The notes beneath the pieces were generated by a model that worked only from the letters and a program-made list of their open reading frames with translations, was not told the DNA's origin and did no database searches. From positions 62,001 through 126,000 of the forward strand of contig NZ_CP060780.1 of assembly GCF_014489495.1 (NCBI RefSeq): a stretch of 64,000 nucleotides of DNA. The letters run 5' to 3'. This DNA comes from Sphingomonas daechungensis (GTDB lineage: Bacteria > Pseudomonadota > Alphaproteobacteria > Sphingomonadales > Sphingomonadaceae). Each line of letters starts with the position of its first letter. Positions within the stretch are counted from its first letter, which is position 1. Shown here piece by piece: positions 1 through 64,000 of this stretch. Both the position numbers and the translations under genes were made by a program.

Positions 1-2
1 AT

Positions 3-695
3 CCGCCCTTCGACCTTGGCTACATCACCGCGACCCATCTGCTTGAGCGGATCAAGGACGAGACCTTGGTGGTCAACGATCCGACCGCCGTCCGGAATTC
101 TCCCGAAAAGGTCTGGGTTCTCGACTTCGCCCGGTTCATGCCGCCGACAATGGTGACGCGCTCGATCGGCGCCGCTCGCGAGTTCCTGAAGACGCATGGC
201 GACATCGTGGTGAAGCCGCTCCACGGCTTTGCCGGCGGCTCCGTCTTCCGCATCGGAGCCGATGGTCGCAACCTCGCCTCGCTGATGGAGCTGTTCAACC
301 GCACCTACCGCGAGCCGCACGTCGTCCAGAAATTTCTCCCGGAGATCTCCGAGGGCGACAAGAGAATCGTCATTGTCGACGGCGAAGTGGCCGGCGCGGT
401 CAACCGCGTGCCCGGCGCCGGTGAAATCCGTTCCAACCTCGCGGTCGGCGGCAAGGGACAAAAAACGGAACTGACAGCTGAGGAACTCGAAATCTGCGCC
501 GTGCTCGGCCCGGAGCTCAAGCGGCGCGGTCTCCTTTTCGTCGGGATCGATGTCATTGGCGGCAAGTGGCTGACGGAGATCAACGTCACATCGCCCACCG
601 GCATCGTCGCAATCGACAAGTTTAACGGTACCGATACCCCTGCGCGCATATGGGATGCGATCGAGGCACGTCTCGAGGCACGGCGGAGCGCGTGA
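3..695 (+). CDS. gshB: Glutathione synthetase, C-terminal part (cut by window edge)
   Basis: Ligates gamma-glutamylcysteine and glycine using ATP in the cytoplasm, the second step of glutathione synthesis. The reading frame is open from the first bases of the window, so the N-terminus lies upstream; a TTG at 66 is internal, not a start. About 230 residues of the ATP-grasp part are visible: the VVKPLHGFAGGSVFRI lid region, GDKRIVIVDGE, and the Mg/ATP-binding ending TEINVTSPTGI that is typical of GshB. The frame is intact. The next gene starts 4 bases after its stop, so the two are probably co-transcribed. The assignment is firm from the motifs. Confidence 0.95.
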   Translation, partial: PPFDLGYITATHLLERIKDETLVVNDPTAVRNSPEKVWVLDFARFMPPTMVTRSIGAAREFLKTHGDIVVKPLHGFAGGSVFRIGADGRNLASLMELFNRTYREPHVVQKFLPEISEGDKRIVIVDGEVAGAVNRVPGAGEIRSNLAVGGKGQKTELTAEELEICAVLGPELKRRGLLFVGIDVIGGKWLTEINVTSPTGIVAIDKFNGTDTPARIWDAIEARLEARRSA

Positions 696-699
696 TCCT

Positions 700-1308
700 A
701 TGAATGACTGGGTCATCCGCCTGATCGAGCAATCGGGCTACCTCGGAGTCGGCTTCCTGATGTTCCTGGAAACCGTTTTCCCTCCGATCCCTTCGGAAGT
801 GATCATGCCGGTCGCGGGGATGGCTGCTGCCGAGGGCACGCTGAGCTATTGGCTGGTCGTCGCCAGCGGCACCGCGGGCGCGATGCTTGGAAACATTGTC
901 TGGTACCTGGCCGCTCGCGCGCTTGGCGTGAACCGCCTGGAGCCGATCATCCGCAAGCACGGACGTTGGGTGACGATGACCTGGCCCGAAGTCGAGAGGG
1001 CCCAGGTCTGGTTTCGCCGCAACGGCGTCTTCTTCGTCTTCCTCGGGCGGCTGCTTCCGACGGTCCGCTCGCTAGTCTCGGTTCCGGCCGGCCTCCTGAA
1101 GATGCGGTTCAAGACCTTCTTCATCGCCTCTACACTGGGGACGGCGGGCTGGACTGCCCTGCTCGCGACGGCTGGTTACAAGCTGAAAGAGAATTTCAGC
1201 GAGATCGACCAATATGTTGGCACCGCGTCCAACGCGATCCTTGCCGTTCTCGTCGTCGGCTACCTCTGGCGGCTGTGGAATCATCGCCATGCGGAATCCG
1301 GCGAATAG
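700..1308 (+). CDS. DedA family inner-membrane protein
   Basis: A 202-residue membrane protein of the DedA / SNARE-associated (VTT) family, whose members act in envelope homeostasis and lipid-carrier flipping. Visible family signatures are ETVFPPIPSEVIMP near residue 20, with the conserved acidic and proline residues of the first re-entrant loop, and GRLLPTVRSLVSVPAG near residue 110, the GRxxPxxR type second motif. Several hydrophobic spans follow. A start 45 bases upstream (655) would lie inside gshB; the ATG at 700 begins the usual MNDWVIRLIE amphipathic start and is preferred. The specific substrate cannot be told from sequence. Confidence 0.9.
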   Translation: MNDWVIRLIEQSGYLGVGFLMFLETVFPPIPSEVIMPVAGMAAAEGTLSYWLVVASGTAGAMLGNIVWYLAARALGVNRLEPIIRKHGRWVTMTWPEVERAQVWFRRNGVFFVFLGRLLPTVRSLVSVPAGLLKMRFKTFFIASTLGTAGWTALLATAGYKLKENFSEIDQYVGTASNAILAVLVVGYLWRLWNHRHAESGE

Positions 1309-1346
1309 GCGTTGCAAGTCGCACCGCCGCTCGCCAGCCTAAGGGG

Positions 1347-1652
1347 GTGAGCGGCAAGACCGTCCTGATCCTCGGTTCCTACGCGCCATCGCTGGTGCAT
1401 TTTAGAGGCGAACTGATCGCGGCGATCGCGCAGCGAGGCCACAGAGTCGTCGCCGCGGCACCGCAGATTTCGGCCGAAATCGCCGAGCAGCTTCGGGACC
1501 GCGGAGCGGAGCCGCGGGAACTTTCGCTAGTCAACGCCAGCCTCAATCCGTTCGCCATGTTGCAATCCTTCCGAGATGTGCGGCGCCTGATCCGCGATGT
1601 CGGACCGGATGTCTTGATCGCATATACGATCAACTTCCCAATCAGCCCGTAA
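1347..1652 (+). pseudogene. Truncated glycosyltransferase (GT4-like N-terminal fragment)
   Basis: Starting from GTG at 1347 the protein reads SGKTVLILGSYAPSLVHFRG, then EPRELSLVNASLNPF and DVLIAYTINFPISP before a stop. This is the nucleotide-fold N-terminal domain of family-4 glycosyltransferases (PglA/EpsD-like), in which the YT segment is normally followed by KP and another 250 or more residues with the sugar-nucleotide-binding domain. No continuation exists in any frame before the next gene starts 40 bases on, so a simple base loss cannot explain it. It is a gene remnant or a junction left by a deletion. The identity of the fragment is likely; any function is doubtful. Confidence 0.7.
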
Positions 1653-1691
1653 CGCCCGGTTCCAGCAACCGTTCGACAAAGGGAGACAGGC

Positions 1692-2093
1692 ATGGGCAAG
1701 GGCGAAATCACGAAGGCACTCATAGGAGCGATGCTCCTCGCCGCGCCCGCGACCGGCTTTACGCAGACCGGCTGGGTGCCTGGCGCAGAGATCACCGGGC
1801 AGTCGGTCCAGGTCGAAACCAACGGAGTCACCAACACCGTCTTCTTCGACCCCGGCGGAGTAGCGCGGATCCAGACTCCTCGCGGCATCATGGTCCCCGG
1901 GAGCTGGGCCACCGCAAACGGGCAACTTTGCCTGACGACGGGCGGAGCGCAGGAATGCTGGCCCTACGCGCAGCCTTTCAAGGCCGGTCAGCAAGTCACG
2001 CTGACCAGCAGCTGCAACGCGGCATCGCGCTGGACTGCACTCGGCACAAACCAGGCAGCTCCCGAGCAGGCACGCGCCGGCGAGCGCGGTTAA
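1692..2093 (+). CDS. Small secreted protein of unknown function
   Basis: A 133-residue protein with a typical Sec signal peptide (charged MGKGEITK, hydrophobic ALIGAMLLAAPATGF, cleavage near residue 24). The mature part is rich in Gly, Thr and Val, with paired cysteines in QLCLTTGGAQECWPYAQPF and a later Cys in TSSCNAASRW that could form disulfides in the periplasm. A good ribosome site (AGGGAGA) precedes the ATG. I do not recognise a characterised family. It faces apaG tail to tail, with 7 bases between the stops. Confidence 0.7.
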   Translation: MGKGEITKALIGAMLLAAPATGFTQTGWVPGAEITGQSVQVETNGVTNTVFFDPGGVARIQTPRGIMVPGSWATANGQLCLTTGGAQECWPYAQPFKAGQQVTLTSSCNAASRWTALGTNQAAPEQARAGERG

Positions 2094-2100
2094 GACTGCG

Positions 2101-2486
2101 CTAGTTTACGGGCGCGAGTAGCGCGAATTTCGGGATGTCGACATCGAACGCCCCGCCATCCTCATCGACCATCCGATAAGACCCGCCATCGACCCCGTCG
2201 GCGTATCCAGCGGGCATCCGGAAACATAATCAAAGCTCCCGTCGGGAGCGATCAGCGGCATTTCTCCGACGACGCCTTCGCCGTGGACCTCGTGAACGCC
2301 GCCGCGGCCGTCCGTGATCGTCCAGCTGCGCGAAAGGAGCTGGACGGAGCGGCTGCCGCCGTTCTCGATGCGGACGTGATAGGACCAGAACCAGCGGTTG
2401 ATCGAAGGATCCGACTGCTCGGCGAGGAAGCTGACCGCGACGCGCACTGTGATGCCGTTCGTCGTCGCGACGTTCGAAAACAGCAT
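2101..2486 (-). CDS. apaG: ApaG domain protein (one frameshift)
   Basis: ApaG is a small single-domain beta-sandwich protein linked by name and genetics to Co2+/Mg2+ efflux and diadenosine tetraphosphate metabolism. Visible are GITVRVAVSFLAEQS, WSYHVRIENGG, VQLLSRSWTITDGRG, VHEVHGEGVVGEMPLIAPDG and SGCPLDTPTGSM, all characteristic. Near 2180 one base is missing; restoring it continues as YRMVDEDGGAFDVDIPKFALL to a stop at 2101, exactly the family C-terminus. The ATG at 2486 (MLFSNVATTNG) is preferred over one 24 bases upstream. It is the last gene of a minus-strand run after recO. Confidence 0.88.
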
Positions 2487-2548
2487 CGCGAGTGTGTCGA
2501 GACCGGTCACACGCTTGAGCTAATGCAGCTTGGCCGGGCAAACAACGC

Positions 2549-3283
2549 CTAGATCCCGCCGGCGCGAAGAATTCGCCCGACCAGTCTCGATCGCGCTTCC
2601 CCCAGACCCGAAACACGGCCCGTAAGGATGTCGCGGGACAGGAAATGACCGCTAAGCACAAGCCCGTCGCGGATGTCCTCCCAGCTCGCCGGACCGCCTT
2701 CACGAACAAATCTTGGCAAGATGAGCAGCTTGCCCGCATACGGCTCTGCCTCGGCCGCGCTGACCGCCCGCCCCGAACCTGGACTGACCGCGACGAGGCC
2801 GTCGTTCGACCCGGTTACCGCGCAAGTCTCAAGATCGAGGCCGAACCCCAATTCCGCCAGCAAGAGCAGCTCGTAGCGGACCAGCAGACTTGACCAGCCA
2901 AGCGCGGAAGGAGCGGCTTCGATCAGCGCAAGAAGGGCGTCCAGCGCATCGTAGAGGCGCGGATAGGGCTGTCCCTCGGGAAGCGCGGCTGCGGTCAGCG
3001 CCGTAACCCAGTCGATCGCCGCCGCCGGAAGCGGTTCGGTGATCAGTGGTGCGCGGCTGTGTTCCAATTCCACTTCGGCATGGGCGAGCTGTTCCTCGGT
3101 CCGCGACCGCAGCCGCGCCTGTACCAGGTTCCCGGGCACCAGCACCGGCCGCATCCGCCGGCCGCGAGCGCCGCGCACGTATGCTGCCTGCAATCCATCC
3201 TTCGGCGTCATCAGCCGAACGACCGCGCCATGCTCCGCATGCGTTCTCAATGCGCAGACGATGGCAGGCGTATCGATGTTCAC
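2549..3283 (-). CDS. recO: DNA repair protein RecO
   Basis: RecO works with RecF and RecR to load RecA on SSB-coated single-stranded DNA in gap repair. The 244-residue protein begins with an OB-fold domain ([24 protein letters not shown], then [27 protein letters not shown]) and continues with the helical domain ([43 protein letters not shown]). The length is normal for alphaproteobacteria and the zinc cysteines of other RecO proteins are mostly absent, as is usual there. The start is GTG at 3283, three bases after the uvrC stop, so the two are almost certainly one transcript. Confidence 0.95.
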
Positions 3284-3286
3284 GCG

Positions 3287-5233
3287 TCAGCCGGCCGGAT
3301 GAAAATAATCGTAGAGCTGCCGCGCCATTGTCCTGCTGATGCCGGGTGCGCGCTCGAGGTCCTCCAGCGCAGCCCCCTTGACCGCTCGGCGGTGCCGAAG
3401 TGCATGAGCAAGGCGCGTTTGCGGCTCGGGCCGATGCCAGGGACATCATCCAGCGTCGACGTCGTCAGGCTCTTCGCACGCTTCGCGCGATGCGTGCCGA
3501 TGGCGAACCGATGCGCCTCGTCCCGCAGGCGCTGGATGTAGAACAGCAGGGCCGAGTTCGGGGCAAGGTGATCTCACGCCCACCTGGGAAGTGAAATACC
3601 TCGCGGCCCTCGCGCCCGTGATGCGGGCCTTTGGCGACACCGACGACAGGCACGTCGTGAACGCCGGCATCCTCCATGACTTCACAGACTGCGGATAGCT
3701 GTCCCTTGCCGCCGTCGATCAAGAGCAGGTCGGGCCATTCGCCGCTCTGCCGGTCAGGATCCTCCTTCTCCAGCCGGGCGAAGCGCCGCTCCAGCACTTC
3801 ACGCATCATCGCATAGTCGTCGCCCGGCTGCGTCTCGGCCCGCTTGATGTTGAACTTGCGGTAGCTGTTCTTGCGGAACCCTTCCGGCCGGCGACGATCA
3901 TCGCACCGGTCGCGTTGGTGCCCATGATGTGGCTGTTGTCGTAAACTTCGATGCGCTTGGGGATGTCGGCCAGCTCGAACGTGTCGGCAAGCTCGCGCAG
4001 GATTTTGCCCTGCGTCGTGGTCTCCGCGAGCCGGCGATCCAGGGCTTCCTCGGCGTTGCGACGGGCTTGGTCGAGTAGCTTCTTGCGGTCGCCGCGCTTG
4101 GGAATTTCGATGGCAATGCGGCGCCCTGCCCGCTCCGACAGCGCTTCTTCCAGCACTTCGAAGTCGGCCAGCTCGCGATCGACCAGGATGCGCTTGGGTG
4201 GCGGCATGTCCTCGTAGAACTGGACCAGGAAACTCGACATGACCTCCTCTTCCGGGACGTCGCTGGTGTGCGCCGGAAAGAAAGCGCGGTGTCCCCAATT
4301 CTGGCCGCCACGGATGAAAAAGCCCTGGATCGACACGGTTCCCGCCTTGCAGGCCAGCGCGAACACGTCCGCATCGCCGAGACCCTCCGCGTGCACGGTC
4401 TGTGAGCCCTGGATGTAAGTCAGCGCCCGCAGCCGGTCGCGGTAAACGGCGGCCAGTTCATAATCCTGCTTCTCGGCGGCTGCCGCCATCTGCTTCGAAA
4501 GGCGCGCCTGGACGCCCGTCGACTTGCCGGAGAGAAAGTTCTTCGCGTCCTCGACCAGCTCACCATAGTCGGTTTCGCTGATCCGGCCGACGCAAGGCGC
4601 CGAGCAGCGCTTGATCTGATAGAGCAAGCACGGCCTGGATCGATTCTCGAAATAGCTGTCCGAGCAGCTCCGCAGCAGAAACAGTTTCTGCAACGCGTTG
4701 AGCGTTCGGGTGACGGATCCGGCGCTGGCGAACGGTCCGAAATACTGACCCTTCGTCCGCCTAGCGCCGCGATGCTTCTGGACCCGGGGGAACGCGTGAT
4801 CCTCACGGAGCAGGATGAAGGGGAAGCTTTTGTCATCGCGAAGAAGGACGTTGTAGGCGGGCCGGAAACGCTTGATCAGCTGCGCCTCCAGCAGCAGCGC
4901 CTCGGCCTCGGTTCGTGTCGTGACAATGGTCATCGACCGCGTCTGCGCGACCATCCGCTGCAGCCGTTTCGGAAGGCGAGCCACCTGCGTGTAGTTCGTG
5001 ACCCGGTTCCGTAGCGCGCGCGCCTTGCCGACGTAGAGCACGTCGCCCCGAGCATCCTGCATCCGGTAGACGCCTGGTCGGACCGGGAGGGTCTTCAAAA
5101 CCTCGCGGATTGCTGCGACGCCTTTTTCGAGGTCCGGCTGGTCAGCTCCTCGAACGGCATACGTCGCCTGGTCCTCATTGAAGCGTTCGGCCGCGCCGGG
5201 ATGCTCAGGTCGATCGGCGGGCGTGCGATTCAT
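3287..5233 (-). CDS. uvrC: Excinuclease ABC subunit C (three frameshifts)
   Basis: UvrC makes the 3' and 5' incisions in nucleotide excision repair. In order: GIY-YIG nuclease domain ([25 protein letters not shown]), the UVR motif ([21 protein letters not shown]), the RNase H-like domain ([19 protein letters not shown], then [16 protein letters not shown]) and a C-terminal helix-hairpin-helix ([19 protein letters not shown] to LYDYFHPAG). The frame breaks near 3888, 3562 and 3386, each repaired by adding one base; total length is then right. The N-terminal extension before the GIY-YIG domain is about 45 residues. The ATG start lies 9 bases after the upstream TPR gene. Probably sequencing error rather than a dead gene. 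Confidence 0.93.
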
Positions 5234-5242
5234 GTTTCCGAC

Positions 5243-6796
5243 TTAGTGCGTGACCTCTCCGCTTGCGAGGGCATCGTTGGCGGACGCGGTGGCAAGCCCT
5301 TGCACCGACAGCCTGCGGTTCGGCGCGGCCTCGAGCGCTCTGCTGAACGCCGCTGCGGCCTCGGCTTTCCTGCCGTCGGCGAGGAGCTCCTCTCCGAGCA
5401 TTTCGGCGCTTGGCTTGGCAAGTACTGGCGGCCCGAACGGAACCGGCAATCGGGATTCGGCAGCAGCGGCTTCGCGTAGGAGCCGCAGACCTTTCTCGCG
5501 CTCGCCTCGCGAGAGCGCGACGGCGGCCTCGCCTTGGGCGATTGCGCGGTCGAACCACGGTAGCGATTCGTCGTCGTCGGGCCATTCTGTCTTGATCGCG
5601 GCGGCGATGGACTCTCGCTGGGCCTTCATTTTTCCCAGCGCAGTTTCGGCCCGAGCAGGCGATCTTCTTGCAGCAAGCAGGTCCGCATAGGCCAGCGTGA
5701 ACCGTGCAACCGCCAGTTTATCGCCGACTGGCAAAGCGGTAGCTGGCCAGCGACCGGTATCCACACCGTGGCGCGTGGCGATCTGCGCCCAGTTGGTGAT
5801 CAGGTTCCGAGAACCACCTAGAACCGACTTGTCGGCGACGGACGACTGATCGCCCAACGCTTCCGCCTTGCACGCATCGACCAGCGTCTGGCTGTCCTTA
5901 CCCTGCTGGTCGAGCGCGTAGGCGAGCCATTCATTGTAGTGCCCGCACGACGTCGCGGGCTTCCCTTGCGCCGCGCGCTGGCCGTTGACGACCGCCATCG
6001 CCTGCCGGTTGGCAAGTTCGACTTGCGGCCAACGTCCAAGGGCCAAATAGATGTGCGACACCATGTGCTGGGCATGACCTGCATCGGGCGCAACGAGCGC
6101 ATATCGGCTGGCCGCACGTTCTCCGAGCGGCGCATGGGCCGGGTCATCGTACGTGTGGATCAGGTAATGAACGACGCCGGGGTGATCGGGGTGAGCTGGA
6201 AAGGCCTCCTCGAGCAAGGCCGCGGCCTGCATATAGAGCCCGATGTCGCGCCCGTTATGGGCCGTGCCCATGATCGACAAAGCGTAGAAGGATCGCGCGT
6301 CGATGTCGTTCGGGTCGGCGTCGAACACGACCTTCATCCTGTCGGCGTAGGCGAAGTCCCGCTCGTATTTGGAACCGTTGCCGTACAAGGCCTCGACCGC
6401 GTCGAGCCACTGCGCTTCGCGAGGGCTCCTCGCCTTTGCCTTGCGAGCGGCGGGCGTTGGACCAAGGCGCGTGAGTACCGCGCGCGCCGCCGCCGCATCC
6501 TGTTCGGCCCAGAGCGGGTGGTTGTAAGTCATCGCTTCGCCCCAATAGGCGAGCACGAAATCAGGATCGGCAGCCTGGGCCGCGCGAAATGCTTCCTCCG
6601 CGGACGAATACTCAAAGTTGTGGAGCAGCGCGAGGCCGCGGAGAAAAGGCGCCTGCGCAGCGGCATTGCCCTCGTTTTTCATCTTCACCGAGCCGACTCT
6701 TGCGGAATTCGTCGAGGACGCCGCGTGCTCGTGCTGAGCAAGACCAGGAGACGCGGCAATAAGCAATGCCGCGCCTGCAAGCAGAATTATTCGCAT
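5243..6796 (-). CDS. Secreted TPR-repeat protein
   Basis: A 517-residue exported protein with a clear signal peptide (MRIILLAGAALLIAASPGLAQ). The mature part consists of tetratricopeptide-like helical pairs: FLRGLALLHNFEYSSAEEAFRAAQAADPDF near residue 50 and SAEMLGEELLADGRKAEAAAAFSRALEAAPNR near the end. Between these lie His-rich stretches (VVHYLIHTYDDPAHAP, HAQHMVSHIYLALGRW) typical of a conserved group of uncharacterised TPR proteins; the histidines could bind metal but this is a guess. A strong ribosome site (AAAGGGGG) precedes the ATG. The gene ends 9 bases before uvrC, so read-through into the repair genes is likely. Confidence 0.82.
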   Translation of the reverse strand: MRIILLAGAALLIAASPGLAQHEHAASSTNSARVGSVKMKNEGNAAAQAPFLRGLALLHNFEYSSAEEAFRAAQAADPDFVLAYWGEAMTYNHPLWAEQDAAAARAVLTRLGPTPAARKAKARSPREAQWLDAVEALYGNGSKYERDFAYADRMKVVFDADPNDIDARSFYALSIMGTAHNGRDIGLYMQAAALLEEAFPAHPDHPGVVHYLIHTYDDPAHAPLGERAASRYALVAPDAGHAQHMVSHIYLALGRWPQVELANRQAMAVVNGQRAAQGKPATSCGHYNEWLAYALDQQGKDSQTLVDACKAEALGDQSSVADKSVLGGSRNLITNWAQIATRHGVDTGRWPATALPVGDKLAVARFTLAYADLLAARRSPARAETALGKMKAQRESIAAAIKTEWPDDDESLPWFDRAIAQGEAAVALSRGEREKGLRLLREAAAAESRLPVPFGPPVLAKPSAEMLGEELLADGRKAEAAAAFSRALEAAPNRRLSVQGLATASANDALASGEVTH

Positions 6797-6850
6797 CGGC
6801 GCCCCCTTTAGATCGCAGGCTAGTTGCCGACCGACCGAAGGGCAAATCGC

Positions 6851-7566
6851 CTAAGCGGCGGCGCGCGCTTGCTCCGCTTCCTCGAGCATCCATTCGACCG
6901 CCGCACGGGCGTGAATGGCAGCGGTGTCGTAGACCGGAAGGACGTTGGCGCGCGTGTCGACGGCGAGCGCCAGCTCGGTGCAGCCGAGGACGACGGCCTG
7001 AGCCTTGTGCTTGGCGAGCTCGGTCATCAGCGTCTTGAGCTTGCGCTGACTGTCGCGGACCACGCGTCCTCGGGCAAGTTCCTCAAAGATAATCCGGTCA
7101 ACTTCGGCGATCCACGCGGGATCGATCGTAACGAGATCGATGCCGCGCGATTCAAGGCGACTGCGGACGTATGGCTCTGTCATGGTGAAGCGCGTGCCGA
7201 GCAAGGCGACGCGCCCGATGCGATCCGCCGCGAGCCTATCGCCGGTCGGATCGGCGATGTGCAACACCGGAATGTCGACGTTTGCGGCGACGGCGTCATA
7301 AACCTTGTGTGTCGTGTTGCAGGCCATCAGCATGCCTCGGCGCCGGCTGCCTGGAGGCGTTGTGCAGCGTCGATGTTGAGCTTGGCGACGCCGTCCCAAT
7401 CGTTAGCATCCTCGAGCGCGATCAGGTCCGCAAAGTCGACGCTTTCAAGCACCAGCCTCGCACTGTGGAAGCCGCCGAGCCGCTGGGCGACCGCGCGGTT
7501 GATGTGATTGTAATATAATGCGGTCGACGACCAGCTCGTCCCGCCGATGATTCCCAGCTTGCGCAA
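6851..7566 (-). CDS. Aspartate/glutamate racemase family protein (one frameshift)
   Basis: Cofactor-independent amino-acid racemases use two cysteines as acid and base. Both are present: MLMACNTTHKV and VVLGCTELALAV. The N-terminus MRKLGIIGGTSWSSTALYYNHIN is the typical start of the YgeA-like aspartate racemases. The frame is lost near 7333, where AGAEA must be followed by GMLMACNTTH; adding one G repairs it and gives about 239 residues, a normal length. The start is TTG at 7566. No neighbour suggests a pathway, so substrate specificity (Asp, Glu or other) is open. Confidence 0.87.
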
Positions 7567-7718
7567 AGCCGCTGCCCTTCCCCACTATCTTGAATGGAGC
7601 AGACGCGACACCTGGCTCCCGTTGACGATTTGCCGTCGGAAAACCAAGCTTGGCAAGACGTAAATTACTGATTTACCGGAAAATTAATCGGGGTGCGGCC
7701 AGCAGTTCTTGCCGCGAG

Positions 7719-9184
7719 TCAGCCGATGTTCTTGACGATCTCTTCCACCATCTTCTTGGCGTCGGCGAGCAGCATCATCGTGTTGTCGCGGTAGAACAGC
7801 TCATTGTCGACGCCGGCATAACCGACGCCGCCCATCGAGCGCTTCACGAACAGTACCGTGCGGGCCTTTTCCACGTCGAGAACCGGCATGCCGTAGATCG
7901 GCGAGCTCTTATCCGTCTTCGCCGCCGGATTGGTGACGTCGTTGGCGCCGATAACGAAGGCGACATCGGTCTGGGCGAACTCGCTGTTGATGTCCTCCAA
8001 TTCGAACACCTCGTCGTAAGGCACGTTGGCCTCGGCCAGCAGAACGTTCATGTGGCCGGGCATACGGCCCGCGACCGGGTGGATGGCGTATTTGACGCGA
8101 ACACCCTGCTCCTTGAGCAGGTCCGCCATCTCACGGAGCGCATGCTGCGCCTGGCTGACGGCCATGCCGTAGCCCGGAACGATGATGACCTGGTCGGCCT
8201 GGCTCATCAGGAAAGCCGCGTCCTCGGCCGAACCCCGCTTGTACGGACGGTCGATGACTTCGCCGCCGCCAGCCGCCGCAGAATCCCCGCCGAAGCCGCC
8301 GGCGATGACCGAGATGAAGCTGCGGTTCATCGCACGGCACATGATGTAGCTGAGAATCGCGCCCGAACTGCCGACGAGCGCACCGGTGATGATCATCGCA
8401 CTGTTGTGGAGCGTGAAGCCCATCGCCGCCGCGGCCCAACCCGAATAGCTGTTCAGCATCGAGATCACGACGGGCATATCGGCGCCGCCGATGGGAACGA
8501 TCAGAAGGAAACCGATGGCGAAGGCAAGCGCCATCACCAGCCAGAAATCCATCGGCGATTGCGAATGCCAGAAGCCAAACGAGAAGAAGGCAATCGCCAC
8601 GACGATGGCGAGATTGATCCAGTGCCGCGCGGGAAGGAGGATCGGCTTCCCGCTCATATTTCCATTGAGCTTGAGGAAGGCGATCACCGAGCCGGAGAAG
8701 GTGATGGCGCCAATGGCCACGCCGAGGATCATCTCGATACGACTTGGCCCGAGGATGGCACCCGCAGAATCAACGATGCCGAATGCTGAAGGGTTCAGGA
8801 ATGCCGCGGCACCGACGAGCACTGCCGCCATGCCGACAAGGCTGTGAAACGCCGCCACCAACTGCGGCATCGCCGTCATCTGGATCTTCCGGGCGGTTAC
8901 GAGACCGATCGCGCCCCTACCATCACAGCCGCAAGAATCTGGCCTGCGACGGCCCAATCGACGTTTAGATTGTGCAGATACTCGTCAGGAGCTGTACCGC
9001 TTATGCGGGGCGCATGAACGACAATCGTCGTGACCACCGCGATCAGCATGCCGATCATTCCTGCGCGATTACCTCTGCGGCTGCTTTCCGGGCTCGACAG
9101 CCCTCTTAGCGCGAGGATGAAGCAAACGCCGGAGATGAGATAGGCGAGAAGCACCCAGGCGGGAGTGGCGTGTGCGGCCTCCAC
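7719..9184 (-). CDS. pntB: NAD(P) transhydrogenase subunit beta (one frameshift)
   Basis: The membrane and NADP-binding subunit of proton-translocating transhydrogenase, which makes NADPH from NADH at the inner membrane. Hydrophobic spans of domain II run through MPQLVAAFHSLVGMAAVLVGAAAF, IEMILGVAIGAITFSGSVIAFLKL and later helices; the NADP-binding domain III shows VIIVPGYGMAVSQAQ, YAIHPVAGRMPGHMNVLLAEA and DVAFVIGANDVTNPAA. The N-terminal part (LLAYLISGVCFILALRGLSSPESSRRGN) is in another frame; one missing G near 8915 in a G run (VMVGGAIGLVTARKIQMT) joins them. It starts 3 bases after pntAB. The alpha-1 subunit lies 5 kb away at 14436. Confidence 0.94.
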
Positions 9185-9187
9185 GCT

Positions 9188-9469
9188 CTAACGCTCCTTC
9201 TTCTTGTACATCGCGAGCATTCTCGCGGTGACTGCGAAGCCACCGAAGATGTTCACGCTGGCGAGCGCAACCGCGACTAGGCCCAACCACTTCGATGAAG
9301 CGCTGCCCGCGGCCGCGGCTGCGATCAGAGCACCGACGATGATCACTGAGGAAATCGCGTTCGTGACGCTCATCAGCGGCGTGTGGAGCGCGGGGGTGAC
9401 CGACCAGACCACATAATAGCCGACAAAACAGGCCAGCACGAAAATCGACAGGATCGAGATAAAGTCCAT
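9188..9469 (-). CDS. pntAB: NAD(P) transhydrogenase subunit alpha part 2
   Basis: A 93-residue membrane protein carrying the domain II helices of the alpha subunit, encoded separately from the NAD-binding part as in many alphaproteobacteria. Signatures: MDFISILSIFVLACFVGYYVVWSVTPALHTPLMSVTNAISSV, then further hydrophobic spans, ending with NIFGGFAVTARMLAMYKKK. The ATG at 9469 with GAGG upstream is chosen over an earlier one at 9559 because the family begins at MDFIS. It is followed 3 bases later by pntB. The partner pntAA is not upstream but at 14436-15569. Confidence 0.94.
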   Translation of the reverse strand: MDFISILSIFVLACFVGYYVVWSVTPALHTPLMSVTNAISSVIIVGALIAAAAAGSASSKWLGLVAVALASVNIFGGFAVTARMLAMYKKKER

Positions 9470-9684
9470 CAGCGCCTCGGCTCGAATGTTCCCAATGTTC
9501 GCACTAACGCACGTGGTTTGGCCACAGCGCCAGTGTTCATCGCCGAGCGCACAATGCACAATTCAGGGCTGTAGGACAGTCACAAAGCGAGCGAGATTTT
9601 CCGCTGTTAACCGCGTTACGGTTTCCGATTTGATAACCTTTATGCGGCAAACCGGCAGCACCAAGGCTGAAGGAAAAGTGCTCG

Positions 9685-11967
9685 GTGCGCTTGCGAAGGT
9701 CTCAGAAGGGAGAAGGATCCCACTGGAAACTGCTGTTGTGGACAGCGGTGGCCTCGCTCGTGTTCGGCCTGATCAGCTTCGGCGAACCGGTCGAGCATAT
9801 CCTCCGGGTCGCCCGCAATCGCCTTCACACACATGACGCCAGCGGAGATATCGTGCTCGTCGCCATCGACGAGCGCTCCATCCGGAAGGTCGGCCGTTGG
9901 CCCTGGCCGCGGAGCCAGCATGCAAACCTCACCAACCGACTGGCCGAAGCGGGCGCAAAACGAATTTTCTTTGACATTCAGTTCAATGGGCAAAGCAATC
10001 CCGCGGACGACGTGCAGTTCACCAAGGCACTTGCGAAGGCCGGCAACGTCACCATTCCGGTAAGTGCAAAGTCGAATGTGGGCTATGCCGACAAGGAGTT
10101 CCTGACGCCAACGATCGCCAGCAAGCATGCGGACCTTGGGCTGATCGGCGTTGAATATGATTATCAGAATACCGTCTGGAGCCTGGACTACGCGAGGACA
10201 ATCGCGGGCCGTGACATCGAAACTTACGCAGCCAAGCTGGCGAATGCCAAGGGACCGGTCGGGAAGACTTTCACCCCGGATTATTCGATCGACCCGAAAA
10301 GCATTCCGCTGATTTCCGCCGCGGATCTCCTGGCGGGGCGTACGAAGCCCGAGGCGATCAAGGGCAAGGATGTCGTCATTGGAACAACGGCCGAGGGCAT
10401 CGACCAGTATTACATCCCTGGCGCCGCGAAGATGGGTGGCGCCTATGTCCAGATCATTGGCGCCGAGACGCTGAAATCCGGCAATCCCGTTTCCTACGGG
10501 TGGATCCCTGCCCTGCTTCTGGCCCTGGCAGCTGCCTGGGCCGCAGCCACCCGCCGGTCAGCAATTCAATCGAACCTGATCCTTGTGGCGGCGACTTCGG
10601 CATTCCTCTCGGTACCTGCCGTTCTCGAGACTTACCTCATTACGGTCGAGATAACGCCCGGACTGTTCTCCCTGATGATCGTCGCCACGGCCTTGACTTG
10701 GCAGCGTTGGCGCCAGCGCGGTCTGGTCAACACGGTCTCCGGTCTTCCGAATCTGAGCGCCCTGCGCGCGAACAAAGCCGGCCGCGAGCAAGCCCTGATT
10801 GCAGCGAGGGTCCTGAACTACGCCGAAATCTCTGCGGCGTTGCCGCCAGAACAGGAGCGACTGCTCGTCGATCAGATCGTTTCGCGGCTACGCGTCGGCT
10901 CACCGCAGCGCACGCTCTACGAGGGTGATGGCGGCATCTTCGCCTGGTTCGAAGATTCGCAGGCGCCGTTCGCAAATCACATTGAGGCGCTTCACACACT
11001 TTTCCGCAATCCGGCGCGGGTCGATGGTATGTCCATCGACCTTGCGGTCAGCTTCGGGATCGAGCTCGGAAGCGGACGTTCGCTGACCAATCGCCTGGCG
11101 AGCGCGCTCGTCGCTGCCGACGAAGCCGCGCACGATGGCCTCAAGTGGAAGTACCACGATCCCGAGACGCTCGAGGACGCGTCCTGGAAGCTGTCCATGC
11201 TCAGCCAGCTCGACGACGCCGTCGACAAGGGCGAGGTTTGGGTCGCCTACCAACCGAAGTTCGACCTGCGCACGCGCAAGGTCGTTGGAGCGGAAGCGCT
11301 GGCGCGCTGGACGCACCCCGAAAAGGGTCCGATCTCAGCCACCGAATTCGTGTCCGCGGCCGAACAGCACGACCGCATCGGCAAGCTTACCGACTTCATC
11401 CTGGAGCAATCGATTTCCGCCGCCGCGAACGTGAACCGAAAGCATCCTGGCTTCGGCATCGCCGTCAATCTTTCCGCGCGCCTGCTGAGTGACAAAGGAC
11501 TTGTTCTTCGACTTGGGGCCATGCTTGCACGGCACAAGCTGCCGGCCGAGTTGCTGACGCTGGAGCTGACAGAGACCGCCGAGCTTGGAAGCAGCGGTCC
11601 GGCGCTCGACATGCTGGCCTCGCTGCGTGACCTCGGCATCACCATTGCAATCGACGACTACGGCACCGGGCTGTCGACGCTCGAATACTTGAAGAAGATC
11701 CCTGCAAGCGAGATCAAGATCGATCAAAGCTTCGTGAAGTCGATGCTCGATAACCGCAGTGACCTCGTGATGGTTCAGTCGACCATCGCCCTTGCCCACT
11801 CACTCGGTCGCAAGGTGGTCGCGGAAGGCGTGGAGCATCAGACGGTACTCGACGCACTGGTCGACATGGGCTGCGATGTTGCCCAGGGATATATCATCGG
11901 CAGGCCGATGAGCATGGACAGCCTCGTCAAGAGACTGTCGAACGACCGCCGCTCCAGCGTAGCCTGA
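9685..11967 (+). CDS. CHASE2 - degenerate GGDEF - EAL protein, probable c-di-GMP phosphodiesterase
   Basis: A 760-residue membrane signalling protein. It has an N-terminal transmembrane helix, an extracytoplasmic CHASE2 sensor (about residues 35-270, with DIVLVAIDERSIRKVGRWPWPR and VVIGTTAEGIDQYYIPGA), three further transmembrane helices to about 345, a GGDEF-like domain to about 500, and a C-terminal EAL domain. The cyclase motif is lost (GDGGIFAWF instead of GGDEF). The EAL domain keeps its catalytic set: EAL at 537-539, NLSAR, ELTETAE, DDYGTG at 657-662, KIDQSFV and EGVEH at 714. So hydrolysis of c-di-GMP is expected, perhaps with GTP or a ligand sensed by the upstream domains. The GTG start has AAGGAAAAG upstream. 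The gene is intact. Confidence 0.92.
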   Translation: MRLRRSQKGEGSHWKLLLWTAVASLVFGLISFGEPVEHILRVARNRLHTHDASGDIVLVAIDERSIRKVGRWPWPRSQHANLTNRLAEAGAKRIFFDIQFNGQSNPADDVQFTKALAKAGNVTIPVSAKSNVGYADKEFLTPTIASKHADLGLIGVEYDYQNTVWSLDYARTIAGRDIETYAAKLANAKGPVGKTFTPDYSIDPKSIPLISAADLLAGRTKPEAIKGKDVVIGTTAEGIDQYYIPGAAKMGGAYVQIIGAETLKSGNPVSYGWIPALLLALAAAWAAATRRSAIQSNLILVAATSAFLSVPAVLETYLITVEITPGLFSLMIVATALTWQRWRQRGLVNTVSGLPNLSALRANKAGREQALIAARVLNYAEISAALPPEQERLLVDQIVSRLRVGSPQRTLYEGDGGIFAWFEDSQAPFANHIEALHTLFRNPARVDGMSIDLAVSFGIELGSGRSLTNRLASALVAADEAAHDGLKWKYHDPETLEDASWKLSMLSQLDDAVDKGEVWVAYQPKFDLRTRKVVGAEALARWTHPEKGPISATEFVSAAEQHDRIGKLTDFILEQSISAAANVNRKHPGFGIAVNLSARLLSDKGLVLRLGAMLARHKLPAELLTLELTETAELGSSGPALDMLASLRDLGITIAIDDYGTGLSTLEYLKKIPASEIKIDQSFVKSMLDNRSDLVMVQSTIALAHSLGRKVVAEGVEHQTVLDALVDMGCDVAQGYIIGRPMSMDSLVKRLSNDRRSSVA

Positions 11968-12033
11968 ACCACTCCAGATTCGAATAGTTTGCAGGGTGCC
12001 AAGTTGCGCCCAAGTAACGCGTGCGCGTTAATA

Positions 12034-12071
12034 AAGGTTAACGAGTTGCTAACCATTTCTATTAAGGTTAA
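12034..12071. promoter_or_regulatory. AAGGTTAA repeat pair with a CtrA-like box between
   Basis: AAGGTTAA occurs at 12034-12041 and again at 12064-12071, exactly 30 bases apart, with CTAACCAT (12049-12056) between them, one base off the CtrA half-site TTAACCAT. The area is AT-rich compared with its surroundings and sits 50-85 bases upstream of the small ORF at 12119. It is probably the promoter or operator region of that ORF. CtrA control is an inference from the motif only. Confidence 0.4.
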
Positions 12072-12118
12072 TGTCCTCCTCATCTGCCGAATCAAAGTTC
12101 GAAGCACAGGGGTAGGAT

Positions 12119-12202
12119 ATGAAGAAGGCAACTCAGACCAAGGTCGGTTTCTGGACCTGGCTCCTTGGTGGCGGCACCGGCAACACGGGCGCCCAGGGCT
12201 AA
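12119..12202 (+). CDS. Possible 27-residue small protein
   Basis: An ATG at 12119 preceded by AGGGGTAGG opens a 27-codon frame, MKKATQTKVGFWTWLLGGGT then GNTGAQG, ended by TAA. It is bracketed by an AT-rich promoter-like region with spaced repeats and, five bases after the stop, by a strong rho-independent terminator, so it looks like a free-standing transcription unit. The peptide has a basic start, an aromatic-hydrophobic core and a Gly-rich end. I recognise no family. It could be a membrane-associated small protein; alternatively the transcript could be a small RNA whose ORF is accidental. Confidence 0.5.
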   Translation: MKKATQTKVGFWTWLLGGGTGNTGAQG

Positions 12203-12207
12203 CAGTT

Positions 12208-12237
12208 AACGGTCGCCTCTGGCGGCCGTTTTCTTTT
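12208..12237 (+). terminator. Rho-independent terminator after the small ORF
   Basis: Arms AACGGTCGCC (12208-12217) and GGCGGCCGTT (12221-12230) form a 10-pair stem with one G-T pair and a three-base loop, followed by TTTCTTTTG. Confidence 0.85.
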
Positions 12238-12392
12238 GTGAATTCAAGAGCATGCTAAGCGCCTGCATGATTGCGGGTGCTTTCGTGCGTCTGGTTCCCG
12301 TACCGCTTTGGATCTCGGGTAAGGGTTCTCGGCGCATGCCGATTCCGAGGTGTTTGGGGGCTGTGAGCCGGGGCGCGAATCGGCCGTAAGCC

Positions 12393-12400
12393 TTAACCAT
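12393..12400. promoter_or_regulatory. TTAACCAT box, candidate CtrA half-site
   Basis: An exact TTAACCAT lies 46 bases upstream of the yjbQ start in an otherwise featureless spacer (12238-12445). The match is to the known alphaproteobacterial CtrA half-site; a single 8-base match can arise by chance. Confidence 0.3.
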
Positions 12401-12445
12401 TCCGAGTCGCTGGAATCCGGTAGATTGCCGGATTAGACGCGCTTC

Positions 12446-12868
12446 ATGCTTCGACAGTCACTTGGCGCACTCCATGTCATCGCTCCTCTCCCGGGCCTTC
12501 ACGACATCAGCAAGGACGTGGAATCCTGGGTTCGCGAGCAGTCGATTGGCGATGGATTGCTGACCCTCTTCTGCCGTCACACGTCTGCTTCGCTGCTGAT
12601 CCAGGAAAATGCCGCGCCTGCCGCCAGACGCGATCTAGAAGCCTATTTCGCGCGCATCGCTCCCGAAGATCACTCGCTATACACGCACAATGACGAGGGC
12701 TCCGACGACATGCCCGCGCATTTGCGCGCAGCTTTGACCTCAACCCAGCTGTCGATCCCGGTCCGTGGCCGCCGAACGGCGCTCGGCACCTGGCAGGGCA
12801 TCTATCTGTTCGAGCATCGCCGCGAGCCCTCCCGCCGCGAGATCGCGCTTCACCTGGTGGGCGAATGA
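12446..12868 (+). CDS. yjbQ: YjbQ family (UPF0047) protein
   Basis: A 140-residue single-domain protein of the YjbQ family, for which weak thiamine-phosphate synthase activity has been reported but whose main role is unsettled. The family signatures are LTLFCRHTSASLLIQENA, DHSLYTHNDEGSDDMPAHLRAALTSTQLSIPV and LGTWQGIYLFEHR, with conserved His, Glu and Asp residues around a likely metal site. The ATG at 12446 matches the normal length. Its stop overlaps the start of the next gene (ATGA), so the two are translationally coupled. Confidence 0.93.
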   Translation: MLRQSLGALHVIAPLPGLHDISKDVESWVREQSIGDGLLTLFCRHTSASLLIQENAAPAARRDLEAYFARIAPEDHSLYTHNDEGSDDMPAHLRAALTSTQLSIPVRGRRTALGTWQGIYLFEHRREPSRREIALHLVGE

Positions 12869-13346
12869 GCCTGGAGTCCGTCCGCGCCTGGCTCGCGCAA
12901 CATGCGCCCGAGCTTCCGCTGATCGGGGTCGAGGAGAGCACGGCGACGGTGGACACGGCGGCCAAGGCACTGGGCGTCGAACCCGGCCGGATTGCGAAGA
13001 CGCTTGCGGTCCGGGCTGGCGAGCAGACGTTCCTTCTGGTCGCGAGGGGAATGCGCGCCTCGACAATGCGAAGTCCAAGGCCGAGTTCGGCGCCCGCCCG
13101 CGGATGCTCGGCGTCGAGGAAACGTTCGCGCTGACCGGGCATCCAGTCGGCGGGGTGTGTCCGTTCGGCCTTGCGACGGATCTGCCGGTCTATCTCGATC
13201 TGTCGCTGAAGGCGTTCGACGTGGTGTATCCGGCCGGAGGCTCGCTCAACACGTCGGTGCGGGTGGAGACGGAGCGGCTTTTCGAGCTGGTCGGCGACAG
13301 GTGGGTCGACCTGACCCGCCTATCCGAGGAAACGGACGGGACTTAG
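12865..13346 (+). CDS. YbaK/EbsC family aminoacyl-tRNA deacylase (one frameshift)
   Basis: Proteins of this fold hydrolyse mischarged tRNA, classically Cys-tRNA(Pro). The N-terminal part (MSLESVRAWLAQHAPEL, TATVDTAAKALGVEPGRIAKTLAVRAG) and the C-terminal part (AEFGARPRML, HPVGGVCPFGLATDLPVYLDLSL, GGSLNTSVRVET) are in two frames that join when one G is added near 13048 to read VARGDARLDNAKSK. The total is about 160 residues, the usual size. The lysine of GRIAKTL corresponds to the family's essential Lys. It overlaps the oxidoreductase gene tail to tail by 27 bases. Confidence 0.88.
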
Positions 13347-14439
13347 CTCATCGGGCGTGACAGCTCCGATTGGCCATGGCGTCCCCGCAATCAGAGATTC
13401 CGCGACTTTGGCCATTATCGGCGATGTCTGGAGACCGTAACCGCCCTGCCCGGCCAGCCAGAAGAAGCCCTCGGAACGAGGGTCGAAGCCGGCAACGAGG
13501 TGGCGGTCGGGCGCGAAGGTCCTCAGCCCCGCCCAACGGCTGTGAATGCGGCCAACCTGCATCGTGGTCCGCTCCTCGACCCGGTGTGCCGCGAGGGCAA
13601 CCTCGTATTCGTCGGGCTGAGCGTCGCAGGGCTCCGTTGGCACTTCGTCCATGGGGGAGGCGAACAGGCGGCCGGATTCGGGCGCAAAGTACAAGGCGTC
13701 CCCAACGGTCTTGGCAAAGGGCCAGCCCGCAGTGTCGACGCCCGCCGGGCCGTCGAAGGTGATGATGGTCCGGCGCAGTGGAGCCAGGCCGATCGGGTCG
13801 AGCCCTGCCGCCATGGCGAGTGTATCCGCCCAGGCGCCCGCCGCGTTGACGATCAGTGGCGCGGCAAAGGCATCGCCGCGCGCGGTCATAAGGGTCCAGT
13901 GCCCGCCATCGCGACGAAGATTCGCCGCCGGGGCGCCGAGGACCAGCTCGCCGCCATTGGCCCGAAGCGCATGGACGTGCCCTGCAGCAGGGCGTGGGTG
14001 TCGAGCCGGATCCCGTCGTGGTCAACGAGAGCTGCAACAGCACCGCCTTCACCCGTGCGGATCGCGGGCAGAGTTCGCCGATCCCGGTCTCGCCGACGCG
14101 TTCAAGAGCGGCGAACGGCGCAATCGCCTCGGTCAGGGCGTCGAGTTCACCCAGTTCATCTTCTCGTGCGTGGACGAGCACAGGCATTCGGTGGCCGAGC
14201 GGAGCGTCGGTGAAGCCGGGCTGCGGATCTTCGAAGAAGGTCCGGCTTGAGAGCGTCAGCGCACGAACGTGCGGATCGCCGAGTGCGTAGTGCAGCATCG
14301 TCGCGCTGCGCCCGGAAGAGTGGTAGCCGACCGCCTCCTCCGCTTCGAGAACGGTGACTTTGGCGTTTCGGGATAAAGCGGCCGCGGCCGAGAGCCCGGC
14401 AACGCCACCGCCGATGACGATGATGTCGCTCGATCTCAA
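13320..14439 (-). CDS. FAD-dependent oxidoreductase, DAO family (two frameshifts)
   Basis: A D-amino-acid-dehydrogenase-like flavoprotein. The dinucleotide-binding start SSDIIVIGGGVAGLSAAAAL is followed by EEAVGYHSSGRSATMLHY, a segment typical of the DAO superfamily near the flavin. The C-terminal half (PLIVNAAGAWADTLAMAAGL, GRIHSRWAGLRTFAPDRHLVAGF, FFWLAGQGGYGLQTSPIMA) is the DAO substrate and FAD-binding end. Single bases are missing near 14033 and 13977; with them restored the segment reads DHDGIRLDTHALLQGHVHAL. The start is TTG at 14439 and overlaps the pntAA stop (TTGA). Substrate unknown; glycine, a D-amino acid or a 2-hydroxyacid are possible. Confidence 0.85.
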
Positions 14440-15569
14440 CTGACGCTCGTGAGCCTCTCGTTCACGACCCTGCCACCCTGTGTCAGGCGGATGGCTTTGA
14501 CGATCTCGTCATCATCCGGAAGCACGAGCTTGCCCTGGTCCTTGTCCCAGAAGGCCGAGAGGAAGTTGAAAAGGTTGCGCGCGAACAGGGCCGACGAATC
14601 CGCCGCAAGGCTCCGCGCCAAGTTCGAAGCGCCGATGATCGTGACCCCATGCTTCACGACATTCTCACCCGGGACACAGCCTTCGACGTTGCCTCCGGCA
14701 TCGGCGGCGAGATCGACCACGACGCTGCCCGCCCGCATGGTGGCAAGCTGAGCGTCGCTGATCAGCCGCGGCGCGGGACGACCGGGGATGAGGGCCGTTG
14801 TGATGACGATGTCCTGCTTAGCGATATGGCTTGAGACCAGCTCCGCCTGCGCCTTCTGATAGTCCTCGGACATTTCCGTGGCGTAGCCGCCGCTACCCTC
14901 GCCTTCGATACCGGCAACATTCTCAACGAAGATCGGCTTCGCGCCGAGCGACTGGATCTGCTCCCTGGTTGCGGAACGCACGTCGGTCGCGCTGACCTGG
15001 GCGCCGAGGCGGCGCGCGGTCGCGATCGCCTGAAGACCGGCCACACCGACGCCCATGACGAAGACGCGGGCGGCGCTAATCGTGCCTGCCGCCGTCATCA
15101 TCATCGGAAAGGCACGGCCGTACGCCGAAGCGGCATCGACGACCGCCTTGTAACCGGCGAGGTTCGATTGAGACGAGAGGATGTCCATCGATTGGGCGCG
15201 GGTGATGCGCGGCATCCATTCCATCGCCAGTGCATCGAGGCCCGCAGACCCATAAGCATCCACGGCTTTGCGGCGGCGCAGGGGGTCGAGCGCTCCGATC
15301 AGCAAGGCGCCGGCCTTGGCCCCCTTGAGCGATGCCGCGTCCGGGCCGTTAATGCAGAGGATCGCATCGGCGCCGTCGAGGACCTTGGCACAAGTGGCGA
15401 CTGTTGCACCGGCCTGCTCAAAATCCGCGTCCGAGATTGAAGCGGCTTCGCCCGCCCCCGCTTCCACAGCAAGCTGCGCGCCGAGGGCCGTCAGCTTCTT
15501 GACAGTTTCCGGCGACGCGGCGACGCGGGTTTCCCCGGGAGCGGTTTCCCGAACGACGGCGATCTTCAT
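14436..15569 (-). CDS. pntAA: NAD(P) transhydrogenase subunit alpha part 1
   Basis: The soluble NAD-binding domain I of proton-translocating transhydrogenase, related to alanine dehydrogenase. The family start MKIAVVRETAPGETRVAASPETVKKL fixes the ATG at 15569. Further on are DAILCINGP, LDALAMEWMPRITRAQSMDILSSQSNLAGYKAV, the Rossmann segment VFVMGVGVAGLQAIATARRLGAQV and QDIVITTALIPGRPAPRLI. The product is 377 residues and intact. It lies downstream of the cytochrome oxidase subunit IV gene (14-base gap) and upstream of the FAD oxidoreductase; its functional partners pntAB-pntB are 5 kb further along the same strand. Confidence 0.95.
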   Translation of the reverse strand: MKIAVVRETAPGETRVAASPETVKKLTALGAQLAVEAGAGEAASISDADFEQAGATVATCAKVLDGADAILCINGPDAASLKGAKAGALLIGALDPLRRRKAVDAYGSAGLDALAMEWMPRITRAQSMDILSSQSNLAGYKAVVDAASAYGRAFPMMMTAAGTISAARVFVMGVGVAGLQAIATARRLGAQVSATDVRSATREQIQSLGAKPIFVENVAGIEGEGSGGYATEMSEDYQKAQAELVSSHIAKQDIVITTALIPGRPAPRLISDAQLATMRAGSVVVDLAADAGGNVEGCVPGENVVKHGVTIIGASNLARSLAADSSALFARNLFNFLSAFWDKDQGKLVLPDDDEIVKAIRLTQGGRVVNERLTSVS

Positions 15570-15583
15570 CCTCGCCAGCGCCC

Positions 15584-15733
15584 TTAGGTGATGATCTGGA
15601 TGACGAGGAACGCGATAATCAGGCAAATGATCGCGCCCCACTTAAAGAGCCGGATGAATCCCTCATAGTCGCGAACGTGATGCGCCATTTCCTGGGTCGG
15701 CGGATTATCCAGAAGCGGCTCGTCGTGGGCCAT
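15584..15733 (-). CDS. aa3-type cytochrome c oxidase subunit IV
   Basis: A 49-residue one-helix membrane protein, the small subunit IV found in alphaproteobacterial aa3 oxidases. The N-terminal part (ending EMAHHVRDYEGFIRLFKWG) is polar and precedes one transmembrane helix, AIICLIIAFLVIQIIT. The ATG at 15733 follows AAAAGGGGAGAG, a strong ribosome site; an ATG 51 bases upstream lacks one. It is away from any other oxidase gene but directly ahead of pntAA, an arrangement that puts two respiratory-chain-linked genes in one transcript. Confidence 0.85.
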   Translation of the reverse strand: MAHDEPLLDNPPTQEMAHHVRDYEGFIRLFKWGAIICLIIAFLVIQIIT

Positions 15734-15855
15734 GTCTCTCCCCTTTTGATGAGAATGCGTTGAGCCGTTCCATAACAAGGGCATTCGCTGGCCCCAACCC
15801 CGAAGTCTTAAGTCGGCATTTACTCCTTTCGACGTAGGGTTGCCCTTGGAAGATC

Positions 15856-17292
15856 ATGCGCGAACAAGAAACGAAATCCCTGCTGGTTGTGGAGGCCGAT
15901 CCGGCCGAGCGCCGCCTCGTGTCCGCCGTAGCCACACGCGCGGGTTGGATCACCGTTGGCGCCGACTGCACCGAAATGGCGGTCAGCCTGCTTCAAGGGC
16001 CTCATGGCCGTGAGGTGCAGGCTGCGCTGATCGCAAACTGGGACGAAGAGAGCGGTGCGGCGAGCATTGCTGCCCTTCGCGAACGCCGTTCCAACCTGCC
16101 GGTCATCGTCGTCGCCAAGAGCGATTCCGTGGCCGAGGCCGTCGCCGCAATGCGTGCCGGAGCGACCGATTTCCTATCGCGCCCCGTGGCTCCCGAGCGG
16201 CTGGTCGAAGCGCTCGCAGCCAATGGAGACCGCCGTAAGCCTGCAGGCGAGCTGATTCCGGTTTCTGAAAAGCTGTCCCCGGAGCTGTCGCTCGAACAGT
16301 TGATTGGTGCGGCTCCCGAATATCGCGCCGCACTCGCCGTTGCCGCGAAAGCAGCGCGCAATCGGCTGCCGATTCTCATCGTCGGTGAACCCGGAACGGG
16401 CAAGGAAACTGTCGCTCGCGCGATCCATGCTGCAAGCCTCCGCTCGCGCGGGCCGTTCGTCATCGTCGATTGCAAGGCTGTGCCGGCAAATGTGGTCGAC
16501 AGCGAATTGTTCGGTCACGTCAAAGGTGCGTTTCCCGGTGCGTTTTCAGAGAAGTCGGGCCGGATGCTGGAAGCGGACATGGGCACGCTGGTACTCGACG
16601 AGATTGCCGCGCTCCCCCATTCGACGCAGGAGACGCTCGATCGCGTCCTCGCGACCGGCGAAGTCCGCCCGGTGGGCTGCAACGGAAGTTCGTCGATCGA
16701 CATCCGCCTAATTGCGACATCGAGCGCGCCGCTACCCGAAAGCTTCAATCAGATGCTTGGCGAGCGGGTCTGCACGACTGTCGTCAATCTGCCGCCCCTG
16801 CGGGAACGCAGCGGCGACATCCCCATGCTCGCGCGGCACCTGCTCCAGCGTTTCGCCGAGCAGGAACTGTTGCCGCCGCTGTCGATCGGCAACGACGCCT
16901 TGGCAGTGTTGATGCGCTACGGCTGGCCGGGCAACGTCCGCCAGCTTGCCAGCGTGCTGTTCCGCGCTGGGCTGCAGTGCGATCGCGGCGGACTGACGGC
17001 CGAAGATTTCCCGCACATTGCCTCGCAGTCGCGGTTCACCAATCGCAAGAGCGACTTCGCGACCAACATCAGTGCGCAATCTAGCGAAGCGGCCATGAGC
17101 GCCGGCAATGGCGTGACCCTTTTCACCAGCGAGGGGCACCTTCGGACTCTCGAAGAGATCGAAGCCGACATCATTCGCCTGGCCATCGGCCATTATCGCG
17201 GGCGGATGACCGAAGTCGCTCGCCGCCTCGGCATTGGCCGCTCCACGCTCTATCGCAAGCTCAGCGACATCGGCATCGACACCGCCGCCTGA
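15856..17292 (+). CDS. NtrC-type response regulator with degenerate receiver and GAFPGA loop
   Basis: A 478-residue protein with receiver (about 1-125), AAA+ ATPase (about 145-380) and C-terminal Fis-type HTH (IRLAIGHYRGRMTEVARRLGIGRSTLYRKL). The Walker A (GEPGTGKET), Walker B (GTLVLDEI) and arginine-finger regions (LPPLRERSGDIPMLARHLL) are intact. Two features are atypical. The receiver appears to lack the phospho-acceptor: the aligned residue is Asn61 in AALIANWDEE, and the conserved Lys is Arg (FLSRPV). The sigma-54 contact loop GAFTGA is GAFPGA (residues 224-229). It may therefore act without phosphorylation and perhaps without sigma-54. Target genes unknown. It lies head to head with the oxidase/pntAA operon. 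Confidence 0.88.
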   Translation: MREQETKSLLVVEADPAERRLVSAVATRAGWITVGADCTEMAVSLLQGPHGREVQAALIANWDEESGAASIAALRERRSNLPVIVVAKSDSVAEAVAAMRAGATDFLSRPVAPERLVEALAANGDRRKPAGELIPVSEKLSPELSLEQLIGAAPEYRAALAVAAKAARNRLPILIVGEPGTGKETVARAIHAASLRSRGPFVIVDCKAVPANVVDSELFGHVKGAFPGAFSEKSGRMLEADMGTLVLDEIAALPHSTQETLDRVLATGEVRPVGCNGSSSIDIRLIATSSAPLPESFNQMLGERVCTTVVNLPPLRERSGDIPMLARHLLQRFAEQELLPPLSIGNDALAVLMRYGWPGNVRQLASVLFRAGLQCDRGGLTAEDFPHIASQSRFTNRKSDFATNISAQSSEAAMSAGNGVTLFTSEGHLRTLEEIEADIIRLAIGHYRGRMTEVARRLGIGRSTLYRKLSDIGIDTAA

Positions 17293-17309
17293 TGCTCTAG
17301 CCTCGCCGC

Positions 17310-18049
17310 GTGCGAGCTTTCTTTCTCTTTCTGCTGATCACGGCGTGCTCCAAGCCGGACGCTTCTACGCCTGAGGAGCAGTCAGCCTGTCATTCAAAAG
17401 TGTTCGAAGAAAGCCGCTTTACGGTGTGCGACCCTGCTGGCGGTACCATCGAGCTGGTCGCAGCCGGGCCTTCGGAGCAGCCGGTGCGCCGTCTTGCCGA
17501 GTTGGAAGCCAGCCTTGGACCGCGTGCTCGCGGCGTTGCGTTCGCGATGAATGCCGGGATGTACGACGAAGGCGGTCGCCCGATCGGATTGGCCATTGCC
17601 GATGGTGTGCAGAAGCATCCGATCAACCGGCGCAAGGGCGGAGGCAATTTTCACCTGATGCCCAACGGCGTCTTCCAGGTCTTCAACGACGGACGCTCCG
17701 CAGTCGTTGCGAGTGATCAATGGACGCCCTCACCCGCCATCCGGCTCGCGACGCAATCTGGACCGATGCTGGTTATCCACGGCAAGCTGCACCCGGCTTT
17801 CGATGCTGACGGCACGTCCCGCTATGTCCGCAACGCTGTCGGCGTCGGTGCGGACGGACGAGCGATTTTCGTCATCAGCGACGGGCCGGTATCGTTTGGC
17901 AAGCTCGCTCGCTTCTTCCGTGACGATCTGAAAACCCGAATGCGCTCTTCCTGGACGGTGCGGTCAGCGCGCTGTGGGATCCGGCCGTCGGGCGAAGGGA
18001 CCTGACCAAGCCGCTCGGTCCCATGATCGTTGTCTACAAGGCCACGTAG
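17310..18049 (+). CDS. DUF2233 phosphodiester glycosidase-like lipoprotein (one frameshift)
   Basis: The N-terminus RAFFLFLLITACSKPDAS has a lipobox (LITAC), so the protein is probably a lipoprotein. The mature part shows the DUF2233 / phosphodiester glycosidase (NAGPA) pattern: ARGVAFAMNAGMYDEGGRPIGLAI, INRRKGGGNFHLMPNGVF, QSGPMLVIHGKLHPAF and RNAVGVGADGRAIFVISD. A base is missing near 17940; with it restored the end reads RNALFLDGAVSALWDPAVG and continues to a stop at 18049. The start is GTG at 17310, 17 bases after the regulator gene. Related domains remove N-acetylglucosamine from phosphodiesters, but the bacterial substrate is unknown. Confidence 0.82.
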
Positions 18050-18055
18050 CGCTGC

Positions 18056-19135
18056 TTAGGCCATCCGCGGGGTGAGCGCCTGGTCGCGCAAGCCGCGCCA
18101 GACCCGCAGTGCCTGAATCGTCTCCGGAATGTCATGGACCCGGAGAATTTGAGCGCCCTGCTCCACCGCCTTCAGTGCGAACGCAAGACTCCCGCCGAGG
18201 CGTTCGTCAGCCGGCGCTTCGTTCGACAGGGCGCCAATCGTCCGCTTGCGGCTGGCGCCAACGACCAGCGCGCAGCCGAGCGAATGGAACAACGCGAGGC
18301 CGTTCATAAGCTCTAGGTTGTGAGCGACGGTTTTGCCGAAGCCAAAACCGGGGTCGATCAGGATGCGAGATTTCTCGATGCCGGCAGCTTCGGCCGCTGC
18401 GATGCGCTCTTCGAGCCACAGGTAAACTTCCACGAGGACGTCATCGTAGCGCGGGTCCTGTTGCATCGTTTCCGGCGGACCCAGATGGTGCATCAGGATG
18501 ACGGGGGCGCCCGCGGCGCTGACCACCTCCGCGGAGCGCGGATCGAAGGTCAATGCGGAGACGTCATTCACAAGCCGTGCGCCGGCCTGCAGCGCCGCGG
18601 TCATGACCTCACTCTTGCGGGTGTCGACGGACACAGCTGAACCGCCCGCGGAAAGGCGCTCTATGACCGGACGAACGCGTTCGATCTCGTCCTGCGCCCA
18701 GACGGATTGCGCGCCGGGACGCGTAGATTCGCCGCCCACGTCGAGGATTGCAGCACCTTCGCTGGCCATTCGAACGCCGGCTTCGACTGCCGTCATCGGA
18801 TCGCCGAAGCGACCGCCGTCGGAAAAGCTGTCAGGAGTGACGTTGAGGATCGCCATGACCTGCGGCTGGTCGAGCCGAACGATGCGCTCGCCCAGCTGCA
18901 GCGCGGCGCGGCTGCCGGTCAAGACGTGCCACTGCGGCGCGAGGCTGTCGTCGAGCCGAGATTCCAGCGCTTCCACCGAGAGAAGTTCGGTCGAGGCGCG
19001 GCGATTGCCGTCAATGTGAAGTAGTTCCACCGAGGCGAAGAAGGTCATGCCGCCCGCGAGGCGCGCGACCTTTCCGTCGTAGCCGAAGGGAGCGTCGACG
19101 AAACCGGTCGGGCGAATGAGGGTGCGGGTTGCCAT
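18056..19135 (-). CDS. folP: Dihydropteroate synthase
   Basis: Condenses p-aminobenzoate with dihydropterin pyrophosphate in folate synthesis and is the sulfonamide target. The TIM-barrel signatures are all present: VMAILNVTPDSFSDGG, AAILDVGGESTRPGAQ, VSVDTRKSEVM, ARLVNDVSAL, IDPGFGFGKTVAHNLELM and LVVGASRKRTIG. The 359-residue length includes an extra N-terminal domain of about 85 residues before the barrel, which I regard as a lineage feature with no assigned function. The frame is intact. folB and a FolM-like reductase are 3-5 kb away on the same strand, separated by the TonB genes. Confidence 0.96.
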   Translation of the reverse strand: MATRTLIRPTGFVDAPFGYDGKVARLAGGMTFFASVELLHIDGNRRASTELLSVEALESRLDDSLAPQWHVLTGSRAALQLGERIVRLDQPQVMAILNVTPDSFSDGGRFGDPMTAVEAGVRMASEGAAILDVGGESTRPGAQSVWAQDEIERVRPVIERLSAGGSAVSVDTRKSEVMTAALQAGARLVNDVSALTFDPRSAEVVSAAGAPVILMHHLGPPETMQQDPRYDDVLVEVYLWLEERIAAAEAAGIEKSRILIDPGFGFGKTVAHNLELMNGLALFHSLGCALVVGASRKRTIGALSNEAPADERLGGSLAFALKAVEQGAQILRVHDIPETIQALRVWRGLRDQALTPRMA

Positions 19136-19191
19136 GTCGCGGTAGTGTCCCGCGCGGTGACCTTGTTCAAGCCCCCGCCCGCGCGACGGCG

Positions 19192-19608
19192 TCAGAAGCT
19201 GCGATAAGCCTCATTGCCGACGAACCCGAGGCGCCTCACGTCCGCCCTCTTTGCCGCGACGAAGACATCGTTGACGACCTCGTAGCGCGCTGTCGGGTCA
19301 GGCTGGACGTGCAGCTCAGGCTGCGGATCGATGCTCGTCATACGGATGAGATTGTACTTCAGTCCATCCAGAGTGACGGGCGTTCCATTCCAGACGATCT
19401 GCCCGTCCTGGGTGATAACGACCTTGTTCTTGAGATTGTCGATCGTCCCGCAAGTCGAGCAATCCCTTGGAAGATCGAGTTTCACCGCATGGGTCTGGAG
19501 TGGAATGGTGATGATGAACATCACGAGCAGGACGAGCATGACGTCGATCAGCGGAGTCATGTTGATCTCGCCCATCGGGGCGGAGCTGGACGCAGCGGAA
19601 ATGGCCAT
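19192..19608 (-). CDS. exbD: ExbD/TolR family protein, third copy, with CxxC loop
   Basis: A 138-residue inner-membrane protein with one N-terminal helix (EINMTPLIDVMLVLLVMFIITI, carrying the proton-path Asp) and a periplasmic domain. It is a close paralogue of the copy at 19738 but has a shorter linker containing CSTCG, a CxxC pair absent from the other two copies. The ATG at 19608 follows GAGGAGG. A terminator separates it from the TonB-ExbB-ExbD-ExbD run, so it may be expressed separately. A redox-sensitive or specialised energiser is possible but unproven. Confidence 0.88.
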   Translation of the reverse strand: MAISAASSSAPMGEINMTPLIDVMLVLLVMFIITIPLQTHAVKLDLPRDCSTCGTIDNLKNKVVITQDGQIVWNGTPVTLDGLKYNLIRMTSIDPQPELHVQPDPTARYEVVNDVFVAAKRADVRRLGFVGNEAYRSF

Positions 19609-19687
19609 GCACACCTCCTCTTTGGATGTTACAACATCTCATACCAGATATCGGGCGTCAAGACAGCGGTCGGAAATCGCCAACGAG

Positions 19688-19714
19688 AAAGGGCGGCCCC
19701 GAAGGACCGCCCTT
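19688..19714 (-). terminator. Rho-independent terminator after the second exbD
   Basis: Read on the minus strand, AAGGGCGGTCC, a TTCG loop and GGGGCCGCCCTT form an 11-pair stem with a G-T pair, followed by TTTCTCGTT. It lies 24 bases after the exbD stop at 19738. Confidence 0.85.
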
Positions 19715-19737
19715 AAGAGGAATACGGATATTCCCGC

Positions 19738-20169
19738 TTAGAAGTTCATGTAGGCTTCGTTGCCGACGAACCCCATCTTCTCGACGTGGGCGCGCTTGGT
19801 GATCGCGAGCACTTCGTCGACGAGCTCGTAGCGGGCATCCGGTTCCGGCTGCAGGTGCAGTTCCGGGATCGGCTGGATCTGCTGCGAAAGCTCCAGGTAC
19901 TGGCGCAGCTGCTGCTGGTTGACCGGGCCGCCGTTCCAGAGAATTTCACCACCTGCCGTGATGACGACCTTGTTCTTGACGGGGTCGATCGGCGGCGGCG
20001 GGGTGTTCGTCTGATCGACGGGAAGGTCGAGCTTCACCGCGTGCGTCTGGATCGGGATCGTGATGATGAACATGATGAGAAGCACGAGCATGACGTCGAT
20101 CAACGGCGTCATGTTGATGTCCATCATGGGCTCGCCACTGGTGTTGTCACTGGTGGTTTGCATCGCCAT
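19738..20169 (-). CDS. exbD: ExbD/TolR family protein, second copy
   Basis: A 143-residue biopolymer-transport protein: N-terminal cytoplasmic segment, one transmembrane helix with the conserved Asp ([24 protein letters not shown]), then a periplasmic domain (VKNKVVITAGGEILWNGGPV, PIPELHLQPEPDARYELVDEVLAITKRA). ExbB and ExbD form the proton channel that powers TonB. It begins 17 bases after the first exbD. Sphingomonads commonly carry two exbD genes after exbB, and the many TonB receptors of the group fit this. The frame is intact. Confidence 0.93.
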   Translation of the reverse strand: MAMQTTSDNTSGEPMMDINMTPLIDVMLVLLIMFIITIPIQTHAVKLDLPVDQTNTPPPPIDPVKNKVVITAGGEILWNGGPVNQQQLRQYLELSQQIQPIPELHLQPEPDARYELVDEVLAITKRAHVEKMGFVGNEAYMNF

Positions 20170-20186
20170 GGCGATAAGCTCCTAAA

Positions 20187-20673
20187 TTACAGGCGCGTCG
20201 TGACCTGGCCGCCGGCGGCTCCGAAATGAAGCCGACGCGAGCGAAGCCTGCACGCTGCATCGTGAACACCGCGCCGCCAATGCAGCGGTAGGGCGTGTTG
20301 ATGTCACCGCGGATATGCGCTTCCGGCATGTTCTCCTCGGTGATGTTGTCGACGCCGCCGACAGCGGTGATCGTGTCCTCAAGCTTCTTGACCGCGCGGT
20401 CCAGCAGCTCCTTTGAATCGACCTTGGTCAGGTTCCAGTAAACCTCGCACTCGCCACCGGGCCGGCCTTGACCGAGAGGTTGACGTTCTCCGGCTTCGTC
20501 GTGGTCGCTTCGTAGCGGACCTTCGGAAGCGAGACCGGAACCGTCTGCAACACGACCGGAACCGCGATCAGGAAGATGATCAGAAGCACGAGCATGACGT
20601 CGACGAGCGGAGTCACGTTGATGTCCGACATGGGGACGTCTTCGTCGCCGTCCTGTGAAACACCCATTGCCAT
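20187..20673 (-). CDS. exbD: ExbD/TolR family protein, first copy (two frameshifts)
   Basis: The N-terminal part reads [20 protein letters not shown] with [20 protein letters not shown] following, a transmembrane helix with the usual Asp. Bases are missing near 20462 and 20208. The repaired periplasmic part includes [41 protein letters not shown] and [17 protein letters not shown], ending at a stop at 20187. The repaired length is about 163 residues, longer than the second copy. It sits between exbB and the second exbD on one transcript. Confidence 0.88.
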
Positions 20674-20756
20674 ACGGTTTTGGCCTTCTTCAGTTCAATG
20701 TCGTCACGGATTCCGTGCCGGGGACGGATCGCCCGACACGGATTTCCGCAAACGGG

Positions 20757-21566
20757 TTACGCGTTCGTGGTCGGACGCGTCGGCTCCTGCGTGCGAGCAG
20801 CCGGAGCGGCAGCGCGAGCAGCGTCGGCCTTCGGAGCCGGACCGCCGATGCGCGGCTTCACGCGACCTTCGGACATCAGGTAGCCGTGGAGGTCGTTCGT
20901 GAAGGCCGCGAGGTCCTCCATGATCGACTTGTTGCGGCGAACGAGCCAGTTGTAGGCAAGCACGGCCGGAACGGCGACGACGAGGCCGAGAGCGGTCATG
21001 ATGAGCGCTTCACCGACCGGGCCGGCGACGACGTCGATCGATGCCTGACCCGACGCACCGATCTTAATCAGCGCGCGGTAGATGCCGATAACGGTACCGA
21101 ACAGACCGATGAACGGAGCGGTCGAACCGACGGTCGCGAGGAAGGCCAGGCCTTCGCCGAGACGGGCGCCGATCGCACCCTGGCTGCGGGCGAGGCTGTT
21201 GCCCATCCAGTCGTGGCGGTCGATGGGGTCGGTCAGCTTGTCGTGCTGCTCCTGGGCGACCAGCGCATCGTCGACGATTGCGCGATAGGCGCTGCGCGAC
21301 TCCAGCTTCTGGGAAGCCTCACGAAGGTTCGGCGAGTTCCAGAAGGACGCGCGGACCTTGCGGCCCTGGGCGATGATCTTCTGCTGCTGCATCAGCTTGG
21401 TGAACAGGATGTAGAATGAGAAGATCGACATACCGACCAGGATGATGAACACCGACCATGCGATGATACCACCCTGCTCAAGGGCCTGGAAAAGGCCGTA
21501 GGGGTTTTCGCCCGCGGCTGCTGCCGGGGCCGCAGCGGCTGCCGCGGTAAGTGCGAGAATTGACAT
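20757..21566 (-). CDS. exbB: ExbB/TolQ-type proton channel protein
   Basis: A 269-residue inner-membrane protein. After an Ala-rich, signal-like N-terminus come a first helix (GGIIAWSVFIILVGMSIFSFYILF), a long cytoplasmic part, and two helices with the family signatures LAFLATVGSTAPFIGLFGTVIGIYRAL and PVGEALIMTALGLVVAVPAVLAYNWLVRR. The C-terminal tail is Ala/Pro-rich. It supplies the pentameric core of the motor that energises TonB. It lies 51 bases after tonB and ahead of two exbD genes; the frame is intact. Confidence 0.94.
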   Translation of the reverse strand: MSILALTAAAAAAPAAAAGENPYGLFQALEQGGIIAWSVFIILVGMSIFSFYILFTKLMQQQKIIAQGRKVRASFWNSPNLREASQKLESRSAYRAIVDDALVAQEQHDKLTDPIDRHDWMGNSLARSQGAIGARLGEGLAFLATVGSTAPFIGLFGTVIGIYRALIKIGASGQASIDVVAGPVGEALIMTALGLVVAVPAVLAYNWLVRRNKSIMEDLAAFTNDLHGYLMSEGRVKPRIGGPAPKADAARAAAPAARTQEPTRPTTNA

Positions 21567-21617
21567 ATCCGTCTACTTTCCTCTCGAAAAATTCAGTTCA
21601 GTTCGACGTTGCTGGGC

Positions 21618-22272
21618 TTAGCCCTCGAGACGCCAGGTAATTGTCTGCGGGAAATTATCGGTGGTCGCCTGACCGTTGCTGAGCTTTGCAGGCGTGAACC
21701 GTGCGCGGCTCTTCAGAATGCGACATGTCGCGCTGTCGAGCGAACGTGAGCCGCTGGACTTCGTAACGCTGCAGTTCGTCACACGTCCATCCGTCCCGAT
21801 CGCCAAGTTCACTCGAACAGAACCCTGCTCGTCGTTACGCTGCGCGTCGGCCGGATAGTCGTCACCGCTGATCAAGCCCTGAAGGTTGCCCTTCACGCTC
21901 GACGCCTTGGTCACCACGGCTGGAGCCGGCGGCGCCGGAGGCGCCGGAGGCGCGGTCGGCGTGATCACCGGCGGCGGGGCCTGTTGAACCGTCTGCACGA
22001 TCGGCGGCGGAGCAACGTTGGTGCGAACCAGCGGCGGCGGCGCAACGACCTGCGGCGGCGTTTCCGGCTGATCCGGCGGCGGGGCGGCGGCTCCTCGGGG
22101 GCGGCGGCTCCTCCTCGACGTCGAAGGTCTTCAGATCCTCGGCGGCTTTCTTGATGACGTTGTAGGCAAGGCCCGTAACGATCGCATAGCCGAGCGCTGC
22201 GTGAAGCAAAGCGACAATCACGATCGCGACCGTACGGTTGCCACTAAGCTCTTTGTGTTGGGCGTATGACAT
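21618..22272 (-). CDS. tonB: TonB energy transducer (two frameshifts)
   Basis: TonB spans the periplasm from ExbB-ExbD to outer-membrane receptors. Visible parts: cytoplasmic start MSYAQHKELSGNRTVA, one transmembrane helix (IVIVALLHAALGYAIVTGL), a proline-rich spacer and the C-terminal domain (GLISGDDYPADAQRNDEQGS, VRVNLAIGTDGRVTNCSVTKSSG, ILKSRARFTPAKLSNG). The spacer is split by two single-base losses in C runs near 22098 and 22080. The ATG at 22272 is used; an ATG 33 bases upstream is less likely. First gene of the tonB-exbB-exbD-exbD unit. Confidence 0.92.
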
Positions 22273-22438
22273 TAACGCGCAATTCTCCTCGACACCGCAA
22301 TCCACTGGTTCAGGCCACGCGTCACCCTGCGCAGGGCCTGAGGAAGGGAGCTACTCATGTACTATGGTTACATCAGCAGCAAGCGCGCCTCCTTATATTC
22401 GCTCCAAGTGCCGCGCAATCGATTTTGTTCCAGCCAAG

Positions 22439-22873
22439 TTACATTGTGGCGACATCGGGTACGCAGCCCTTGAAAGAAGCTAATTCAACGCCGACCGCTT
22501 TGGCATCGGGGTAAATATCAGGTTTTGCGGTGAGCACGCGCAACGCACGGACGCCGCGAAGGCCCGCGATTCGGTCATAAATGGCGTGAGCGAGCGATTC
22601 CTGGAGGTTGTACCGTCTCGCCTTCGCGAGCGTTTCGACCTGTTCGCGGATGAAATCATAATCCCACGCGAACGCTGGATCATCGCAGTCGGCGGGCGGA
22701 ATATGGTCGAGCCAGATTTCCACCGTAACGGACAATCGTTGCGGAACACCGATTTCGAATTCGTGGAATCCAATGTCCGCCATCACGTCCAGCGAATCGA
22801 GGAATATTCGCGCGCTTCGCGGCCGCAGGTTTTCCGGGACCATTCCCGTCAGTATCGGGAGAGCGTCGCTCAT
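22439..22873 (-). CDS. folB: Dihydroneopterin aldolase
   Basis: Converts dihydroneopterin to hydroxymethyl-dihydropterin and glycolaldehyde in folate synthesis. The 144-residue product shows the T-fold signatures: RIFLDSLDVMADIGFHEFEIGVPQRLSVTVEIWLD, FAWDYDFIREQVETLAKARRYNLQESLAHAIYDRI (with the conserved Glu of LQE) and LRVLTAKPDIYPDAKAVGVEL. A 20-residue lead precedes the domain. It overlaps the stop of the upstream reductase gene by four bases (ATGA), implying translational coupling. Confidence 0.93.
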   Translation of the reverse strand: MSDALPILTGMVPENLRPRSARIFLDSLDVMADIGFHEFEIGVPQRLSVTVEIWLDHIPPADCDDPAFAWDYDFIREQVETLAKARRYNLQESLAHAIYDRIAGLRGVRALRVLTAKPDIYPDAKAVGVELASFKGCVPDVATM

Positions 22874-23607
22874 TCATCCTCCAGGAATTGCACGTCACGT
22901 TGCGGCGGCGAGAAGCGCTGACCGCCGTCGATCACTATAATCTCTCCGGTCACGGAACGCGCCGACACCAGATATCGAATAGTCGAGACAACGTCTTCCG
23001 GCTCGACGCCCCGGCCGAGCGGGTTGCGGTCATGCATGCGCGCGAAATTTTGCTCGCTCTGGCCTGGCGAGCGAAGCATCAAGGCGGGCGCGATTCCGTT
23101 GACGCGGATTCCCTGCGGCGCAAGCGCCCTCGCGGCCAGATCGGTAAATCCTGCAAGCGCCTGCTTCGACAATGTGTAGCTGAGAAAATCCGGGTTGGGC
23201 GCGACCAGCTTGGAGTCGAGCACGTTGATGATCAAGCCGTCCATTCCCGAGCTATGCCGCCGCGCAAACTCTTCGGTGAGCAGGATCGGAGCACGGAGAT
23301 TGACCGCCATGTGCGCATCGAGTTCGGCCTGTGAGAACGCGCCAAGACTATCGGGCGCAAAACGTGACGCATTATTTACGAGCAAGGCGACCGGAGGGAG
23401 TCTTTCGGCGATCGCGAATATTTCCTCGGCGCACGAAGCATCCTGGAGTTCGGCGACGACCTTCGTCGAGCCTGCCGGAGCATCGTCATCCACATGGTGG
23501 ACGTGCGCGATTACGGACCAGCCATCCCTCAGCAGCTCGGCAGCAACTATCGCGCCAACGCGCTTGCCCGCGCCGGTAACGATCGCTGTGCGTTGAAACT
23601 CGCTCAT
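22870..23607 (-). CDS. Short-chain dehydrogenase, FolM/pteridine-reductase-like
   Basis: A 245-residue NADPH-dependent reductase. The cofactor motif is TGAGKRVGAIVAAELLRDGW, with the GKRVG form found in FolM and pteridine reductases; VALLVNNASRF, LDSKLVAPNPDFLSYTLSKQAL (catalytic Tyr and Lys) and IRVNGIAPALML follow. The active-site Ser is replaced by Asp in VLDSK, as in FolM-type enzymes. Coupling to folB by a four-base overlap supports reduction of dihydropterin or dihydrofolate to the tetrahydro form. The exact substrate remains an inference. Confidence 0.85.
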   Translation of the reverse strand: MSEFQRTAIVTGAGKRVGAIVAAELLRDGWSVIAHVHHVDDDAPAGSTKVVAELQDASCAEEIFAIAERLPPVALLVNNASRFAPDSLGAFSQAELDAHMAVNLRAPILLTEEFARRHSSGMDGLIINVLDSKLVAPNPDFLSYTLSKQALAGFTDLAARALAPQGIRVNGIAPALMLRSPGQSEQNFARMHDRNPLGRGVEPEDVVSTIRYLVSARSVTGEIIVIDGGQRFSPPQRDVQFLEDE

Positions 23608-23651
23608 TGGAGCCTGTTGTCATCGCGCGCGCGGGGAAGCAATGACGTCCG

Positions 23652-24227
23652 ATGCCCGAAAGCCGTCCATCACTGGAGTTGCAAGGCGTCAGCATGTCCG
23701 ATCTTCAGCGAATGATCGACGAGCGCCGTTTGCCGCCCGTAGACCAATGGGATCCGGAGCTTTGCGGTCACAGCGAGATGCGCATCGCTCGCGACGGCAC
23801 CTGGTATCATCAGGGCAGCCCAATCAATCGGCCGGCCATGGTTCGGCTCTTCTCATCGGTCTTGAGGCGCGAATCGAATGGAAGTCATGTCCTTGTCACA
23901 CCGGTCGAAAAGCTTGAGATCGACGTCGAAGGGACCGCTTTCAGGGCCATCGAAATGCAGAGCGACGGCACGGGAAGCGATCGGCAAATTGCCTTGAAGC
24001 TGGACAGCGGCGACGCAGTGATGCTCGGGCCGGTCCATCCTCTCACAATGGTCGATACCGTCCGCGGCCCCTCGCCCCGCGTCCTGGTCCGACATGGGCT
24101 GGAGGCCGAGCTTTCGCGGTCCATCTACTACGAGCTGGCGGGAATCGCTTTGTCCGAGGAGCATGATCCGCCGGGCGTGTGGAGCAATGGCGCATTCTTC
24201 GCTCTCGAAGTCGCCGAGGACGCGTGA
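23652..24227 (+). CDS. DUF1285 family protein
   Basis: A 191-residue cytoplasmic protein of a family known from structure but not function. Signature stretches are DLQRMIDERRLPPVDQWDPE, MRIARDGTWYHQGSPINRPAMVRLFSSVLRRE, LVTPVEKLEIDVEGTAFRA and SRSIYYELAGIALSEE. The ATG at 23652 lacks a clear ribosome site; an in-frame ATG at 23694 (MSDLQRM) has AAGG upstream and may be the true start. It overlaps the Nudix gene by four bases (GTGA), the same neighbourhood seen widely in alphaproteobacteria. Confidence 0.85.
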   Translation: MPESRPSLELQGVSMSDLQRMIDERRLPPVDQWDPELCGHSEMRIARDGTWYHQGSPINRPAMVRLFSSVLRRESNGSHVLVTPVEKLEIDVEGTAFRAIEMQSDGTGSDRQIALKLDSGDAVMLGPVHPLTMVDTVRGPSPRVLVRHGLEAELSRSIYYELAGIALSEEHDPPGVWSNGAFFALEVAEDA

Positions 24228-24805
24228 ACCTCGCTCACCGCCTGCGCAGGATGCTCGACGACGAGCCTGCGGGACCATTGCTGACAGGCGATCTCGTTGA
24301 GCAGGCCGGGACCGCCGATGTTCCGGCCGCCGTGCTCGTTGGCATTACCGATCGAGCTGAACCGGGACTGATCCTGACTGTGCGGCGCGAGAACATGCGT
24401 ACCCACGCCGGCCAAGTGGCTTTCCCAGGGGGACGGCTCGATCCTGGCGAAGACGCCACTGCTGCGGCCCTTCGGGAGGCTTGGGAAGAGCTCGGCCTCG
24501 ATCCCGCGGCAGCGGAGGTAGTGGGCGAGATCGATCCTTACCGTACGATTACTGGTTACAGGGTTTCGCCAGTGCTGGCGGTCGTCAGGCCGGACCAGGC
24601 CTTGTCGCCGCACGAGGAGGAAGTCGCCGACTGGTTCGAAGCTCCGCTTGAATTCGTTCTCGATCCGGCGAACCAGCAGCGAAAGAGCGCGCTGTTCCAA
24701 GGGCGCGAGCGCCACTACTACGAGATCCTGTGGAACGGCCGGAGAATATGGGGGGCGACCGCCGCGATGCTCGTGAATTTGTCGCGAAGGATCCAATGGA
24801 ACTGA
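24224..24805 (+). CDS. Nudix hydrolase, CoA pyrophosphatase type
   Basis: A 193-residue enzyme. The Nudix box GGRLDPGEDATAAALREAWEELGL is complete, and the segment just before it, TVRRENMRTHAGQVAFPGG, is the extra motif that marks CoA pyrophosphatases (NudL/YeaB), which split CoA into phosphopantetheine and ADP. The start is GTG at 24224 within the DUF1285 stop; the gene end overlaps the cca start by 10 bases. The three genes form a tightly coupled operon. Confidence 0.92.
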   Translation: MNLAHRLRRMLDDEPAGPLLTGDLVEQAGTADVPAAVLVGITDRAEPGLILTVRRENMRTHAGQVAFPGGRLDPGEDATAAALREAWEELGLDPAAAEVVGEIDPYRTITGYRVSPVLAVVRPDQALSPHEEEVADWFEAPLEFVLDPANQQRKSALFQGRERHYYEILWNGRRIWGATAAMLVNLSRRIQWN

Positions 24806-25989
24806 GCATCGACGCACCGAAGTGGCGCCGGCTGCGAGGCGCCGCTCGGCTGCTCGACGCTCTCGGCGCCAGCGAGGGGCAAACCCGCTATGTCGGTGGC
24901 GCGGTACGCGACCAACTGCTCGGCATCCCGGTCAACGACGTCGACCTTGCTACGAAGCTGAGGCCCGACGAGGTCATCTCGCGCCTGGAATCGGCCAAGA
25001 TTCGTGCGGTCCCGACCGGAATCGAGCACGGGACGATCACCGCGATCAGCAATGGTCATGCGTTCGAGGTTACGACCTTGCGCAAGGACGTTTCCACCGA
25101 CGGCCGCCGTGCGACAGTCGCCTTCACGGACGATTGGCAGGAAGATGCGGCGAGGCGAGACTTCACGATCAACGCTCTGTCAGCCGATCCGAATACCGGC
25201 CAAGTGCATGACTATTTCGGTGGCAAGGACGACCTGCTTGCGCGGCGCGTGCGTTTTATTGGCGACCCGCTCGAACGGATTGCCGAGGATCACCTGCGAA
25301 TCCTGCGCTACTTTCGCTTCCACGCCCGCTTCGGCCAAGGCGAGATGGACACAGCGGCGCTTGACGCGTGCGAGACGCGCGCAAACGACCTCATGGCGTT
25401 GTCCCGCGAGCGAATTGCCGATGAGTTGCTGAAACTTCTCTCGGTTGCCGATCCGGCGCCGACGGTTGCGGTCATGCTGGATCGGTCAATCCTTCTGCCC
25501 GTCCTGCCGGAGATTCAGCCAGGCGCGATCGGTCGACTCCGTGCCCTCGTGGAGGGAGAGCGAGCCGCCGGGATCGAGGGTGATCCGCTGCGGCGGCTCG
25601 CCTCGCTCCTCCCTCGGGACGCTGCCTCCGCAGAACGGGTTGCTGCAAGGCTGAAGCTGTCGAACAAGGCGCGGAAGCGTCTTGGATTTGCGGCGGGCGG
25701 AGGCGGTGAAGAGAACGCCATGGCGCTCGCCTATTTCTCAGGGACGGAGCCCGCGGTCGACCGGCTTCTCCTGAATGGCCAGCCAGAAGCAGCAGCGGAA
25801 ATCGCGGTATGGCGAGCGCCACGGCTGCCGATCAGCGGCGGCGGGCTGATCGAGCGCGGGCTGACGCCCGGTCCCGCCGTGGCAAAGGCTTTGCGAGCAA
25901 TCGAGGAGCGCTGGGTTGCGAGCGGCTTTCCTAAGGACAGCGGGTTCGACACCATCGTCAATGACGCGATCCGCTCCGCACTTCCCTGA
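24796..25989 (+). CDS. cca: CCA tRNA nucleotidyltransferase / poly(A) polymerase family
   Basis: A class II nucleotidyltransferase of 397 residues that adds or repairs the 3' CCA of tRNA. The head domain motifs are complete: RYVGGAVRDQLLGIPVNDVDLATKL (metal-binding DxD), GIEHGTITAISNGHAFEVTTLR, AFTDDWQEDAARRDFTINALSADP and the template segment EDHLRILRYFRFHARFG. The C-terminal part is helical. Members of this clade are annotated as CCA-adding or poly(A) polymerases; CCA addition is more likely because no other cca is visible here, though the rest of the genome is unseen. Start at 24796 overlaps the Nudix gene. Confidence 0.92.
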   Translation: MELSIDAPKWRRLRGAARLLDALGASEGQTRYVGGAVRDQLLGIPVNDVDLATKLRPDEVISRLESAKIRAVPTGIEHGTITAISNGHAFEVTTLRKDVSTDGRRATVAFTDDWQEDAARRDFTINALSADPNTGQVHDYFGGKDDLLARRVRFIGDPLERIAEDHLRILRYFRFHARFGQGEMDTAALDACETRANDLMALSRERIADELLKLLSVADPAPTVAVMLDRSILLPVLPEIQPGAIGRLRALVEGERAAGIEGDPLRRLASLLPRDAASAERVAARLKLSNKARKRLGFAAGGGGEENAMALAYFSGTEPAVDRLLLNGQPEAAAEIAVWRAPRLPISGGGLIERGLTPGPAVAKALRAIEERWVASGFPKDSGFDTIVNDAIRSALP

Positions 25990-26103
25990 TCTTGGCGTGG
26001 CGCAATTACAACACACGTGACCGAGAACGGTCGCGATGTTGAATACGGAATTAATCCGATGCATGAGCGGGATAACCGCACTTGACCAAAGAGGGGTCCT
26101 TAC

Positions 26104-26923
26104 ATGCGTAATATTCTACTTGCCGCGGTTGCTGCCGCTGCAATTGCCTCGCCGGCAGTTGCTCGCGATGGCTCCGGCTATGTGGGTGTCGAGCTCGGGC
26201 CGATGCTCGCCGAAGACACCAAGCTCGATTACGACGACGGCGTAAACAGCTTCACCGACACGGTTGCCGTCGATTACAACACCGGCTGGGACCTCGGTCT
26301 CTACGGTGGTTACGACTTCGGCATGATCCGTACGGAAGTCGATCTGTCGTACAAGCGCGCAGGTGTGAACGAGGTCGTTCTTGACGCGCCGCTCTGCTCG
26401 ACGATCACGAACTGCATTCAGGACGCTGACGGACACGCCAGCGTGCTGTCCGCAATGGGCAACCTCTTGCTCGACTTCGGTGACGACAATGGTCTCGGCG
26501 GCTACGTCGGTGCCGGTGTCGGTTTCGCTAGCGTCGATCTCGATGCCACTGCAGCCGGTGGCGGATCGGTCGACGATAAGGACTCGGGCGTTGCCTGGCA
26601 GGTCCTCGCCGGCCTTAAGTTCCCGGTCAGCGCCAACATCGACGCCGGTGTGCGCTATCGGTTCATGAACACCGCACGCATGAAGTTCAGCGATGGCACG
26701 GAGTCCCTGGAAGGACGCTGGCGCTCGCACAGCCTGCTGGCGACGCTGACGTATAACTTCTATTCGCCGCCGCCGCCGCCACCCCTCCGCCGCCGCCCCG
26801 CCGCCTCCGCCGCCTCCGGCGACGCAGACGTGCCCGGACGGTTCGGTGATCTTGGCGACCGAAGCCTGCCCGGCTCCGCCGCCTCCGCCTCCGCCGCCGC
26901 CGCCGGCGCCAGAGCGCGGTTAA
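26104..26923 (+). CDS. Outer-membrane beta-barrel protein with Pro-Cys C-terminal tail (frameshifts in the proline run)
   Basis: A signal peptide (MRNILLAAVAAAAIASPAVARDG) precedes an OmpA/opacity-type eight-strand barrel of about 200 residues, with alternating strands such as GYVGVELGPML, GWDLGLYGGYDFGMIRTEVDLSYKRA, GLGGYVGAGVGFASVDL and HSLLATLTYNFYSPP. The frame is then lost within a Pro run (26780-26815; the length implies two lost bases). The repaired end reads PATQTCPDGSVILATEACP, then poly-Pro and APERG, stopping at 26923. The same tail, 32 of 35 residues identical, ends the TonB receptor at 54814. A terminator follows. Probably an abundant envelope protein; the ligand or anchor of the tail is unknown. 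Confidence 0.85.
26816..26923 (+). repeat. Pro-Cys tail cassette, copy 1
   Basis: These 108 bases match 54814-54921 (opposite strand) with about a dozen differences by eye. They encode PATQTC-DGSVILAT-AC-P, ten prolines and APERG up to the stop codon, and the match runs exactly to the end of both genes. Confidence 0.85.
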
Positions 26924-26943
26924 TCACCGGCACACAAGAAAAG

Positions 26944-26979
26944 AGCCGGTCCGGGAACACCCGGGCCGGCTTTTTCTTT
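26944..26979 (+). terminator. Rho-independent terminator after the outer-membrane protein
   Basis: AGCCGGTCCGGG (26944-26955), loop AACA, and CCCGGGCCGGCT (26960-26971) form a 12-pair stem with one G-T pair, followed by TTTTCTTTG. Confidence 0.92.
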
Positions 26980-27032
26980 GCCTGCGCAGCGAATTGACGC
27001 AGCTTGCGGGGGAAGCGCCCCGCTGAGTCAGG

Positions 27033-28381
27033 CTAGCGTGCGGCTGCGACCGGGCTCACGTAAGACGAGGCAATCTGCGCTCCGGGCTTGTCCCAGCCGT
27101 AGATGTCCTTCGCGAACGTTAGGCTGCTACCGTCCGCGGATGGCTGGGCTGTGATGTATGTGATCACGATCGGCACACCCTGCGGCATCTGCACCGGGAT
27201 CTCCGGATCGGTGCCCGGTGCAACGGGTTCACGACCAAGCAACCAGCGGCCGAAGCGCTGCGCGTCTTCCAGGCGGACACAGCCGTTGGAAACGTCGCGC
27301 GAGGCAAGCTTGAACTTCTCCTTCGCGGGAGTGTCGTGAAGGTAGATATCCTGCGAGTTCGGGAAGGTGAACTTCAGCAGCCCCATGAAATTGTCTTTGC
27401 CAGGCTTTTGCCTGATGCGCGGAGGAGGCGCCTTGCCTGTGGACACGGCTTTCCAGTCGACCGAATCTGCGGGAAGAACCGCGGAGTTCGCGGTCCAGTC
27501 CGCCATGACTTCGTACCCCATGTGATCGAAGTACTTCATTCCGCCCGCAAGCGTCTTCGTGGCAATCGGGCCCTTCACGAGGTGCACAGGCGCGTTCCAC
27601 TGCGGATTGAAAGTCACGTAATACATCACGCTCGAAATCAGCGGAGTCGGCATGGTCGGCATCCCGACCACCACTTTCATCGAATCCACGGGGATGCCGT
27701 TCTCGTACATGAACAAGCGCTGCGAAGCGGAGTCCACCAGTATGAAGCGGCCCTTCGAAGGGATCGACCGGACTCGGTCCAGGTTCGCCACAACCCGGGG
27801 GTCCGGAGTAGAGCTGCCGGTCGCCTGCATCCGCTTCCATTCGGCATCCCGGATGCTCGAATAAATTGGATTCACCGCGGCGACGGAGCTGACATGCGCC
27901 TCAAGCGAGGGCGCGGACGACGCACCGAGCAGGATCTGATCGGGTCGGGTGCCCTGGGGCTTGAGCACGTCGTAAGCGTAGACCATGCCGGAGGTCGGAC
28001 GCCGGATCGTCTGAACATATAGCACCCACGCCGACGACATCAGCTGCTCGGCCTGCGAAATTGCGGTCGGGTTTGTCGCGCCCGCCACTGCCGCGTCGAT
28101 CTGATCGGCCAGCTGGGGACCACTGCCAAGACCGTCGAGCGGAGCACGCCGCAGAATCTGGGTCAGCTGCGTAGCTGCGACCGTTGGCGCGCCGTTCTTG
28201 AACCAGATCGGCTTGAGCTTGTACTGATTGTACAAGGCCGCGACCGAGCCGGCACTCGGCAGGCTAATCGCCTGCACACTCGCGGCGGGAACGGGCCCTG
28301 CTCCGCTGCAACTGCCGTTGCTGGTCCGCTTAGCGCCATGACCGATGCCATGGCGATCGTCTTCAGATGATGAATGCTCAC
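27033..28381 (-). CDS. L,D-transpeptidase, YcbB/LdtD-like (one frameshift)
   Basis: Cross-links peptidoglycan between meso-diaminopimelate residues, or attaches proteins, in the periplasm. A signal peptide (MSIHHLKTIAMASVMALSGP then ATAVAAE) starts at GTG 28381; one lost base near 28303 separates it from the rest. Then come a YcbB-type helical scaffold (AALYNQYKLKPIWFKNGAPT, RAPLDGLGS), and the YkuD catalytic domain (RFILVDSASQRLFMYENG, KVVVGMPTMPTPLISSVMYY, DIYLHDTPAKEKFKL, DVSNGCVRLEDAQRFG). The catalytic Cys lies in SNGCVRL, with Asn where many YkuD domains have His. Length about 450 residues. Confidence 0.9.
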
Positions 28382-28533
28382 GTTGTCCCTCTACCCAGCT
28401 CTGGCTGAACAATGCCCGTACGACCGCAGAGGTTCAACCTAGGGACGACCCGTAGGGCTTCCAAGCCCGAAATGTGTGGTCGAGAACACAGTTTTCACAA
28501 GGACTTGCGTAAGGCGGGCCTTCGCGAGGCCGG

Positions 28534-30275
28534 TCAAAGGCGTTTGCGGGACTTCCAATACTCAAGCGCGGCTTCGGCTTCGAGCGGCTTGGCGAAGTAG
28601 AAGCCTTGACCGCTTGCACACCCGAGTGTGGCTAGCGTGGTCGCGAGCTCCACGGTCTCGATGCCCTCCGCTGTGGTGGACATTCCAAGCGCGTCGGCAA
28701 GACTGAGGACCGCCCGGACGATCGCAACGCTGTCCGGGTCGATCATCATGCCGGTCACGAAACTGCGGTCGATCTTGAGAACATCGATCGGCAGACGCTG
28801 AAGGTAGGCGAGGCTCGAATAGCCGGTCCCAAAGTCGTCCATCGCAACCGTCGCTTCGAGCGACTTCAGGGCGTCGAACACCCTCGTTGCGCGGGCCGGA
28901 TCCTGGACAATCGAACTCTCGGTGAGCTCCAGGGTGAGGCGGTCGCCCGTCAAACCGCTCGACTTCAGGGCGCTCGAAACAACGGCTGCGATATCGTCGC
29001 GAGCGACCTGAATGGCGGAAAGGTTGACGCCCACGTAGCACGGCAGCGGTTCACCGGCCTTACGGTCCCATTCTGCGAGCGTGTCGGCGGCCCTGTGCAT
29101 GGCCCAGCGGCCGAGCTGCAGGATGAGACCGGACTCCTCGGCAACCGGAATGAACTCGGTCGGGCTGATTTCGCCGCGATCCTCGTGTTCCCAGCGGGCG
29201 AGCGCCTCAAAGCCGGCAACTTCGCCGGATTTCAGATCGATCAGCGGCTGATAGAAGAGCTTGAGCTGGTCCTTATCGAGCGCCCGGCGAAGCTCGGTCT
29301 CAATGGAAAAACGGCGGCGGGCTTCGCTAGCCCGCTGCGGTTCGTAGACTTGAGGCTTACCCGCCTGCTTTGCCTGCTTCACTGCGAACTGGGCATTGCG
29401 GAACAGTTCTTCCGCGTCCTGCCCGCCCGTCATCAGGGCCAAGCCGATTGCGCATTCGACCCGGATTTCGAGGTCGGAAAGCTTGAATGGCGCGGCGAGC
29501 ACCTCCTGGATGCGCTCGGCCGCGGCCAAAGCGTCCGTCTTGCCGCGCCGCAGGCTGACGAGGACGCCGAACTCGTTCCCGCCGGTCCGGGCCAGTACGT
29601 CGCCACCGCGGAGTGCCGACATCAGGCGGCGCGCGAAGGTGATGAGAAGCTCGTCGCCGGCAAGACTGCCCATGCTCTCGTTGATTCGCGAGAAGCGCAG
29701 CATATCGACGATGAGCACGGCGTGCTGGATGTCGCCGGATGCGCTCTGGTCCAGCTGCTCGATCTTCTCCGTGAACGACAGTCGATTGGGAAGGCCGGTC
29801 AGGCTGTCGCGAAGCATCTCCGCGCGGAGCGTGCGTTCGGCCTGCGCTTCAACCGTGCGATCGACAAGGCTCAGGAGGCAGCGCGCCATGCCCTGATCTC
29901 CGAGCGGCAACGGTGCGAGCTTCAAACGGAAGTAGCGCGCGGAGACCCTTCGCCGTCGCGAAAATCGAGCTCGCCGTCCGGACCGGAGCCGGAGAAATAG
30001 GAATTGAGCGCGTCGGCAATCTTGCCTTCCTTCAGGCAGGCCGCGTCGTCCCAGTTAAGTGCCGTGCAGGTCGAGAGCTCGATCGTATCGCGGAAGCGTT
30101 CGTTGAAGGAGAGGACCTTGGCGCCCTCAGAAGAGCTACCGATGATCGCTGCGGCGATGGGCAGCGCGCCAAGCAAGGCTGCATCGTCGGCCATCGCAGG
30201 GCCGATATGGTCATGTGATTTTGCCCCCTGCTGAACGGAAACGTCGTTCAGCTGGCGGTTAACGGCAGCCTGCAT
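28534..30275 (-). CDS. PAS-like - GGDEF(GGNEF) - EAL protein (one frameshift)
   Basis: About 580 residues. The N-terminal 120 residues (ALPIAAAIIGSSSEGAKVLSFNERFRDTIEL) look like a PAS domain; one base is missing near 29945 (repaired reading SPARYFRLKLAPLPLGDQG). A GGDEF domain follows (RDSLTGLPNRLSF, RTGGNEFGVLV) in which the third motif residue is Asn, suggesting no cyclase activity. The EAL domain is complete: FEALARWEHEDRGEISPTEF, GVNLSAIQ, ELTESSI, DDFGTGYSSLAYL, KIDRSFV, AEGIET. So c-di-GMP hydrolysis is the likely output. It is the second EAL protein in the window and follows parC. Confidence 0.88.
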
Positions 30276-30356
30276 GACGCCGGTTTACAGCCGCTAGGTT
30301 AATTCCAAGTATCTGCCACAGAGGGAAAACGGCTTAATCTTGGTTGCTATTGTCGT

Positions 30357-32578
30357 TTAGTCGAACTTATTCGAGCGGGGGAATCCAATCGGTGGCATGC
30401 GACCAGCGGCCCTCGCGCGGCCCGCCAGGCAGTCAGGTCTGTTTCAGTTCTTGTTCGCCCGCTGTCGCCGCCGAGCGCCCAGCTGATCCCATCCGCAAGT
30501 CTGAAAGCCTTGGCGTCGGAGAGTCCGCCATCCCGGTAGCGCTGCAGCGTCACCCCTTGTCCGCGTGCGAGCTCTGGCAGCTCAGCGAGCGGAAAGATGA
30601 GCATCTTTCGGTTCTCGCCAACGACGCCGACAGTGTCGGCGCCCTCTTCGATCACTCGGATGACAGCAACGTGCGCGCCGGTGCGGAGATTGACGAGTTG
30701 CTTGCCCTTGCGCGTTTCAGCCAAGGTCGCCACCCCGCTTGTGACAAAGCCCTTGCCGTCGCTCGATGCGATCAGAAGCTTCGTGTCCGGCCGGACAACC
30801 ATCAGGGCCACGATCTCCACTTCGGCATCGAGGTCGATGGAAAGGCGCACCGGCTCGCCGAAGCCGCGGCCGCCAGGAAGCTTGTCGCCACCCAACGTGT
30901 AGACCCTCCCATTCGCCGCAAAGAGCGCCAGCCGGTCGGTTGTCTGCGCGTGGAAAATCGTGTCGAGCGCGTCGCCCTCGCGGAATTTCAGCGTCTCGGC
31001 GTCGTCTAGTGCGACATGGCCGCGCATGGCCCGGACCCATCCGCGCTGCGAGAGGATCACCGTGATCGGCTCCTTCTCGATCATTGCCGACCAGTCGATC
31101 TCGCGGGTCGCGGCGACTTCCTCGATGCGCGTGCGGCGGTCGTCGCCGAACTGGTCCTTGATCGCCGCAAGGTCGCGCTTCATCCGCGTGCGCTGGCGCG
31201 CCGGACTCTCGATGAGCTTTTGAAGCTCGTCGCGCTCCTTCGCCAGCCTCTCCCGCTCGCGGCCGATCTCCATCTCCTCGAGCTTGCGAAGGCTGCGCAG
31301 GCGCATGTTGAGGATGGCTTCAGCCTGCCGGTCGGAGAGCTTGAATTCCTCCATGAGCACCGGCTTCGGTTCATCCTCGCCGCGGATGATCTCGATGACG
31401 CGATCGAGGTTGAGATAGGCGATCAGGAACCCGTCGAGCAGTTCGAGCCGGTCGTCGATCTTGCCGATCCGCACCTGCGATTTGCGGACGAGGACCTCGA
31501 ATTGGAATTGCAGCCAGTTGCTGAGCGCCTCCTTGAGGCTCATCACCAGCGGCGTCCGGTTCGCGTCGAGGACGTTGAGGTTCAGCGGAAAGCGAACCTC
31601 GAGGGCGGTCAGGCGGAACAGGCTTTCGAGCAGCAGGTCCGGGTCGACGGTGCGGGCGCGAGGCTCGAGGACGATGCGAAGGTCTTCGGCGCTTTCGTCG
31701 CGGACGTCGGCGAGGATCGGCAGTTTCTTGTCCGCGATCAGCGTCGCGATCTGCTCGATCAATTTGCCCTTCTGGACGCCGTACGGAATCTCGCTGACCA
31801 GCAGGTGGTAGCCGCCTCCCTTTTCCTTCTCGACGCTCACCGAGGCACGAAGGCGGAAGCTGCCGCGGCCCGTGGCATAGGCGTTTGCGATGCTTTCGCG
31901 GCTGTCGACCAGCACGCCTCCCGTCGGAAAATCAGGGCCGGAGACGAAATCCATCAGCGCCGAATCTTCGGCCTTGGGATCGTCGATCAGGTGGGTGGCC
32001 GCTTCGATCAACTCGCTGACGTTGTGCGGCGGAATGCTCGTCGCCATTCCGACGGCGATGCCGCTGGCGCCATTGGCCAGCAGGTTCGGGAACAGGCCGG
32101 GAAAGACTTCCGGCTCTTCCTCCTCGCCATTGTAGGTCGGGCGAAAGTCGACCGCGCCTTCGTCGATGCCCGACATCAGCGCCATGGCTACGGGTGTCAG
32201 CTTGGCTTCGGTGTAGCGGTAGGCAGCGGCGTTATCGCCGTCGATGTTGCCGAAGTTCCCCTGCCCGTCGACCAACGGGTAACGAAGCGCGAAATCCTGG
32301 GCGAGGCGGACCATCGCGTCGTAAACCGACTGATCGCCGTGCGGGTGGTACTTGCCGATGACATCGCCCACGACGCGGGCGCTCTTCTTGTAGGCGCCGG
32401 CCGGGTCGAGCCGCAGCAGCCGCATCGCCCACAGCAGACGCCGATGAACCGGCTTCAGCCCATCGCGAACGTCCGGCAGCGATCTCGCGGTGATCGTGGA
32501 CAACGCGTAGACTAGGTAACGTTCGGATAAGGCAGCGTCGAAGGGCGTGTCGATGACGGACGATTCAGTCGGATCCAT
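30357..32578 (-). CDS. parC: DNA topoisomerase IV subunit A (one frameshift near the end)
   Basis: Decatenates chromosomes with ParE. Motifs: [66 protein letters not shown] with the DNA-cleaving Tyr, and [27 protein letters not shown]. The C-terminal DNA-wrapping repeats are fewer than in GyrA, and [29 protein letters not shown] is ParC-like. One base is missing near 30425; the repaired C-terminus ends [16 protein letters not shown] at 30357, the normal family ending. The quinolone-determining region around [10 protein letters not shown] has Ser, Gly and Asp at usual positions, with no obvious resistance change. Confidence 0.94.
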
Positions 32579-32643
32579 GGCGCACGCTTAGCAATGCGAA
32601 AGCCCGCTCGTCACCGCCAAAAAGGCGTCCGCAGGCGCTTAGG

Positions 32644-33597
32644 CTATCCTTCGATCGCGGCAGGCGGCGTCGCGTCGTTGTCCGCTGTGTTCGGGCGGCC
32701 GGCTTCCTCCATCACCGCCAGCAACCATTCGCGGAAACGCTTCACCTTGGGCACCATGCGCCGCTCCGGCGGAAGGCACAGCCAATAGGCCCAGCCCGGG
32801 CCGAGACACTCTTCGGGAAGGGAATGGCAAGGCGCCCGGCGGCAACATCCCTTTCCACAGGAAGGGGGTCAGAAGGGCGAACCCCTGCCCGGCCATCGCC
32901 GCATGACCCTCGTTCGCCTGGTTGTCGAGGCGAACGCCGGGCCGCCGGAGGACTTCCTCGTCGGCGGCGACCCCGTTGTCGCAGAACCATTGCTGCCACC
33001 AGTCGTCGCCCGGATTGATGATGTGCAGGCTGGGCATGTCCGACTGCTCCAGCTTGCGGCCGAGCCTCCGCTCTTCGGCGGCGATGCAATCCGGGCTGGC
33101 CATCGGAGTGAATTCGGATTCAAACAGCTTGATGCACTCGAGGCCCGGCCAGTTTCCGGGTCCCGCGCGGATCGCGACGTCTGCGTCGCCTGCCTTCAGG
33201 TCGACCACGTCGTTGCTGGTCGCCATCCGCACCGCGAGTTCAGGATGCGCCATCTGAAACGCGCCCAGCCGCCAGGCGAGCCAGGTGTTGGCAAACGTGT
33301 GGGTAGTCGTCACCGTCAGCAGGCTTTCGTCCTCCTCACGATGGGTTGCGAACGCGGCCTCGATGGAGTCGAAGGCCTGGCTCAAGGTTGGAAGCAGGCG
33401 ATGTCCGAGGGGCGTCAGCCGGGCACGCCCCGCTCCCGCACGAACAGCGGGGCGCCGAGCCGCTCTTCAAGCGCCTTCACCTGGTAGGAGACGGCAGCCT
33501 GCGTCAGTCCCAGCTCCGCCGCTGCGGCGGTGAAGCTTTCGTTCCGGGCCGCGGCCTCGAAGGCACGAACGGCAGCGAGAGGAGGCAGGCGTCGCAT
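32644..33597 (-). CDS. LysR family transcriptional regulator, GcvA-like (three frameshifts)
   Basis: The N-terminal winged HTH is RRLPPLAAVRAFEAAARNES, FTAAAAELGLTQAAVSYQVKALEERLGAPLFVRE. The effector domain reads LTVTTTHTFANTWLAWRLGAFQMAHPELAVRM, DVVDLKAGDADVAIRAGPGNWPGLECIKLF and AAMAGQGFALLTPFLW, matching GcvA-type members. Bases are missing near 33415, 32840 and 32822; the repaired end reads PFPEECLGPGWAYWLCLPPE to a stop at 32644. Length about 318. The regulator is not next to an obvious divergent metabolic target: the next genes on the plus strand are two unknown small ORFs. Confidence 0.86.
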
Positions 33598-33678
33598 CGT
33601 TCTACATAAGTGCAGTTTATGACCTTTGTCGAGGCTTTGATTGGCCCCGTAACGATCGAATCAGTAGATAGATCACAA

Positions 33679-33732
33679 GCCGCCGCCGGACAAAAATGGG
33701 ATCCTCTCCCCAGCCCCCGAACCGGCGGCGGC
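33679..33732 (+). promoter_or_regulatory. Long GC-rich inverted repeat in the leader of a small ORF
   Basis: GCCGCCGCCGG (33679-33689) and CCGGCGGCGGC (33722-33732) are perfect 11-base complements around a 32-base loop, ending eight bases before the AAGGAGG ribosome site of the gene at 33753. An RNA hairpin here could shelter or stabilise the leader. It lacks a U tract, so a terminator is less likely. Confidence 0.45.
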
Positions 33733-33752
33733 GAAACCAAAAGGAGGTAAAC

Positions 33753-33947
33753 ATGGCTTATGGACTAGACCCGCGCCTGTTCCTCGAGAACGGCCCGGCA
33801 AACCATGCCGCCGCAGCGCATTCGCGGAAGACCAGCGCTTCCTATCGTGCGTGGGCGGGATTGGACGCCGACCACCGGCTCGAGATGATCGAAAAGGCGC
33901 TCCGCGGCGCGGCGAACGACAGTGCTCGCCTGCCGATCGCACTCTGA
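33753..33947 (+). CDS. Small protein of unknown function
   Basis: A 64-residue protein, MAYGLDPRLFLENGPANHAA at the N-terminus and RAWAGLDADHRLEMIEKALRG in the middle. The perfect AAGGAGG ribosome site five bases before the ATG argues that it is translated, and well. The composition is polar and Ala-rich, with a predicted helix at residues 33-52 and no signal peptide. I know no family. A second small ORF follows 25 bases on. Confidence 0.65.
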   Translation: MAYGLDPRLFLENGPANHAAAAHSRKTSASYRAWAGLDADHRLEMIEKALRGAANDSARLPIAL

Positions 33948-33972
33948 CACGACGAGAAAAGGGATGATCACC

Positions 33973-34161
33973 ATGATCGATGAAATCGTCGACCGTCAGT
34001 ATCAATCGGGTCGCTCGCAACTGAACGCGGGTATCGAGCAGCTGTTCAGCTCGATCGGCCGCGAACTTGGGAAGAGCCTGTCAGCTGTCCATCGTTTCGA
34101 ATGGAACGCTCCCTGGGCGAACTCCAGGAAATCCATCAAGAAAGGTGCACGCCTGGCATGA
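33973..34161 (+). CDS. Small protein of unknown function
   Basis: A 62-residue basic protein beginning MIDEIVDRQYQSGRSQLNAG and containing IEQLFSSIGRELGKSLSAVHRFEW, an amphipathic helix, and a Lys/Arg-rich end (SRKSIKKGARLA). The ATG at 33973 is preferred to the one at 33964 because GAAAAGGG is then at proper spacing. It probably shares a transcript with the small ORF before it. No family recognised; the 136 bases after it hold nothing I can identify before purC. Confidence 0.55.
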   Translation: MIDEIVDRQYQSGRSQLNAGIEQLFSSIGRELGKSLSAVHRFEWNAPWANSRKSIKKGARLA

Positions 34162-34297
34162 CGACAGGTGCCTGCACCCCTCGAGGGCGGTGACGAGAGC
34201 ACGCACGCCGCCCCGATTTCCTCCCTCAATTGCGCCTTAACTGCACCTCCCTATAGCCGCCGCTCCCTGACCAACCACATGGAGTAGAGCGACCCAA

Positions 34298-35075
34298 ATG
34301 GCCCGACGCCGACAGATCTACGAAGGCAAGGCCAAGATCCTCTACGAGGGTCCCGAGCCCGGAACGCTCATCCAGTATTTCAAGGACGACGCGACCGCGT
34401 TCAACGCACAGAAGCGCGGCACGATCAGCGGCAAGGGCGTCCTCAACAACCGGATTTCCGAGCATATCTTCCTCGCGCTTCAAACGATCGGGGTGCCGAC
34501 GCACTTCATCCGCCGGGTGAACATGCGCGAGCAGCTGATCCGGCAGGTCGAGATCGTCCCGATCGAGGTCGTCATCCGCAACGTGGCGGCAGGATCGCTG
34601 ACCAAGCGCCTCGGGATCGAGGAAGGCACGCAGCTGCCCCGAACGATCATCGAATATTATTACAAGGACGATGCACTCGGCGATCCGATGATCTCCGAAG
34701 AGCATATCGCCTGTTTCGGCTGGGCCAGCCAGGAAGAGATGAACGACATCGCCGACATGGCGATCCGCGTGAACGACTTCCTCAGCGGCATGTTTGCCGC
34801 GATCGGCATCCGGCTCGTCGACTTCAAGCTCGAGTTTGGCCGGGTTTGGGACGGCGATTACGCCCGCATCATCCTCGCCGACGAGATCAGCCCGACGGCT
34901 GCCGCCTGTGGGACATCAAGTCGAACGAAAAGCTCGACAAAGACCGCTTCCGCCAGGACCTCGGCGGCGTCGAGGAAGCTTACCAGGAAGTCGCCAGGCG
35001 GCTCGGGCTACTCCAGGGCGACGAGGAGAATGCGGTTCTCGACTTCGACCAGCACCGCAAGAAGCGGGCAAGTAG
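34298..35075 (+). CDS. purC: SAICAR synthetase (two frameshifts)
   Basis: Joins aspartate to CAIR in purine synthesis. Motifs: [110 protein letters not shown] and, in the next frame, [23 protein letters not shown]. Bases are missing near 34900 and near 35065; the repaired end is HRKKPGK at 35075. Total about 260 residues, normal. As a purine gene it is unlikely to be truly broken. It faces the small gene at 35079 tail to tail. Confidence 0.93.
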
Positions 35076-35078
35076 CCT

Positions 35079-35379
35079 TCAGGCCCGAACACCTCGAAGT
35101 GCTCTACTTCGGGCTCGAGCTCGAGGAGGTAATCGGCGTCGAAGTCGTAGTATCTAGCCTTGAGAAGATCGTCTCCGGCAAAGCGGCGGATCGCGGCTTC
35201 GTCGTCCCAAAGCGTGAACATCTCCACGTGCGTGACCTCGCCGTCGGTGCGGTGCAGGCACCAGGCCCGCGATTACCTTTTGTCGCCCGGTAATCAGCCA
35301 AACCCGACTGTTCCATCAGGCGCAGATATTCCACGGCCTTCGCAGCAGGCACTCTCCCGTGCCAGCGTCTTGCAATCAT
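35079..35379 (-). CDS. Small conserved protein, possible ABM/dimeric alpha-beta barrel (two frameshifts)
   Basis: About 100 residues: [42 protein letters not shown], then in the next frame [55 protein letters not shown]. The pattern (RxW-G-P---A--Y then F--WD---A-R-FAG-D---A-YY) resembles small antibiotic-biosynthesis-monooxygenase-like proteins that form dimeric alpha-beta barrels. One base is missing near 35265 and probably another near 35085, giving a stop at 35079. No partner gene indicates a substrate. Confidence 0.65.
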
Positions 35380-35436
35380 CGGACTAGTCCCCTTGTTAGA
35401 GGGCCTCGTCCCTCAGCCCGATCGAACCCTTAACCG

Positions 35437-37594
35437 ATGAACCGCGCCCGTGTCGTCACCCTGAATGCAGCGCTTGGACCGCTCGATTATCGCGTGCCCG
35501 CGGACATGCATGTCGAGGCCGGGACGGTCCTGGTCGCCCCGCTCGGGCCGCGCCAGCTGCTTGGAGTGGCGTGGGAGCCGGAACGGCTGCCGACGGAAGA
35601 GGTCGGCGATAATCGCCTGAGGCCGATCGTCGGGACATTGGACGTGCCCCAATCGCCGCGCCGCTCCGGCGGCTCGCCGAGTGGACGGCGGATTATTATT
35701 TGTCGCCGCTGGCCTCGGTGTTGCGAATGATCTTGCCATCCTCGAGCGCGCTCGAAGGACCGCGGCAGCTGACGGAATACCGCCCTACGGGCCAAGTTCC
35801 GGATCGGATGACTCCGCAGCGGCTGAAGGCCCTTGCAGCGATCGAAGGTCGGCAGGGAACGGTGCGCGAGCTCGCCGACTATGCGGACGTCAGCGACGCG
35901 GTGATGCGGGGCCTTGTGAATGCAGGCGCGCTTGAGGCCGTGACCGTCGAAGCCGACCGGCCCCTGCCCTGCCCCGATCCCGATTTCGCTCCGCCTGATC
36001 TTAGCGAAGAGCAGAAGGAGGCCGCGGAGAGCCTGTCGACTTCGGTTGGACGCGGGTTCGACCCCGTCCTGCTCGACGGCGTCACCGGTTCCGGCAAGAC
36101 CGAAGTCTATTTCGAAGCGATCGCCGAATGCCTCCGTCAGGGGAAGCAGGCGCTGGTCCTCCTGCCGGAGATCGCGTTGACGGAGCCGTTCCTGAAGCGC
36201 TTCACCAACCGCTTCGGATGCGAGCCGACCGCCTGGCACTCCGATCTTCGATCGTCGCAGCGCCGCCGAGCCTGGCGAGCGATTGTCAGCGGTGAGGCAA
36301 AGGTCACGGTCGGCGCCCGCTCGGCGCTGTTTCTTCCATATTCGAACCTCGGCCTGATCGTCGTCGACGAGGCGCACGAGCCAAGCTTCAAGCAGGAAGA
36401 AGGCGTTCAATATCACGCACGCGACGTCGCAGTGATGCGGGCAAAGTTCGAGGACATTCCAGTCATCCTCTCCTCGGCGACGCCCGCCATAGAGACGCGG
36501 CACATGGTCGAAATCGGCCGATACCGGGAGGTCACTCTCAGCCAGCGCTTCGCCGGCGCGAGCCTGCCGGACATTCGGGCAATCAACCTGACTGAGGATC
36601 CGCCTCTCCGCGGCCGCTGGCTGGCACCAAGCCTGGTCGCCGAGCTAGAGGCCAACCTTGAGCGCGGTGAGCAGTCGCTGCTGTTCCTCAACCGTCGAGG
36701 GTTCGCCCCGCTGACATTGTGCCGTCACTGCGGCATCGCTTTCAGTGCCCGAATTGCACAGCGTGGATGGTTGAGCATCGGCTGATGGCGCGGCTCGCCT
36801 GTCACCATTGCGGTCACGTCATGCCGCCGCCGAAGGCCTGCCCTGAATGCGGCGAGGAAGACAGCCTGGTCGCCTGCGGGCCCGGTGTCGAACGGATCGC
36901 GGACGAAGTCGCTGCACTCTTTCCCGAGGCGCGAACGGCAATCGTGACCTCGGACACGATCTGGTCCCTGCTCGCGCCGCCGAGTTCGTCGCGCAAATGG
37001 AAGCCGGCGCAATCGACATCGTGGTCGGCACCCAGCTGGTAACAAAGGGCTATCACTTTCCGAACCTGACCTTGGTCGGCGTCGTGGATGCTGATCTCGG
37101 GCTCGCTGGCGGCGACCTCCGCGCTGCCGAGCGAAGCTTCCAGCAGATCCAGCAAGTTGCCGGCCGGGCCGGGCGCGGCGACAAGCCCGGACGCGTCCTC
37201 GTCCAGACCCACGAACCCGATGCACCGGTCATTGCGGCGCTCGTTTCGGGAGACGGGCCCGGCTTCTATTCGGCCGAAACCGATGCCCGGCGCGAGGCCG
37301 CTATGCCGCCGTTTGGAAGGCTCGCCGCCATCGTCATTTCGGCGGAAGAGTCTTCCCAGGCAGAAACGACCGCACGGCGCATTGGCAATGCTGCACCGGA
37401 GGTTGAAGGAATGGCCGTCTTCGGACCTGCCCCGGCCCACTAGCCATGCTGCGCGGGCGCCACCGGCAACGCTTGCTGGTTCACGCCGCCCGAAGCCTCG
37501 ACGTCCAGGACGTCATCCGTGAATGGTTGTCCGAGATCGAATGGAGCCCAAGGTTCGGGTGACTGTCGACGTCGACCCTTACAGCTTCCTCTAG
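35437..37594 (+). CDS. priA: Primosomal protein N', PriA helicase (five frameshifts)
   Basis: Restarts stalled replication forks. The N-terminal DNA-binding domain starts [21 protein letters not shown]; the helicase core has [22 protein letters not shown] (Walker A), [44 protein letters not shown] (DEAH) and [13 protein letters not shown]; the zinc region has CRHCG, CPNC, CHHCG and CPECG; motifs V-VI are [23 protein letters not shown] and [10 protein letters not shown]; the end is [11 protein letters not shown]. Bases are missing near 35665, 36745, 36968, 37440 and 37550. Five losses fit the total length. An essential-type gene this damaged points to read error. Confidence 0.92.
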
Positions 37595-37644
37595 ACTCCC
37601 GTTGCAGCAACGGTACTTTCTCCCTCGTATCGAGGGAATCATCA

Positions 37645-39166
37645 ATGTTTCTAAGGGTTACTGCGCTGGCGGCGCTCGTTCTCGTGCCGTCCCAGGCCTT
37701 CGCGAGATGGAGCGAAGCCAGGACCAATCACTTCATCATCTATTCGGAGCAGTCACCTGAGGTGTTGCGCAAATATGCCTCGGACCTGGAGCGGTTCGAC
37801 AGCGGAGTTCGCGCTGTCCGGCAGATGAAGGACCCTCCGCCTACGTCCACCAGCCGCGTGACTCTCTTCGTGCTTCGCGACTCCGGCGTGGTTCAAAACG
37901 TCACAGGGATCGGCGGAATCGCGGGCGTCTATTTTGGTCGAGCGTCCGGCGCGACCTCGTTTGCCAGCGGCGAGCCGAAGCGCAACCGCTGGGACCTCGA
38001 CGGGCGAACCGTGATCTTCCACGAATATTTGCACCATCTGATGCTGCAGGACGCTGCCAAGGCATATCCAACGTGGATGACTGAAGGATATGCCGAGTTC
38101 TTCGCGCCTGCGGAGTTCCTGGCGGACGGTTCCGTCGAGTTTGGTGAGCCGCCTGATTATCGTGGAGCCGAACTGCGCCTCCTTCGCGGGATGACGCTGC
38201 CAGACATGCTTGGCGGCATCTATCACCAGACGACGGGGCAGGAATGGGTGTCGCAGTACAGTCGCGGCTGGCTGCTTGCCCACTATCTCGCGTTCGAGCC
38301 GTCGCGTCGTGGCCAAGCGTCCAAATATATCGACCTGATCCAGAAAGGTGTCCCAGCGCTAGACGCGGCAAAGCAGGCGTTCGGCGACTTGCGGCAACTC
38401 GACAGGGAGCTCGAGAAATATCACGAGCGAGACACTCTCCCGACGCGGATTATCCCTGCGTCGATGATTAAGATCGGCCCGTCGAAGTCCGCCCATTGCC
38501 GGAAAACGAAGAAGCCGTCGTTCCGCTCCGGATGAAGCTCGAGGCACGGATCGAAGATTCCGCCACTGCTCGTGGCGTAGTCAGCGCGGCAAGGTCAGTC
38601 GTCGCGCGCTATCCGCAAAGCGCTGCGGCAGCCGAGGTTCTTGCCCAGGCCGAGCTCCAGGCGAAGAACTATGCCGAGGCGTCGGCGGCGGCGGACAAGG
38701 TCCTGGCCATCGAGCCAAAGTCACCCAAAGCCCTGGTCTATAAAGGCCGGGCCGAGCTGGAACTCGCCAAGAAAAGCCCTCAGTCGGCGAACTGGTCCGC
38801 CATCCGCGGGTGGTTCTCGAAAGCGAACCATCTGGATCCCAGCGCGCCGCAGCCGCTGATGTATTACTACGACACCTTCGTCGATCAGGGGTGACGCCAC
38901 CGGCTCAGGCAGTCGATGGGCTGCTGTTCGCAGTAGAATTGGTCCCGCGCGGCTTCGACCTCCGCAGGACGGCCGTTCGCCAACTGCTGAAGGAAGGCGA
39001 TTCGGCCAACGCGAAAGAAATCTTCGGGCCGATCGCCTACAGTCCCCACTTCCCCAAGGAAAAGCGCCGCAACCTCGAGATCATGGACAAAATCAGCACC
39101 GGCGATACGGCCGGTGCCCTGAAAATGCTCGATGAGGATGAGAAGAAGCGCCAGCGGGAAAGCTAA
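37645..39166 (+). CDS. Secreted HExxH peptidase-like protein with TPR region, copy 1 (two frameshifts)
   Basis: A signal peptide (MFLRVTALAALVLVPSQAFA) precedes RWSEARTNHFIIYSEQSPEV, a domain start common to DUF1570-like proteins. HEYLHHLM with a downstream WMTEGYAEFFA forms a gluzincin-like zinc site (two His and a later Glu). After about residue 280 the protein turns to TPR-like helices (AAAAEVLAQAELQAKNYAEASAAADKVLAIEPKSP, KALVYKGRAELELA). Bases are missing near 38488 and 38893. The total is about 508 residues. A paralogue follows 10 bases on. It may be a periplasmic metallopeptidase; substrate unknown. Confidence 0.78.
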
Positions 39167-39176
39167 AGGGGGTCGA

Positions 39177-40706
39177 ATGCGGACATTGCTGACTGCTGCC
39201 GCCCTCCTTGCGGCGGGCCTCGCTCAACCCGCGCACGCAGCATGGCAAAAGGTCAGCACGCGTCACTTCATCATTTACGCGGACGATGATCCGGAAAAGC
39301 TGACGACCTTCGCGACACGGCTCGAGAAGTTCGACAGGGCCGTTCGGCTCGCGCGCAAGATGAAGGACAGCGAAGTCGGCGATGGCAACCGGCTGACCGT
39401 CTATGTCGTCAAAGACATGGAGCAAGTGGCGAAGCTGATCCGCAACCAGAACGCGGGCGGCTTTTACATCGGGCGAGTGAACGGTCCGCTTGCCGTCGTA
39501 CCGAAAAACGGCGGGTCCACGTGGGAAGTCGAGTTCTCTGCGGAGACCATATTCTTCCACGAATATGCTCACCACCTGATGTTCCAGGGCTGAATGCACC
39601 GCTACCCGAATGGGTGATCGAGGGCTTCGCCGAGATGATGTCGACGGCAAGCTTTGAAAAGGATGGCGCAGTCTGGCTCGGTCGGGTGGCCCAGCATCGT
39701 TCGATGGGGCTGTTCTGGGGTGAGAGCATGCCGCTCGAGATGCTGCTTTCGGCCGATTACGGACAGGTCAGCGACGGCCTGAAGGAATCCGTCTACGGCC
39801 GCGGCTGGCTGCTGACCCATTATCTGACCTTCGCACCGGAACGAAAAGGTCAGCTGGAACGGTACATCAGCCTGATCGGCAGCGGGGTACGTCCGCTTGA
39901 TGCCGCCAAGCAGGCATTTGGAGACTTGCGGGAGCTCGATCGCAACCTCACGGCGTATCGGTTGCAGCGGAAGGTTAGCGTCCTTCAGATCCCGCCCAGC
40001 TTCTTTCCGAAGCCGCAAATCACCATCACTCCGTTGTCACCGGGCGCGGCGGCGGTGATGCCGCTTCGCTTGCAGTCGAAGGTCGGCGTCAACCAGGACA
40101 CGGCGGAGCCGCTGGCGGTCAAGGTCCGACAAATCCGGGCTCAGTTTCCCCACGATCCCTGGTTGAGATCACTCTTGCCGAAGCGGAGCTGGATGCCGGA
40201 CATTTCGATGCGTCAGAGGCGGCGGCGGACCGGGTGCTAGCGAACGACCGCGGCTCCGTCGACGGGATGATATACAAGGGACGAGCGCTCCTCGCGAAGG
40301 CGGGAGCGGACAAAAAGGTGGATCCCAAGTTGATTGCAACCGCCCGCGAGTGGTTTCTGCAGGCGAGCTCCGCCGACCCGCAGGACCCTGAGCCGTTGTT
40401 CGAGTATTTCCGCACCTATGCAGTGGCTGAAGAAGCCCGAGCGCGAGGGCGATCGAAGCTCTCCACCGAGCATCCGTTCTCGTGCCGCAAGACGCGAGCC
40501 TGCGCCTGATGTCCGCCTATCAATATCTCCGGGACAAGGACCCGAAGATGGCGCGGCAGACGATGGCACCCGTCGCCTACGACCCGCACGCGACACGGTC
40601 GGCCGAGCTGGCCCGCAAGATGATCGAACGCATCGACGCGAATGATCTTCAGGGCGCGCTAGAGGCCGGAAAGTCGAAGAAGGACGAACAGCCCGCTGGC
40701 AGCTAG
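39177..40706 (+). CDS. Secreted HExxH peptidase-like protein with TPR region, copy 2 (three frameshifts)
   Basis: Same architecture as the preceding gene: signal peptide (MRTLLTAAALLAAGLAQPAHA), AWQKVSTRHFIIYADDDPEK, the zinc motif HEYAHHLMF with WVIEGFAEMMS following, the shared segment GRGWLLTHYLTFAPERKGQLERYISLI and LDAAKQAFGDLRELDR, then TPR helices. Bases are missing near 39590, 40160 and 40455. The two copies are clearly diverged paralogues from an old tandem duplication. The stop overlaps the ada stop on the other strand by three bases. Confidence 0.78.
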
Positions 40707-41795
40707 ATCAACAGCGGGTCGGCTCCCTCGGCCGACAGCAACTTGCGTTTCCGGTCGAGCCCGCCGGCATAGCCTCCTAGTGAGCCATCCGACCGGATCA
40801 CGCGATGACAGGGAACCAGCACTGCCACCGGGTTCGATCCGTTCGCGGTCCCGACGGCGCGAACGGCGTCCGGCTGTCCCACGGCCTTTGCGATATCCGC
40901 ATAGCTCCGCGTCTCGCCGAGCGGGATCCGGCGGAGCTCGCGCCAGACAGCTTCCTGGAAGGCCGTCCCCGAACGTCGATCGGAAGCTCCGGCGCTGAAT
41001 GCGGATGCTCGATCGCTTCCAATGCCCCTTCCACCCAGGCCGAGATGGTCCCGTCGTCGGGTATGATCGTCGCGTTGGGGAAGCGGTAGGCCAGCGCGCT
41101 TTCGTCTTCGTCGAAGGTCAATCGGCAAATGCCCTTTGACGTCGCCGCGACGAGCAATGGACCCAAGGACTTTCGGTGACGACGTATCGAATGGTTTCAC
41201 CGCGCCCGCCATCGCGCCAAGCCGACGGCGTCATTCCCAGACGATCCTTCGCGTCCGCATAAAATCGGCTGGGGCCGGAATAGCCTGCCTCGTAGATCGC
41301 CTCGGTGACCTGGCTGGTCTCGGCGAGCGCGTCGGCGGCGCGCTTGGCGCGGAGGCCACGCCAATATTCCGCAGGAGACACGCCGAGGTCGCGCTTGAAG
41401 ATGCGCTGGAAGTGGTGCGGCGCGTAGTCGACCGCTGCCGAAAGGGCGGTGAGGCTCGGAGCTTCTTCCGCCGCTTCAATCAGACTCACGGCCTTCGCTA
41501 CCGCCTCGCGGTCACGGCCGACCTCGTCCGGCTTACAACGAAGGCATGGACGGTATCCCGCCTCGAGTGCGTCGGCTCCAGTCGCGAAAAACTCGACGTT
41601 CTCGCGCTTCGGGCGCTTCGCCGGGCAGCTCGGCTTGCAGTAGATTCCGGTGGTCTTCACCGCACCGATCACCCGGCCGTCCCAGCCGCGGTCGCGGCGC
41701 ATGAATGCGGCCCAGGCCGTATCGGCATCGAGGCGCGACACGTTCGTCACGGCTTCCCGTTTATGCTCGCTGGCTTTGCGTGCAAGCGCTTCCAT
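40703..41795 (-). CDS. ada: Ada bifunctional DNA-alkylation repair protein and regulator (two frameshifts)
   Basis: Three domains in order: the zinc methyl-phosphotriester acceptor (GAVKTTGIYCKPSCPAKRPKR and YRPCLRCKPDEVG, four Cys), an AraC-type HTH (HHFQRIFKRDLGVSPAEYWRGLRAKRA, YEAGYSGPSRFYADAKDRLGMTPSAWR), and the O6-methylguanine methyltransferase domain (AFQEAVWRELRRIPLGETRSYADIAKAVGQ, AVLVPCHRVIRSDGSLGGYAGGL with the acceptor Cys). Bases are missing near 41162 and 40965. The ATG at 41795 is three bases after the DUF1203 stop. Methylated Ada would be expected to activate its own operon. Confidence 0.92.
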
Positions 41796-41798
41796 CGT

Positions 41799-42266
41799 TC
41801 AGGCCCTTTCGATCTTGGCGGAGAAACATCCTCGCGTCGCATTATGAGCGTGGATGGTCCGAATCTCCGGGTTGGCGAACAGCTTGCGAATCCCGGCATC
41901 GGCTTCGCCAGGCTGGGTGAGCATCGCCTCGGCCATCATGCCTTCTGCGTCGAAGGCGCGAAGCGAGAGGACCCGTTTTTCGAACACCGGCGGGATCTCA
42001 TCGACATATTCCGCCGCCCGCTGGTTCGTCTCGGTCACGAAGATCGCGTGGGCGGCGCGATAAGGATTTGCCACATCATGGCTGACGTGATTCAAAAGCA
42101 AGACCTTCTCCCCGACCGCACGGTCGGTCAGGCTGACGCGGCACGGAAAGGTCGGGCTGGACACGGTCATCCGAACGACGCCGCGACTTCTCAGTTCATC
42201 GTCGGAGAGTCCGAAGAGCGGCTTGTAGGGCTCGGGGTCCAGGCCCCTGACGCGGTAGGTCGGCAT
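41799..42266 (-). CDS. DUF1203 family protein
   Basis: A 155-residue protein of unknown function: YRVRGLDPEPYKPLFGLSDDELRSRGVVR, FPCRVSLTDRAVGEKVLLLNHVSHDVANPYRAAHAIFV, and HNATRGCFSAKIERA at the end. These match the DUF1203 pattern. The ATG at 42266 has GGAGACC upstream and is preferred over one at 42293. It is the first gene of a two-gene unit with ada, so it may be part of the alkylation response, but that rests on position only. Confidence 0.82.
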   Translation of the reverse strand: MPTYRVRGLDPEPYKPLFGLSDDELRSRGVVRMTVSSPTFPCRVSLTDRAVGEKVLLLNHVSHDVANPYRAAHAIFVTETNQRAAEYVDEIPPVFEKRVLSLRAFDAEGMMAEAMLTQPGEADAGIRKLFANPEIRTIHAHNATRGCFSAKIERA

Positions 42267-42440
42267 GAGAGGGTCTCCTTCGTCAGGATCCACCTACCGG
42301 GCGTCTGGCGGGAGCGCGTCCCGTACCTTGCGGTCAAACATTTCTCGCTCAAAAAGAGCGGATGAGTTCGGTTCGGCTCGATCGCCCGCAGGCACCGATT
42401 CCATCCGTCGCGAGTCTGCGGACGTGCGACCGTTGAATGG

Positions 42441-42895
42441 GTGGTCAATTCATTCGGGGAGCTGGACCGAGAAGATGTCAGGTATCTCCTCGATTTTCAT
42501 TTCGCCGAGATGAGGGGCAATTCTCCGCCCGAAGCCTGCCATGTCCTTCCGGGAGACGGCCTACGATCGAACGACATCAGCTTCTGGACCTTGCGCGAGG
42601 ACGGTTACCTGCTCGGCTTTGGCGCGCTGAAGCGGCTCGAGCCGGGCCATGGCGAGATCAAGTCGATGCGAACCGCCCCGGATGCTTTAGGCCGAGGCGT
42701 CGGAAGGTTCCTGCTGCGACACGCGATCGCTGAAGCGAGGGCCGCGGCTACGCGCGAGTGAGCCTCGAAACCGGCTCCACCGAACCCTTTGCCGCAGCAC
42801 TTCGGCTCTACGAATCCGAGGGATTTCGGCCGTCCGACCCCTTCGCCGGATATCCGGATACGCCTTTCACGCGATTTCTCAGCCTAAAGCTGTAG
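42441..42895 (+). CDS. GNAT family N-acetyltransferase (one frameshift)
   Basis: About 151 residues. Acetyl-CoA-binding motif A is visible as IKSMRTAPDALGRGVGRFLLRHAIAEAR, where GRGVGRFL is the pyrophosphate loop. One base is missing near 42745; the repaired part reads GYARVSLETGS and FAAALRLYESEGF, the usual GNAT C-terminal strand-helix. It starts at ATG 42441 (MVNSFGELDRED). The 174 bases before it hold no gene I can see. Acceptor unknown. Confidence 0.85.
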
Positions 42896-42954
42896 CTTGG
42901 CCGTCCACCACCTTGCATCGCAAAACACCCTTTGCTAGTGGCGCGCCAACCCAT

Positions 42955-42993
42955 GGGGGCGCACGGTCTAACCGCCGGGAGCGCCCCGTTTTT
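42955..42993 (+). terminator. Terminator-like hairpin between the GNAT gene and the ATP synthase operon
   Basis: GGGGCGC and GCGCCCC (42981-42987) enclose an inner CGGT-CTA-ACCG hairpin and are followed by GTTTTT. It lies 60 bases after the GNAT stop and 39 bases before atpH, so it either ends the GNAT transcript or acts as a leader structure of the atp operon. Confidence 0.6.
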
Positions 42994-43031
42994 CGCATGG
43001 GGGCAATTCCAGTTCTGGAGCTTAAAGCGCG

Positions 43032-45117
<2,086 letters not shown>

Positions 45118-45118
45118 C

Positions 45119-46006
45119 ATGGCGAGCCTGAAGGCCCTCAAGATCCGCATCGGCTCGGTGAAGTCGACGCAGAAGATCACCAAGGCGATGAAGATGGTCG
45201 CCGCGGCGAAGCTGCGCCGTGCCCAGCAGAACGCCGAGGCGGGCCGTCCTTACTCGAAGCGGCTGACGCAAGCCGTCGAGCGCCTCGTCAGCCGGATCAC
45301 GATCAGCGACAACTCGCCGGTCCTGGTCCGCGGCACGGGCAAGGACCAGACGCACCTGATCGTCGTGGTCACCAGCGACCGCGGACTTGCCGGAGCGTTC
45401 AACACGAACATCCTGCGCGCTGTCCGTGCCAAGGCGACCGAGTTGACGGCCGAGGGCAAGACCGTCCTGTTCTACATCGTCGGCCGCAAGGGCCGTCCGG
45501 CCATCCAGCGGATCGCTCCGAAGGCGATCATCGGTCAGTACGACACCAGTCAGATGAAGTCGCCGGCTTATGCCGACGCGCAGGGCATCATCGACGATAT
45601 CATCGGCCGCCTGCAGCAGGGCGAGTTCGACGTCGCGCACCTTGCGTACAGCGAGTTCAAGTCGGTCCTGGCGCAAGAACCCGTCGTCAAGCAGATCTTC
45701 CCCGTCCTGCCGTCGGGGACCGCCGAGCAGGGCAAGACCGCTGCGGCGCCTTCCGCTGTCGAGTATGAGCCCGATGAGGAAAGCATCCTCGCCGAGCTAC
45801 TGCCACGGAACCTTTCGGTGCAGGTCTACACCGCACTGCTAGAGAACCAGGCTGGCTTCTACGGCTCGCAGATGACCGCCATGGACAATGCGACCCGCAA
45901 CGCCGGCGACATGATCAACCGCTTGTCGATCCAGTATAATCGCCAGCGCCAGGCCGCGATCACGACCGAACTCGTTGAAATCATTTCCGGCGCCGAAGCG
46001 CTCTAA
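45119..46006 (+). CDS. atpG: F1 ATP synthase subunit gamma
   Basis: The rotating central stalk. The N-terminal coiled-coil part is SLKALKIRIGSVKSTQKITKAMKMVAAAKLRRAQ, with the family signature; ITSDRGLAG is present as VVTSDRGLAGAFNTNI; the C-terminal helix is ENQAGFYGSQMTAMDNATRNAGDMINRLSIQYNRQRQAAITTELVEIISGAEAL. The product is 295 residues and intact. Its stop is 27 bases before atpD. Confidence 0.97.
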   Translation: MASLKALKIRIGSVKSTQKITKAMKMVAAAKLRRAQQNAEAGRPYSKRLTQAVERLVSRITISDNSPVLVRGTGKDQTHLIVVVTSDRGLAGAFNTNILRAVRAKATELTAEGKTVLFYIVGRKGRPAIQRIAPKAIIGQYDTSQMKSPAYADAQGIIDDIIGRLQQGEFDVAHLAYSEFKSVLAQEPVVKQIFPVLPSGTAEQGKTAAAPSAVEYEPDEESILAELLPRNLSVQVYTALLENQAGFYGSQMTAMDNATRNAGDMINRLSIQYNRQRQAAITTELVEIISGAEAL

Positions 46007-46033
46007 CCCGATACGAAGCCAAGGAAGACAGAC

Positions 46034-47564
<1,531 letters not shown>

Positions 47565-47570
47565 GCGAAA

Positions 47571-47756
47571 ATGGCCGATCGGCTTGCCATCGAGGACTGC
47601 GTCAACGAGACGTGCCCTTGGTCGGGCGAGCCGGTCAGCGCCGACAGCCTGGCGCTCTACAAGGGCAAGGTCGTCGGCTTCTGTAACACCGGCTGCCGCG
47701 ACAAGTTCGAAAAGGCAGCAAGCGCGTTCGACGCGGCGATTGAAGGTAAGGAATAA
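47571..47756 (+). CDS. Small YHS-like metal-binding protein inside the atp operon
   Basis: A 61-residue protein: [20 protein letters not shown], then [20 protein letters not shown]. The spacing (CPxSGxPV ... YxGKxxGFCxxxCRxKFE) is that of YHS/TRASH-like domains, which bind a metal through cysteines; four Cys are present. It starts 7 bases after atpD and its stop shares an A with the atpC start (TAATG), so it is co-translated with the ATP synthase. This is not a standard ATP synthase subunit. A role in assembly, metal sensing or regulation of F1 can only be guessed. Confidence 0.82.
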
Positions 47757-48016
47757 TGGCCGATCTCAAGTTCGAGCTCGTGACGCCAGAGCGCTTGGTG
47801 ATGTCGGACGACGTCTACATGGTCGTCGTTCCCGGCACCGAAGGCCAGTCGGGTATCCTCGCCGGCCACGCGCCTTACATGACGACGCTGCGGGACGGTG
47901 AACTCGCCGTCTACCGCACCGCCGGCAGCCAGCCGGAGCGCATCCCAGTCACGGGCGGCTTCGCCGAGGTCAGCGAAAATGGCCTGACCGTGCTCGCCGA
48001 GAGCGCGGGCACCTAA
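47756..48016 (+). CDS. atpC: F1 ATP synthase subunit epsilon
   Basis: The 86-residue beta-sandwich domain of epsilon: [48 protein letters not shown] and [20 protein letters not shown]. The C-terminal helical hairpin found in many bacteria is absent; short epsilon subunits of this size are common in alphaproteobacteria. Without the hairpin, inhibition of ATP hydrolysis by epsilon is unlikely. The stop overlaps the convergent DUF6265 gene by four bases. Confidence 0.94.
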
Positions 48017-48447
48017 TCCGTCTTCGGCTGGTAACGCCAGCGACGGGCCTTGCCGCCGTCGGCCAGTGACACTTCGGCGACAAGCTCCCTGCCCTCACGC
48101 CAGTAGCGAATCTTCTGCGGGTAATCGTGCTCGGAATTGACGAATGTCACTCCGGACTCTGAGCTCGGCGTCCACTCGAAGGCGGTTCGATTCTGGCCTT
48201 CGGGCGAGCCATAAAATGTCATTTTCGATGACGCTGGGTCGATTTGGATCTGCATGACTTCCCAGTCTGCGAGCGCGTCTGCGCGACCGCTACGACCGCT
48301 TCCCATCATGATTCCCGCCCGGGGATCGTTCCAGCACTCCTCGATCCACTTGCCGTGCGCCTCGCTTTCCCAGCACCCGGTAAGCCACACCGGCAAGACC
48401 GGACGCGGAGTAACCTCCGCCACGAACGCCGCAAGCATCAACAGCAT
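48013..48447 (-). CDS. DUF6265-like secreted protein
   Basis: About 144 residues with a signal peptide ([19 protein letters not shown]). The mature part matches a lipocalin-like uncharacterised family: [89 protein letters not shown]. The ATG at 48447 follows GGGAGGGG and is preferred over one at 48477. It runs toward atpC, with stops overlapping. No function is known to me. Confidence 0.8.
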
Positions 48448-48561
48448 GCCAAAACCCCTCCCTTCATCGCGGGCCAAACTAAAGTCGGTTAGCTTTTTCT
48501 AAAAGTTTGAGTCCTATTCACCATTCCTGATTTCGGCGGAACCGCAGGAAACGGGTTAAGA

Positions 48562-50085
48562 ATGAACGCATTCGGCAAACGTGGCGGCTTGGGCGGCGGC
48601 AATGGTCGTCCTCAGTTCGGTGTCGCCAAACCGATGAAATCGTCGTCGGGTGGTGCTTCCTCGTCTGTGCCGGATGAGGCTGAGCAATTTCCGCCAGTCG
48701 ACGACCTAACCGAGAGCTTCGACAGCGCTTCCGAGCCGACTCATGCCGGTACGGCGGCGATGGACAGGCTCAACAGCCGTCAGAACGCCAGCGGCGATGC
48801 TGCAAGCAGCAAGACCGAAGGATTCGAAGCAGCAGTTCACCGTATCAAGGAGCAGGTGCTCCCGCGCCTTCTGGAACGTGTCGACCCCGAAGCCGCTGCG
48901 ACGCTGAGCAAGGATGAGCTGGCGGAGGAATTCCGTCCGATCATCGGCGAAGTCCTCGCCGAGCTGAAGATCACCCTGAACCGCCGCGAGCAGTTCGCCC
49001 TCGAGAAAGTGCTGGTTGACGAGCTTCTCGGCCTTGGGCCTCTCGAAGAGCTCCTCGCCGACCCGGCCGTCAGCGACATCATGGTCAACGGACCCGACCA
49101 GACGTTCGTCGAGCGCAAAGGCAAGCTTGAGCTGGCCCAGATCCAGTTCCGCGACGAGGAGCACCTGTTCCAGATCGCCCAGCGCATCGTGAACAAGGTC
49201 GGTCGCCGCGTCGACCAGACGACGCCGCTCGCCGACGCCCGCCTCCAGGACGGCAGCCGCGTCAACGTCATCATTCCGCCGCTGTCGCTCCGCGGTACGG
49301 CCATCTCCATTCGTAAGTTCTCCGAGAAGCCGATCACGCTCGACATGATGAAGGGCTTCGGCTCGATGTCGGAGAAGATGGCGACGGTGCTGAAGATCGC
49401 AGGCGCCAGCCGCATGAACGTGGTCATTTCCGGCGGTACCGGTTCCGGTAAGACGACCATGCTCAACGCTTTGTCGAAGATGATCGACCCGGGCGAGCGC
49501 GTGATCACGATCGAAGACGCGGCCGAGCTTCGTCTCCAGCAGCCCCACTGGCTTCCGCTGGAAACCCGTCCGGCCAACCTCGAGGGACAAGGTGCGATCA
49601 CCATTCGCGACCTCGTCATCAACGCCCTGCGTATGCGTCCCGACCGCATTATCCTCGGCGAAATTCGTGGTCAGGAGTGTTTCGACCTTCTGGCCGCCAT
49701 GAACACGGGCCACGACGGCTCGATGGCCACGCTCCACTCCAACAGCCCGCGCGAATGCCTGGCCCGTATGGAAAACATGGTCATGATGTCCGACATCAAG
49801 ATTCCGAAGGAGGCGATCTCCCGCCAGATCGCCGACTCGGTCGACCTGATCGTCCAGGTGAAGCGCCTCCGCGACGGTTCGCGCCGCACGACCAACATCA
49901 CCGAAGTGATCGGCATGGAAGGCGACGTCATCGTCACGCAGGAGCTGTTCAAGTTCGAGTATCTAGACGAGACAGCGGACGGAAAGATCGTCGGCGAATA
50001 CCGCTCGATGGGCCTGCGCCCCTACACGCTCGACAAGGCCAAGCAGTACGGCTTCGATCAGCCGTATCTGGAGGCCTGCCTCTAA
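48562..50085 (+). CDS. cpaF: Tad/Flp pilus secretion ATPase CpaF
   Basis: A type II/IV secretion ATPase, 507 residues, that powers assembly of Flp/Tad pili at the inner membrane. A disordered, Ser/Gly-rich lead of about 90 residues precedes the N-terminal domain (LLGLGPLEELLADPAVSDIMVNGPDQTFVERKGKL). The ATPase core has VVISGGTGSGKTTMLNALSKMI (Walker A), VITIEDAAELRLQQPHW (Asp box), LRMRPDRIILGEIRGQECFDLLAAMNTGHDGSMATLHSNSPRECLAR (Walker B and His box). The gene is intact. None of the other cpa/tad genes is adjacent, so it is an orphan within this window. Confidence 0.93.
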   Translation: MNAFGKRGGLGGGNGRPQFGVAKPMKSSSGGASSSVPDEAEQFPPVDDLTESFDSASEPTHAGTAAMDRLNSRQNASGDAASSKTEGFEAAVHRIKEQVLPRLLERVDPEAAATLSKDELAEEFRPIIGEVLAELKITLNRREQFALEKVLVDELLGLGPLEELLADPAVSDIMVNGPDQTFVERKGKLELAQIQFRDEEHLFQIAQRIVNKVGRRVDQTTPLADARLQDGSRVNVIIPPLSLRGTAISIRKFSEKPITLDMMKGFGSMSEKMATVLKIAGASRMNVVISGGTGSGKTTMLNALSKMIDPGERVITIEDAAELRLQQPHWLPLETRPANLEGQGAITIRDLVINALRMRPDRIILGEIRGQECFDLLAAMNTGHDGSMATLHSNSPRECLARMENMVMMSDIKIPKEAISRQIADSVDLIVQVKRLRDGSRRTTNITEVIGMEGDVIVTQELFKFEYLDETADGKIVGEYRSMGLRPYTLDKAKQYGFDQPYLEACL

Positions 50086-50146
50086 GGCATCGTTTTTCGC
50101 CGATTGCTGTGCAACGTTGCGGCGGTTCTGTTCAAGGAGCCGCCGT

Positions 50147-50916
50147 ATGCGTTTGTCCATCGCCCTCGCCTGCCTTGTCCTAAGCCTGCCGACGCTGGCG
50201 GAAGCCAGGAAACCTGCCTCGCAACCGCCCGCCGTCGAGGGCCAGACCGCCCAGCCGCCTGTGGCGGATGACGGTTATCCCTATTTGCTGTTCGTTCCGA
50301 AGGGCTACAACGAGAGCGGTACTGATCGCTGGCCGCTGCTCATTTTCCTGCATGGGTCTGGCGAGCGCGGTACCGACATCAATGTCGTGAAGAAGCACGG
50401 GCCACCCATGCTGGTGGAAAAGGACCCCGCCTTTCCGTTCATTGTCATCTCGCCGCAGCTTCCGGAGCAATCGGCGACGGTCGGCCGCTATTGGCCGGTC
50501 GAGCCGCTGGAGGCGATCCTGACGCACGCCATGAAGACCCTCCGGGTCGATCCCTCGCGTGTCTACCTCACCGGTCTCAGTCTTGGTGGGATCGCCACTT
50601 GGGAATGGGGCACAACCCATCCGGAACATTTCGCTGCACTGGCGCCAGTCGCCGCGTTCGGGATCCCAAGAATGCGTGCAATGCCAAGGACGTGCCCATT
50701 TGGGCGTTCCACGGGGACCATGACGACGCCGTCGACACGCGCGGCGACTTCGAGATGGTCGACGCGCTCAAGAAGTGCGGTTCAACCCCTGCCCCACGGC
50801 TGACGATCTATCCGAACACCGATCACTGGTCGTGGGTGCCTGCCTACAACGATCCTGCACTCTGGATGTGGCTGTTGGAACAGCGGAAACCGGTGCCGCC
50901 GAAGCCTTCGAGATAG
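50147..50916 (+). CDS. Secreted alpha/beta-hydrolase, esterase/PHB-depolymerase type (one frameshift)
   Basis: A signal peptide (MRLSIALACLVLSLPTLAEA) leads to GYPYLLFVPKGYNESGTDRWPLLIFLHGSGERGTD, where HGSGERG is the oxyanion-hole region, and VYLTGLSLGGIATWEWG with the nucleophile Ser in GLSLGG. One base is missing near 50665; after repair come DVPIWAFHGDHDDAVDT (acidic member) and IYPNTDHWSWVPAYNDPALWMWLLEQRKP (His). About 257 residues. Such secreted peptidase/esterase-like proteins often remove acyl groups from polysaccharides; closeness to the xylan genes makes acetyl- or feruloyl-xylan esterase activity conceivable. Confidence 0.83.
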
Positions 50917-50925
50917 GCCTGCGGA

Positions 50926-51330
50926 CTACGGCTTCCGGGTTGGAACGCTGACGACGGTGAACTTTCCGAGCTGGCAATGCGGATAATTGCGAAGCCCGGT
51001 CGCCTGCACTTCCACCGGATCGAAGATCTTGACGCGATCTCCTTCGCAAATGTCGCCCGTTTCAGCCCCGGTCGTGATCGCGATTGCCGCGCTGGATCCC
51101 AGCCGTTCCACGCCGGCGCATGGTCTCGCCAGCTCGCTGCGATAGGTGACCCCGCCAACGACGTCGAACTCCATCGCATTGGGGCCAACAGTCCGCCGAC
51201 CGACAATCTGATCCAGCGGAACGCACCTATTCGCTTTTGTCGTCGCGGAGGGTTCAGCGGTCGGATTAGCCGCCAACGCAGCTCCAGCCGCGGTCATGCC
51301 TACCAGCGCCAGTGAAATCGCTATCTTCAT
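50926..51330 (-). CDS. Small secreted protein, DUF6491-like
   Basis: 134 residues with a signal peptide (MKIAISLALVGMTAAGAALA). The mature part has RCVPLDQIVGRRTVGPNAMEFDVVGGVTYRSELARPCAG and GDICEGDRVKIFDPV, with four cysteines likely paired in the periplasm. The C-P-L-D-x-I ... Y-R-x-x-L-x-x-x-C pattern resembles a family of short uncharacterised proteins frequent in sphingomonads and xanthomonads. It ends 10 bases from the convergent esterase stop. Function unknown. Confidence 0.7.
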   Translation of the reverse strand: MKIAISLALVGMTAAGAALAANPTAEPSATTKANRCVPLDQIVGRRTVGPNAMEFDVVGGVTYRSELARPCAGVERLGSSAAIAITTGAETGDICEGDRVKIFDPVEVQATGLRNYPHCQLGKFTVVSVPTRKP

Positions 51331-51354
51331 GGCTGTTCTCCCGAGAAGCGAGAA

Positions 51355-52536
51355 TCATACTGCCGATGCATGAACCGGGGCTGAGGCGAACGCGTTTCCG
51401 ATTGCATCGTACAGCGGCTTCGGGCGGAAGTTTGCATCGTATGGCGTCCCGCGCTTCATGGTCTTGTCCGCTCGCGGATCGAATCCATTCAGCCAGCTGT
51501 ATCGGTCAACCATTCCCCAGGCGAGGATATCGCGAAGCTGCGAATAGCTCAGCATCAGGTCGAGGTACGCCTTGGCATAGTCTGCCACCATGCGATCGCG
51601 CTGGGTGATATCGGTAGGTGCCATGCGGTCGTTCACGTCGAATTCCGTGATGACCAGTTTGTAGCCCATGCCGACGACCTCATCCACGAAGCGGCGCCAA
51701 GGACCTTCAGACTCTTTCACGATGTCTGCGACTGGCCCCTGTTTCAGCAGACGGATGTGGGATTGGATGCCAAGCGCATCGACCGGTGTCCCGCGCTTTC
51801 GGAAACCCTCTAGCAGCTTAAGCACGCCGCGCATGTGGGTCTCGTCTTCGCTGTTGCGCTCCCAACTCATGTAATCGTTGTAGACCAGCTGGGCGTGAGG
51901 GGCTTCGGCACGCGCGGTGTGGAACATGAGGTCAAGGAAGGCTTCCCCACCAATCGCGCGCGTGACGTTGGTATCCCGGATTTCACCGGTTCCCGGTTCC
52001 ACCGCTTCGTTCACGACATCGTAGGAGTAGATGCGCTTGCCGTAGCGACTGCAAACTGTGCGGACGTGGCTGACAAGGAGGGCTTCAGCGGCCGCCTTGG
52101 GCTGAGGGCCGAAGTCGAAAGTCTCAAGCCACTTCGGATACCATTTTGTAGGCGTCCAAAACAGCGTGTGGCCGCGCACAGCCATTCCTTGCTTCGTCGC
52201 ATATTCTACGATTGCGTCGAATTGCTGGAAGTCGAAAGTCGTTGGGCCCGGCCGCGTCCACTGCCACTTCAGTTCATTCTCGGGGACCAGAAGCGAACAA
52301 TCGCGTTCAAGGATTGTCGCGTAGGCCGGATTGGCAAAGCTGCCGCGATCGGCGCCGGGCTTGCTCCAAGACACGGCCGAACCAAAACGGCGGCCGCTCT
52401 TCTTCGCGAACGCGTCGAGGGACGCTGAAGACCCTGCGGCCACGGCCGAGTCGGTCGAAGCGATCAGCGCGGCCGAAAGTCCGGCGGCCAATGCTCCGCG
52501 CCTCGAAAATTGCGTTGGCTTGCTTGCAATGTCCAT
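51355..52536 (-). CDS. Endo-1,4-beta-xylanase, glycoside hydrolase family 10
   Basis: Cleaves the xylan backbone. The N-terminus FSRRGALAAGLSAALIAS is a twin-arginine type signal, so export folded is likely. The GH10 barrel shows CSLLVPENELKWQWTRPGPTTFDFQQFDAIVEYA, AVRGHTLFW, SYDVVNEAVEPGTG with the acid/base Glu177, QLVYNDYMSWE, ALGIQSHIRL and KLVITEFDVND with the nucleophile Glu298. 393 residues, no carbohydrate-binding module. The ATG at 52536 is used because it opens the signal peptide. It diverges from the GH67 gene across a shared palindromic operator. Confidence 0.95.
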   Translation of the reverse strand: MDIASKPTQFSRRGALAAGLSAALIASTDSAVAAGSSASLDAFAKKSGRRFGSAVSWSKPGADRGSFANPAYATILERDCSLLVPENELKWQWTRPGPTTFDFQQFDAIVEYATKQGMAVRGHTLFWTPTKWYPKWLETFDFGPQPKAAAEALLVSHVRTVCSRYGKRIYSYDVVNEAVEPGTGEIRDTNVTRAIGGEAFLDLMFHTARAEAPHAQLVYNDYMSWERNSEDETHMRGVLKLLEGFRKRGTPVDALGIQSHIRLLKQGPVADIVKESEGPWRRFVDEVVGMGYKLVITEFDVNDRMAPTDITQRDRMVADYAKAYLDLMLSYSQLRDILAWGMVDRYSWLNGFDPRADKTMKRGTPYDANFRPKPLYDAIGNAFASAPVHASAV

Positions 52537-52563
52537 AACGCTGCATCCACACTTAATTTCCTG

Positions 52564-52577
52564 TGATAGCGCTAACA
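52564..52577. promoter_or_regulatory. Palindromic operator between the GH10 and GH67 genes
   Basis: TGATAGCGCTAACA differs by one base from the perfect palindrome TGTTAGCGCTAACA found in front of the TonB receptor. It lies 28 bases upstream of the xylanase start and 33 bases upstream of the glucuronidase start, so one bound repressor could close both promoters. The central AGCGCT with flanking half-sites is typical of LacI-family operators. Confidence 0.75.
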
Positions 52578-52609
52578 CGCTGCAACAGGCCACTCAACGC
52601 GGATGTGAG

Positions 52610-54747
52610 ATGATGGCCAGGTGGTTTCCGAATAGCGCAGTGACCTTGCTGGCTCTGAGCGTGTTGGTGGTGATTGCTACCCCGCCCGCGCCGAAGATGG
52701 CTACGATCTCTGGCTCCGCTATCGGCCAATCGAGAACTCGCAGCGAGAAGCCTACGTTCGACAGGCGCAAAGCATCGTCGAGACGCGGAGCTCGCCGACA
52801 TTGAATGCGGCAGTCGCAGAATTGCAGCGCGGCATCGGCGGTCTGCTCGGCGCAACGCCCCCTCTTCGACGCGACCTCTCGGACGGCGCGATCCTGATTG
52901 GCACGCCGGCGTCGTCGCGCGTAATCGCAGGAATTGGACTGAAACTGGACGGTTTGGGCAGCGATGGGTTCCTGATCCGCAGCGTCAATCTCTCGGGCAA
53001 TCGCGTGACGGTGATTGCCGCAAATGACGAAGTTGGAGTCCTTTACGGCACTTTCGCCTTCTTGCGGCAATTGCAGACACATCGACTCGCTGAAACGCTG
53101 AACATCCGCGACGTGCCCGCGTCACGGCTGCGGATGCTTGACCATTGGGACAACCTGGATCGCACTGTCGAGCGCGGATATTCCGGCTTCTCACTGTGGG
53201 ATTGGCAAAAGCTGCCTCGCTGGCGAGACCCGCGCTACACGGATTATGCGCGCGCCAATGCCTCGATCGGCATCAACGCCACGGTGCTGACCAACGTCAA
53301 TGCTGACGCCCAGGTCCTGACGCCCCTCTACCTGGCCAAGGTCGCGGCCCTCGCGGATGTTTTCCGGCCATATGGAATCCGCGTGTTCCTGACGGCAAGA
53401 TTCAGCGCGCCACTGGAGCTGGGCGGGCTGAAGACCGCGGATCCGGTCGATCCGAAGGTCCGTGCCTGGTGGCGTGCGAAGTCGGACGAGATCTACCGGA
53501 TCATCCCGGATTTCGGTGGCTTTCTCGTCAAGGCGAACTCCGAAGGCCAGCCGGGACCGCAAGATTACGCCCGTACGCACGCTGACGGCGCCAACATGCT
53601 GGCCGAGGCCCTGCAGCCTCACGGTGGAACGGTAATCTGGCGCGCGTTCGTGTACGCTGCAAAGCCAGGAGAAGACCGCGCAAAGCAGGCCTTCGATGAG
53701 TTCCGGCCGCTCGACGGCAGCTTCCGTCCCAATGTCATGCTGCAGGTCAAGAACGGGCCGATCGATTTCCAGCCCCGCGAGCCGTTCCATCCGCTGTTCG
53801 GAGCCATGCCCAGGACGCCAGTGGTGCTCGAGGCGCAGATCACCAAGGAGTATCTGGGATTTGCGACCCACCTCGCCTTTCTCGGGACCATGTGGGAGGA
53901 GGTGCTGAAGGCCGACACCTGCCGTCCGAAATGCGGAACTCCCGTCGCCGACACGATCGCCGGCATGGCGGGTGTTTCGAATGTCGGCACGGATCGCAAC
54001 TGGACCGGTTCACAATTCGACCAGGCCAATTGGTACGCGTTCGGTCGGCTAGCCTGGGATCACGGCTTGCCGGCACGTGAGGCAGCTGAGGAATGGGTTC
54101 GGATGACTTGGGGCAACGATCCCAAAGTGGTCGAACCAATCGTGGGCATGATGATGGGGTCGCGACAAGCAGTCGTGAACTACATGACGCCGCTCGGGCT
54201 TCATCACCTCATGGCGACGGGCCATCACTATGGGCCTGGCCCCTGGGTCAACAACCTCGAGCGTGCGGACTGGAACCCGACCTATTTCCACAAGGCCGCC
54301 AAAGACGGCATCGGCTTCGACCGGACAAAGTCCGGAAGCGATGCAGTTGCGCAATATTCACCCCGGGTCGCCGGCTGCTTCAGCAATCGCCGCTGCGTGC
54401 CGGACGATTACCTTCTCTGGTTCCATCATGTGGGTTGGGATGAGCGAATGCGAAGTGGGCGCTCGTTGTGGGGTGAGTTGGCCTTCCGGTATGATGATGG
54501 CGTCAGTCGGGTGCAGGAGATGCGCCGAACGTGGCGCGCTTTGCAAGGTGAGATCGATGCTGAGCGCTTCAACGAAGTCGACGCCTTCCTCGGGATTCAG
54601 GAAGCTGAGGCCCGGTGGTGGCGCGATGCTTCTCTAGCCTATTTCTCGAACGTGTCGGGGCGGCAACTCCCTGAGGGTGTGCAACCTCCTGCGCATAGCC
54701 TCGGCTATTACGAGGCGCTGACCTTCCCCAACGTCCCAGGGCACTGA
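52610..54747 (+). CDS. Alpha-glucuronidase, glycoside hydrolase family 67 (one frameshift)
   Basis: Removes 4-O-methylglucuronic acid from the end of xylo-oligosaccharides. An N-terminal signal segment (RWFPNSAVTLLALSVLVVIA) is split from the enzyme by one missing base near 52685; the repaired mature start is EDGYDLWLRYRPIENSQREA. Family motifs follow: SRLRMLDHWDNLDRTVERGYSG, GFLVKANSEGQPGPQDYARTHADGANM, MLQVKNGPIDFQPREPFHPLFGAMP and LEAQITKEYLGFATHL, which carry the conserved acidic residues, and the C-terminal FLYLxxHHVGW-type part (LLWFHHVGWDERM). About 713 residues, normal. An in-frame ATG at 52613 is an alternative start. Confidence 0.94.
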
Positions 54748-54751
54748 TCGG

Positions 54752-54789
54752 AAAAAAAAAGGGGCCCCTCCGTTTACGCGGAGGGCCCC
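54752..54789 (-). terminator. Rho-independent terminator of the TonB-dependent receptor gene
   Basis: On the minus strand a GC stem (GGGGCCCTCCG against CGGAGGGGCCCC, one bulged base) is followed by nine T. It lies 25 bases after the receptor stop and 4 bases after the convergent glucuronidase stop. Confidence 0.92.
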
Positions 54790-54813
54790 GGGAGAGGGCT
54801 TTCGCCCGTTCTG

Positions 54814-54921
54814 CTATCCGCGCTCTGGAGCCGGCGGCGGCGGCGGAGGCGGAGGCGGCGGAACCGGGCACGCATCCGTCGCCAGGATCACTGACCCGTC
54901 CGCGCACGTCTGGGTCGCCGG
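54814..54921 (-). repeat. Pro-Cys tail cassette, copy 2
   Basis: The 108 bases at the 3' end of the receptor gene match 26816-26923 closely on the opposite strand and encode the same 35-residue tail. Synonymous as well as three amino-acid differences separate the copies. Confidence 0.85.
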
Positions 54922-57900
54922 AGGCGGCGGCGGAGGTGGTGGCGGAGGCGGCGGAGCCGGTGGCGGCGGCGGCGCCGGCGTGAAGGTGCCGCGCAGGATG
55001 AACGAGAACCTGCGATCGTTCATGAAGTAGGACCGCGGACCCAGCAATCCGGTTGTCGTGAATTGCTGGAGGGTCTTGGTCACCTCGTTCGTCAGGTTCA
55101 CCGCCTGGACACCGACCTTGATGTCCTTCGTGACCGAGAAGAACGCCGAAGCATCCAGCTGCCCGGTCTTGTCATTAAAGATCGGGTCGTACGGGAAGAT
55201 CACGTCGGCTGCGGTCAGCAGGAATTTCGAACGCCAGTTGTAGGCGAGACGGAAGGATACCGGACCCTTCTCGTAGAAGCCTTCGATATTGACGTTGTGC
55301 TTCGACAATTGCTCAAGCGGCAAGTTGCCGGAAACGCCGCCCGGAGGCGTGTTCACCGGAGCACCGCCATTCAGCATCGAGTTCGGCAGGCCCTTGCTCT
55401 TGATGTGCGTGTAGTTGGCGTTGATGCCGAAGCCGCTGAGCAGGCCCGGAAGGAAATCGAAGGTTTGCTGGTAAGCAATCTCGAAACCCTTCACCTTGCC
55501 GTTACCGTCGTAGTTGGCTGGACCACGAACGATTACGGTCTGTGTGATGCCGTTGCTCGTGATGTCGCGGTTGGTGACGTCCTGGAAGAAGAAGTTGTGG
55601 ATCGTCTTGTAGAATGCGTTGAACGTCAGCGATCCCACTCGAGCGAAATACCACTCCAGGCTCGCATCGAAATTCTTCGAGATTGCGGGCTTCAGGAACG
55701 GATTGCCCGCCGTCGCCGTCAACTGGAACCCAGCGCTCGTGTCCGAGCCAATCGTCAGGAAGTTCCGGATGTTCGCCATTTCTGGTCGAGCCAGATTCTT
55801 CGAGGCCGCGAAACGCAGGATGAGATCGTTGGTCAGGCCGAACTTCAGGTTCAGGCTTGGCAACCAATAATGATAGTCATTCTTGGCGAGGTCCTCGGTC
55901 GTCTGACCCGTCGCCCAGGTCTGCAGGTCGGCGTAGCCGGCCGGCCCGAGGAGGCAAACGCCGGTCGGCGGCACCTGCGGCGCAGGCGGCGGCGGAACGG
56001 CGCAGCGAATGGCAAAGGGATTCGTGATACCCAGCGCGGACTGCGAAGGAACGCCGATCGAACCCAGCGATGTGACTTTCGTAGTCACGTACCGGATGCC
56101 GATGTTGCCATCGAGCCGGACATTGCCAAAGATCGGTTCGTCGCTGCCGAAGTTCAGCATCGCGTACGCGGCCTTGTTCGTCTCGCTGACTTCCTGAATT
56201 TCGCTCGGCAGGAACAGCGTTCCAGGAACGACGCCTGGACGGTTGGCCAGCGAATTCCAACTGTTGGCGCTTCCGCCTCCAGCAACACCGGCTGCCTGCA
56301 CGCTCTCGAAGAAGTCGATCGCGTTCTGATAACCATCGATCAGGTCACCGGCGTAATAGTTCGCCGTCGGTGGTCGCGTGGTGTCACCACGGAAGAAGTT
56401 GTTGAAGCTGTACTGTTCGACGTTAGCGCCGCCCACCTGGTCCATGAACACCGCAGTGCTCCAAACCTCAGACAGCGAACCCCAGTTGTATGTGGAGTAT
56501 TTCACCGTCTGGTCGCGGTCGGCGTAACGAGCACCGAACTTCGCACGCCGCAAGAAGGGCACGTCATCCAGGAAGTTGTAGGTGATGTCGCCGCGGAACG
56601 ACCACTGATCGCCGCGGCTCTTTTCCGCGTGATCCATCGCTGCACGCCAGAAGGTGTAGCGAGGATTGCTGAAGTATTCGTCGTCCGTCGCGCCCGACAA
56701 TTCAGGCGAAGTCGGATTTCCGAGATTCAAGGGCTTGTGCAGGATGACGTCCGGACTGTTTCCAGTCAGGTCGACTTCCTGGTCGGCAAAGTTCGATCCG
56801 AAAACGCTGACGTCCAGATTGTCGTGCTTCGCCTTCACGCGCTGCGCGTCGACAGCGAATGACCAGTGATCGTCGACGTTGTATTTGAAATTGACGCCCA
56901 TGTCGGTGACTTTGTTGTCGTCATCGACCTGACGACGAGCCAGCGAGTGCTGCATGCCCCCGACCGGCACGCGATCGCCAACGACTTGCGTGCCCCATCC
57001 GGCGCCATACGGGCTGCCACGCCAGCCGCCCGTCGGGACGGTGATGTAGCCGCTCTCGAAAATGCCGTCGTCGTCGTACTGATAATTCTGGAACCCACCG
57101 ACCGGACATTCGGCGCGGGTGGTTCCGCCTGGCCCGTTGCCGTTCGGCTGGCAGCCCGCGGGATAGGTATTGTATTCGGACAAGTCAGGCGCGGCCTCAA
57201 ACGTATGCTCGCCCCATTTCTGGGTCGCGTGCGAACGGAGGAACTGCGCTGTCAGGAGCGCACGCCGGTCGAGGCTTTCCCACTGGGCCGCTGCGGCAAT
57301 GCCCCTGCGCTGGCGGTTGAAATCCTGCGTGCGGAATTGCCCACCGAGCGGCGCGTATGCGAGCGGCAGCTGATCTGCGAACCCATCCGCCCCGGTGTTT
57401 CCGCAGTCCCGCACGGCGAGCCTGACGGAGGTAGAGTCGTGGTGTCGTTGTCGCTCGGAAGCGGGTTGCGGCAGATCAGCGGTCCGTTGTTCGCACCCGG
57501 AACCTGCGTGCCGTCGCGAGCCTGGAAGTTGGTGATCTGAACACCGTCCGCGCGGCTGAACACCTGCGAGTAGGAAACCGCGCCGAGCAAACCGATCCGG
57601 CCCATGCCGGTATCCCAGGTGTTGCTGACGAGGATCGAACCAACCGGCGACCACTTTTCCGCCAGGTCGCTGTAATTGGCCTCCAGGTCGAAGCCGATGC
57701 GAAGGCCCTTCTGGTCGAACGGCAAACGCAGGTTCATGTTGACGGCACCTGAAAGTCCGCCCTCGATCATTTCCGCAGTCGAGTTCTTGTACACCTCGAC
57801 CGAACCGAGCAGTTCCGCCGGCACATCGGCGAAATTGATGGCCTGTCCGCCAACGCCCGTGGCGAAGGTATCGCGGCCGTTGAACTCCGACCGGACGAAG

Positions 57901-58352
57901 CTCAGGCCGCGAATCGCAACGGCTGAACCTTCGACCGAAAAGTGGTCGGGGTCGTTGCTGCCGGCGAAGCGGTTGATCGAAACGCCAGGAACGCGCTGGA
58001 GCGCCTCGGTGACCGACCGGTCCGGCAGAGCGCCAATGTCCTGCGCAGTGATTGCGTCCACAACCGTATCGGCGTTGCGCTTGATGTTCTGTGAGTTCGC
58101 AAGGCTCTGCCGGATGCCCGTGACGACGATGGCCTTGTCATCGGTGTTGTCGGTCGTTTCCGTGGAGCTGGAAGTCCCGGTATCTTGCGCAGCCGTCGCA
58201 TCGACGGTCGCCTCAGACGGCGTTGTCTCTGTCGATTGAGCATAAGCCGGAGCGGTCCCAAGGACGCACATGGCCAAAGCCGACACTCCGCAGCGCAGAG
58301 ATGCGTTCAGCCCAAACTGCAGCCTTTGGCCGCCGATAACCGGTGACGACAT
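54814..58352 (-). CDS. TonB-dependent receptor with Pro-Cys C-terminal tail (one frameshift)
   Basis: About 1180 residues, an outer-membrane importer, here probably for xylo-oligosaccharides with glucuronate side chains. After a signal sequence (SALAMCVLGTAPAYAQ) come a TonB-box-like DDKAIVVTGIRQSL, the plug domain (VVDAITAQDIGALPDRSVTEALQRVPGVSI, SAVAIRGLSFVRSEFNGRD, VEVYKNSTAEMIEGGLSGAVNMNL) and a long barrel. One base is missing near 57425. The receptor ends unusually: instead of the usual terminal aromatic residue, the barrel end (SYFMNDRRFSFILRGTF) is followed by poly-Pro, PATQTCADGSVILATDACP, poly-Pro and APERG. The perfect operator lies 12 bases before the ATG. Confidence 0.92.
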
Positions 58353-58364
58353 GAACTCTCCCCG

Positions 58365-58378
58365 TGTTAGCGCTAACA
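58365..58378. promoter_or_regulatory. Perfect palindromic operator before the TonB-dependent receptor
   Basis: TGTTAGCGCTAACA, perfectly self-complementary, sits directly upstream of the receptor's GGAGAG ribosome site. It matches the site between the two xylan hydrolase genes at 13 of 14 positions. Repression by a LacI-type regulator and induction by a xylan fragment is the likely logic; the regulator gene is not in the window. Confidence 0.82.
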
Positions 58379-58513
58379 AGCCCCAGCGCTGTCTCTCTCT
58401 GCACGGACGATAATACGAGCGGCTTAACATGTGCAAGAGGGAGATTCGTTGATGGGCAAAGTGATGTATCAAAACTGCCACATGCGAGATAAGCGATTGA
58501 AGTCGCGATATTT

Positions 58514-58528
58514 TTGCAGGTTCTGCAA
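58514..58528. promoter_or_regulatory. Inverted repeat in the receptor/halogenase divergent region
   Basis: TTGCAG-GTT-CTGCAA has perfect six-base arms, 63 bases upstream of the first halogenase-like gene. It differs from the AGCGCT operator, so it may bind a second regulator. The rest of 58379-58590 shows only AT-rich promoter-like sequence. Confidence 0.4.
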
Positions 58529-58590
58529 CCGTTAAACAGCCATTTGACGTTGGCGAAAGCAGGCGCTTACAACATGGACTGGGGTGAGAA

Positions 58591-60098
58591 ATGTTAGCGC
58601 AACCAAGCTTGGACGTCGTAATTGTCGGAGGCGGCACTGCCGGATGGATGACCGCGTCAGCGCTGACGAAGTTGCTGCCCGGTCGCTGTCATGTTCATCT
58701 CGTCGAATCGGAAGAGATCGGAATCGTCGGCGTCGGAGAAGCGACACTGCCGCACATTCGTGGCTTCAATGAGCGGCTCGGTATCGACGAGGCCGAGTTC
58801 ATGGCCAGGACACGAGCCACCTTCAAGCTCGGGATCGAATTCGAGAACTGGGGCAAGATCGGGGACAGCTATATCCATCCGTTCGGCACATTCGGCCGCG
58901 CGCAGGGCGACATCGGCTTTCACCAATATTGGCTGCGAATGGTCCACGAGGGCCGGACGGTGGAAGATCTGGAGCAATATTCGCTCGGCTGCATGATCGC
59001 GCGGTTGGGCAAGTTCGATCTACCTTCTTCGGACCCCGCCCAGATCGCGTCCACGTTCAATTACGCCTACCAATTTGACGCGACTCTATTCGCGCCATTC
59101 CTTCGCCAGATCGCGGAAAGCCTCGGCGCACAGCGCACGGAGGGAAGGATCGTCGATGCCGAGATTGACGGAGAGACGGGCAACATCACGGCGATCCGCC
59201 TTGCGAACGGAGAACGCATCACCGGCGACCTATTCGTTGACTGCTCCGGATTTGCGTCGCTGCTGATCGGCAAGACGCTCAACGAACCTTTCCAGGATTG
59301 GTCGAAGTGGCTGCCGTGCGACCGGGCCGTCGCGATGCCCTGCAAGACGGAGACTGCGGTCACGCCTTATACGAGCGCCATTGCCATGGACGCGGGATGG
59401 CGCTGGCGGATCCCGCTCCAGCATCGCACTGGCAATGGCTATGTCCACGCGAGTGGCTTTACCGACGAGCAGACGGCGATTGACGCCCTCGTCGCTTCTG
59501 TTGAGGGGAGCCGATCGCGGACCCTCGGGTGTTGCGCTTCCGTGCCGGCCGTCGCGAGCGGAGCTGGGTGGGCAATTGCGTTTCCGTCGGTCTGGCCAGC
59601 GGTTTCCTTGAGCCGTTGGAATCGACTAGCATCTATCTTATCCAGGCAGCGATCACCGCTTTGATCGAACTGTTCCCGGAAAAGCAGATCGCGCCCTCAG
59701 ACCGGGACGAATTCAACCGGCTGATCGATCTGGAATATGACCGGATCCGGGATTTCCTGATCCTGCATTACCATGCGACTGAACGGTCGGACACGCCGTT
59801 CTGGGACTATGTCCGAACGATGCCGATTCCGGACTCGCTCGCCGAAAAGCTTGATCTGTTTCGCCGACGCGGCAGGGTCGTCAAATATCGCGAAGGCGTC
59901 TTCCTGGAGGCGAGCTGGATTGCCGTTTACCTCGGCCAGCGAGTCATTCCGCAGGGCCACGATATGCGGGTCAATGGTCCTGACCCCGAATCGCTTGCAG
60001 CCGGGATGGAGAAGCTCCGTGCCGAAGTTCTTCATGCCGCGCAGACCATGCCCAACCATATCGACATGATTGGGCGCTATTGCCCGATGGCCGCCTGA
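58591..60098 (+). CDS. Tryptophan-halogenase family flavoprotein, copy 1 (one frameshift)
   Basis: About 503 residues. The FAD-binding start is [19 protein letters not shown], then [27 protein letters not shown] carries Lys79, at the same number as the catalytic Lys of PrnA and Reb[12 protein letters not shown] is the WxWxIP halogenase signature; [19 protein letters not shown] carries the catalytic-type Glu. One G is missing in a G run near 59507 (repaired: EPIADPRVLRFRAGRR). Whether it halogenates anything is unknown; relatives in sphingomonads, Caulobacter and Xanthomonas lie beside TonB receptors for carbohydrates. First of four coupled paralogues. Confidence 0.88.
58592..58605. promoter_or_regulatory. 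Imperfect operator overlapping the first halogenase start codon
   Basis: TGTTAGCGCAACCA matches the receptor operator at 12 of 14 positions, including the TTAGCGC core, and overlaps codons 1-5 of the flavoprotein gene. A bound repressor would block transcription close to the start. Because it is also coding sequence, chance cannot be excluded. Confidence 0.45.
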
Positions 60099-61563
60099 AT
60101 GGGTCCACGATCGATCTCGACGATTGTTATTGTCGGCGGCGGCATCGTCGGTTGGTCGGCCGCCGCCGCGTTGAAGCGCCGCATCCCGACGCTTGACGTA
60201 ACTGTCATTGCGACGGCCCCTCGCCGGATGCACTGGCCGACCGTCTGCCCTGCACGCTTCCATCGATCGTCGATTTCCACGCCGACATCGGTCTTAACGA
60301 CGTCGACACGATCCTAAACGCCAAGAGCGGCCTTCGCTTCGGCACTGAGTTCCGGGGATGGTCGGTCGAACATCCAAATTATGTGCATGCCTACGGCCCT
60401 TATGGCCGGCAATTGGGCGCCTCCCCTTTTTACCAGCATTGGCTCCGCGCGAGGGAGCTTGGGGATGTCGAATTGTTCGACGCTTTTTGCTGTGCTGCCG
60501 CACTCGGTGCCGAGGGGAAGTTCTCCGCGACGGACGGCCAAATGGATCTCGCCTACGGCCTGACGATCGACCCACCGGTCTACGGCCAGATGATGCGCGC
60601 CTACGCGACGCATCTCGGAGCCAAGGAGTTAGTGTCCGAAATCGGCGAGGTTCGCCTCCGGTCCGAAGACGGCTTCATCGACGCGCTGGCGTTAAGCGAC
60701 GGAGCGGAAATAGCAGGCGACCTCTACATCGACGCTTCGGGACCTGATGCGACGATCCGAGGAAAGCTGGATCGAGTCATCGAGGAGTGGAGCAGCTACC
60801 TCCCCTGCGACCGCCTTTTGATCTCCGATCGACCCGCCGGAGCAGAGGCTTCGTCTTTAGACCAGGTGCGCACGTTCAATGCAGGCTGGCGATGGGAAGC
60901 CTCATCACCATCGCGCCGGACCGAGGGCGTGACCTACTCCTCCCGGCACCTCGCCGATGATGACGCGAATGCGATACTGGACGATGCGGAGCGGATTGAA
61001 ATCCGGCCGGGACGATATTCAGAGCCATGGTTCCGTAACTGCGTGGCGATCGGGGACGCGGCGGTTTCAATCGAGCCCCTCGAATGGACCAACCTTCATC
61101 TGGCTCACAGCGCGATCGATCGTCTCGTCGCGATGATGCCGGACACGGATTGCTCCCCGGTGGAGCTGTGGGATTACAACCGGCAGACCAATGCAGAAGC
61201 GGACCGCGTTCGCGATTTCGTCATGCTCCATTACGTGGCCTCGCACCGCCCGGATGAGGCCTTCTGGACAGACGCCTCAACGCGGCCCTGCCCGCTTCGC
61301 TAGAGCATACGTTGACCCAGTTTCGCGAACGCGGCCGGCTTCCGTTTTATGAGGAAGAGACCTTCGCTCGTGACAGCTGGGCGGCGGTCCTGATCGGCCA
61401 GGGCGTGTTTCCGCGCCGATCCGACCCGCTGCTCGACGAGATGACCACGAGTGAATCGGCGCGAGCCATGCAGCAAATGCGTGACGCCATCAGCGCGGTT
61501 GTCGCAAGGGCGCCATCGCACGCAAACTACCTCCGCAATCTCGCCAGGCAGGAGCCGCGATGA
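60099..61563 (+). CDS. Divergent halogenase-like flavoprotein, copy 2 (two frameshifts)
   Basis: About 489 residues. It starts directly after the stop of copy 1 (ATG at 60099): STIVIVGGGIVGWSAAAALKRRIP. The fold is that of the halogenases, but key positions have changed: the catalytic Lys is Arg (LRFGTEFRGW, codon 60335-60337), the WxWxIP motif reads GWRWEASSP, and the Glu segment reads IEPLEWTNLHLAHSAI. Bases are missing near 60222 and 61277. It is probably not a halogenase; it may be a structural or regulatory partner, or a flavoprotein with another reaction. Its stop overlaps the start of copy 3 (ATGA). Confidence 0.8.
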
Positions 61564-63100
61564 ACGAGCATAGTATCCGCAATGTCGTTATCGTCGGCGG
61601 CGGCACTGCCGGCTGGATGGCGGCTGCGGCGCTCTCGCGTTATCTCGACAATGGATACACGCAGACAAGCCTGATCGAGTCCGAGGACATCGGCACCATT
61701 GGAGTGGGCGAAGCGACCATTCCGCCGCTGGTCAACTTCAACGCCATGCTCGGCATCGACGAAGACGAGTTCCTCGCGGCAACCAAGGGCACGTTCAAAC
61801 TCGGGATCGAGTTCGTGAACTGGGGGCAGATCGGACATCGCTACTTCCACCCGTTCGGGAACTACGGGCACGACCTGCAGGGTGTTCATTTCCACCAACT
61901 CTACCTGCGCGAACGAAGCCAGCGAGTGATGCAGGATATCTCCGCCTGGTCGATTACCGCAGTGGCATCGTCGCTTGGCCGTTGCGCCAGACCTGGTCCC
62001 GAAACGCGTCCCCGTTGTCGGGGATGACGCATGCCTTCCATTTCGACGCCAGCCTGTATGCCGCATACCTGCGCAGCTACGCCGAGCGCCTCGGTGTCCG
62101 CCGGATCGAGGGCAAAATTGTCGAGACGCGCCTGCGTGGCGAGGACGGGTTCGTCGAAGCCGTCACCCTCGACAATGGCCGGACCATCGAGGGCGATCTT
62201 TTCATCGACTGTTCCGGCTTTCGCGGACTCCTGATCGAACAGGATCTCGAGACCGGATACGAAGATTGGACCCACTGGCTGCCCTGTGATCGGGCGCTGG
62301 CAGTGCCGAGCACCTATGACGGACAGCCCGATCCGTTCACGCGATCCACCGCACACGGCAGCGGCTGGCAATGGCGCATCCCGCTGCAGCACCGGATGGG
62401 CAACGGCCTGGTCTATTCCAGCGCGCATATCTCCGATGACGATGCGGCCCAGCTCCTTCTCGACAACCTGGAAGGCGAACAACTAGCCGACCCGCGTGCA
62501 CTTTCGTTCACCACCGGTCGGCGGCTTCTCGCGTGGAACAAGAACGTCGTGGCGCTGGGGCTGGCCAGCGGCTTCGTCGAGCCGCTTGAATCGACCAGCA
62601 TCCACCTGATCCAGGCCGGGATCGCCCGGCTGCTCGCATTATTCCCGGACAAGCGCTTCAGCCCGATCGAGCGCGATGAATATAACCAGCAGATTCAAAA
62701 CCTGTTCGAAGACGTCCGCGACTTCGTCATTCTCCATTACTGGGCGAACCGCCGCACGGACTCGGACTTCTGGAAATCGTGCGCAGCCATGGAATTGCCG
62801 GACAGCCTTCAGCGGAAGATCGATCTGTGGCGCTCCAAGGCCCGCATATTCCGGGAGAATGCAGAGTTGTTCGCACGCACGAGCTGGGTCGCGGTGATGT
62901 TGGGGCAAGGCATCCTGCCAGAGAGCTACGATCCGATCGCGGACGCGCTGGACGAGCAGAAGGTTGCGGCCGCGCTGGAGCAGATGCGGCTGGCCAATCT
63001 CCAGGCCGCCGAAAGGCTTCCGAGCCACGGCGAATTTCTCGCGGAAATCCTGGGCCATCGACGTCGCTCCGAACCCGAGCTCCCGGAGTTCATCTTTTGA
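61560..63100 (+). CDS. Tryptophan-halogenase family flavoprotein, copy 3 (one frameshift)
   Basis: About 514 residues. [23 protein letters not shown] and [16 protein letters not shown] form the flavin site; [24 protein letters not shown] has the catalytic-type Lys80; [20 protein letters not shown] and [19 protein letters not shown] complete the halogenase signature. One base is missing near 61980. The C-terminal helix pair ([25 protein letters not shown]) is normal. It overlaps copy 2 by four bases and copy 4 by four bases (TTGA). Confidence 0.88.
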
Positions 63101-64000
63101 GGCCCGACCGCATCCGCAAGGTGGTCGTCGTCGGCGGTGGCACAGCAGGCTGGATGTCCGCCGCGGCCCTGTCGAAGATCATGGGAGACATTCCCGACTT
63201 CAAAGTCGAGCTGGTGGAATCCGAGGAGATCGGAACCGTTGGCGTTGGCGAAGCAACGATCCCGCAAATTACGTTGTTCAACCAGCTACTGGAAATCGAC
63301 GAAGGCGAATTCTGCCGCGAAACCAACGCGACGTACAAGCTCGGAATCGAATTCGTCGACTGGACTCATATCGGGCACCGCTACGTCCATCCGTTTGGCT
63401 ATTACGGGCTCGACATGAAGGGGTGGAATTCCACCATCACTGGCTCAAGGGCCGGATGCTGGGCGATGACACTCCGCTTGGCGATTACTCGCTCGGCGGC
63501 ATTGCCGGAGTCATGGGGAAGTTCTCACATCCCCGTTCCGACCAGCCGAACTCCCTCTGTCCAAGATTGCTTACGCCTTCCAGTTCGATGCGAGCCTCTA
63601 TGCGCGGTACTTGCGCAAAATGGCGGAAGCGGCCGGTGTCACCCGTACCGAGGGGCGGATCGTCGAAGTCGTTCAAAACGCCGAGACTGGCTTCGTTGAA
63701 GCTGTCGTCCTTGAAAGCGGGAAGCGTGTCGAGGGCGAGCTTTTCATCGATTGTTCCGGCTTCCGCGGACTCCTGATCGAGCAGACCCTAAAGAGCGGCT
63801 TCGAGGATTGGTCGGCGTGGCTCCCCTGCGATCGCGCGCTTGCCGCGCCTTGCGAACTCGGAGGCGATCATCAGCCTTTGACGCGCTCGACCGCGCGGTC
63901 GGCGGGTTGGCAATGGCGGATCCCGCTCCAGCATCGCATCGGCAACGGTTACGTCTACTCGAGCGCGCATATTTCAGACGACGAAGCCGCCTCGGTCCTG
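63097..64000 (+). CDS. Tryptophan-halogenase family flavoprotein, copy 4, 5' part (two frameshifts; cut by window edge)
   Basis: From TTG at 63097: [74 protein letters not shown] (Lys81), and after two missing bases near 63420 and 63552 the segments [23 protein letters not shown] and [21 protein letters not shown], then [30 protein letters not shown]. It is closest to copy 3. The gene runs off the window, so the catalytic Glu cannot be checked. Confidence 0.86.

Follow-up and report, generated by a model that had tools for sequence, protein, structure and literature searches.

A conserved four-halogenase operon beside a TonB receptor in Sphingomonas daechungensis pairs an inactive-looking halogenase with an intact one and points to an oxidative step tied to nutrient receptors

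The closest described relatives of the enzymes considered here are the flavin-dependent halogenases BrvH and Xcc4156, for which the available portions of the papers describing them give the native substrates as unknown (PMC5945002, PMC7336383). In vitro bromination has been shown for BrvH and for the Xanthomonas enzymes (PMC5945002, PMC7336383, available parts). BrvH brominates free indole at C3, slowly, does not halogenate free tryptophan, and is judged by its authors not to have indole as its natural substrate (PMC5945002, available text), and the active site of Xcc4156 is described as open, with an exposed lysine (PMC7336383, available text). In one survey of halogenases from bacterial genomes, 83 of 103 lay outside biosynthetic clusters (PMC8269204, in part). 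On the receptor side, some receptors of the CUT loci of Xanthomonas and Caulobacter are induced by xylose or xylan, and a palindrome has been described in the xylose regulon (PMC1790865, in part).

This study focused on a window of 64,000 nucleotides from S. daechungensis (GCF_014489495.1), in which four consecutive PF04820 (Trp_halogenase) genes run along the plus strand from position 58591, divergent from a TonB receptor gene and close to GH10 and GH67 genes. The original prediction had described this arrangement, with overlaps of four bases or none, and both the domain matches and the coordinates bear it out: HalA (58591..60098) meets HalB (60099..61563) at TGA-ATG with a gap of 0, HalB overlaps HalC (61560..63100) by ATGA, and HalC overlaps HalD (63097..64000, continuing to 64629, 629 bases past the window) by TTGA. 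The idea of a four-gene operon holds for the four genes themselves, but each is frameshifted, HalD exceeds the window, and the run of coupled starts, as read from the DNA, continues beyond it into genes for an FIH-like Cupin_8 oxygenase (3' of HalD, L017:16630-17649) and a GH43 xylosidase (L017:17649-19306, with one frame change).

None of the four halogenase genes is a single open frame in this assembly, whose record is 86.6% complete. There is one frame change in HalA (near 59.5 kb), two in HalB, one in HalC (near 62.0 kb) and three in HalD, two of them within the window and one beyond, and the receptor gene is split by another near 57.4 kb. Since open counterparts of the split halogenase genes are present in relatives and the nearby atpD is split too, these are read as probable assembly errors.

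On the other side of the divergent promoter lies the receptor (54814..58352, minus strand), which by profile match belongs to the TIGR01782 (Xanthomonas/Caulobacter) class: its longer piece scores 437.6 bits and the orthologue in the related locus L024, to which it is 60-62% identical, scores 643, against a cut-off of 310 bits. Its C-terminal tail is proline-rich. Next come a GH67 alpha-glucuronidase gene (52801..54747, plus strand; PF07488 at 464 bits, PF07477 and PF03648; 65% identity to L024), in which homology starts at 52681, ahead of the called start, and a GH10 endo-xylanase-like gene (51355..52593, minus strand; PF00331, 248 bits; 74% identity to the L024 orthologue). In a domain scan the annotated neighbours were the receptor, GH10, GH67, GH43, GH3, LacI, MFS, dehydratase and Cupin_8. 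The receptor, glycosidases, inner-membrane sugar transporter and regulator by which a CUT locus or polysaccharide utilization locus is recognized are thus all present, and the receptor is probably an uptake route for wood sugar chains (xylan). As had been predicted, no indole or pyrrole natural-product genes of a PrnA/RebH-type biosynthetic cluster occur among these annotated neighbours.

A LacI-type palindrome, TGTTAGCGCTAACA, lies exact in the divergent promoter between the receptor and HalA (58365..58378), and recurs as TGATAGCGCTAACA, with one mismatch, at the GH10/GH67 divergence (52564..52577), inside the called GH10 ORF, at its 5' end; only 0.02 sites with up to two mismatches would be expected in the window. 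The palindrome was found at 16 of the 20 HalB loci detected and is absent from L028, L034, L108 and L156; no plant-glycan gene occurs among the ORFs examined in L028, L034 and L154. Because the junctions are coupled into the Cupin_8 and GH43 genes and the palindrome recurs at these loci, the operon appears to be linked to xylan, and a LacI-type protein would be a candidate regulator. The Cupin_8 product looks, by its motifs, like a protein hydroxylase. The HxD...H metal triad is present in L017:16630-17649 (HYD, WWH), HxD with WWH or the like occurs in 18 of 21 Cupin_8 ORFs, the remaining three being fragments, and the best PDB match of the L024 orthologue (L024:5919-6917) is FIH (E 3e-16). 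DUF6445, a neighbour of three related xylan loci (L025, L029 and L030), has a 2OG-oxygenase-like fold.

The prediction that at least three of the halogenases keep the Lys and WxWxIP signatures is correct for the first, third and fourth. GxGxxG, the catalytic Lys, WxWxIP and the active-site Glu are all retained in HalA, HalC and HalD, both in the window translations and in orthologues, placing them by signature in the flavin-dependent halogenase family PF04820. HalA carries WRWRIP and EPLEST and is assigned to its group by its position and its 65-71% identity to the HalA of L024; HalC carries FKLG, WQWRIP and EPLEST. The HalD orthologue (L024:6914-8437) is closest to Xcc4156 (PDB 6y1w, 539 bits), 9luq (516 bits) and BrvH (6frl, 498 bits), with motifs in common, and PrnA (259-261 bits) and RebH (226-231 bits) are much more distant. 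In the window halogenases the FAD fold begins within about 15 residues of the N terminus and no signal sequence was seen by eye, so the chemistry is expected to be cytoplasmic.

The second gene is different, and the loss of its catalytic signatures had been missed in the original prediction. In the window HalB the Lys is replaced by Arg and the other motifs read WRWEAS and EPLEWT. WxWxIP is absent from 18/18 aligned HalB ORFs and Lys from 17/18, the exception being L117, and only 44-63% of 57 family-invariant positions are kept. Judged by the catalytic Lys and WxWxIP, HalB does not qualify as an active enzyme; what remains is the family match and a predicted fold (pLDDT 90.5; TM 0.90-0.91 against BrvH) obtained from an input in which 27 of the 30 rows were canonical halogenases. 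HalB is under purifying selection, with dN/dS of 0.21-0.54 in nine pairs, all below 1 (0.08-0.27 for its partners), and frames of 425-505 codons maintained across dS values of 0.9-2.1. It lies immediately downstream of HalA, the two genes overlapping by 4 bases in 12 of 18 cases, and co-occurs with one HalA clade in 19/19, extending to another order. In a first tree that included L032 and L034, positions 1, 3 and 4 were not monophyletic as orthologue groups; in a later tree the HalA partners formed one clade (18 plus L034, support 0.984), monophyletic apart from L034, in which a shortened HalB that has lost its middle occupies the gap next to HalA. The monophyly of HalB itself may have been aided by long branches. 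HalB would be a non-catalytic, obligate partner subunit of HalA, though it might instead have gained another activity.

Lack of a conserved neighbourhood in relatives had been set beforehand, next to lack of induction with the receptor, as one half of what would refute the original prediction, and the neighbourhood proved to be conserved. The gene arrangement recurs in the genus, in the family and in another order of the class, and is therefore not a product of chance; together with the palindromes and the coupled GH43 gene, this upholds a tie between the halogenases and the receptor. A class-wide profile search added the HalB loci L153, L154 and L156-L159, its 12 positives among 385 genomes being unusable as a frequency because only four candidates were scored per genome. 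Among 80 halogenase loci of named genomes, the frequencies of which are biased because the set was retrieved with motif-containing patterns taken from a single halogenase of a starch locus, a TIGR01782-like receptor lay within two genes in 59 (local profile), and an Oar-like receptor was directly upstream in 10 others, five identified by Pfam domains and five solely by weak NCBIfam TonB matches. In 61 relatives, a strong halogenase match and a receptor over the TIGR01782 cut-off occurred together in 35, the halogenase alone in three, the receptor alone in five (G038, G045, G048, G051 and G054) and neither in 18 (Fisher p 2e-8), and across six genomes a halogenase neighbours 18 of 26 TIGR01782 receptors. 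All 18 placeable receptors of HalB loci fall in one clade, which also contains a receptor without a neighbouring halogenase (L185). The common factor among the halogenase loci is the receptor. The gene caller used misses genes (in L034 it overlooked the receptor, the shortened HalB and one of the halogenases) and gives approximate start codons. A comparison of 93 linked with 20 unlinked receptors, across types and excluding five that lie in halogenase loci but not near the halogenase, found no aromatic residue specific to the linked ones; two differing columns (W at 0.66 versus 0.05 and Y at 0.71 versus 0.00) were rejected as a signature, as the xylan-type L024 receptor has Phe and Leu there.

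We favour, tentatively and at somewhat less than even chances, an operon for receptor-linked oxidative tailoring that acts on a polypeptide, possibly the receptor itself, and in which HalA has HalB as its non-catalytic partner. A LacI-type regulator would turn on the operon at the same time as the genes for the xylan receptor and enzymes, yielding three BrvH/Xcc4156-type halogenases (HalA, HalC and HalD), the degenerate HalB and the Cupin_8 oxygenase. Using FADH2, O2 and halide, the enzymes would modify an aromatic residue of a polypeptide in the cytoplasm, the simplest candidate being the receptor before its export, and HalB would supply recognition or docking. A polypeptide is suggested by the open site and exposed lysine of Xcc4156, by the inactivity of BrvH on free tryptophan and slowness on indole, and by FIH, a protein hydroxylase, being the best structural match of the Cupin_8 protein. 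The bolder form, in which plant-polysaccharide TonB receptors (or a protein partner) are edited by the HalA-HalB pair, two more halogenases and an FIH-like hydroxylase that halogenate or hydroxylate aromatic residues and so tune ligand binding, is rather unlikely.

There may be other explanations. The enzymes could act on a free small aromatic, such as indole, a tryptophan derivative or another metabolite, and turn it into a halogenated signal or antibiotic in the presence of sugar, the receptor link being co-regulation only. The signatures of such chemistry are intact in HalA, HalC and HalD, and BrvH does brominate indole; this is rather unlikely, however, as no scaffold-building genes were found among the annotated neighbours, kin enzymes adjoin starch, xylan-type and Oar-like receptors in a way that no single metabolite explains, the BrvH authors discount indole, and a small substrate gives no obvious reason to conserve a degenerate partner. 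The enzymes may instead be flavin monooxygenases in vivo that hydroxylate protein tryptophan, as QhpG does. Their weak NCBIfam matches to QhpG and LodB and the hydroxylase-like oxygenases next door speak for this, but every such score is far under the family cut-off (for QhpG, NF049967, at best 35 bits against 240), the aligned non-HalB members keep Lys and Glu in 195/195 and WxWxI in 194/195, and bromination in vitro is on record for BrvH and the Xanthomonas enzymes, all of which makes it improbable.

The function originally proposed, oxidation or halide chemistry directed at plant phenolics or at xylan side chains linked to lignin, has the xylan setting in its favour, and a carboxylesterase gene is present in one related locus, L026. 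As a general role it is disfavoured and very unlikely, since many relatives sit by starch receptors: a GH13-model match is found in 52 of the 80 loci, which, given the starch-locus query, shows that starch loci are many and not how starch and xylan are balanced. Starch is without phenolics. In relatives, the labels GH13, GH3, GH43, GH10 and GH67 stand for local-profile matches, few of them confirmed by Pfam, and two GH13-model neighbours in L021 are of the alpha-amylase family by Pfam. No export signal was seen in the window proteins either. That HalB is a decaying duplicate in an ordinary gene amplification would fit its faster evolution than its partners, its few retained invariant positions and the lost middle in L034, but this reading was rejected as least probable of all on the strength of the dN/dS values, the intact frames and the co-occurrence with HalA.

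Should the favoured reading of polypeptide tailoring hold, halogenation would be added to bacterial protein modification, poor activity on free substrates would be explained, and enzyme pairs that may halogenate peptides would become available; receptor editing in particular would assign a protein-modifying role, directed by a dead subunit, to a large group of bacterial orphan halogenases. Even with a different substrate, the fact that an enzyme/pseudoenzyme pair is conserved suggests that its role is central to nutrient uptake and is not a secondary-metabolite leftover. The neighbouring receptor and HalA-HalB complexes offer a concrete handle on the orphan-halogenase substrate question.

A literature search of open-licence papers found neither the receptor link nor an inactive halogenase partner in any title or abstract among the matches listed, and the available text of PMC5945002 and PMC7336383 mentions neither a receptor operon nor a degenerate partner for BrvH or Xcc4156. 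The earlier suggestion of an undescribed job agrees with the statement in these papers that the native substrates of the two enzymes are unknown. The words 'tryptophan', 'hydroxylase' and 'SapC' are absent from the main text of the CUT-locus paper PMC1790865, where the count for 'halogenase' is 0. The likeness to QhpG is confined to the weak profile match, and that of the Cupin_8 protein to FIH (a JmjC/Cupin_8 protein hydroxylase) consists of the shared HxD...H and about 105 aligned residues. BrvH too has a second halogenase gene upstream (PMC5945002, available text), and the CUT loci of Xanthomonas and Caulobacter bring together a receptor, glycoside hydrolases, an MFS transporter and a LacI regulator in one region, as does the locus described here.

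The window, bases 62001–126000 of contig 1 in a genome of 3.0 Mb, carries four PF04820 genes on the + strand, the first starting at 58591, and their order relative to the open orthologous locus of the same genus (L024, genome G004) is HalA, HalB, HalC and HalD. Identities to the L024 orthologues are 65–71%, 43–61%, 66–72% and 64–75%, respectively, and 60–74% for the receptor, GH67 and GH10. Frame changes break all four halogenase genes and the receptor in this assembly, and are treated here as sequencing errors since the counterparts of the broken genes in relatives are open frames; the assembly seems to be rich in indel errors. The gene atpD, further upstream (46034–47445), is likewise split, into two frames. 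Another ORF (14299–14427) gives a weak PF04820 match (19.6 bits, below the cut-off) over the first 46 positions only, and is probably a generic FAD/NAD fold.

The tandem arrangement with overlaps of four bases or none, as originally noted, was borne out: HalA and HalB abut without a gap, and the B/C and C/D junctions overlap by 4 bases. Coupling continues all along, HalD overlapping the gene for the FIH-like oxygenase Cupin_8 by 1 base and the GH43 xylosidase gene starting at the last base of Cupin_8, beyond which lie GH3, a LacI regulator, an MFS sugar transporter and an IlvD/Edd-type dehydratase. The palindrome TGTTAGCGCTAACA occurs as an exact copy between the receptor and HalA (58365–58378); further copies are at 52564 (GH10/GH67, one mismatch) and 58592 (two mismatches), the expectation in the window being 0.02 sites at ≤2 mismatches. 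Beyond the window, the GH3–LacI interval has a copy with two mismatches and the LacI–MFS interval a copy with one. A scan of 20 HalB loci located it (≤2 mismatches) in 16, either in the receptor–halogenase interval or immediately upstream of the receptor, and found none in L028, L034, L108 and L156. At least one site lies inside an ORF as called in each of L023, L116, L154 and L157, perhaps the result of over-long called starts. A xylose-regulon palindrome is reported for Caulobacter and Xanthomonas (PMC1790865), and TGTTAGCGCTAACA may be the same element; a LacI-type protein would bind this putative site.

PF04820 matches were present in 46 of 61 relatives, and HalB was found in 20 of the loci mapped (106, comprising 6 from the window genome, 20 from relatives and 80 from named genomes, plus 20 more). 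The original proposal to compare gene neighbourhoods thus revealed a conserved one, with HalB loci in the genus and family of the window, in records of Robiginitomaculum and Oceanicaulis, and in two genomes (family f58) that belong to another order. Of these loci, thirteen carry four halogenases in a row (the window, L023, L024, L025, L028, L029, L030, L034, L108, L116, L117, L153 and L154; L034 being counted from separate halogenase matches and gap inspection), four have three (L026, L027, L156 and, at a contig end, L033), and L157–L159 are split two plus two around Cupin_8; L032 holds a HalB fragment at a contig edge. Plant-glycan genes (GH10, GH67, GH115, GH43, arabinofuranosidase, GH9, GH3, or a weak GH5 match in L033 only) accompany 17 of the 20, those of L108 and L153 being called from local GH3 and GH43 profiles alone; none was seen among the ORFs examined in L028, L034 and L154.

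HalB is probably a non-catalytic partner. In an alignment of 18 HalB ORFs, identified by their profile scores, with 195 other halogenases, WxWxIP was absent from all 18 and the catalytic Lys from 17 (L117 being the exception), while the others had Lys in 195/195, Glu in 195/195 and WxWxI in 194/195, figures that are not unbiased frequencies because part of that set was fetched with motif-bearing patterns. At 57 positions conserved at ≥97%, HalA partners retain 98–100% and HalB 44–63%, HalB having lost, among others, GVGE on the FAD side, ES following the second strand, Lys, the second W of WxWxIP, and Glu; HalB of the window keeps GGGIVGW but has Arg instead of Lys, and WRWEAS. HalB reading frames stay open, with Nei–Gojobori dN/dS of 0.21–0.27 in three close pairs and 0.28–0.54 in six wider pairs (partners 0.08–0.27), rough values because dS is near or above 1. 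An AlphaFold2 model of L117 HalB has the halogenase fold (pLDDT 90.5; TM 0.90–0.91 to BrvH), 27 of its 30 input alignment rows being canonical halogenases. A single clade (support 0.984) unites the 18 HalA proteins adjacent to HalB and that of L034, and a HalB-like frame of ~400 residues was read by eye in the gap after HalA of L034 (8303–9513), so that HalB adjoins 19 of 19 HalA-clade genes; it was called next to 0 of 176 others. A Fisher test of this pairing is only indicative, because the sequences are related and the gene caller can miss HalB, as in L034. The L034 frame is shortened, lacks the middle of HalB, and sits between two halogenases.

The 18 HalB-linked receptors of placeable length fall within one clade of 24 (support 1.0), in a tree built without the L023 and L034 receptors and the second receptors of L154 and L156; of the other six members, five adjoin halogenases at loci that lack HalB, and one has no halogenase near. 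The latter (L185:5461–8937) belongs to genome G007, which has the cassette elsewhere. Beyond HalB loci, a TIGR01782-like receptor lies within two genes in 59 of 80 named loci, and 10 of the remaining 21 have an Oar-like receptor directly upstream, recognized by Pfam barrel domains (L055, L076, L085, L090, L105) or by weak NCBIfam TonB matches only (L049, L052, L068, L070, L080); L046, L067 and L072 have a putative protein of 866–1093 residues, and the last eight have contig ends or other genes. The first five, with this different receptor class, are from Xanthomonas, Rhodanobacter and kin, and four carry a CarboxypepD_reg domain. TonB receptors stand at four of the five halogenase loci of the window's genome (the window, L019, the Oar-like L020 and the starch locus L021), the fifth, L022, having an alginate-export-like porin instead; its halogenase (8711–10249) is of WTWDIG type, with a Na+/H+ exchanger also nearby. 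Scored on strong halogenase matches and receptors over the TIGR01782 cut-off, 35 of 61 relatives have both, 3 halogenase only, 5 receptor only and 18 neither; in six genomes, 18 of 26 such receptors adjoin a halogenase, and the remaining eight were checked. The constant partner of the halogenases is the receptor, not a particular sugar, and a receptor-linked operon is very strongly indicated. The C-terminal tail of the window's receptor (54814–54980) is long and rich in proline and contains a two-Cys motif (TCADGSVILATDACPVPPP...APERG), similar tails occurring in L026, L027 and L033; PPPP lies within the last 150 residues of 4 of 102 receptor ORFs >600 aa.

Cupin_8, SapC and DUF6445 (PF20043) turn up repeatedly in related loci. 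DUF6445 (e.g., L119:5909–6640, L025:2842–3558) has PHxD in 16 of 19, and its structural model resembles 2OG-Fe(II) oxygenases with a TM of only ~0.4–0.5; by motif and predicted fold it looks like one of these. What fits best is that the halogenases would act on a cytoplasmic polypeptide, of which the receptor precursor would be the simplest case. A polypeptide is favoured because the receptor, not a particular sugar, is the steady partner, because one subunit is degenerate yet always paired, because a protein-hydroxylase-like enzyme is co-encoded, and because open sites are found in the most closely related enzymes of solved structure, whose substrates are not known (native substrates of BrvH, PMC5945002, and Xcc4156, PMC7336383, are stated as unknown); the cytoplasm is favoured because the window enzymes begin with the FAD fold, and no export signal was seen in them. 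Against the receptor precursor, however, the receptor signature looked for was not found, and some receptors of the same class do without halogenases. As the substrate, the receptor or a receptor partner is a tentative, rather doubtful candidate.

No description of the HalA–HalB pair and of its link with a single receptor clade was found in searches of an open-licence collection of papers, although one may still be published. Among colony-morphology hits, a Sphingomonas transposon screen reports one 'tryptophan halogenase' insertion, which may concern another halogenase (PMC11340318). Both the enzyme family and the sugar loci belong to known kinds. Of 103 genomic halogenases in one survey, 83 were not part of biosynthetic clusters (PMC8269204).
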